Shown here in pieces: positions 1 through 41,110 of a stretch of DNA of 41,110 nt (the stretch's first letter is position 1; each line of letters starts with the position of its first letter). The notes under the pieces are model-generated. The model saw nothing but the letters and a program-made list of their open reading frames with translations, did not search any database and was not told the origin of the DNA. The stretch comes from Ignavibacteriaceae bacterium (GTDB lineage: Bacteria > Bacteroidota > Ignavibacteria > Ignavibacteriales > Ignavibacteriaceae). The position numbers were made by a program, and so were the translations under genes. The stretch is from NCBI GenBank assembly GCA_014879635.1, contig JACSRR010000174.1, forward strand, positions 1 through 41,110. Direction: 5' to 3'.

Positions 1-2
1 TT

Positions 3-3000
3 CCGTCAATTAAAGATGATGATTTTGACTGGATCAAATACTACGGTGAAATAACTTTAACAGGTGGAAAAAACAGGTTTATACAGTACTCTAAACCATT
101 AAGTAAACACTACGATGTAGAAGTTTTTTCTCCGGGTGAAATGTTGTTTGTTACAATTTTTTCTGATCACAGTGAAACAATAAAATCAGAAATGGAGATA
201 TTAGAACTTCGCCAAAAATTCGATTCCTTGTTTACGCAACTAGTGTTTGGTGTGGCTCTTGTAAATAAAAAATCTCATGAAATTCTTTCGTATAATACTC
301 AATTTGGTAAGCTATTAAATTTTAGTGGAAATAAAGAAGAGAAATCTAAATTCTATGAATTCATTTCGGAAACTGAAAAATCAGAACTTACCACTTTCTT
401 AGAATCAACAAGAGACGAAAATGTTAAGTTGCTTCATTTTGAGATAAATAATACTTCAATTAGTGATTCTCCTGAATTTGTAAAAATTACTATTTCGCCA
501 ATTTTGGGTGAAATCGATTTTTACTTCGTAATTGCCGAAGATATTTCCGAAATTAAAAAACAACAGCTTTTGCTTATTGAAAGCGAAACTCAATTTCGCA
601 AAATATTTGAGGTTGCTAAAGTCGGAATTTTACAATATAGTCCTGTTACAGGTAAAATACTTAGTTGCAATAATGAGTTATGCGAAATTACAGGATATTC
701 TTATAAAGAGTTATTAAATTTAAACTATATTGACCTCATTCATCCTAATGAAAGGGGAGAAGATTCTCTAAGAATAATCACTTTGTTTGATACGGAGAAA
801 AAATTTAATGACACTCAAAAATATGTTAAAAAAGATGGTTCAGAAATATGGGTTAGGGTTGATATTTCATTTATTCAAGATTTAAACGGTTCAGTTGAAA
901 AAGCTGTAGTGGTATGTCAAGACATAACAAAAGAAAAAATATTTAGCGAACACATTTTAGAAGAAGAAGAAAGATTTAGAATTTTGTTAAATTCTATTCC
1001 GATGTTAATATATGCTTTTGATGAAAACGGAAAGATAATTTATTGGAATAAAATGGCTGAGAAAGTAACGGGTTACTCAGAAGAATATATGATTGGTACA
1101 AAAAACTCATTTGAACTTCTTTTCACAAAAGACCAATACAAAAATTTTAAAAATTCAACTTCTAAAATAAACCATATTTCTAATGAGGTGGAAATTACGA
1201 CAAAGTCAGGCAAAGGCAAGAAAATTGTTTGTCATGACTTGTACAAACTTGTTTCAATTCCGGGTTGGGATTCATGGTCGGTGGCAGAAGATGTAACTGA
1301 AAAAAGAATTACTCAATCACAACTCGAAAAAACCGAGAAACTTTTCAAAGCACTAATTGAAAAGGCACCTATGGGTGTGGTAATGATTGATGCAGAAGAG
1401 AATTTTATTTATGTTAGTCCTACAGCAAAAAAAATGTTTGAGTATGATGATTTCGAGTCTCCTCATATAAAACCTTCTGAATTAACACATCCGGATGATT
1501 TACCCATTGTTCAAAAAACTCTTATGGAAATTATGTCTGAACCGGGTAAATCAGCTGTTTTACAATATAGATTTCTTAATAAATCGGGAATTTATAAATG
1601 GATAGAGAGCACATTTACAAATTTGCTTTCAGAACCTGCAGTTAACGGAATAGTAATAAATTTTGCCGATATTCAAGATAGAAAAGATGCTGAGAAAATT
1701 ATCAGCGAGAATGAAGAGAGACTCCGGTTATCTTTAGCCGCTGCATCGCAAGGGTTGTTTGATTTAGATATTAAGACAGGTGAAGCTATTGTAAATGACC
1801 AATACGCCAGAATGCTTGGTTTTGATCCTCTAACATTCAAAGAAACAAATTCATTTTGGGTTGAACGCCTTCACCCCGAAGACAGAGACCGGGTCTTTCA
1901 AGCCTATAAAGACTATATTGAAGGAAAAACGCAAGAATATTCTGTAGAATTTAGAAATAGAACAGCGAACAATAGCTGGAAATGGATTCTTTCTTCGGGA
2001 AGTATAGTAGAATGGGATAAAGATGGCAATCCTACAAGAATGTTGGGTACTCACATTGAAATTACCAAACAAAAAAGATCGGAGTTCATTAAAAGAATAC
2101 AATTAAATATTGCAAATTCTGTAATCACTTCAAATTCTATAGAAGAGCTTTATCAAACGATAAAAAATGAACTTTCAACTCTTTTAGACACTAAAAATTT
2201 GTATATGGCTAATTTTGATAAAAATACCGGCTTACTTTCAACAGTTATTAATGTTGACGAAAAAGACGAGATTACGGAATGGCCTGCTGATATTTCTCTT
2301 AGCGGGAAAGTTGTACTCACCGGTAAATCTTTGCTTGTTAACGGCGATGAAATTGAAGAAATGAGAAGTAGAGGAGAAATAGAATTTTTTGGTTCAAGGG
2401 CAGAAATTTGGTTAGGTGTGCCATTCTTTATTAAAAACGAGGTAGCAGGCTTAATTGCTGTTCAAAGTTATGAAGATAAGAACGCATTCACTCAAGAAGA
2501 TGTTGAAATTTTAGAAATTATTGCCGTCGAACTTAGTATATATTTAGAAAAGAAGAGCAAAGAGGCAGAATTAGTCAAACTATTTTTGGCTATTTCACAA
2601 AGCCCTACAACTGTTCAAATTATTGATAATAAAGGAATTATTGAGTATGTAAATCCGGCATTTGAAGAATCATCCGGATATTGTCCTGAAGAAGTAATTG
2701 GTAAAAATATTCAAGAGTTAAGAACCGGCTTTGATGATGATCAATTGTATGGCGAGTTATGGAGTACCGTTTATAAAGGTAATGTATGGCGTGGGGAATT
2801 AAAGAATAGAAAAAAGAATGGAGAAATTTATTGGGAAGATGTTTCAATTTCACCGGTATTTAACTACAAAGATGAAATTACAAATTTTGTAATCGTGAAA
2901 GAAGATATAACCGAAATTAAAGAAATGATAAACGAGTTAAAAGCGGCTAAAGAGAAAGCCGAAGAAATTAACAGGGTTAAATCTAATTTTTTTGCAAATA

Positions 3001-4091
3001 TGAGTCATGAACTTAGAACTCCGCTGATTGGGATTTTAGGTTATTCGGAAATATTAGAAGAGTACCTGGAAGATAGATCTGACTTAATTAAAATGGTACG
3101 AACAATCAATAAAAGTGGAAACAGACTTTTAGAAACTCTAAATTTAATTCTCACCTTCTCAAAATTAGAATCAGATAAGTTTGAGGTTAAAATTAAAACT
3201 GTGGATATTATACCGGTTATTAACGAAACTTTTGATCTTTTTATAAATGTTGCGGCAAAGAAAGAGCTTCAATATGTATTTAATACATCTCAACAGGAGA
3301 TTTTTGCCGAAATTGATACAGGTTTTTTACAGAGTATTTTAAATAATTTGATCAACAATGCAATTAAGTTCACATATTCCGGTTATGTAAAAGTTTCAGC
3401 TTCTGTAAATGATAAGACTTTAATAATCAGAGTTGAAGACTCCGGCATTGGTATTAGTGATGATGACCAAGTAAATATTTGGGAGGACTTTAGACAAGCT
3501 AGCGAAGGTTTAAGCAGGCGATTTGAAGGGACGGGTTTAGGCCTAGCAATTGTAAAAAGATACACAAATTTAATGGGAGGAGAGATTTCAGTGGAAAGCG
3601 AAGAAGGAAAAGGCTCAACATTTACTTTAAAATTTCCCGTTACCAAAAAAAATGAAACGGAAAGTATAGAGAAAAGTGAGGATGTACTTTCAGAAGAAAC
3701 TCCGGTTCTGAAAAGTAAGCCTAATATTTTATATGTTGAAGATGATGAAGTTGCTTTAAATTTGGTTCAAAAGTTTTTAGAGAGTGATTTTATAATAGAC
3801 TCTGCAATAAATTCTCAAGAGGCTCTCTCAAAAGTGAATTTAATTAGCTATGACGGTATTTTAATGGATATAAACCTTAAAAAAGGTTTGAGCGGTGTTG
3901 AATTAACAAAAATTATTAGAGAACTTCCGGGTTATTCGGAAATTCCGATTATTGCTATCACCTCATTTGCTTTTGAAAAAGATAGAATAGAATTTTTAAA
4001 CAGCGGTATGGATCATTATATAGCAAAACCATTTAGAAAAATTGATTTGGTTAATTTGATGCATCAAATATTTTCCGGGTTTGATGAGTAA
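3..4091 (+). CDS. Multi-PAS/GAF hybrid sensor histidine kinase with C-terminal receiver domain (5' truncated by window edge)
   Basis: Successive PAS-like segments (e.g. FRKIFEVAKVGILQYSP..NNELCEITGYS, FRILLNSIPMLIYAFDENGKIIYWNKMAEKVTGYS, LFLAISQSPTTVQIIDNKGIIEYVNPAFEESSGY), a GAF-like region, HisKA H-box FFANMSHELRTPLIG, HATPase DSGIGIS / GTGLGLAIVKRY, and REC VEDDE / LMDINL / AKPF. The frame is open from nt 3 to the listed ORF start at 141. Confidence 0.93.
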   Translation, partial: PSIKDDDFDWIKYYGEITLTGGKNRFIQYSKPLSKHYDVEVFSPGEMLFVTIFSDHSETIKSEMEILELRQKFDSLFTQLVFGVALVNKKSHEILSYNTQFGKLLNFSGNKEEKSKFYEFISETEKSELTTFLESTRDENVKLLHFEINNTSISDSPEFVKITISPILGEIDFYFVIAEDISEIKKQQLLLIESETQFRKIFEVAKVGILQYSPVTGKILSCNNELCEITGYSYKELLNLNYIDLIHPNERGEDSLRIITLFDTEKKFNDTQKYVKKDGSEIWVRVDISFIQDLNGSVEKAVVVCQDITKEKIFSEHILEEEERFRILLNSIPMLIYAFDENGKIIYWNKMAEKVTGYSEEYMIGTKNSFELLFTKDQYKNFKNSTSKINHISNEVEITTKSGKGKKIVCHDLYKLVSIPGWDSWSVAEDVTEKRITQSQLEKTEKLFKALIEKAPMGVVMIDAEENFIYVSPTAKKMFEYDDFESPHIKPSELTHPDDLPIVQKTLMEIMSEPGKSAVLQYRFLNKSGIYKWIESTFTNLLSEPAVNGIVINFADIQDRKDAEKIISENEERLRLSLAAASQGLFDLDIKTGEAIVNDQYARMLGFDPLTFKETNSFWVERLHPEDRDRVFQAYKDYIEGKTQEYSVEFRNRTANNSWKWILSSGSIVEWDKDGNPTRMLGTHIEITKQKRSEFIKRIQLNIANSVITSNSIEELYQTIKNELSTLLDTKNLYMANFDKNTGLLSTVINVDEKDEITEWPADISLSGKVVLTGKSLLVNGDEIEEMRSRGEIEFFGSRAEIWLGVPFFIKNEVAGLIAVQSYEDKNAFTQEDVEILEIIAVELSIYLEKKSKEAELVKLFLAISQSPTTVQIIDNKGIIEYVNPAFEESSGYCPEEVIGKNIQELRTGFDDDQLYGELWSTVYKGNVWRGELKNRKKNGEIYWEDVSISPVFNYKDEITNFVIVKEDITEIKEMINELKAAKEKAEEINRVKSNFFANMSHELRTPLIGILGYSEILEEYLEDRSDLIKMVRTINKSGNRLLETLNLILTFSKLESDKFEVKIKTVDIIPVINETFDLFINVAAKKELQYVFNTSQQEIFAEIDTGFLQSILNNLINNAIKFTYSGYVKVSASVNDKTLIIRVEDSGIGISDDDQVNIWEDFRQASEGLSRRFEGTGLGLAIVKRYTNLMGGEISVESEEGKGSTFTLKFPVTKKNETESIEKSEDVLSEETPVLKSKPNILYVEDDEVALNLVQKFLESDFIIDSAINSQEALSKVNLISYDGILMDINLKKGLSGVELTKIIRELPGYSEIPIIAITSFAFEKDRIEFLNSGMDHYIAKPFRKIDLVNLMHQIFSGFDE

Positions 4092-4144
4092 AAAATGATT
4101 AATAAAAGCATTTTTGTCGAAACAATCTTTAAAAGATAACCTGA

Positions 4145-5611
4145 TTGAAACTCAATATATTATTAACAGGTGCCAACGGATATATCGGAAAAAGGATATT
4201 ACCCGTACTTACGGAAGAAGGGCATTCTGTTGTTTGTTGTGTTAGAAACAAAAAGAGACTTCCGGACTCCGGGATATACAAGGATGAGAAGGTTCAGATT
4301 TTTGAAATTGATTTTCTCGATGATTCATTACCTAAAATAGAAAACATTCACGATATTGATGTTGCTTACTATTTCCTTCACTCAATGAGCTCAGAAGATA
4401 AAGAATTTGCTCAATTGGAGGAAAAAACCGCCAAAAACTTCATTAAACTTGCCACCATTTTAAAAGTTAAACAGATTATCTACTTAAGCGGAATTGTGAA
4501 TGAATCCGAACTCTCTTCTCATTTAAAATCTAGGAAAAGAGTAGAAGATGTTCTTAAAAGCGGCGAAATACCTGTTACCGTACTAAGGGCAGGAATAATT
4601 GTGGGTTCCGGTAGTGCCTCTTTTGAAATAATACGGGATTTGGTTGAGAAACTTCCCGTAATGATAACACCAAAGTGGTTAAATACGAGACATCAACCTA
4701 TTGCAATTAGAGATGTGATTAAATTTTTAACAGGTGTAATTCTTAAAACTGAAACATACGGTAAAAGTTATGATATCGGTGGACCGGATATTCTAACCTA
4801 TAAAGAAATGCTTTTAATTTTTTCTAATGTTAGAGGATTAAAAAGATTAATACTTACAGTTCCGGTGATGACACCAAAATTGTCTTCCTATTGGTTATTT
4901 TTTGTAACTTCAACATCCTACAGGTTAGCACAAAATTTGGTTGATAGTATGAAAATACCTGTAATTTGTAGAAATAATGACTTGGGTGAGCTGTTAAAAA
5001 TTGAAACGGTTTCATACAGAAGGGCTGTTGAGTTTGCATTTGAAAAAATTGAACAGAATATGGTAATTTCGAGTTGGAAAGATTCACTTGTTTCAAGCGT
5101 CAAAGACCCGGGGTTGTTAAAACATATAAATGTTCCAAAATTCGGTTGTTTTGTTGACAATAGAAGGGCTGAAATTAGTAGTGAACCGGATCAAGTACTT
5201 GAGAATGTTTGGTCAATTGGCGGGGATAGAGGATGGTATTATGCAAACTTTTTATGGTCAATTAGGGGTATTTTAGATAAAATTGTGGGGGGTGTTGGAT
5301 TAAGGCGAGGTAGAACTCACCCTTCTAAGATTAATGCAGGCGACACACTAGATTTTTGGCGCGTTTTAATATCTGACTTGAGTGAAAAAAGATTATTACT
5401 TTTTGCCGAAATGAAATTACCGGGTGATGCATGGTTAGAGTTTAAAATTGAAGAAAAAGAAGGAAAGATTTATCTAATTCAAACCGCAACCTTCAGACCC
5501 AAAGGAATTAAAGGTCGGTTATATTGGTACTCTGTACTTCCATTTCACCACTTTATTTTTAACGGTATGGTAAGAAATATAATAAACTTCAGACCTGCTA
5601 ATAAAGATTAA
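4145..5611 (+). CDS. SDR family NAD(P)-binding oxidoreductase with DUF2867-like C-terminal domain
   Basis: N-terminal Rossmann motif LLTGANGYIGKRILPVL; C-terminal GGDRGWYYANFLWSIRGILDKIVGGVGLRRGRTHP typical of YbjT-like/DUF2867 proteins. The start codon is TTG. Confidence 0.85.
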   Translation: MKLNILLTGANGYIGKRILPVLTEEGHSVVCCVRNKKRLPDSGIYKDEKVQIFEIDFLDDSLPKIENIHDIDVAYYFLHSMSSEDKEFAQLEEKTAKNFIKLATILKVKQIIYLSGIVNESELSSHLKSRKRVEDVLKSGEIPVTVLRAGIIVGSGSASFEIIRDLVEKLPVMITPKWLNTRHQPIAIRDVIKFLTGVILKTETYGKSYDIGGPDILTYKEMLLIFSNVRGLKRLILTVPVMTPKLSSYWLFFVTSTSYRLAQNLVDSMKIPVICRNNDLGELLKIETVSYRRAVEFAFEKIEQNMVISSWKDSLVSSVKDPGLLKHINVPKFGCFVDNRRAEISSEPDQVLENVWSIGGDRGWYYANFLWSIRGILDKIVGGVGLRRGRTHPSKINAGDTLDFWRVLISDLSEKRLLLFAEMKLPGDAWLEFKIEEKEGKIYLIQTATFRPKGIKGRLYWYSVLPFHHFIFNGMVRNIINFRPANKD

Positions 5612-5783
5612 TTAATTTGTGTTAAAGTTAATATTTTTGAATTTTTAGGAAATTAGGTGAGTGTAAATAGAGCACTATTTACTTTTCAAAATAGACAGCA
5701 ACAAAATTTGATTCATTACTAATTACCTTCTGAAATATCTAACAACCGTATAAAAGAGAAAAGAGTAAATTAATCAAAGTTGT

Positions 5784-5814
5784 TTTGTAAATCTACAAAT
5801 ACTTTGTAAATTTG
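5784..5814 (+). promoter_or_regulatory. Bacteroidota-type promoter (TTTG-N19-TAAATTTG) for tRNA-Ser
   Basis: TTTG at 5784-5787, 19-nt spacer, TAAATTTG at 5807-5814. This matches the published Bacteroidetes consensus TTTG-N19-21-TAnnTTTG, 14 nt upstream of the tRNA. Confidence 0.65.
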
Positions 5815-5828
5815 GAATCTTGTTTTAC

Positions 5829-5917
5829 GGAAAGGTGCCGGAGTGGTTGAACGGGCTCGCCTGGAAAGCGAGTGTACTGCGAAAGTGGTACCGAGGGTTC
5901 GAATCCCTCCTTTTCCG
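5829..5917 (+). tRNA. tRNA-Ser(GGA)
   Basis: GGAAAGG acceptor pairs with CUUUUCC. Anticodon stem CTCGC/GCGAG has loop CTGGAAA (anticodon GGA). Long variable arm; T-arm GAGGGTTCGAATCCCTC. The discriminator G is followed by CTT, so CCA is not encoded. Confidence 0.96.
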
Positions 5918-5969
5918 CTTCATATCAACCTTATAAGAGAAAAATTATCTCGCCTTTAAATCGCAAATT

Positions 5970-7313
5970 ATGACTTCCAAAAGTTACAAACGCCACGCAA
6001 TTGAAACCCTTCAACTCGCTTACCCGATCATGATTGGTCAGTTCGGTTATACTTTGATGGGCTTAGTTGATAGTATGATGGTCGGTAGGGTCGGTGCCGA
6101 TGAATTAGCAGCTTCATCTGTTGGTCTCAGCGTCTTTTTTATCATACTCGTTTTTGGATTAGGCGTAAGTTTTGCAATCTCTCCTTTAACAGCCATTGCA
6201 GAAGGATCAAATAATAAATCTGAATCATCTTCAATTTTTTCAAACGGACTGTATATAAATGTAGTTGCCGGAATAATTCTTGGTCTATTAACATATTTTG
6301 CAGCAGATGTGATTCGATTTTTAAATCAACCACCAAGAGTTACTGAACTTGCAATTGAATACACCAAAATTCTTGCAATTTCAATTATTCCTATAATGTT
6401 TTTCCAAAGTTATAAACAATTTGTTGACGGGCTTTCTGAAACAAGACCGGCAATGATAGTAGTAATTTTGGCAAATGTTGTTAATATAATAGTTAATTGG
6501 TTTTTGATATTCGGCAACTGGGGTTTTCCGGAGCTCGGTTTGAACGGAGCAGGGTACGCAACATTTTTTTCAAGAATTTTTATGGCATTCGGATTTTATT
6601 TGTTTGTAACAAGAAGCAACAGATTCAAAGATTATACACTTAAAATATTCCCGGTTGTCATTGACAAAATTATTTCAAAAAAAATATTAAAAGTTGGGAT
6701 TCCTGCAGGTTTTCAGCACTTATTTGAAGTCGGAGCATTTTCATTTGCTTCAATTATGGTAGGCTGGTTAGGAACATATCCTTTGGCGGCTCATCATATA
6801 GCATTAAACATTGCAGGTGTTACTTATATGATTGTATGGGGTATTTCGGCATCCGGTTCAATAAGGGTAGGTAACGAGTTGGGTGCAAATAATATACCCG
6901 GTATCAGAAAGGCGGGATTTGTGGCAATTGTGCTCTCATTTCTAATTATGCTTTTATTCGGAATAATAATGATCTTTACCAAAAATATTATACCGTACTT
7001 TTATATAGATGAAATTCATGTGGTTGAAATAGCTTCGGGACTTTTATTGATTGCGGCTTTTTTCCAGATATTTGACGGAACGCAAGCCACCGCTATCGGA
7101 ATATTGCGAGGTTTAACTGATTTGAAAATACCGACTCTCATTACATTTGTGGCATATTGGATAATTGCGCTTCCCGGTGCGTATTTATTAGGGTTCATAT
7201 TTGAATGGGGGGTTGAAGGAGTTTGGATAGCTCTTTTACTAAGTTTGGTCTTTTCTGCAATTGCACTAACATTAAGATTTCAAATTAAGAGTAAAAGACC
7301 TGTAAGTATATAG
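5970..7313 (+). CDS. MATE family efflux transporter
   Basis: Polytopic; LAYPIMIGQFGYTLMGLVDSMMVGRVGADELAASS is MATE-like, as is the repeat around GIPAGFQHLFEVGAFSFASIMVGWLGTYPLAAHHIALNI. Confidence 0.95.
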   Translation: MTSKSYKRHAIETLQLAYPIMIGQFGYTLMGLVDSMMVGRVGADELAASSVGLSVFFIILVFGLGVSFAISPLTAIAEGSNNKSESSSIFSNGLYINVVAGIILGLLTYFAADVIRFLNQPPRVTELAIEYTKILAISIIPIMFFQSYKQFVDGLSETRPAMIVVILANVVNIIVNWFLIFGNWGFPELGLNGAGYATFFSRIFMAFGFYLFVTRSNRFKDYTLKIFPVVIDKIISKKILKVGIPAGFQHLFEVGAFSFASIMVGWLGTYPLAAHHIALNIAGVTYMIVWGISASGSIRVGNELGANNIPGIRKAGFVAIVLSFLIMLLFGIIMIFTKNIIPYFYIDEIHVVEIASGLLLIAAFFQIFDGTQATAIGILRGLTDLKIPTLITFVAYWIIALPGAYLLGFIFEWGVEGVWIALLLSLVFSAIALTLRFQIKSKRPVSI

Positions 7314-7412
7314 AATTAACTCCGTTAATTTCATAATATTACCGCCTGTCCATATTTGTGAGTTAAGAACTTGTTTTAGCTTAAATTTACCCATAAAAAA
7401 AAAGGTGTTAAA

Positions 7413-7832
7413 ATGAACAAGCGAGTTTACAGGTCAAAAAGTCAAAAAATCATTGCCGGTGTGTGCGGGGGTCTTGCAGAGTATTTTCATACTGACCCTG
7501 TATTTGTAAGGTTGGCAGTAGTACTACTTACATTGATGCACGGAATCGGAATAGTCCTTTATATTGCCGCTATTTTCATTATCCCGGAAGAGCCTTTTAA
7601 TTTTCAGACTCCTCCTACAATTGAAGAGGCAGATGAGATAAAACAAAATAACAAAATAGAAAAAAAGAGAGTATTTGGTATAATATTAGTGCTGATTGGC
7701 GGTTTTTTCTTTTTACAGAATTTTTTCCCCGCATTAGAACTTTCACACATTGTGCCGTTAGCACTTATGTTTGCGGGCGGAATGTTAATCTATTATTCCA
7801 AAAAAACTAAAAGCGTTGAGGAACTACAATGA
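7413..7832 (+). CDS. PspC domain-containing membrane protein
   Basis: KRVYRSKSQKIIAGVCGGLAEYFHTDPVFVRLAVVLLTLMHGIGIVLYIAAIFIIPEE is a canonical PspC domain; a second hydrophobic C-terminal region follows. Confidence 0.93.
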   Translation: MNKRVYRSKSQKIIAGVCGGLAEYFHTDPVFVRLAVVLLTLMHGIGIVLYIAAIFIIPEEPFNFQTPPTIEEADEIKQNNKIEKKRVFGIILVLIGGFFFLQNFFPALELSHIVPLALMFAGGMLIYYSKKTKSVEELQ

Positions 7833-8761
7833 AACAGAGTCAAATTTTCTGGGGTGTTTTGTTTGTATCGTTAGGAATTATGATTTTATTATTCCAGATT
7901 TTCGATTTCAGTTTGCCATTTAGCAATATCATCGGATATTTCTGGCCACTTGCAATAATTCTAATCGGAGCCGGTTTCTTGATTAAGTCAAATTTTGTTA
8001 AACTACTATTTAGTGGTTTTGCGGGTCTTGGCATCGGTATTGTACTGTTTGGGATTTTTTCAGGAATTATGAATTTTGATTTCCGTTTTTTGAAATACAA
8101 AAACACAAAATCATCAAGTGGTACACTAAATAGTTCTTTTCACAGTTCGCCGGTTGATTCATCTGTAAAATCGGTTAAGTTGCACTTTAGCGGAGGAGCC
8201 GGTTCATATAGAGTATATGGTATAACTGACAATCTATATCTCTTAAAATCTGACGGTTCTTCAAGAACTTTTGAGGTTGAATCAAAAAATATAGACGGTA
8301 CTGTTAATCTTGACATTTCTATGCAAGAATTTAATTTTGATTCAGGAGAAGGGGAATTATCAGGCGCTGTTTCTTTAGGACTTCAACAAAACATTCCTTT
8401 CGATCTAAATTTTGAATTAGGGGCGTCAAAAGGCGAGATTGACTTAAAAGGATTCCTGATTTCTAAACTCAATTTAGAAGCGGGAGCAAGTTCTATTAAA
8501 ATATTTCTGCCTAATCCTTCTGAAAAAGATGTTCCGGTTTCAATTACATCGGGTGCAGGAAAAATTACGGTTTATATTCCCGAGAACAGTGGAGCTAAAA
8601 TAGAAACCGATGTTAATTTGAGCAGTACAAATTTTGATGACTTCACTTCCGCTAACGGAATATTGGCTAACAAAGGATACATTAACAGTCAAGAATCTTA
8701 CAAAATCATGTTTGAAGGCGGAGTATCTAATTTTACTGTTAAGACTTATAAGCCTGAATAA
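7829..8761 (+). CDS. LiaF-like / LiaI-LiaF-like transmembrane region protein
   Basis: N-terminal TM cluster (FWGVLFVSLGIMILLFQIFD...FWPLAIILIGAGFLIK) plus beta-rich C-terminal region; start overlaps the PspC gene stop (ATGA). Confidence 0.75.
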   Translation: MKQSQIFWGVLFVSLGIMILLFQIFDFSLPFSNIIGYFWPLAIILIGAGFLIKSNFVKLLFSGFAGLGIGIVLFGIFSGIMNFDFRFLKYKNTKSSSGTLNSSFHSSPVDSSVKSVKLHFSGGAGSYRVYGITDNLYLLKSDGSSRTFEVESKNIDGTVNLDISMQEFNFDSGEGELSGAVSLGLQQNIPFDLNFELGASKGEIDLKGFLISKLNLEAGASSIKIFLPNPSEKDVPVSITSGAGKITVYIPENSGAKIETDVNLSSTNFDDFTSANGILANKGYINSQESYKIMFEGGVSNFTVKTYKPE

Positions 8762-8868
8762 AAAAAGACTTGAATTTAATCACATTTTATTTTTTAAGTG
8801 ATTTAGAAATACAATTAAAATAGATTTTTAGTTTATCTTTGTTTTTAGTTCGACAATAATTATTACGA

Positions 8869-9582
8869 ATGGAAAACTTAGATAAACTAAATTTCATTTA
8901 CGAGTTTAAATTTAGTAACGGAGAGAAAAAAACTATCACCGTTGCTTTAGATAGAGCCACTCTTAATGTAATAAGAGACGAAGCCCATAAACCAAATGAT
9001 TGGGCTTTATTAGAGAATTTCAAATGTCCGCACTGCCCTTTAAATCCCGAAGAAAATAAATATTGCCCCGTTGCTCTGAATTTAAGCGAAGTTATCTATA
9101 ATTTTCAAGATGAAGTTTCATTCGAAGAAATTGAAGTTTACGCTACCACACCACAAAGACAAGTTGTTAAAAAAACATCGCTTCAAGCCGGCGTGAGCAG
9201 CCTTTTGGGTATTTTAATGGTATCTTCAGGTTGCCCTATAATGGCAAAACTTAAGCCAATGTTATATTTTCACCTCCCGTTTTCTAATCTTGAAGAAACA
9301 CAGATAAGAGCCCTCTCAATGTACTTGTTAAGTCAATATGTAAAATACAAGAAAGGTGGGGAACCTGATTGGGAAATGACTGGTTTGATTAAAATATATG
9401 AAGAGATTCAAATATTAAATAAAAATGTATCAAAAAAAATAGTTGATCTTGAGCATAAAGATGCAAGTATCAACTCTCTGATTATTCTTAATAATTTTGC
9501 AGATTATGTTACATTTACATTGGATGAAAAAATGTTAGACGAAATCGATTTTTTTGTTAAATATTTCGGTAAAATTGATTGA
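8869..9582 (+). CDS. Hypothetical protein with CxxC-x9-C and GCP cysteine motifs (possible metal/Fe-S ligands)
   Basis: Long ORF with FKCPHCPLNPEENKYCPVAL and SSGCPIMAKLKP. A Bacteroidota -7-like TATCTTTG lies at 8834-8841 without a good -33. Confidence 0.7.
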   Translation: MENLDKLNFIYEFKFSNGEKKTITVALDRATLNVIRDEAHKPNDWALLENFKCPHCPLNPEENKYCPVALNLSEVIYNFQDEVSFEEIEVYATTPQRQVVKKTSLQAGVSSLLGILMVSSGCPIMAKLKPMLYFHLPFSNLEETQIRALSMYLLSQYVKYKKGGEPDWEMTGLIKIYEEIQILNKNVSKKIVDLEHKDASINSLIILNNFADYVTFTLDEKMLDEIDFFVKYFGKID

Positions 9583-10343
9583 TTTTCGATAAAAAAAGAA
9601 CTTTATTCCTCGTTTTAGCTTCGTTTTTTGTAGCAAACGCAATTTTAGCTGAGTTTATCGGCGTAAAAATATTTTCTCTCGAATCAACTTTGGGGCTACC
9701 CGATGCAAATATCTCACTACTGGGGATTGAAAACCTATCATTTAACCTTACAGCAGGCGTGTTATTATGGCCAATAGTTTTTATATTTACTGATATCATC
9801 AATGAATATTACGGAAGAAAAGGTGTAAAATTCCTCTCTTTCTTAACAGCCGGCTTAATTGCTTATGCTTTTATAATGGTGTTCATTTCTATAGAATTAT
9901 CTCCTTCAAGCTTTTGGGTTGAAAGGGAAACCTCCGGTGGTGTAATTAACATGGATTTAGCGTTCAACAGTATTTTTGGACAAGGTCTGTGGATAATAAT
10001 TGGTTCGTTAGTGGCATTTTTGATAGGCCAGTTGGTGGATGTAACAGTTTTTCATTTTCTTAGAAAGAAGACAGGAAGTTCTAAGATATGGTTAAGAGCA
10101 ACCGGTTCAACATTAGTTTCTCAGTTAATTGACAGCTTTGTGGTGCTGTTTATAGCATTTTATATAGGTGCTGGTTGGGAATTCAGTTTAGTTATTGCAA
10201 TTGGAATAGTCAATTACATTTATAAATTCTCAATTGCCATATTTCTCACCCCAATATTATATGCCATTCATTTTATTATCGACAAATTTCTTGGTGAAGA
10301 TCTTGCCAAATCAATGACTGACGAAGCAGCCAAGAATAGTTAA
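9579..10343 (+). CDS. Queuosine precursor transporter (YhhQ/QPTR/VUT family)
   Basis: FVANAILAEFIGVKIFSL, WPIVFIFTDIINEYYGRKGVKFLSFL and STLVSQLIDSFVVLFIAFYIG are typical of YhhQ family. The TTG start overlaps the upstream stop codon. Confidence 0.88.
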   Translation: MIFDKKRTLFLVLASFFVANAILAEFIGVKIFSLESTLGLPDANISLLGIENLSFNLTAGVLLWPIVFIFTDIINEYYGRKGVKFLSFLTAGLIAYAFIMVFISIELSPSSFWVERETSGGVINMDLAFNSIFGQGLWIIIGSLVAFLIGQLVDVTVFHFLRKKTGSSKIWLRATGSTLVSQLIDSFVVLFIAFYIGAGWEFSLVIAIGIVNYIYKFSIAIFLTPILYAIHFIIDKFLGEDLAKSMTDEAAKNS

Positions 10344-10431
10344 TACTCAGCTTATCCGCCTACTTTATTATATTTAAAAACTGTATTTTAAAATTTAAGA
10401 GTTTTCAAGTAACTATACTTTAAAGGACGAA

Positions 10432-10797
10432 ATGGCAAAAAAGCAAAAAGCAGCAAATTATCAAAAGTTTGTTATACCGGGTCTATTATTAATAATAGTT
10501 GGAATTGTGATTGTTACATATTTTTTACCGGGCAGGGATTTAGGTACTTTCGATAATATTGATCCAAACGCACATTTGAACAAAGAGGTGAGAGTGGTGT
10601 TAGATAAATCATTCCCTTTTGACACAAACTCACAACCGGGTAAAACTATTTTTAGAGTTATTGATAGAAAGGGAAACAAAGTTATGGTAGCCGTTGAGGG
10701 TGTTCCGCCTGCCGGAATGACTCAAGCAGAAACTATTGTAGTTATAGGTCATTTTCATCATAAAATATTTGATGCAATTGAGGTTAAATTAGATTAA
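10432..10797 (+). CDS. Single-pass membrane protein with small beta-barrel, CcmE-like OB-fold (tentative)
   Basis: One N-terminal TM helix (FVIPGLLLIIVGIVIVTYF) followed by about 80 residues of beta-type pattern ending IVVIGHFHHKIFDAIEVKLD. The CcmE likeness is by eye only. Confidence 0.45.
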   Translation: MAKKQKAANYQKFVIPGLLLIIVGIVIVTYFLPGRDLGTFDNIDPNAHLNKEVRVVLDKSFPFDTNSQPGKTIFRVIDRKGNKVMVAVEGVPPAGMTQAETIVVIGHFHHKIFDAIEVKLD

Positions 10798-10817
10798 TTC
10801 AAATAAAGGATATTCTT

Positions 10818-12956
10818 ATGAAACTCAGGTTTCTTATTTTATTTTTATTAACTTTTGTTATTTTTGTTGAAGCACAGGAAAAAATGAATATTCATATTAA
10901 AACAGAAAGGGATTTTGTAAATGCCCCTTCTGTTAAAAAAATACCGTCCGAATTTGTTGAATACCGCAATAAACGAGTAGATAACTATTTTTGGTTGAAA
11001 GAAAAAAACAATCCTGAAGTAATTGCTTATTTGGAAGCTGAAAATCAATATACAGAAACTGTTCTATCCCACACCGCCGAACTCCAAGCTAAAATATTTG
11101 ATGAATTAAAATCAAGAATTAAAGAAGACGATATTTCTGTTCCATACTTTGATAACGGGTATTTTTATCAAACAAAAAATGAGAAAGGAAAAGATTACCC
11201 TATATTCGTTAGAAAAAAGGGGAGCCTGAATGCAGAGGAAGAAGTTGTATTTGATGTAAATAAATTGGCTGAAAACCAACCTGCTTTTTTGTTTAGAAAT
11301 TTTAGTTTTAGTAAAAATAATAAATTAGTTGCTTACGCATTTAATACAAATGGTTCATACGCCGAATTCACTCTTAAAGTAAAAGATATTGAATCGGGAA
11401 ATAACTTGGATGTGAATATTGAAAAAATAAGCTCTTTTGTGTGGTCAAATGACGACAAGACAATTTATTATACTACAAGCAACGAGGCTTTAAGACCATT
11501 TAGAGTTTATAAATATGAAATTGGGTCGCAAAAACCTGCTGAATTATTGTTTGAAGAGAAAGACGAACTTTTTAATTTAAGACTGAGTAAAGATAAAAGT
11601 AATCAGTATATTTTTATGATCTCTTCCAGTTTTACGAGTTCTGAATACAGATTAATAGATGCTAACCAACCGGCTAAAGAAGCTACAGTTTTTTTAGAGA
11701 GACAGCCGGGTTTTGAATACTACCTTTACCCATACCAAAACGACTTTTACATATTAGTTAAGAATGATGACTATTTTAACTATAAGGTTTATAAAACAAG
11801 TAAAGATAATACTGACAAAAAAAACTGGACTACTTTTATTGAGCATGATGAAAATGTTAAAATTGAATCAATAGAGTTATTTAAAGACAAATTTGTCTAT
11901 ATGATTAGAAAAAATGGCTTAAGAGAAATTAAGATATTTGATTTTAATTCAGGTGAAACAAGTGAAGTATTATTTCCGGAGCCTGTGTACGCCGTATCAA
12001 TGGGTTACACGCCGGAATTTAATTCAGAATCTCTAAGGTACATTTATAGATCGTTGAATAGACCCGCAACAACATTTGAATATAATATGAATACGGGTAA
12101 ATCAGAAATTCTTAAGGTTCAAGAAATACCGGGCGGATTTAATCCCGATGATTATTGTGTTGAAAGATTATGGGCACCGGCTAAAGATGGTAAAAAAGTA
12201 CCTATGGCTGTGATTTATAAAAAAGGGTTAAAGAAAGATGGCTCAAACCCTGCTTTACTTTATGCTTACGGTTCTTACGGTGCTACTACCGAAGCCAATT
12301 TTAATTCTAATGTATTTAGTTTAATTGATAGGGGATTTGTTTACGGAATTGCCCAAATTAGAGGCGGAAGCGAACTTGGTGAAAAATGGTATGACGACGG
12401 AAAATTAAAAAATAAGATGAATACTTTTACCGATTTTATTTCTTGCTCAGAATATTTAATTGAACAAGGTTTTACCAAACCTGAAAAATTATCAATTATG
12501 GGTGGCAGTGCCGGTGGTTTACTTATGGGAGTTGTTGTAAACTTAAGACCTGATCTATTTGGTGCTGTAATTGCAGCGGTGCCATTTGTTGATGTTATCA
12601 ACACAATGCTGGATGCTTCTTTACCCCTAACAACTCAAGAATACGAACAGTGGGGTAATCCAAATATCGAAGAAGATTATAAATATATTTTAAGCTATTC
12701 CCCTTATGATAATATTACCGAACAAATTTATCCGAATATTCTTGCTACCGGTGGATTACACGATTCGCAGGTTCTCTATCATGAGCCGGCAAAATGGGTT
12801 GCAAAATTAAGAGACTTTAAATTGGGTGACAATCTTATTTTGCTCAAAACAAATATGGAGTCAGGTCACGGGGGTGCAACAGGAAGATTTACAAGATTAA
12901 AAGAAGTTGCCTTTGAGTATGCATTTATTCTTGACAGGTTCGGAATTCTTAAATAA
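10818..12956 (+). CDS. S9 family prolyl oligopeptidase (oligopeptidase B-like), exported
   Basis: N-terminal signal-like segment; YGSYG; nucleophile MGGSAGGLLMG; GLHDSQVLYHEPAKW (Asp) and SGHGGATGRF (His). Confidence 0.93.
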   Translation: MKLRFLILFLLTFVIFVEAQEKMNIHIKTERDFVNAPSVKKIPSEFVEYRNKRVDNYFWLKEKNNPEVIAYLEAENQYTETVLSHTAELQAKIFDELKSRIKEDDISVPYFDNGYFYQTKNEKGKDYPIFVRKKGSLNAEEEVVFDVNKLAENQPAFLFRNFSFSKNNKLVAYAFNTNGSYAEFTLKVKDIESGNNLDVNIEKISSFVWSNDDKTIYYTTSNEALRPFRVYKYEIGSQKPAELLFEEKDELFNLRLSKDKSNQYIFMISSSFTSSEYRLIDANQPAKEATVFLERQPGFEYYLYPYQNDFYILVKNDDYFNYKVYKTSKDNTDKKNWTTFIEHDENVKIESIELFKDKFVYMIRKNGLREIKIFDFNSGETSEVLFPEPVYAVSMGYTPEFNSESLRYIYRSLNRPATTFEYNMNTGKSEILKVQEIPGGFNPDDYCVERLWAPAKDGKKVPMAVIYKKGLKKDGSNPALLYAYGSYGATTEANFNSNVFSLIDRGFVYGIAQIRGGSELGEKWYDDGKLKNKMNTFTDFISCSEYLIEQGFTKPEKLSIMGGSAGGLLMGVVVNLRPDLFGAVIAAVPFVDVINTMLDASLPLTTQEYEQWGNPNIEEDYKYILSYSPYDNITEQIYPNILATGGLHDSQVLYHEPAKWVAKLRDFKLGDNLILLKTNMESGHGGATGRFTRLKEVAFEYAFILDRFGILK

Positions 12957-12973
12957 TTATTGTGAAGAATTTT

Positions 12974-13005
12974 AAAAAAGACAAGTTAACAACTTGTCTT
13001 TTTTT
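12974..13005. terminator. Bidirectional intrinsic terminator between convergent genes
   Basis: AAAAAAGACAAGTT-AAC-AACTTGTCTTTTTTT: perfect hairpin with a T-run on both strands, between convergent CDSs ending at 12956 (+) and 13041 (-). Confidence 0.88.
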
Positions 13006-13040
13006 ATTTTAAGACCTAAGGGCTGAATTAAATAATTAAC

Positions 13041-16000
13041 TTATACCCCACTTTCATCAGTTTTATTACCATTAACATGTACTTTGTATATTGGTAAACT
13101 CACATAGAAAATTGTTCCGGAATTCTCTTTGCTTTCTGCCCAAATTCTTCCGCCATTCTTTTCAACCATATCTTTGGCTAAAATTAAACCAACTCCTGTG
13201 CCTTTCTCATTATTTGTACCGGGACGCGAGTGATGATTTTGAACATCAAAAAGTTTACTTAGTATTAACGGTGACATACCAACTCCTTCATCCCTGATTG
13301 ATAACTCAATATCATTTTCTCTAATGGTTGAATTTATAGTAATTTTATCACCTGTATGGCTGAATTTGATTGCATTCCCGATAATATTTTGTAAAACAGA
13401 AACAATCATATTATGATCGGCAAAAACAATTGTTGAAGATGATACAAAAAGTTCAACTGTTAATTTTTTTTGAAGCAGATTCTGTTTTAGAATTGTTAAA
13501 ACTTCATTGAGTGTATCATAAATTGAAAAACCGGTGGGCGAGAACTCAATTCGACCGGAAGTTAGTCGTGCCCAATGAAGAAATTTTTCAATTAATTTGT
13601 TGAGATTAGTACTAGATTCATTTATATTTATCAAGATTTCTTTAAACTCGTTTTCTTTGAGAGTTTGGTATTCTTGAATTAATATATCCGAATAAACAGA
13701 AATTGCGAAAATTGGATTTTTTAGGTCGTGTGATACAATTGTTAAGAAAAGGTCTTTATTTTTATTCAATTCGATCAACTGTTTTTCAGAAGTTTCTAGT
13801 ACAATATTCACATTACTTAATTCAACATTAATTGCTTCCAACTCAGATTTATGTTGCTCCAGTTCATAAGTTTTTGCCTCAAGCGCCCGGTTTGATAATT
13901 TGAGTTCATTTGTTCTGAGTTGAACCAAGTTTTCTAATTTTTCTTTCTCTTGTTGAATTGCATCAAGTCTTGCCCTGTACACAAATGCAATAATAAAAAG
14001 AATGAAAATTGCCGAAATTAGCTGAAACCACCAAGTTTTGTAAAAAGGGGGTAAAATATTTATAATTAGTGACGCCTCAACAAACTCATTCTTATTTGAT
14101 ACAAATGCCCTGACAAAGAACTCATATTTACCGGGTTCCAAGTTAGTATAAGAAGCAAAATTATTTAATCCTGACTCTTTCCATTCGGTGTCAAAGCCGT
14201 CCAATTTATAAATAAATCTTATTTGCGAAGAGTTTGAAAACAAAATTGCCGAATAATTAACGGTTACTCTTTTTGTTGACGGTGATAATTCAATAAATTT
14301 ATTTTCATCGTAAAAAATCCCTTCGTCTGTTGAAATTGAGACAATATTCATGTTTTGAACCCTCAAATTTTGAGGAATCAACGCCGGGTCAACAAATACA
14401 ACGCCATTAAGAGAAGGAAATGCAAGTCTTCCATCTTTTAATTTCAAACCTGAAGAAGTAAATCCGCCGTTAAACTCGTTGCTTAATAAGCCGTCATTTC
14501 TATTAAAACTAATTGAGGTAACAAAATCAGTTGACCCTGCAAAAAAACTTTTTAATTCGTTTTCATTAATGTAAAATAAGCCGTTATTGCATGTCATCCA
14601 GAGTCTTCCAAAATTATCCGGAATAATTGAAGAGATAATGTTGTCAAATAATCCGTTTTTTGTTGTTAGATTTTTGAATGAATTTCCGTCATAATAGAAT
14701 AAACCGTAACCATAAGTCCCTATCAAGTAAGTATTATCCTTAAACTCATGAATAGCTCTAACAATTTTAACATTAGTATTTTCATAAGAAAGGGGAATCA
14801 GGCTCATATCGGAGAGAATAAATTCAAATAAACCGGAAGCAGTTAAAACTAAGCATCTGTTTTTAGAATCAATAAAAAATCCTGCAACCGGGTTATCTAA
14901 ACCTGAATTTCCGGAAGTAATATTTTTAACGACTCCGTCTTTATAAATGCTCAAACCTCGAAGTGAACCAATTAGTAATTCTCCGCCGGGTAACTCTTGA
15001 AGGGATAAAATATCATTAGAAATTAACCCGTCTTTATTATCTATAGTTTTAATTACTTTGCCCGTAGGATCTAAAAATTTTAGCCCTACTCCCAAAGTTC
15101 CCAGATAAATTATTCCGGACTTGGAGTTTGCCAAAGCCCATTGGCAATGAATTTGAATATCTGATCCAAATTTACTAACTCGGTTACCGGTAATTTTTAG
15201 CAAATTGAAGCAACTAAATCCGGCGAGAACTGAGCCGTCAGCCAATTCCAGTAATGGATTAACTGTTGAATTAGTAGCGGTATTTAATCCGGTTACAACC
15301 TTAAATAGTTTTTTCGTGAACTTTTGAACGCCTGCGTTTGAGGTCCCTGTCCACATTATTCCTTCTTTGTCCATCAAAATTTTCAAAATATGAGTTGAAA
15401 GTAATCCATGTTCTGAACTTATTTTTAACGGAGCTTCAATATTTTTCTTGAATATAAACAAACCTTCTTCTGTAGAAACCCACAAGCTACTATCTTTATC
15501 AGATGAGATTGAATAAGCACGAGATTTTACATATTTAGTTGAACCATGAGGATATAATGAGCCATTCTTAAGAATATGTAACCCTTTATCCGTTTGAAGA
15601 TAGTCAACATTTCCTATTTGTGTGTGAAATTCAAAATTAAAATCAGTGTCAACTTTTTTTGTAATAGAATAATTTTTATCGAAAAATATTAATTGGTTCT
15701 TATTCTTGTTTTTGATTAGAATAAAAAACTCACCGGCAGATGTTATTGAGAAAGATAAAATTTGAGTATTATTGTCAGATCTATAAATTGTGTCAATCTG
15801 CTTATAATTTTCAATTTTGGATATAACGATACCTAAAGAAGGCACAAACATACATAAGTTATTATAGGAATCAAGAAGTATTCTACCTATAAACAACGAA
15901 TTATCAATTTGAGGAACGGAATAAAATCTATGATTTTTAAAGTAGAGAAGTTTACCGAACTCGGTTACTATCCAAATTCGACCATCATCACCAGCTACTA

Positions 16001-16316
16001 ATTGAGCGATTCTGTTTGAACCTAACTCAGGATAATCAATACTCTTAAAGATTTCGAATTTAATACCGTCAAACCTAACCAAGCCATCAGATGTGGCCAT
16101 CCAAATAAACCCGTCATCAGTTTGAACAAGATCACGAACAGTATTTTGAGGCAGGCCATTTTCAGAATTCCAATATGTAATAACATATTCAACATCAGAT
16201 TGAAGTGATTTTTCTGAAGTACTTTGAAAACTGTAATTAACAACAGATTGAGAGAGGGTGGTAGAAACGATTAAAAAAAAGATGAAAAAAAACTTATTGT
16301 AAATTGCGTACATCAT
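13041..16316 (-). CDS. Two-component regulator propeller / Y_Y_Y domain sensor histidine kinase
   Basis: Reg_prop-like repeats (ENGLPQNTVRDLVQTDDGFIWMATSDGLVRFDG, MWTGTSNAGVQKF), Y_Y_Y segment IRFIYKLDGFDTEWKE..LEPGKYEFFVRA, one TM, HisKA IVSHDLKNPIFAIS, HATPase GVGLILAKDMVEKNGGRIW. The listed 16319 start is TTG; ATG codons start at 16316 and 16313. Confidence 0.94.
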   Translation of the reverse strand: MMYAIYNKFFFIFFLIVSTTLSQSVVNYSFQSTSEKSLQSDVEYVITYWNSENGLPQNTVRDLVQTDDGFIWMATSDGLVRFDGIKFEIFKSIDYPELGSNRIAQLVAGDDGRIWIVTEFGKLLYFKNHRFYSVPQIDNSLFIGRILLDSYNNLCMFVPSLGIVISKIENYKQIDTIYRSDNNTQILSFSITSAGEFFILIKNKNKNQLIFFDKNYSITKKVDTDFNFEFHTQIGNVDYLQTDKGLHILKNGSLYPHGSTKYVKSRAYSISSDKDSSLWVSTEEGLFIFKKNIEAPLKISSEHGLLSTHILKILMDKEGIMWTGTSNAGVQKFTKKLFKVVTGLNTATNSTVNPLLELADGSVLAGFSCFNLLKITGNRVSKFGSDIQIHCQWALANSKSGIIYLGTLGVGLKFLDPTGKVIKTIDNKDGLISNDILSLQELPGGELLIGSLRGLSIYKDGVVKNITSGNSGLDNPVAGFFIDSKNRCLVLTASGLFEFILSDMSLIPLSYENTNVKIVRAIHEFKDNTYLIGTYGYGLFYYDGNSFKNLTTKNGLFDNIISSIIPDNFGRLWMTCNNGLFYINENELKSFFAGSTDFVTSISFNRNDGLLSNEFNGGFTSSGLKLKDGRLAFPSLNGVVFVDPALIPQNLRVQNMNIVSISTDEGIFYDENKFIELSPSTKRVTVNYSAILFSNSSQIRFIYKLDGFDTEWKESGLNNFASYTNLEPGKYEFFVRAFVSNKNEFVEASLIINILPPFYKTWWFQLISAIFILFIIAFVYRARLDAIQQEKEKLENLVQLRTNELKLSNRALEAKTYELEQHKSELEAINVELSNVNIVLETSEKQLIELNKNKDLFLTIVSHDLKNPIFAISVYSDILIQEYQTLKENEFKEILININESSTNLNKLIEKFLHWARLTSGRIEFSPTGFSIYDTLNEVLTILKQNLLQKKLTVELFVSSSTIVFADHNMIVSVLQNIIGNAIKFSHTGDKITINSTIRENDIELSIRDEGVGMSPLILSKLFDVQNHHSRPGTNNEKGTGVGLILAKDMVEKNGGRIWAESKENSGTIFYVSLPIYKVHVNGNKTDESGV

Positions 16317-19300
16317 CAACGGTAATTTTGATTAAGTCTTCATCTTTCAGATCAGATAAACTTAAAATCCGCTCTTCTTGGTTACTGATCGCCTTAAATA
16401 ATATATTTCTAACCGTTCTTGCATTACCAAAATTAATATCTCTGTTTTCGTAAAGATTTGTGAAAACATTAACCAATTCTTCAACAGCCGAATCATCAAC
16501 TTTGTAACCGCTTTTTTCTGCGATTACATTAGAAATTTCTAACATTTGTTCAGGTGTGTAATCTTCAAACATAAAGAAATTGGTGAAGCGGGAAGAAAGC
16601 CCGGGATTTGATTCAAGGAAATTTTGCATTTCGTTGGGGTACCCGGCAACAATTACAACTAAGTCATCTTTGAAATCTTCCATTCTTTTTAGCAGAGTAT
16701 CGATAGCCTCTTGACCAAAATCGTTTCCTCCGCGAGAAAGAGTATAAGCTTCATCGATAAAAAGAGTGCCCCCGAGAGCCTTTTGAATTATTTCATCAGT
16801 TTTTTGAGCAGTCTGTCCCTGATAACCTGCTACCAAGCCGGATCTATCTGTTTCAACAAGATGACCTTTACTTATCACTCCTAATTCTTTATAAACACTG
16901 CTAATTAACCGGGCAACCGTTGTTTTACCTGTTCCGGGGTTTCCGAGAAATACGGAATGAAGGCTTTTTCTAATAACCGTTAAACCTCTCTCTTCTCTGA
17001 GTTTAGCAATTTTGAGAGAACTAATCAGTTTTTCAACCGATTTTTTAACCTCGTCAAGTCCGGTTAACCGGTTTAATTCTTCTAAATGAGCATCGAGAAG
17101 ATTTTTGTCACCCTGAGTAATAGACGATTTTTTTGTAGCTTCTTTAGGAGCAATTTCCGGAATATCGGCAGGAATCACAATCTTTGCGTTATCGCTCAAT
17201 CTTTCATCAGCCGGAAGATCAACCAATCTTAAAAGGTGGTTTCTTGCTGCAGTTTCAACAATATTTCTAACAAAACGGGCGTTACTAAAAGTTTTATCGC
17301 GACCCCTGTATTTTTCATTATAATAGACGGTAAGTTTGGCTTTTGTATCTTCACCGAGAATAAGTTTTTTTTCTGTAAGCAAGTTTTCGGTAATTTGCAT
17401 TAATTCGGCAGGGGTGTAATCTTCAAAAAGAATAAACTTAGTAAAACGCGATTGAAGACCGGCGTTCGATTCTAAAAATCTTTCCATATCTTCAGTGTAC
17501 CCGGCGGCAATTACAATAAATTTACCTCTGTCATCTTCCATTCTTTTTAATAAAGTATCAATAGCTTCTTTACCAAAATCTGAACCGCCTGAATCACCCG
17601 ATTTCACCAAAGAGTAAGCTTCATCAATAAAGAGAGTACCACCAATTGCACTGTTAACTACTTCGGTAGTCTTTTCGGCAGTTTTACCGACAAAACTTGC
17701 TACTAAATTTTGCCTGTCCGTTTCAACCAAATGCCCTTTAGGAAGCAACCCAAGCGAGGCATAAATTTCACCCATAATTCTTGCAACTGTTGTTTTACCT
17801 GTTCCGGGACCACCGAGGAAAACGACATGGTCAGTAAATTTATTTTGAATATCTTGACCGGTTTCTGCATAGAACTTAGCAATTTTAACGAGTTCGTTGA
17901 TCTCTTTTTTAACAGTGCTCAATCCCATCAGAGAGTTGAGTCTTTTTAATGCTGAGTTCAGTTTATCTTCATCTATACCTGATCTGAACTTTTTGACTTC
18001 TTCTTGAGCAAAAACCTCTTGAATATCTTCAAAAGTAATTGTTGTAAGCATTATCTGGTTTCTTTGCGAGACAGGAAGCTTAAGGTACCTTTTACTTAAA
18101 GACATTTTAGCATCATCAAACAAATTTCTCACTAACCTGGCATTTCCAAAGGTTTTATCCCTCTTACGGTATAAAACGGTAAATTCTTTTTTCAAAAGCT
18201 CAGCTGCTTTTTCTTCCAACTTGTAATCTTCTTTTTCTGCCATACCCGTAAAAATTACGAGCATTTCATCAGGGGTATAATCTTCAAAATTAAAAGTGTG
18301 AGTGAATCTTGATTTCATACCCGGATTAGATTCTAAGAAATCGTTCATTTCATCGGGATAACCGGCAACAATAACAGCAAATTCACCCGATTTATCTTCC
18401 ATTCTTTTCATTAAGGTGTCAATAGCTTCTTGACCGAAGTCATTAGCTTGTCCTTTTTTAACAAGTGTATATGCTTCGTCAATAAAAAGCAATCCACCCA
18501 TTGCGTCTTCAATAAGTTTTTCGGTTTTTTGAGCGGTTTCACCCACATACTGCCCAACCATGGCTGAACGGTCGCACTCAATTATATGTCCACCCGAAAG
18601 GACACCCATACCTTTAAATATACTCCCGAGTACACGGGCAACTGAAGTTTTACCTGTTCCGGGATTTCCGAGAAATACTGAGTTAACTGAAAGGTTATCT
18701 TTAGTTTTAAGACCTAATTTTTTTCTTTCGGCAATAAAATTCAAATAGTCAACAAAGTCACGCATAGTTTGTTTTACTGAGTTCAAACCAGTAAAACTGT
18801 CAAGTTCTTTGAATATTTCGTCAACCGATGCTTTATCAGCCATTTGGCTTTCAGAACTAAGGATATTTTCTATATCAGTTATATCAAAGTCTTCCAAATC
18901 ATAAATAACAGATCTTCCTATTAAAAACCATTTTGTGCAGACTAATTCGCTAAACAAATAAATTTCGACTCTAGCCTGAGAGGCAAACCAGAATCCCGGC
19001 TGATTAGTACCCCAACTTTGAAAAATGGTAACAAATTTATTATCGGGAGAAAAATTTTCTTCTATATCGTATCTACCTGCTTCAATATCATTTTGATACC
19101 AAATTGCATATCCCTCTACAACCGAGAAGTTTTTGCCGAAAAACGGGTTTAACACAATAATTTCAACACCGATAAATGTAGCGGATTGCTCGCTAAATTG
19201 GTGAATATAGAGTTTTCTTCCACCTCCGGAATTTTCTTTAAGGTCAAAGGTACGGGCATTAAAAACTCTAAATTTACTTGCCTTAACTGCTTCAAAATCG

Positions 19301-20307
19301 GTTCTTCTTGAAGTTGTTTTAGAAAAAGAATCTAATGAAGCAACTCCTTGTGCAGGGGAAGCAGGTTTTTCAGTTACAACGGGAAAGCTATTATTTGATT
19401 CGGTTTCAGAATCATCATCAAATGCGCTTAAGTCAATTTTTTGAAAAGGAGATTTACTGATGCCTGAAATTGGAGCACCCCCATCATTAGGTTTAGAAAC
19501 AGGGGAGTTTTCAGGTGAAGTTGATCCGCTATTTAATTTTTTTAATTCGGAATATAATTCAATAAATCTAAGGTCATCTTTGAAAATATCTTCGATATAA
19601 TTTGCAAGCAGGAGCGCCTTCCGGTAATTAAATTGCCCCTTTAACGCAAAAACTTTCAATAATTTAGCTTCGTTATGCTGATCTGATTTACTGCTATCGG
19701 CTATAATTTTATCACATGCACATTGAATATACCAGTACTCTTTATAAGTTAGGGCTTCCTTAGCCTTCTCTAATAGATTAACTTCTGATGTGATCAACTT
19801 ATTTAAGAATGTGCTCTTTTGAACAGTGAGAGACTTTATTAACTCTCTCAGCCGGTTTCGTTCCTTATTAAGATTATTATCAATTTTGAGGGCGGATTCC
19901 AAACACTTATTAGCTTCGGGAATATTATTATTCACCGTAAAACACTTGGCTTTAAGTTCAAAGGCGGTGTGTAGGTTATCGGCGCAATTTGTAAGAATAA
20001 AATCAATATCAATTAATGCGCTTGCAATCAATCCTGTAGAAAAAAGGATTTGAGCTCTATTAAGCCGGTTTAATGATGAGTATTCATTAACTTTTATTGC
20101 AATATCTGCATATTCAAGAGCCAATTCGGGTTTACCGGAAGCTAGCAAAACAGAGGAATATAACCTCAATATTTTTTCATCATTCAGCTGAGAATCAATT
20201 ATTTTCTCCAATAATTCAGCGGCTTCATGGCTATTGCCTGCCGAGAATAATTGAGTTGCCTGTGAAAAAGTTTCTTGAATATTTAACTTAACCGGATTTC
20301 CTGACAT
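16294..20307 (-). CDS. TPR plus triple CbxX/CfxQ (SpoVK-like) AAA+ ATPase
   Basis: N-terminal TPR-like helices, beta-rich middle region, then three AAA+ modules: Walker A GNPGTGKT / GGPGTGKT / GNPGTGKT, Walker B LLFIDEAYTL / TLFIDEAYSL / TLFIDEAYTL, and SRF(T) arginine-finger-like motifs in each. Confidence 0.93.
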   Translation of the reverse strand: MSGNPVKLNIQETFSQATQLFSAGNSHEAAELLEKIIDSQLNDEKILRLYSSVLLASGKPELALEYADIAIKVNEYSSLNRLNRAQILFSTGLIASALIDIDFILTNCADNLHTAFELKAKCFTVNNNIPEANKCLESALKIDNNLNKERNRLRELIKSLTVQKSTFLNKLITSEVNLLEKAKEALTYKEYWYIQCACDKIIADSSKSDQHNEAKLLKVFALKGQFNYRKALLLANYIEDIFKDDLRFIELYSELKKLNSGSTSPENSPVSKPNDGGAPISGISKSPFQKIDLSAFDDDSETESNNSFPVVTEKPASPAQGVASLDSFSKTTSRRTDFEAVKASKFRVFNARTFDLKENSGGGRKLYIHQFSEQSATFIGVEIIVLNPFFGKNFSVVEGYAIWYQNDIEAGRYDIEENFSPDNKFVTIFQSWGTNQPGFWFASQARVEIYLFSELVCTKWFLIGRSVIYDLEDFDITDIENILSSESQMADKASVDEIFKELDSFTGLNSVKQTMRDFVDYLNFIAERKKLGLKTKDNLSVNSVFLGNPGTGKTSVARVLGSIFKGMGVLSGGHIIECDRSAMVGQYVGETAQKTEKLIEDAMGGLLFIDEAYTLVKKGQANDFGQEAIDTLMKRMEDKSGEFAVIVAGYPDEMNDFLESNPGMKSRFTHTFNFEDYTPDEMLVIFTGMAEKEDYKLEEKAAELLKKEFTVLYRKRDKTFGNARLVRNLFDDAKMSLSKRYLKLPVSQRNQIMLTTITFEDIQEVFAQEEVKKFRSGIDEDKLNSALKRLNSLMGLSTVKKEINELVKIAKFYAETGQDIQNKFTDHVVFLGGPGTGKTTVARIMGEIYASLGLLPKGHLVETDRQNLVASFVGKTAEKTTEVVNSAIGGTLFIDEAYSLVKSGDSGGSDFGKEAIDTLLKRMEDDRGKFIVIAAGYTEDMERFLESNAGLQSRFTKFILFEDYTPAELMQITENLLTEKKLILGEDTKAKLTVYYNEKYRGRDKTFSNARFVRNIVETAARNHLLRLVDLPADERLSDNAKIVIPADIPEIAPKEATKKSSITQGDKNLLDAHLEELNRLTGLDEVKKSVEKLISSLKIAKLREERGLTVIRKSLHSVFLGNPGTGKTTVARLISSVYKELGVISKGHLVETDRSGLVAGYQGQTAQKTDEIIQKALGGTLFIDEAYTLSRGGNDFGQEAIDTLLKRMEDFKDDLVVIVAGYPNEMQNFLESNPGLSSRFTNFFMFEDYTPEQMLEISNVIAEKSGYKVDDSAVEELVNVFTNLYENRDINFGNARTVRNILFKAISNQEERILSLSDLKDEDLIKITVDDVRNLQ

Positions 20308-20360
20308 AATTCTTTTAACCGATAATTAAAGTATATTAAATTGAAATATAAATGTATTTA

Positions 20361-20397
20361 CCTTAAAAAAAAAGCGATGTTCAATGAACATCGCTTT
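20361..20397 (-). terminator. Intrinsic terminator downstream of groEL
   Basis: On the minus strand, AAAGCGATGTTC-ATT-GAACATCGCTTT is followed by TTTTTTAAGG. Confidence 0.85.
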
Positions 20398-20421
20398 AAT
20401 TTTCTCAAGAGAAATCGAATT

Positions 20422-22068
<1,647 letters not shown>

Positions 22069-22073
22069 TTAAA

Positions 22074-22373
22074 TTATTTATTAATAATAGCGAAAATATC
22101 GCTTTCACGCATGATCAAATACTCTGTTCCGTCAACGGTAACTTCAGTTCCTGAATATTTACCATAAAGAACTTTATCGCCAACTTTAACGGTCATTGAT
22201 ACAGTTTTACCGTCATCGGTTGATTTACCGGGACCTGCAGCAACAACAGTACCTTCAATTGGTTTTTCTTTTGCGGTATCGGGTAAGAAAAGACCGCTTT
22301 TTGTTTTTTCCTGAGCTTCCTCAGGTTTTACGATTATTCTATCACTTAATGGTGACAAATTAATTTGAGACAT
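22074..22373 (-). CDS. groS: Co-chaperonin GroES
   Basis: [31 protein letters not shown]...[14 protein letters not shown]...[13 protein letters not shown]. Confidence 0.99.
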
Positions 22374-22410
22374 TATATCCTCCGTTTTATTTAATCAATT
22401 TTTACTATTG

Positions 22411-22437
22411 TTAGCACTCAAAAATTGCGAGTGCTAA
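22411..22437 (-). promoter_or_regulatory. CIRCE operator (HrcA binding site) upstream of groES
   Basis: Exact TTAGCACTC-N9-GAGTGCTAA inverted repeat 38 bp upstream of the groES start. Confidence 0.97.
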
Positions 22438-22614
22438 TTTAAATGTTTTTTTTCAACTATGCAAGTTTTTTGCAGTATTAATGATTTTTTAACATTAAAA
22501 TATCATACCTGATTGGCTTATTGATTTTACTGATAAGACTTTGTCTTGTACTAAATATGGTTGTCACCAATCTGGAAAGAATTTTCTAAGTGGATAAAAG
22601 TAGCAAATTCAATA

Positions 22615-23042
22615 TTTGACTCCGGAGGTGTCACATATTAATTAAGATTTTAACCACCGAGCACACCGAGCACGCAGAGAGGAAAAGTTCTTGGATCGTA
22701 GTCCCGACCTGGTCGGAATTTCTACTCAATACCCACTGCAAGCGTAGCGAACTACCCACTAACTTTATTCACCACTAAGAGCACACAGAGGGGAAATGTG
22801 AAAAATACATTTTACTTTTTGATGCCGGAGGTGTCATATATTTGTAGAAAAAAAGAAAATTAGATTTGTTCGACCCCGGAGGCGGTCGCATATAATTGGA
22901 AAAATTATTTAGTGAGTAGACAAATTTAGTGTGTTGTGGAAGATTTAGTGGATAGAAAATTCAAATTATGACGCTGAAGGCGTCAAATGTTTGTAGAAAA
23001 TAGAATAATCTGATTTATGCGACACTGAAGGAGGTCGCATGT
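22615..23042. repeat. Cluster of five short imperfect hairpins (GACGCC-type and CGACC-type) including two composite units
   Basis: gactccggaggtgtc (22618-22632), gatgccggaggtgtc (22821-22835), cgaccccggaggcggtcg (22871-22888), gacgctgaaggcgtc (22970-22984), gcgacactgaaggaggtcgc (23019-23038). Confidence 0.8.
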
Positions 23043-23225
23043 TAAATTTATTCAAATTGATATAAATCTTAAGAATAATTTACTGTCCGGTCATTACGAT
23101 TTAACCTAATCCCGACCGGGTCGGGGCTAAGCACAATTTTTTAACCTAGAACACCCGCACCCCGAACCCCCAAACTTTCTCCTCTGCGTTCTCTGTTGGC
23201 TCTGCGGTTAGTAGATTAGTGGGTG
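22650..23225. repeat. Short ACCACCGAG/CACAGAG-type repeats in both orientations
   Basis: aaccaccgagcacaccgagcacgcagagaggaaaa (22652-22686), caccactaagagcacacagaggggaaa (22770-22796), and an inverted relative ctttctcctctgcgttctctgttggctctgcggttag (23176-23212). Confidence 0.6.
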
Positions 23226-23485
23226 AAGCGAAACGCATTTGACAAAAATGCAGGGTTGAGCTTGTGTGTTGCTCCAAAAGTATAGCGAGAATATAAATAA
23301 CTTTGAATTCCGCTCCCGTTCGGGTCGGAATCAAACCCCGAAACCCAAACATTTTATGTCGCTGATAAATCCAGTAATCTAATGTAGTAGCTTAAGCAGT
23401 AAACCTAAAGATAATAAGCCTCTTTAATATTAGACTAATTTCCACTATATTTATCTTTCAACTTTTTAAAAATAGGAATTTATTA

Positions 23486-24889
23486 ATGGCAATAAATTAT
23501 GATATAGCCGTTTTAGGTGGAGGACCGGGCGGGTATGTTGCTGCAATAAGAGCAGGTCAATTAGGATTTAAAACAGTAGTTATTGATAAAGATAATTTAG
23601 GTGGTGTTTGCCTTAATTGGGGTTGTATTCCCACAAAATCACTTTTAAAGAATGTTGAAATTTATGACAATTTAAAAAATCACTCTCAAGAATTTGGAAT
23701 TTCTTATACAGATTTAAGTATAGATTTTACTAAAGTGATTAAAAGAAGTAGGGATATTTCAGACAAAATCACAAAAAATGTTGAAATGCTTGTCAAGAAA
23801 AATAAAATTGACAGAATAAGGGGCACCGGTAAATTAAACAAGGAAAAAGAAATTGAAATTACCGATAAAGACGGTAAAAAATTAGAAAATATAAAAGCAA
23901 CACATATTATTATAGCCACAGGTGCAAGACCACGCATTGTTCCGGCAATTCCGGTAGATTATAAGAATATAATAACAAGTACGGAAGCAATGTCGCTAAG
24001 CGAACTTCCTTCAAGCATGGTAATAATAGGAGCAGGTGCAATAGGGATAGAATTTGCATATTTCTACTCTGTTCTTGGTACTAAAGTAACTGTTGTGGAA
24101 ATGTTGGATAGAATTCTACCTGTTGAAGATAAAGAAATTTCGTTAACTTTGGAAAAGAGCCTTAAAAAAAGAGGCATTGATATTTTAACCGGGGCACAAG
24201 TACTTTCTGCCGAAAATCAGAAGAAAAATGTTAAAGTTAAAATTAAAATTGGCGAGGAAGTTAAAGAAATTACAGCCGACAAAGTTTTAAGTGCTATCGG
24301 TGTAACCGGAAATATTGAAAACATAGGGCTTGAAGAAACAGGAGTTAAAACAGAAAGGGGGCATATTGTAGTTGATAAGTCAACTTACAAAACAAATGTT
24401 CCCGGAATTTACGCAATCGGAGATGTAATAGGAGCTCCTTGGTTAGCACATGTTGCTTCTGCTGAAGGGATTCACTGCGTTGAAAAAATAAAGGGTTTAC
24501 CGGTTCACAATGTTGATTATGATAATATACCGGGTTGTACTTACTGCCAGCCTCAAGTTGCAAGTATAGGTCTGACCGAAGAAAAGGCAAAAGAAGCCGG
24601 TTATGAATTAAAAATTGGAAAATTCCCGTTTATGGCAAGCGGAAAAGCATTTGCAATTGGAGAAAGAGAAGGATTTGTTAAACTTATTTTCGACAATAAG
24701 TATGGTGAGTTGCTGGGCGCTCACATTATCGGTTCCGAAGCAACTGAGATGATTGCAGAGTTAGGAATTGCACGAGCTCTTGAGGCAACTTACGAAACAA
24801 TTATTAAAACGGTGCACGCTCACCCTACGCTTTCAGAATCTGTTATGGAAGCTGCTGCTCAATCAAACGGCGAGGCTATTCATATCTAA
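23486..24889 (+). CDS. lpdA: Dihydrolipoyl dehydrogenase (E3)
   Basis: DIAVLGGGPGGYVAAIRAGQLG, redox GGVCLNWGCIPTKSLL, NAD-binding VIIGAGAIGIEFAYFY, C-terminal HAHPTLSESVMEAA. Confidence 0.98.
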   Translation: MAINYDIAVLGGGPGGYVAAIRAGQLGFKTVVIDKDNLGGVCLNWGCIPTKSLLKNVEIYDNLKNHSQEFGISYTDLSIDFTKVIKRSRDISDKITKNVEMLVKKNKIDRIRGTGKLNKEKEIEITDKDGKKLENIKATHIIIATGARPRIVPAIPVDYKNIITSTEAMSLSELPSSMVIIGAGAIGIEFAYFYSVLGTKVTVVEMLDRILPVEDKEISLTLEKSLKKRGIDILTGAQVLSAENQKKNVKVKIKIGEEVKEITADKVLSAIGVTGNIENIGLEETGVKTERGHIVVDKSTYKTNVPGIYAIGDVIGAPWLAHVASAEGIHCVEKIKGLPVHNVDYDNIPGCTYCQPQVASIGLTEEKAKEAGYELKIGKFPFMASGKAFAIGEREGFVKLIFDNKYGELLGAHIIGSEATEMIAELGIARALEATYETIIKTVHAHPTLSESVMEAAAQSNGEAIHI

Positions 24890-24893
24890 GCAG

Positions 24894-25532
24894 CTGAATT
24901 TTATTGATAGCGGAGTTGTTGAGTACGGAAAAGCTTGGCAGCTTCAAAAAAATATATATAATGATGTTCTTGAAGGGAGATCTCTTGATACCCTTATTTT
25001 TTTAGAGCATCCCCATACATATACTATGGGTAAAACAACCGATAAAAGTAATTTGACCGGAAGTGAAGAATTTCTAAAAAATAATAACATTGCAATATTT
25101 GAAATTGACAGGGGGGGTGATATAACTTATCACGGACCGGGTCAATTAGTTGGTTATCCTATCCTTAATTTAACGGGCTGGCTTGAAGATGCCCACAAGT
25201 ATTTAAGAAATCTTGAAGAGGTTTTGATTAAAACTTGCGTGGATTACGGTCTCACGGCAGGAAGAATTAAAGGGCTTACCGGTGTATGGATTGAAGATAG
25301 AAAAATTGCAGCAATAGGAATAAAAATTAGCAGGTGGGTAACAATGCATGGTTTTGCTTTTAATATTAATACTGATTTAAGTTTATTTGATGGTATCATT
25401 CCTTGCGGAATTAAAGATAAAAAAGTGACTTCTTTATCCGCAGAACTTAGAAAACAGGTCAATTTAATTGAGGTTAAAGAAAGAGTTTTAGAAAATTTCT
25501 TAACTATTTTCGAATATACTAATAAAAAATAG
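24894..25532 (+). CDS. lipB: Lipoyl(octanoyl) transferase LipB; start uncertain (non-ATG)
   Basis: LIFLEHPHTYTMGKTTD, IDRGGDITYHGPGQLVGYPILNL, RKIAAIGIKISRWVTMHGFAFNIN, FDGIIPCGIKDKKVTSL. The ORF track starts at TTG 24768 inside lpdA. LipB-like homology starts around NFIDSGVVEYGKAW, so CTG 24894 is a candidate. Confidence 0.9.
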   Translation: MNFIDSGVVEYGKAWQLQKNIYNDVLEGRSLDTLIFLEHPHTYTMGKTTDKSNLTGSEEFLKNNNIAIFEIDRGGDITYHGPGQLVGYPILNLTGWLEDAHKYLRNLEEVLIKTCVDYGLTAGRIKGLTGVWIEDRKIAAIGIKISRWVTMHGFAFNINTDLSLFDGIIPCGIKDKKVTSLSAELRKQVNLIEVKERVLENFLTIFEYTNKK

Positions 25533-25560
25533 TTAATTTAAACTTAATAAAAAGGTTAGA

Positions 25561-27660
25561 ATGGCAAAAGGTAAAATAGCCGAAAAAGAGTTGAAAAAGA
25601 ATGTTTCGACAAAAAATAGTTCGAATAATTCTAACAACGGCACAAGAAATAATTTTGATAAAGATTTTTTGAAAAATGTTTTATACTTTATGCAGCTTGC
25701 ACGAAGTATTGACAATAAGGCTATGAATCTTCTTAGACAGGGCAAATCCTTTTTTCATATAGCGGGTAGCGGGCATGAGGCTATTCAAGTTGCAGTTGCA
25801 TCACAATTAAACCCCAAAGTTGATTGGCTATTCCCTTATTATAGAGATTTAGCATTAGTTTTATACTCCGGGGTTACGGCAAAAGACTTTTTCTTACAAT
25901 GTTTTGGTAAGGCTGATGACCCGGCATGCGGTGGAAGACAACTTCCTTGCCACTTCGGAACAAGAAATCATATAAATATTCCTGCTCAATCATCACCAAC
26001 CGGAACGCAATTTTTACAAGCAACGGGTACTGCCTTAGCTTCCGTTAAACAAGGTATTAATTCCATCTCTTATGTCAGTTCCGGTGAGGGTACTACTTCT
26101 CAAGGTGAGTTTCATGAAGCCGTGAATTGGGCAAGTAGAGAAAAATTACCTGTACTCTTTGTAATTCAAAACAATAAATTTGCTATTTCGGTACCTGTTT
26201 CACAGCAGAGCGGCGGTGAAGGGCATTCAATTGCAAGCATGATGTCAGGATATGCTAACTTATTAAGAGTTAGAGTTGACGGAACTGATTTTTTTGAATC
26301 TTACACGGTAGTTGCAGAAGCGATAGAGTATATTAAATCTGGTAAAGGTCCTGTTTTGATTGAAGCTGAAACAGTTAGACTACTTTCTCACTCCTCTTCA
26401 GATGACCAGAAGAAATACAGGGATGAAGCAGAACTCAAAAGAGAAGCAGATCAAGACCCTATTCGTAAATTTTTAAATCATATTAAATTAAACGGTATTT
26501 TTACTCAAGAAGAGATTGAAGAAATTACCGACGGTATTTTTGACGAAATATCAGCTGCAGCAGACGAAGCAGAAAAAGCTGAAAACCCGAAAGCAGAAAC
26601 CGCTAGCCGTTATAATTTTGACGAAAGCGGACTTAAAGAAACCTTTGAATACGAAAAAAATCAACCGCAAGGTAAGTCGATCGTTATGGTTGATGCAATT
26701 AACCACGCTTTGAGTGAAGAGATGGAAAAAAACGAAAAGATTTATGTTTTCGGCGAAGATATTGCAGACGGAAAAGGAGGAGTATTCACTGCTACTAAAG
26801 GTTTATCTACTAAATATGGTGAAGCAAGAGTTTTTAATTCACCGTTAGCCGAAGCGAGTATCGTTGGAGTTGCAACCGGTATGGCTTTAGCCGGATTAAG
26901 GCCTGTTGTCGAAATTCAGTTTGGTGATTACATTTGGCCCGCATTTATGCAATATAAAGATGAATTGGCAACAATTAGATACAGGTCAAATAACGAGTGG
27001 TTTGCTCCCGTTGTTTCAAGAGTAGCAGTAGGCGGATACATTCACGGAGGTTTATATCACAGCCAAAATGTTGAGTCAATTTTCGCTCATGTGCCCGGTA
27101 TTTATATTGTTTATCCTTCAAATGCAGCAGATGCTAAAGGACTTCTCAAAACCGCAATGCGAATAAATGATCCCGTACTATTTTGCGAGCACAAAGGTTT
27201 GTACAGACAATCATTTGCTACAACTCCGGAACCCGATTCAGAATATATGATCCCTTTTGGTAAAGCAAAAATAGTTAGAGAGGGGAAAGATATTTCTGTA
27301 ATTTCTTACGGTGCTACAATGTGGGAAGCTGTTTTTGCCTCCCGTAGATTAGAAGACGAAGGCTTTTCGGTTGAAGTTATCGATATTAGAACAATTGTAC
27401 CGTTAGATGAAGAAACAATATATAATTCCGTAAAGAAAACAGGCAAGGCAATTGTCATTCATGAAGATACTTTGACTGCCGGGTTCGGAGCAGAAATTGC
27501 CGCAAGAATTTCAGAAAACTGTTTCAGATTTTTAGACGGACCAATAAAACGGTACGCCGCAAAAGATTCACATATTCCCTATGCTCCTGTTTTGGAAGCA
27601 GCTGTTCTGCCCACAAGGGAAGGAACATATTTAGCAATTAAAGAATTACTCAATTACTAA
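25561..27660 (+). CDS. 2-oxoacid (branched-chain/pyruvate) dehydrogenase E1, fused alpha and beta subunits
   Basis: N-terminal half E1-alpha (AGSGHEAIQVAVASQL, SSGEGTTSQGEFHEAVNWAS, VRVDGTD); C-terminal half E1-beta (INHALSEEMEKNEKIYVFGEDIADGKGGVF..., VEIQFGDYIWPAFMQ, AKDSHIPYAPVLE). Confidence 0.95.
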   Translation: MAKGKIAEKELKKNVSTKNSSNNSNNGTRNNFDKDFLKNVLYFMQLARSIDNKAMNLLRQGKSFFHIAGSGHEAIQVAVASQLNPKVDWLFPYYRDLALVLYSGVTAKDFFLQCFGKADDPACGGRQLPCHFGTRNHINIPAQSSPTGTQFLQATGTALASVKQGINSISYVSSGEGTTSQGEFHEAVNWASREKLPVLFVIQNNKFAISVPVSQQSGGEGHSIASMMSGYANLLRVRVDGTDFFESYTVVAEAIEYIKSGKGPVLIEAETVRLLSHSSSDDQKKYRDEAELKREADQDPIRKFLNHIKLNGIFTQEEIEEITDGIFDEISAAADEAEKAENPKAETASRYNFDESGLKETFEYEKNQPQGKSIVMVDAINHALSEEMEKNEKIYVFGEDIADGKGGVFTATKGLSTKYGEARVFNSPLAEASIVGVATGMALAGLRPVVEIQFGDYIWPAFMQYKDELATIRYRSNNEWFAPVVSRVAVGGYIHGGLYHSQNVESIFAHVPGIYIVYPSNAADAKGLLKTAMRINDPVLFCEHKGLYRQSFATTPEPDSEYMIPFGKAKIVREGKDISVISYGATMWEAVFASRRLEDEGFSVEVIDIRTIVPLDEETIYNSVKKTGKAIVIHEDTLTAGFGAEIAARISENCFRFLDGPIKRYAAKDSHIPYAPVLEAAVLPTREGTYLAIKELLNY

Positions 27661-27681
27661 ACAGAATTTTAAGGTAAAATA

Positions 27682-29400
27682 ATGAAAATTAACATACCTA
27701 TGCCCAAAATGGGAGAGAGTGTTACAGAAGGTACAATTATTAAATGGCACAAAAAACCGGGTGACACCGTAAAAAAAGATGAAATAATCTTTGAGATCAG
27801 CACAGATAAAGTTGACACAGAAATTCCTTCACCGGATGCAGGTGTTATCATTGAAATTTTGAGAAATGAGGGTGACACTGTTCCGGTGGGTGAATTTGTT
27901 GCCGTACTTGCCACTGCCGGCGAGATTGCCGTTGAAGCTCCGGAGCATGTATCTGTGAATTTACCTGTAACAAATACAGCTCCCGCTGAAAATATACCTC
28001 ATGTGTCAGTTCCTGTTACAACTGAAAAAGCTGAACAAGGTTCTTTAATTGATGTTGTTATGCCTAAAATGGGTGAAAGCGTTATGGAAGGAACCGTTAT
28101 CAAGTGGCATAAGAAAATTGGTGATAAAATTAAAAAAGAAGAAACTATCTTTGAAGTAAGCACCGATAAAGTAGATACTGAAGTGCCTTCGCATACTGCC
28201 GGGGTTTTAGCAGAAATACTAGTTCAAGAGCAAGAAACAGTTCCTGTTGGTGCTGTTGTTTGCAGGATTAACTCATCAGATTCTATTCCCGCTACCGCAA
28301 ATCAAGTTGTTGAAACAGCTGTAAAAGAAGTTAGTATGCACGATATAATTGGTAAACAAACAACAATATCAGAACCTGTTCATGCCGTAAAAACCGCGAT
28401 TGAATCAGATAAATTTTATTCTCCTCTTGTATTAAGCATTGCAGAAAAAGAGGGAGTAACTTTTAAGGAATTAAATACAATTACCGGTACCGGTTTAGAG
28501 GGTAGAGTTTCTAAGAAAGATATACTTGACTATGTTAAAAGAAGAGGCTCATCGCCGGCTTTACATGCTCCCAAACCTGCTCCAGAACCTGTAAGACAAA
28601 CTGCTGCACCTGTTCAGCAATATCAACCACCGGTTGAACAGAAAATACAACAAAATTACACAGCCCCTGCTCCCGTTTATTTTTCTGACGGTTCAACTGA
28701 AGTAATCCCTATGGATAATATCAGAAAAAAAATAATGTCGCACATGATAAATAGCCGTGACACTTCTGTACATGTTACAGAAGTCTCGGAAGTTGATATG
28801 TCAAATGTTTCAAAGTTTTTATCTGTAAATAAGGATAGAATTCTTTCAGAACAGGGTGTTAAGTTAACTTACATGGCTTTTATTTCTCATGCCGTTATCA
28901 AATCATTAAAGCAGTATCCTTTGGTAAATTCATCTATTGATGGCTCATCGATAATTCAGAAAAAATATGTAAACCTTGGAATAGCCGTATCTTTAGACCC
29001 AAACGGATTGATTGTTCCGAACATCAAAAATGCCCAAGATTTAAATCTTACAGGATTGGCTAGATCTGTAAATGATTTAGCTTTGAGAGCCCGTAATAAA
29101 AAACTGAGTCCTGATGAAATTTCAGGCGGTACATTTTCAATTACAAATTACGGCGTTTTCGGTACACTTTTAGGAACCCCTATAATAAATCAACCGGAAG
29201 TTGCAATACTCGGAGTGGGAGCGGTTGTTAAGAGACCGGTGGTTGTTGAAATAAACGGTACAGATCTAATAGCTATCAAACCTATGATGTATTTAACTTT
29301 AGCGCATGACCACAGGTTAGTTGACGGAATGCTTGGCGGATTATTCTTAAAAACGGTTAAAGAACATTTAGAGAATTTCGATTTTAACTCTGCTTTATAG
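27682..29400 (+). CDS. 2-oxoacid dehydrogenase E2, dihydrolipoamide acyltransferase with two lipoyl domains
   Basis: Two lipoyl domains (FEISTDKVDTEIPSP, FEVSTDKVDTEVPSH), peripheral-subunit-binding domain (YSPLVLSIAEKEGVTFKELNTITGTGLEGRVSKKDIL), Pro-rich linker, catalytic DHRLVDG. Confidence 0.96.
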   Translation: MKINIPMPKMGESVTEGTIIKWHKKPGDTVKKDEIIFEISTDKVDTEIPSPDAGVIIEILRNEGDTVPVGEFVAVLATAGEIAVEAPEHVSVNLPVTNTAPAENIPHVSVPVTTEKAEQGSLIDVVMPKMGESVMEGTVIKWHKKIGDKIKKEETIFEVSTDKVDTEVPSHTAGVLAEILVQEQETVPVGAVVCRINSSDSIPATANQVVETAVKEVSMHDIIGKQTTISEPVHAVKTAIESDKFYSPLVLSIAEKEGVTFKELNTITGTGLEGRVSKKDILDYVKRRGSSPALHAPKPAPEPVRQTAAPVQQYQPPVEQKIQQNYTAPAPVYFSDGSTEVIPMDNIRKKIMSHMINSRDTSVHVTEVSEVDMSNVSKFLSVNKDRILSEQGVKLTYMAFISHAVIKSLKQYPLVNSSIDGSSIIQKKYVNLGIAVSLDPNGLIVPNIKNAQDLNLTGLARSVNDLALRARNKKLSPDEISGGTFSITNYGVFGTLLGTPIINQPEVAILGVGAVVKRPVVVEINGTDLIAIKPMMYLTLAHDHRLVDGMLGGLFLKTVKEHLENFDFNSAL

Positions 29401-29411
29401 ATAAGGAATAT

Positions 29412-30326
29412 ATGATTAATAAGCACCAGACTGGATTTAAGGAAAAGATTGAAAAAGAAAGAGGTGATATAGGAAAAAGACCCGAGTGGCTGAAAGTTAA
29501 ACTGCCTGTCGGTGAAAATTACACCGATGTAAAGAAATTAATGCGTGAAAGCAAGTTAAACACAGTTTGCGAAGAGGCAAAATGCCCTAATATTGCCGAG
29601 TGTTGGAACCATAGAACTGCAACTTTTATGATATTAGGTGATACCTGCACAAGAAGTTGTGGATTCTGCAATGTAAAAGTTGGTATTCCGAATGAGTTGG
29701 ATTTGGATGAACCGAGAAGAGTATCAGAAGCCGTTCTTGAACTAAAATTGCGTCATGTTGTTATAACATCCGTAAACAGAGATGAATTAAAGGATGGTGG
29801 TTCAACTATTTTTAGAGATACAATTGCAGCTATTAGGGAAAAACTACCGTCTTGTACAATTGAAATTCTGATTCCTGACTTCAAAGGTGATGTTGGTGCG
29901 TTTGAAAAAATAATGCAAAACCCACCGGATATTTTAAATCATAATCTTGAAACTGTACCAAGACTTTATCATGCCGTAAGACCCCAGGCAAAATATTCTA
30001 GAAGCTTGGAACTTATTAAATGGTTTCATTCAAAGGGTCTAAAAACTAAATCCGGAATTATGGTAGGAATCGGAGAAAAAACAGATGAAGTACTTGAATT
30101 GATGCAAGACTTAGTTAATCATAATTGCGATATTTTAACGGTAGGTCAATACCTTCAACCAACTGCAAAACATTTGCCCGTGCACAGGTATGTTAGTCCG
30201 GAAGAATTTTTTATGTACAAAGAAGAAGGGCTTAAAATGGGCTTTAAGATTGTTGAATCAGGACCATTGGTAAGGTCATCATATCATGCTGATGAACAAG
30301 CTCGAAAAATATTTATCAATAATTAA
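29412..30326 (+). CDS. lipA: Lipoyl synthase LipA
   Basis: CEEAKCPNIAECW, radical-SAM CTRSCGFC, C-terminal GPLVRSSYHA. Confidence 0.98.
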   Translation: MINKHQTGFKEKIEKERGDIGKRPEWLKVKLPVGENYTDVKKLMRESKLNTVCEEAKCPNIAECWNHRTATFMILGDTCTRSCGFCNVKVGIPNELDLDEPRRVSEAVLELKLRHVVITSVNRDELKDGGSTIFRDTIAAIREKLPSCTIEILIPDFKGDVGAFEKIMQNPPDILNHNLETVPRLYHAVRPQAKYSRSLELIKWFHSKGLKTKSGIMVGIGEKTDEVLELMQDLVNHNCDILTVGQYLQPTAKHLPVHRYVSPEEFFMYKEEGLKMGFKIVESGPLVRSSYHADEQARKIFINN

Positions 30327-30387
30327 CAGTAACTTAACCAGATTTGTATTACTTTTGGTAATTACATTGCTACAAAATTAATATTAT

Positions 30388-32469
30388 ATGAATCAAAATA
30401 GAATTCGAATTCTGCTATTTGTTTTTGTTTTAGGCGCAAATTTGATTTTTGCCCAGACAAATAGACTCTCAAAATCATTAAAAGACGATAATACTAAATT
30501 CACGAATGTTGGTAATATCGGTATAACAATTACCAATTTCGGTACTTACGGTCATGGATTCACAAGATGGCCTCAACAACCTTCGGCAGAATACCCCAAA
30601 GGTAGCGGTATTGAACACTTGTTTGACGGTGGTCTTTGGATTGGTGCCTATAAAGCAAATGATTCACTCGGTAACGGAAGAACCGGTCCTTATGTTACCA
30701 CCGGTGCAGTTGATGCTGCTTCTGTTTCTGCAAGAGGTGGCGGTGGTTTTGAGTGGACAAATAAGATGGAATCAGGTGTTATTGAAAGATCTTCTTTGTT
30801 ATCTTCAAAATTTTATTCACCCTTAGCTATTTCACACCAAGATTTATTATCTGATTTTACTGATACAAATATTGTTTACGATAACGGTGAAGTAATTGTT
30901 GAGCATATACCTATAGGGGTTGTTGTAAGACAAGAATCTTATGCGTGGAATTATCCTTTTGCTGATTACTTTGTGATTATGAACTATTGGATAAAAAATG
31001 TTTCCGATAAATATCTTGACAGTGTATATGTGGGTTTATGGACAGATGCCGTTATTAGAAATACAAAAATTACACCTCCCGGAGGATCTGCATTTTTTAA
31101 TAAAGGCGGTAACGGTTTTATCCCGGGATTAAGAATGGGATATGAATTTGACTCAAACGGTGACCCCGGTTTTACAAATAGTTACCTTGGAGTTCAAATA
31201 TTAGGCGCATCAGAAAAATTTGACAGCAGTAATTATGTAACTTGGCAATTCAGAAATGCTTCTGACCCAATATTTTTTGCTCCTCAAAATGATTTTGAAA
31301 GATACAGTAAAATGCAAGGATACTTTGGAGGTACATTCCGCTTTAATGACGGAATTAATCCCCAGTCGTTAAAAGCTCCATCAAATCGCTCATTTATGGT
31401 TTCAGCCGGTGCGTTCAGAAACATTCCTCCCGGAGATTCAATAAATGTTGTTTTTGCAATTGTTTGCGCTAAGAAATTTGGTGAAGAACCGATGTCATTA
31501 GATTCTGACGAACAAAAATTAAATTTAGTTCAAAACGCAGATTGGGCATTAAGAGCTTATTTTGGCGAAGACAGAAACAGAAACGGAATTTTAGATCCGG
31601 GTGAAGATATTGACGGAAACGGTGAAATTACCAGATATATTCTGCCAGGACCACCGGTATCACCTAAAGTCAAAATTGTTACAGAATCGAATAAAGTAAC
31701 GCTATTTTGGGATAGAAGTTCAGAGAATTCAATAGACCCAATTTCCGGTGAAGCTGATTTTGAAGGGTATAGAATTTATAAAACAAATGCAGGTGCAGAT
31801 CTTGATTTAACTCAAAATTTGTTGGCATCGTTAGTAAAAGTAGCTGAATTTGATAGCTCAAACAACAATTTGTTTTTTAATACCGGTTTTGATTATGTCA
31901 AATTAGACGAACCTGTTAAATTTACCGGCGATACTGTTACATATCACTACAAATTTGAAATTGACAACCTCTTAAATGGATGGCAATACTTATTTAATGT
32001 TACAGCGTTTGATAGAGGAGACCCCGTTAATAGAATTGAAAGTCTTGAATCAAGTCAAATTTTTAACATTAAACGAATCATTCCGGGAACGCCTGCAGTT
32101 TCGGATGAGGATAATATAGAAATTGGTGTATATCCAAATCCCTATTATGGTGAAGCTTATTGGGACGGTAGAAATGAGCGCCTCAGAAAACTCTACTTTT
32201 ATAATCTCCCAAAAGAGTGTGATATTTATATTTATACACTTGCGGGTGATATTGTTAAAAAAATTGAACATGACCAAACCACAAACAGTTCTTCATTAAG
32301 ATGGTTTGAACAATATTCAGACGGTACGCAACAATTTGCAGGGGGAGAAGCTGCTTGGGATTTAATAAGCGATAGCGACCAAGCAATTGCTTCAGGTTTA
32401 TATTTATTTTCCGTAAAAAATAAAGCAACCGGTAAAATAAAAACCGGTAAGTTTTTGATAATTAAATAA
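30388..32469 (+). CDS. Secreted protein with T9SS-type C-terminal region and EF-hand-like Asp/Asn motif
   Basis: N-terminal signal peptide (LLFVFVLGANLIFAQ), fibronectin/Ig-like region, C-terminal IEIGVYPNPYYGEAYWDGRN...ASGLYLFSVKNKATGKIKTGKFLIIK, plus DRNRNGILDPGEDIDGNGE. Confidence 0.75.
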   Translation: MNQNRIRILLFVFVLGANLIFAQTNRLSKSLKDDNTKFTNVGNIGITITNFGTYGHGFTRWPQQPSAEYPKGSGIEHLFDGGLWIGAYKANDSLGNGRTGPYVTTGAVDAASVSARGGGGFEWTNKMESGVIERSSLLSSKFYSPLAISHQDLLSDFTDTNIVYDNGEVIVEHIPIGVVVRQESYAWNYPFADYFVIMNYWIKNVSDKYLDSVYVGLWTDAVIRNTKITPPGGSAFFNKGGNGFIPGLRMGYEFDSNGDPGFTNSYLGVQILGASEKFDSSNYVTWQFRNASDPIFFAPQNDFERYSKMQGYFGGTFRFNDGINPQSLKAPSNRSFMVSAGAFRNIPPGDSINVVFAIVCAKKFGEEPMSLDSDEQKLNLVQNADWALRAYFGEDRNRNGILDPGEDIDGNGEITRYILPGPPVSPKVKIVTESNKVTLFWDRSSENSIDPISGEADFEGYRIYKTNAGADLDLTQNLLASLVKVAEFDSSNNNLFFNTGFDYVKLDEPVKFTGDTVTYHYKFEIDNLLNGWQYLFNVTAFDRGDPVNRIESLESSQIFNIKRIIPGTPAVSDEDNIEIGVYPNPYYGEAYWDGRNERLRKLYFYNLPKECDIYIYTLAGDIVKKIEHDQTTNSSSLRWFEQYSDGTQQFAGGEAAWDLISDSDQAIASGLYLFSVKNKATGKIKTGKFLIIK

Positions 32470-32483
32470 TTAAAAGGTACGAA

Positions 32484-34574
32484 ATGAAGTTTCACTTTAT
32501 TGCATTATTTGTGTTAATTCTGACTTTTTCGGCATTTTCACAAGAATATCCGCTTGTAACTATACAGGATATTCAAAAACATCCTGACTCACTTACAGCA
32601 GACCCACCATCATTGATTAATGGTGATACGGTTAGAGTGAGAGGAGTTGTTATGGTTAGTCCTGTTGTAAACCCCTCATTAGATAGAAGACCAATTGCTT
32701 GGGCAGGAGCCAGGTGGGTTACCTACATTCAGACTGAAGACGGGCAACTTTGGGGCGGAGTAAATATTGTTCAACAAGATACAACCGCAGCAAACCAAGG
32801 AACATTTTTTGATTTAATTGATACTGCTCAAGTGGTTGAATTTACCGCTGTTGTCACAGAATTTAGTACAACTACACAGTTAAATATTCTTTTAAATCCT
32901 ATTAGTCCTGTTCAAGTAATTTCATCTCTACCTAAAAGACCTGACCCAATTGAAGTTACTATTTCGGAATTTAGAAACAATAATACCTATCAATATACCG
33001 GTGAAAAATATGAGGGTATGTATGTAGTCATTAGAAATGTGATAACAAGTAATAGAAACAACAGTACCGGTGTTTTCACATTTACCGATGCAGAAGGCAA
33101 TACAATGAGAATGACAGACCAATCAGGGTATTTCACAAAAAGAGGTCACAGATTAACCGGATTAACGGATTATGATGCACCTTTAGACGGAACAGTTTTA
33201 GAATACATCAGAGGGTTTGTTCAATCACGAAATGACGGTTATTACTACATTGTTCCGATGTACCCAGGTGATATGCAAACTGGTGCAACTCCTCCTTCAA
33301 TTACCAATTTAAGCAGAACAAACGGTTGGGTTGAACCAAATACTCCAAATACTATTTCATCAAGAATTGTTGACCTTGACGGCACAGTTATTGACGCTAA
33401 AGTATTTTATAGAATTAATAAAGGTTCATACATTGAAGTGCCTTTAGTTCGTGGTGTTGCAGATACAAATTCATTTTCAGCAACCATTCCCGGAGTAAAT
33501 CTTGATTCTGCGATAGTTGATTATTTTTACTATGCAAGAGATAATGAAGGCAGAGTTTCTATAAACCCAATTGATACCGCAAGAAACAGATATGCTTATC
33601 CGGTTTTGAACAGACCGCTTACTATACAAGATGTTCAGTACAGCCCGTTTGGAAGCGGATTTAGTAATGTAAACGGTTATAGAGTAACTGTTTCAGGAGT
33701 TGTTACCGCAGATACTTCGGATATTCCCGGATTTGGTTCTTCTGCACCTCAAAGAGTTTATATTCAAAACGGAACAGGTCCCTGGTCTGGTATTTGGATT
33801 TCAGGGCTTCAAACACTCCCACTTTTAAGAGGAGATCATGTAACTGTTTCCGGAAAAGTTTCTGAAAACTTTAATGTTACAAGACTTGATAGTCTAACTT
33901 CTTTAATAATTAATTCAACCAATAACCCTCTTCCTGATCCGGTTGATTTAACTACCGGCTCAATTGGAGCATCTGCAGACGGATCTCTGTTTGCCGAGAG
34001 TTATGAGAGCGTATTAATTAGATATAATAATCCGATTATAACTGCTTTGAGTGCAGACGGTACTGCAAATTTTGGTGAAATTAATATTGATGACGGTACA
34101 GGAAATACAAGAGTTGAGCTACAAGACGGTAATAATAGCTACAACAATAATTGGGAACCGGGACTTCCGGGTACTCAGGTTGAATTAGGTGCTGTGTTCC
34201 AATCTTTAACCGGTGTACTTTATTTCTCATTCTCTAATTACAAATTAGTACCGAGAAAAGATTCTGACTTTGTTGGTTATACCACTTCAATTCATGAGGG
34301 TGTTTCTCCACATCAATTTGAATTAAGCCAAAATTATCCTAATCCTTTTAATCCGGCAACTTCTATTAATTATTCAATTAAAGAAGCCGGTAATGTTAAA
34401 ATGGAAATTTACAATCTGCTTGGTGAAAAAGTTAAAACAATAGTTGACCAGTATCAAGAAGCAGGAACATTTAAAGTAATTTTTGACGCTTCCGAACTCA
34501 ATTCAGGAGTGTATTTCTACAAACTTACTTCAGGTTCACAAAATATCATTAAAAAAATGATGTTGGTGAAATAA
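32484..34574 (+). CDS. Secreted multidomain protein with T9SS C-terminal sorting domain
   Basis: Signal peptide; two OB-like segments; C-terminal HQFELSQNYPNPFNPATSINYSIKEAGNVKMEIYNLLGEKVKTIVDQYQEAGTFKVIFDASELNSGVYFYKLTSGSQNIIKKMMLVK. Confidence 0.88.
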   Translation: MKFHFIALFVLILTFSAFSQEYPLVTIQDIQKHPDSLTADPPSLINGDTVRVRGVVMVSPVVNPSLDRRPIAWAGARWVTYIQTEDGQLWGGVNIVQQDTTAANQGTFFDLIDTAQVVEFTAVVTEFSTTTQLNILLNPISPVQVISSLPKRPDPIEVTISEFRNNNTYQYTGEKYEGMYVVIRNVITSNRNNSTGVFTFTDAEGNTMRMTDQSGYFTKRGHRLTGLTDYDAPLDGTVLEYIRGFVQSRNDGYYYIVPMYPGDMQTGATPPSITNLSRTNGWVEPNTPNTISSRIVDLDGTVIDAKVFYRINKGSYIEVPLVRGVADTNSFSATIPGVNLDSAIVDYFYYARDNEGRVSINPIDTARNRYAYPVLNRPLTIQDVQYSPFGSGFSNVNGYRVTVSGVVTADTSDIPGFGSSAPQRVYIQNGTGPWSGIWISGLQTLPLLRGDHVTVSGKVSENFNVTRLDSLTSLIINSTNNPLPDPVDLTTGSIGASADGSLFAESYESVLIRYNNPIITALSADGTANFGEINIDDGTGNTRVELQDGNNSYNNNWEPGLPGTQVELGAVFQSLTGVLYFSFSNYKLVPRKDSDFVGYTTSIHEGVSPHQFELSQNYPNPFNPATSINYSIKEAGNVKMEIYNLLGEKVKTIVDQYQEAGTFKVIFDASELNSGVYFYKLTSGSQNIIKKMMLVK

Positions 34575-34584
34575 GATTAATTCA

Positions 34585-34605
34585 GGGGCTGTTGATTGCA
34601 GCCCC
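34585..34605 (+). terminator. GC-rich stem-loop, partial terminator or processing element
   Basis: GGGGCTG-TTGATTG-CAGCCCC followed by CAAATTTTTAAAG between two same-strand genes. Confidence 0.5.
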
Positions 34606-34622
34606 CAAATTTTTAAAGAGAT

Positions 34623-36167
34623 ATGATAAAAAAGATTCTACCGCTTTTGATTGTAATATTACTGGTATTTATTTCAGGTTGTTCTGAAACTCCTACCGGT
34701 GTTGCTAAATCGAATTTGCCTCCAACTACAAAGCTATTTTTGTATCCTGATTCAACAGTTAGCCAACAACCAAGTCGTCTAAAAGTTTATTGGTGGGGTG
34801 ATGATCCTGATGGTTTAGTTGTGGGTTTCTATTTTACTTGGGATGATATTAACTGGACATTCACTACAAAAAATGACAGTTTGTTTGCATTGCAAATTGG
34901 TGCGGCAGATACCAATTATATTTTCAAAGTTGCGGCAGCCGATAACGGCGGTAACGGTGTTTATGATAATCAAGTTGTTCAAAACGGAATAAATTTTGGT
35001 CCGGAACCATTTATTGATGCAAACGGTAATGGCAAATGGGATGTTGGTGAAAAATTTTACGATATTGGTTTAATTGACCCGAATCCGGCTTCTATACTGA
35101 TACCAATTAAGAATACAGAACCTGAAATTTATTGGGATTCTCTTTCGGTTCTTCCGGCAGAAACTTTTCCTGTTATATCGGTTCGTTGGTTTGCTTCTGA
35201 TTTAGACGGGGATGAAACAATTCAAAAAATTGAAATAGTATTAAATGATACTACAAATACAAGCAATTATGTTGCACTAAGAGGCTCAGTTAGGCTAGTT
35301 ACTTTGAGGGTGCGTGATTTTACTTCTCCAAATCCGGATACTGAAATTTTAATAGATGGAGCTGAATTTAACATTAATCCGGAGCGGTTAAAAGGCATAA
35401 GGTTAAATGATACAAATAGAATTTTTGTTAGGGCTGTTGACCTTTCGGGAGCAACAACACCTTTTATTTCGCTTCCCGGCGCAAATCAATCTTGGTTTGT
35501 AAAAAAGCCCAAAGGAAATTTCCTTTTGGTTGATGATTACGCTACAAATGACGGCTCTGATCAATTTTATGTTAGCAAATTAGACAGCGTAAATGGTGGT
35601 GTTCTTAACGGTAAGTATGATATACTCAGAATCTCTGGTCCAAAAAGAACTTTTTTCACTTATGATTTTATTTTAACGCTTAAATTGTTCAGATATGTGC
35701 TTTGGTACACCGATGGTAATCCTTCAATTACTTATGCTCAAGGATATATAAATCAGTACTTAAATTTTGGCGGAAAAGTCTTTTTAGCTATGATGTTACC
35801 AAGAACTCCTCCCCCGGAGGCAATTGTTTTACAAGACTTTTTACCAATAGATTCACTATCAAATTTGGTGCCTTCTATCCCTAATTCAACTGAATTGATA
35901 CCAGATGTATCAAATCCGGGAAGTTCAAGTTATCCCGTCTTAAAAGCGAGTATAAGTGTTTTCAGTATGTTTGGAATGTACACTTCTTCATCTGCTTTAA
36001 ATATTTACAGAACAGGAAATAACACGGTGCCCGGAAGCGTAGGATTTTTTAACTCTACAAAAACATTGTTTTATTTGGGAGTGCCCTTACACCGTTTCGA
36101 TGCAAATAATAATGCTATCGAATTTTTGAGGAAAGTTATTTTCGAAGATTTTGCTTACACACCGTGA
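34623..36167 (+). CDS. Predicted lipoprotein, function unknown, with EF-hand-like insert
   Basis: N-terminal lipobox-like LLVFISGC; DANGNGKWDVGE motif; C-terminal region NFLLVDDYATNDGSDQFYVSKLDS. Confidence 0.75.
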   Translation: MIKKILPLLIVILLVFISGCSETPTGVAKSNLPPTTKLFLYPDSTVSQQPSRLKVYWWGDDPDGLVVGFYFTWDDINWTFTTKNDSLFALQIGAADTNYIFKVAAADNGGNGVYDNQVVQNGINFGPEPFIDANGNGKWDVGEKFYDIGLIDPNPASILIPIKNTEPEIYWDSLSVLPAETFPVISVRWFASDLDGDETIQKIEIVLNDTTNTSNYVALRGSVRLVTLRVRDFTSPNPDTEILIDGAEFNINPERLKGIRLNDTNRIFVRAVDLSGATTPFISLPGANQSWFVKKPKGNFLLVDDYATNDGSDQFYVSKLDSVNGGVLNGKYDILRISGPKRTFFTYDFILTLKLFRYVLWYTDGNPSITYAQGYINQYLNFGGKVFLAMMLPRTPPPEAIVLQDFLPIDSLSNLVPSIPNSTELIPDVSNPGSSSYPVLKASISVFSMFGMYTSSSALNIYRTGNNTVPGSVGFFNSTKTLFYLGVPLHRFDANNNAIEFLRKVIFEDFAYTP

Positions 36168-36174
36168 GAAAAGA

Positions 36175-38991
36175 ATGACAATTGTTAAAAAAATACTGAT
36201 TCTGATAATTTCTGTTTTAACCATTCAGGTTTATTCTCAAACCGGTTCAATATCAGGAAAAATAATAGACGCTGTAAACAACGAAACTTTACCGGGCGTT
36301 AATGTGATTCTGAAAGGAACTTATTACGGTTCTGCTACCGATATTAACGGTGCTTACAGAATTGCCGGAATTTCTGCAGGTACTTACACTGTTGAAGTTT
36401 CATTTATCGGGTATAAAACGGTACAATACACCGGTATAAAAATTAATGCCGGCGAGAATTTAGTTATTGATGTTAAACTTGAAGAATCTGTTCTTACTTT
36501 AGGACAAGATGTGGTTGTTGTAGGCGATAAACCTTTAATTGATGTTGAAGAAACACAAAGTAAAAAATCAGTTTCCAGAGAAGATATTGATGTTTTAATT
36601 GTTGAAAATATCGGAGATATCATTAGTCAGCAAGCAGGTGTGGTTAAAGATGATAATTCGCTGCATATTAGAGGTGGTAGAGCTTATGAAAATGCTTTTC
36701 TATTAGACGGTGTTTCTGTTCAAGATCCACTTGCAGGTACAGGATTTGGTCTTCAATTGAGTGCCAATGCTCTTGAAGAAGTTGAGGTGATAACTGGCGG
36801 ATTTAACGCAGAGTATGGACAAGCTACATCCGGTATTGTTAACGCAAGAACAAGGGAAGGGAATGTAAATAAATTTTCAGGGCAAATATCGTACAAAACT
36901 GATAATATTTTACCGTCAACTTCCTTTCACAATTTTAATATAGATATTTTCGAAGCCAATTTAAGTGGACCGGAACCTTTAACAATGATCTTACTTCCGG
37001 CATTGGGACTTAAAATTCCGGGTGAGTTATCTTTTTTCGGTAATATTTTTGTCGGGTTATCAGATGGTATTATTCAAGGTTATTATAAGCCGGAAAAAAG
37101 AAGTATATACTCAAGTACTTTTGGGGGCACAAGGTTTTCGCCTAAATTCGAGAATAGCTGGTTTTGGTTAGGTAAACTTACTTACAAACCTGAACCCACA
37201 TTTAAAATTGGTTATTCATATAATCAATCGGTTAATGTTAATCAAAATTCTCAATCTCTGCAATCAAATTTGGAATATATTGAGCCAAGTCCGGGATATC
37301 AGTACGAGTTTCAAAATATTCTGAATCAAGCAAATGTATTTACTCATCAAAGTATCTATCACTCTATAGCCATTACTCACACTCTGAACACAAAAACTTT
37401 CTACGAACTAAAGTTTAACACTTTCTTTACGAATCTGCGTTCTGATGCAAACGGGCTTCCTTGGAATGAGTATAGACAACCAAAAGATTTCCCTAATTTT
37501 CCTGTAGAATATTATAACACAAACAGGGATACTGTAGGTATTATCCCCGGTGATGGTTTTTGGGATGTAGGTAACCCTTACACTTGGCACGATCATTACC
37601 TTCAAGAATTTTCAATAATTGGCGACATTACAAGTTTCTTTGACGAGAAAAATAAATTTAAAGCGGGCTTTAAATTCCAATTTCAGGAAATGCAAGTTGT
37701 TGATATTTATCAACCATGGGTAGGAACTCTCGGTTTGAACAATGACATCTATAAAGTATATCCTGCATTAGGAGCATTTTATCTGCAAGATAACATCAAT
37801 TTTGGAGGAATGATTCTTAATTTTGGATTAAGGTACGATTTTTGGTTTCCCGGCAAATATGTTGATGATGCCATTGATAATCCCGATGTTGTTACAATTC
37901 CGGATGAAAATCGAAGTAGATATAAAGAAGAAAGTTTTAAGTGGTTTGATAACAGATATTTCAAAGCCAGATTAAGTCCAAGATTGGGTATTTCACACCC
38001 CATCACAGATAATCAGACATTATTTTTCTCTTATGGGCATTTTAGTAAATGGCCAAAGCCACAATTTGTTTACGCAAAGTTAGACCCTTACAATGCACAA
38101 TCATCATTTCAAAGGTTCGGAAACCCAAATTTAAAGCCTGAAACAACAGTGGCTTATGAAATTGGTGTTAAAACACAATTTTCGGAAAATGATGTTTTAA
38201 CAATTACTGCGTACTACAAGGATATATTTGACTATGTGAATACTCGCTCTGCAAGAATTTCTAGTGCCAGATTTGCCACACAAAGATTTATCACTTATGT
38301 GAATAGCGATTATGCCCGTTCAAGAGGTATTGAATTTGAGTACCGGAAGCGAATCGGGAAATGGTTTAACGCCTCTGCTTATATTTCATTTTCTGAAGTA
38401 ACCGGAAAAAGCTCAAGTGCAGATGAGGGTGTTTTAATTGCAGCCGGAACGCTTGATGAATCTATCAGAGAACAATATGTGCCTTGGGATAGACCAATTC
38501 AGGCAAACCTCTTCGCAAATTTTTATGTTGCACCAAATGAGGCATTATTTGGATTTGCAAAGGGTATTTTAGATGATTATAATCTCAGTATTAGAGCTTT
38601 TTTTCAATCGGGTAAAAGATATACACCTGCCAATTTCACAGGAAATTTTGAAGTTGACGGCAGACCGGAGTATGAAACATCACGAACAGAAAGAAACTCG
38701 CAATTAGCAGACCCATGGTTTTATGTCGATTTAAATTTTGAAAAATATATTAAAATTGGCGGTATGCGTTTCAGTGTATTTGTAGAAATAAACAATGTAT
38801 TTGACCGTCAAAATTCAGCTATAATAAATCCGGCAACCGGAAGGGCTTATGAGTATGGTGACCCTACACCAAATTCATGGAACGACCCACTGTACCCGGA
38901 TTTACAAGCACCGTTAAATCCTTATCCGTTTAACCCTGCAAGATATCTTTCACGCAGGAATATTAAAGTTGGTTTGAGTTTCAGGTTTTAA
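36175..38991 (+). CDS. TonB-dependent receptor with N-terminal carboxypeptidase-regulatory-like domain
   Basis: Signal peptide, GSISGKIIDAVNNETLPGVNVILKGTYYGSATDINGAYRIAGISAGTYTVEVSFIGYKT, plug HIRGGRAYENAFLLDGVSVQDP...GGFNAEYGQATSGIVN, C-terminal aromatic NIKVGLSFRF. ATG at 36175 is preferred over TTG at 36151. Confidence 0.93.
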   Translation: MTIVKKILILIISVLTIQVYSQTGSISGKIIDAVNNETLPGVNVILKGTYYGSATDINGAYRIAGISAGTYTVEVSFIGYKTVQYTGIKINAGENLVIDVKLEESVLTLGQDVVVVGDKPLIDVEETQSKKSVSREDIDVLIVENIGDIISQQAGVVKDDNSLHIRGGRAYENAFLLDGVSVQDPLAGTGFGLQLSANALEEVEVITGGFNAEYGQATSGIVNARTREGNVNKFSGQISYKTDNILPSTSFHNFNIDIFEANLSGPEPLTMILLPALGLKIPGELSFFGNIFVGLSDGIIQGYYKPEKRSIYSSTFGGTRFSPKFENSWFWLGKLTYKPEPTFKIGYSYNQSVNVNQNSQSLQSNLEYIEPSPGYQYEFQNILNQANVFTHQSIYHSIAITHTLNTKTFYELKFNTFFTNLRSDANGLPWNEYRQPKDFPNFPVEYYNTNRDTVGIIPGDGFWDVGNPYTWHDHYLQEFSIIGDITSFFDEKNKFKAGFKFQFQEMQVVDIYQPWVGTLGLNNDIYKVYPALGAFYLQDNINFGGMILNFGLRYDFWFPGKYVDDAIDNPDVVTIPDENRSRYKEESFKWFDNRYFKARLSPRLGISHPITDNQTLFFSYGHFSKWPKPQFVYAKLDPYNAQSSFQRFGNPNLKPETTVAYEIGVKTQFSENDVLTITAYYKDIFDYVNTRSARISSARFATQRFITYVNSDYARSRGIEFEYRKRIGKWFNASAYISFSEVTGKSSSADEGVLIAAGTLDESIREQYVPWDRPIQANLFANFYVAPNEALFGFAKGILDDYNLSIRAFFQSGKRYTPANFTGNFEVDGRPEYETSRTERNSQLADPWFYVDLNFEKYIKIGGMRFSVFVEINNVFDRQNSAIINPATGRAYEYGDPTPNSWNDPLYPDLQAPLNPYPFNPARYLSRRNIKVGLSFRF

Positions 38992-39002
38992 AGAATACGA
39001 AT

Positions 39003-39989
39003 ATGCTTAAAAAATTACTAATACTTTTAATATTTTCATCGGTTTCTTACGCTCAACTTTTCCCGGTATTAGGTGAACAGAGAGCCGGAATATCAGCAGC
39101 ACAGTTTTTAAAGATTGGTGTAGGCAGTAGAGCTGCTGCGCTTGGTGAGTCATTTGTTGCAATGTCAGATGATGCATCTGCTTTATATTGGAATCCTGCT
39201 GCATTGGTTCAATTTGATAAAAATCAGTTAATGTTTTCGCATAACGAATGGTTGGTTGACATAAAACATCAATTTGTGGGCGGTGTTTATCATCTAACGG
39301 ATGTTGATGCAGTTGGTATTGCCGTTACGATGCTTAGAGTTGGCGATATGAAAGTTACAACTGAATTTGCTCCGTTTGGAACGGGTGAATATTTTACTTT
39401 TTCGGATTTTGCAATAGCAGTTACTTATTCCAGAAAAATGACCGATAAATTTAGTTTTGGAGGAACAGTAAGATATATTGAGGAAACACTCGATAAACTA
39501 AAGATGAGAGGAATTTTACTTGATATAGGTACATATTACTGGACAGGTTTAGGATCTACCAGGTTTGCAGTGGCATTTACAAACTTCGGAAACCAACTTT
39601 CACCTGAAGGAGAAGTTATGCTAGCCGGAAACCGTAAAAAATCTGATTGGCAGGAGTTTTCACCTCCAACAATGTTCAGGTTAGGCTTTGCATTTGAGCC
39701 ATTTGAATCTGAGAATCAAAAATTGACTACAAGTATTCAGCTTAATCATCCAAATGATAACAGTGAAAATTTAGGATTGGGTGCCGAATACACTTACAAA
39801 TTTCCGGAATTAGGTGCATCATTTATGCTAAGAGGCGGATATAAATTTAATGTTGACGAACAAGATGTAAGTTTGGGTGCAGGTGTGAAAGTTCCTATTT
39901 CGATTTCTGAATTTACCTTTGATTATGCCTTTGTCAATTTTGGCAGATTAGGTTCAGTTCACCGTATTTCTTTAATTCTCGGACTATAA
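39003..39989 (+). CDS. PorV/PorQ family outer-membrane protein (T9SS-associated)
   Basis: Signal peptide; AAQFLKIGVGSRAAALGESFVAMSDDASALYWNPAALVQFDKNQLMFSHNEWLVDIKHQFVGGVY is a typical PorV/UPF0164-like N-terminus. Confidence 0.88.
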   Translation: MLKKLLILLIFSSVSYAQLFPVLGEQRAGISAAQFLKIGVGSRAAALGESFVAMSDDASALYWNPAALVQFDKNQLMFSHNEWLVDIKHQFVGGVYHLTDVDAVGIAVTMLRVGDMKVTTEFAPFGTGEYFTFSDFAIAVTYSRKMTDKFSFGGTVRYIEETLDKLKMRGILLDIGTYYWTGLGSTRFAVAFTNFGNQLSPEGEVMLAGNRKKSDWQEFSPPTMFRLGFAFEPFESENQKLTTSIQLNHPNDNSENLGLGAEYTYKFPELGASFMLRGGYKFNVDEQDVSLGAGVKVPISISEFTFDYAFVNFGRLGSVHRISLILGL

Positions 39990-39992
39990 AAG

Positions 39993-41081
39993 ATGAAAAA
40001 GAGTTTTTATTTAGTTATCCTGTTTTTATTAATATTATTCTCCGGGTGTGGTGAGAAATTAGATTTATCTGTATTTCAAGACGATAAACAAGGCTCAAAT
40101 ATAACAGGTGATACCGTTTACATAAAATTAACTCCTGATTGGGAAGGTTTTAATCAGCCGGAAGATATTTTAGTAGGCAAAGATATTTTTATATATGTTG
40201 CCGATAAAGGAAATGACAGAGTTGTAATGTTAAATTTGAACGGTGATGTTTTAGGAAATTTACCTTTTAAACAACCTGTTGAATTGGCTCAAGATTACAG
40301 ACTCAACCTCCTTGTTTGTGCAAAATTTGACACATTGGTTAACAATGTTCCGGTTTCTGTAAGTGCTGTGTATAAAGTTAATATGACAGGTGCAAACCAT
40401 AATATTGCTTCTGCATCAGTAACCCGTTTATTACCAAAACCCGGTGCAGGTATAACGGAAATGGATAGAAGAATAGAATATACAGGTTTAGCCGTATTCT
40501 ACAACAACTCGTTTTATGTTTCAAGAAGAGGACCAAATAACGGTAGTTTTGTTGACCCCGATAACTCAATTTTAATTTTTCTTCCTAAAGAATCGCCGGC
40601 AGGGGAGAGAATTGATACTCTAATAGGTAGAGTTCCGCTTTTAGAACCAACCGGTACCGGAATTCTTTCTGCAAACAGAATTAGTTCCTTGACGGCATTT
40701 AATGCCCGTAACATAGATTTTATTATGACTTTACAGGGTGAGAATGCCTTTAAAACTCAAGTTCTGACTTATGTAATATCTCAACAAGGCGAACAATACG
40801 AAATAAAAATTAGACCCGGCTCTGGTGAAGAATTGATGAAAGCCGGTAAGTTTTTAATGCCTGAAGATGTTACTTTAGACCGTTCAGGCAATATTTATGT
40901 AGCAGACAGTCAAAAGGATTCAATTTATGTATTTAATTCATTCGGTGATGAGTTAAATTCATTCGGCGGACTTTCCTTTTTTAGAGAGCCTTCGGCTGTA
41001 GCTCACTTTGACCGTACGCTTTATGTTGCAGATAGACAACTGAATAAAATATTTAGATTTACACTCTCTACAGAATTATAA
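39993..41081 (+). CDS. NHL-repeat/beta-propeller lipoprotein
   Basis: Lipobox-like LLILFSGC; repeats DILVGKDIFIYVADKGNDRVVMLNLNGDVL, DVTLDRSGNIYVADSQKDSIYVFNSFGDELNSFG, AVAHFDRTLYVADRQLNKIFRF. Confidence 0.82.
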   Translation: MKKSFYLVILFLLILFSGCGEKLDLSVFQDDKQGSNITGDTVYIKLTPDWEGFNQPEDILVGKDIFIYVADKGNDRVVMLNLNGDVLGNLPFKQPVELAQDYRLNLLVCAKFDTLVNNVPVSVSAVYKVNMTGANHNIASASVTRLLPKPGAGITEMDRRIEYTGLAVFYNNSFYVSRRGPNNGSFVDPDNSILIFLPKESPAGERIDTLIGRVPLLEPTGTGILSANRISSLTAFNARNIDFIMTLQGENAFKTQVLTYVISQQGEQYEIKIRPGSGEELMKAGKFLMPEDVTLDRSGNIYVADSQKDSIYVFNSFGDELNSFGGLSFFREPSAVAHFDRTLYVADRQLNKIFRFTLSTEL

Positions 41082-41110
41082 AAAATAGCCGGACTTTCAC
41101 CGAACCGGTA

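Follow-up and report, generated by a model that had tools for sequence, protein, structure and literature searches.

The window, a 41,110-nucleotide stretch of contig JACSRR010000174.1 from an Ignavibacteriaceae bacterium, encodes a genuine protein of a known AAA+ clade, conserved but as yet uncharacterised, that carries three AAA+ modules (M1, M2 and M3) one after another in a single chain. The protein is most likely a dedicated remodelase of other proteins, with a TPR/beta region as its substrate-selecting front end. Taken as a whole, the best explanation is a SpoVK/CbbX/EccA-clade remodelase with a client-selecting front end and homotypic tiers, a reading that we consider on balance probable. 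Literature and database searches found no characterised homologue of the same architecture, and publications on tandem CbbX/CfxQ proteins yielded no characterised triple-module member.

The gene is an uninterrupted open reading frame that begins with ATG and contains neither a stop nor a frameshift (Table 1). Pfam analysis of the whole protein returned three AAA and three AAA_lid_6 matches, and at E-values of 1.7e-52 and 7.9e-42 chance similarity is no concern; the three modules share 44–52% mutual identity. The TPR signal in Pfam is weak, TPR_14 alone exceeding its cut-off, and only when the N-terminus was scanned by itself. An AlphaFold model of the N-terminus, computed with 62 relatives (mean pLDDT 85), predicts a confident helical solenoid, then a linker, then a beta-sandwich. 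Foldseek matched the solenoid to TPR proteins, and the beta-sandwich (hereafter BETA) showed a weaker resemblance to UNC119 (TM about 0.45 to the target). An UNC119-like reading of BETA is a lead only, and the lipid binding it might imply has no other support; Pfam and PDB profile and sequence searches with this domain gave nothing significant. The preliminary description, made by inspection of the sequence, had placed a TPR domain and an extra beta-rich region ahead of three modules, an order that Pfam domain annotation and AlphaFold both confirm.

Table 1. Positions of the AAA+ gene, its domains and motifs, and its upstream neighbours in the window
Feature	Coordinates	Strand	Remarks
Whole gene, TPR - beta-sandwich - M1 - M2 - M3	16294..20307	-	1337 aa
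TPR-like helical solenoid, residues 10-261	19525..20280	-	15 helices; AlphaFold pLDDT mostly 90+, Foldseek, TPR_14
Disordered linker, residues 264-332	19312..19518	-	AlphaFold pLDDT <50
Beta-sandwich domain (BETA), residues 338-464	18916..19296	-	AlphaFold; no Pfam family
AAA+ module M1 and lid, residues 492-769	18001..18834	-	
AAA+ module M2 and lid, residues 777-1053	17149..17979	-	
AAA+ module M3 and lid, residues 1064-1336	16300..17118	-	Repeatedly lost in relatives
Walker A of M1, GNPGTGKT	18646..18669	-	
Walker A of M2, GGPGTGKT	17791..17814	-	
Walker A of M3, GNPGTGKT	16921..16944	-	
Walker B of M1, FIDEAY	18469..18486	-	Residue 608
Walker B of M2, FIDEAY	17614..17631	-	Residue 893
Walker B of M3, FIDEAY	16744..16761	-	Residue 1183
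SRF of M1	18304..18312	-	Residue 666; arginine finger R667
SRF of M2	17443..17451	-	Residue 953; arginine finger R954
SRF of M3	16585..16593	-	Residue 1239; arginine finger R1240
Aromatic pore-loop residue of M1, Y587	18547..18549	-	Y/F in 81/81 relatives
Aromatic pore-loop residue of M2, F872	17692..17694	-	Y/F in 67/81, else H, once N
Aromatic pore-loop residue of M3, Y1162	16822..16824	-	Y/F in 55/56 live and 18/25 dead M3
groEL	20422-22053	-	Upstream neighbour
groES	22074-22373	-	Upstream neighbour
Strong intrinsic terminator between groEL and the AAA+ gene	20371..20397	-	12-pair stem, then T run

Every catalytic residue is present three times in the window protein. The Walker A sites lie exactly where they had been placed at first inspection, each accompanied by a FIDEAY Walker B and an SRF motif, and the original assignment to the CbbX/SpoVK/EccA family is upheld by clade signatures in all three modules. 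These signatures are a sensor-1 GY motif, an SRH asparagine and a sensor-2 arginine (PMC10659427). Indeed, M1, M2 and M3 each carry the sensor-1 GY tyrosine, an asparagine just ahead of the first arginine finger (SNPG/SNAG...SRF) and a second arginine finger at sensor-2 (NAR-VRN, residues 722, 1009 and 1295). The Walker A-to-Walker A spacing between modules is highly constant, at 284–286 and 281–293 residues. The aromatic residue of the pore loop is the expected grip on a threaded polypeptide, and its conservation in the alignment of relatives would suit a threading or pulling machine.

In a first survey covering the genome of origin and 59 relatives, with orthologues counted by hand, 50 of the 60 genomes in and around Ignavibacteriales carried a three-module orthologue, some of these being cut by contig ends. 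When 297 genomes sampled evenly across the phylum were examined, the complete arrangement was seen only in Ignavibacteriales, and phage and plasmid collections held no full-length relative. The named relatives come from metagenome-assembled genomes (MAGs) of Ignavibacteriaceae, Melioribacteraceae and other Ignavibacteriales, together with a Stygiobacter electus genome that is not marked as a MAG. Other Bacteroidota families encode simpler proteins of the form BETA-BETA-M1-M2 (870–897 aa) or BETA-BETA-M (598 aa). Among relatives, the beta domain is followed by one, two or three modules, a range to be expected if tiers can be gained or lost. BETA is not exclusive to the motor, since it also occurs in tandem in proteins that lack an AAA+ module (278 and 661 aa, with apparent signal peptides; L167:4526-5362 and L169:3613-5598). 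A further family, found in Ignavibacteria and Spirochaetes (L107-L112; for example, L110:156-5189), combines one degenerate N-terminal module with three, four or five intact CbbX-type modules, and some of its members have a zinc-ribbon-like N-terminus.

The preliminary description had also raised internal duplication as a possible source of the modules. When each module was treated as a separate sequence in a tree, M1, M2 and M3 of the order fell into one group each (support 98, 71 and 100, respectively). In the two-module proteins, the first modules form one group adjoining M1 and the second modules one group adjoining M2, although some of these joins have weak support and EccA1 and CbbX are long branches. 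This pattern points to one origin for each module and thus to a triplication that predates the order. The BETA-M1-M2 core appears to be common to a wider set than the order, and the TPR region and M3 may be either additions in Ignavibacteriales or losses elsewhere, as the module tree fits either course.

Module decay was followed in 81 distinct full-length relatives, the window protein included. All six key residues (KTDERR) are present in M1 of 80 and M2 of 79 proteins; the figure for M3 is 56. The dead modules comprise one M1 (L031), two M2 (L125 and L126) and 25 M3, the last having lost both Walker B and arginine finger. The Stygiobacter electus protein (L094) is among those with a dead M3. 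Counting proteins that retain both motifs of a module, Walker B alone, the finger alone or neither gave 80/0/0/1 for M1, 79/0/0/2 for M2 and 56/0/0/25 for M3; thus, in none of the 81 relatives does a module with an intact Walker B lack its own finger. In the proteins without an M3 Walker B, the finger of M1 is retained in 25/25 and that of M2 in 24/25, the lone exception being L126, in which the Walker B of M2 is itself dead. When M3 deaths were placed on a tree of M1+M2, the best tree needed seven changes, at least four of them forced by well-supported branches, and a single origin was rejected (AU test, p about 1e-4, for a group set by the trait and not by a tree). A sign test on same-module pairing gave p = 0.125, the four to seven independent M3 events being too few for significance. 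In the M3-dead clade, the mean identity of M3 is 57.6%, against 72–74% for M1 and M2; where M3 is live, it is conserved more strongly (68–70% identity) than M1 or M2. The early impression of three catalytically intact modules thus holds for the window protein and its close relatives, whereas M3 is inactive in 25 of the 81.

In AAA+ rings, the arginine finger comes from the neighbouring domain. The modules of dynein and Rea1 share one ring, and the finger is therefore supplied by the next module of the chain: AAA2 serves the AAA1 site in dynein (PMC4879348), and AAA5 serves AAA4 in Rea1 (PMC6286127). In a mixed ring of this kind, each finger works on the site of some other module. Death of one site would then be expected to release another module's finger from constraint, and losses should be staggered. 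Homotypic pairing, by comparison, is expected to produce what the relatives display, namely, joint loss of a Walker B and its own finger with cross-module fingers kept. The simplest reading suggested by this pattern is that each module receives the finger for its ATP site from its own counterpart in an adjacent chain. As counterpoints, constraints on folding could make a whole module decay together, and a structural role could explain why fingers are retained. AlphaFold modelling of M1-M3 (62-sequence alignment) gave well-predicted modules (pLDDT 88) with no defined packing (pTM 0.42), and overlays on the two-tier machines Cdc48 and Rix7 had an rmsd of about 15 A or more.

Under the explanation that we prefer, the protein would be a SpoVK/CbbX/EccA-clade remodelase driven by ATP. 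Its TPR solenoid and beta-sandwich, connected by a flexible linker, would pick a specific client, a front-end role that is plausible for this part of the chain, and the three AAA+ modules in series would then pull on that client. M1 would pair with M1, M2 with M2 and M3 with M3 of adjacent chains, such that six chains would stack as three rings around one channel lined by the aromatic pore loops. M1 and M2 would be the essential motors, and M3 may be an added tier, catalytically optional, which was switched off several times and kept as a folded part. In its complete form, as a triple-decker of three stacked homotypic rings built from one 150-kDa chain, with client selection by the TPR/beta region and a third ring silenced several times independently, this proposal is tentative, and we hold it to be somewhat short of probable.

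Homotypic contacts might also exist without a closed three-tier stack; for example, M1 and M2 could form rings while M3 acts as a regulatory or docking lobe with hydrolysis limited to certain lineages. M3 is the sole module to be lost repeatedly, yet it is kept as a recognisable domain, and both this history and the lack of defined packing in the AlphaFold model would agree with such a lobe. A live M3, however, is better conserved than either M1 or M2 and has all catalytic residues as well as the pore-loop aromatic, and we regard this arrangement as unlikely.

The preliminary description had instead suggested that two chains could build a six-module ring. Such a ring (M1-M2-M3-M1-M2-M3) would resemble those of dynein and Rea1, which provide precedents for in-plane tandem modules (PMC4879348; PMC6286127); moreover, the module number of three divides six, and the very constant inter-module spacing would be in keeping with it. 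The proposal is disfavoured by the same-module losses of Walker B and finger in the 81 relatives, where cross-module fingers were kept. With M2 serving the M1 site and M3 serving that of M2, relaxation would be expected in the Walker motifs of M2, since the M3 finger is gone in 25/25 dead cases, and in the M1 finger, since the M3 site is lost; neither is relaxed. In addition, the zinc-ribbon family has four to six modules, numbers that mostly do not divide six. A two-chain ring is thus distinctly improbable.

The gene lies downstream of groES and groEL on the same strand. A perfect CIRCE inverted repeat at 22411-22437, upstream of groES, implies HrcA control, and a long non-coding stretch farther upstream of groES (22500-23450) includes a number of short, GC-rich repeats similar to 'cgacc..ggtcg' and 'gacacctccgg.gtc'. 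Upstream sequence could be read in 74 relatives; 16 of these, drawn from both sides of the tree, have groEL linked to the gene, mostly 113–300 bp upstream on the same strand. This recurrence would favour a protein that assists GroEL as a co-chaperone and is expressed together with groESL under heat-shock control. The operon idea is, however, weakened by a strong terminator in the gap between groEL and the AAA+ gene at 15 of the 16 linked loci, that is, in the window and at 14 of the 15 others; in the remaining locus, L013, the gene is predicted to start within the groEL match, leaving no gap to test. Furthermore, CIRCE control of groES is assigned by position only, and many relatives are unlinked and adjoin ABC exporter or SiaB/SiaC-type genes instead. 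A GroEL co-chaperone is therefore a poor prospect.

Those other neighbours are themselves recurrent. At 15 loci (L065, L072, L080 and 12 others), mostly from Melioribacteraceae, an ABC ATPase and an ABC_tran_2 membrane protein follow on the same strand. At five further loci (L062, L067, L068, L077 and L082), the gene belongs to a paralogous subfamily of the triple-module protein and stands behind SiaC, a DUF6272 (SiaB-like) protein, a PP2C-type response regulator as well as an 85-aa orphan; this setting suggests a link to partner-switch signalling. Downstream of the gene in the window, a two-component regulator-propeller histidine kinase (13041-16319) overlaps its 3' end by about 20 bases, which may mean that both genes share a transcript. 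A few relatives have a similar kinase after the AAA+ gene. With respect to a defence role, PADLOC gave generic AAA matches only. The neighbourhood survey thus yielded recurrent groEL, ABC or SiaC-type neighbours but no constant one, and the client is therefore probably encoded elsewhere in the genome.

The best structure match, both by sequence and by fold, is CbbX. The whole protein exceeds three mutually exclusive NCBIfam equivalog cut-offs (SpoVK, 802 against 423; EccA, 711 against 467; CbbX, 635 against 459) because the scores of its three modules are added; passing these cut-offs is an artefact of that sum, which is also a likely source of wrong database names. Although these scores would favour a protein doing the same job as CbbX in Rubisco activation, EccA in type VII secretion or SpoVK in sporulation, such direct equivalence is hardly credible: single modules score 259–298 bits (best 297.6) and fall below the SpoVK cut-off of 422.95, the 94%-complete genome of origin contains no match to the Rubisco large subunit (PF00016) or, in an ESX search limited to this family, to WXG100, and the clade is defined by variable N-termini, of which the one found here fits none of the three.

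As far as is known, members of the CbbX/SpoVK/EccA clade are narrow-client chaperones whose clients are mostly unknown. The natural on/off variants of one module make the role of each motor tier directly testable, and the same-module loss pattern provides a means, from sequence only, of telling stacked from in-plane tandem AAA+ proteins. To our knowledge, the tandem AAA+ stacks that have been solved have two tiers; a three-tier stack, if true, would add a new arrangement to those of AAA+ unfoldases.

Among known systems, CbbX (PDB 3syk, 3syl and 3zuh) shares the CbbX-type AAA+ domain and lid and the same aromatic pore-loop motif, but it is a single module of about 300 aa without a TPR/beta region, against 1337 aa and three modules here. 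EccA of type VII secretion (PDB 9lur) combines a TPR N-terminus with an AAA+ module of the same kind; it has one module, whereas a beta-sandwich and two further modules are added here. SpoVK, the dedicated MurG chaperone of spore formers, belongs to the same higher-order clade, with the same signatures, and offers a precedent for a narrow-client chaperone, although it has one module and a different, short N-terminal domain and is restricted to sporulating Firmicutes (PMC10659427). The BETA-BETA-M1-M2 proteins (L127-L131) have the same beta domain and orthologous M1 and M2 modules but differ in carrying two beta domains and in lacking both the TPR region and M3. Dynein and Rea1/midasin also have multiple AAA+ modules per chain; theirs, however, share one ring and take the finger from the next module, which the loss pattern described here argues against. 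Type II double-ring AAA+ proteins (Cdc48/p97, Rix7, Drg1 and ClpA) likewise carry tandem modules in one chain; each of their rings is homotypic, and one tier can be inactive. They have two tiers and belong to other AAA+ subfamilies, whereas the present protein has three tandem modules in a proposed stack.
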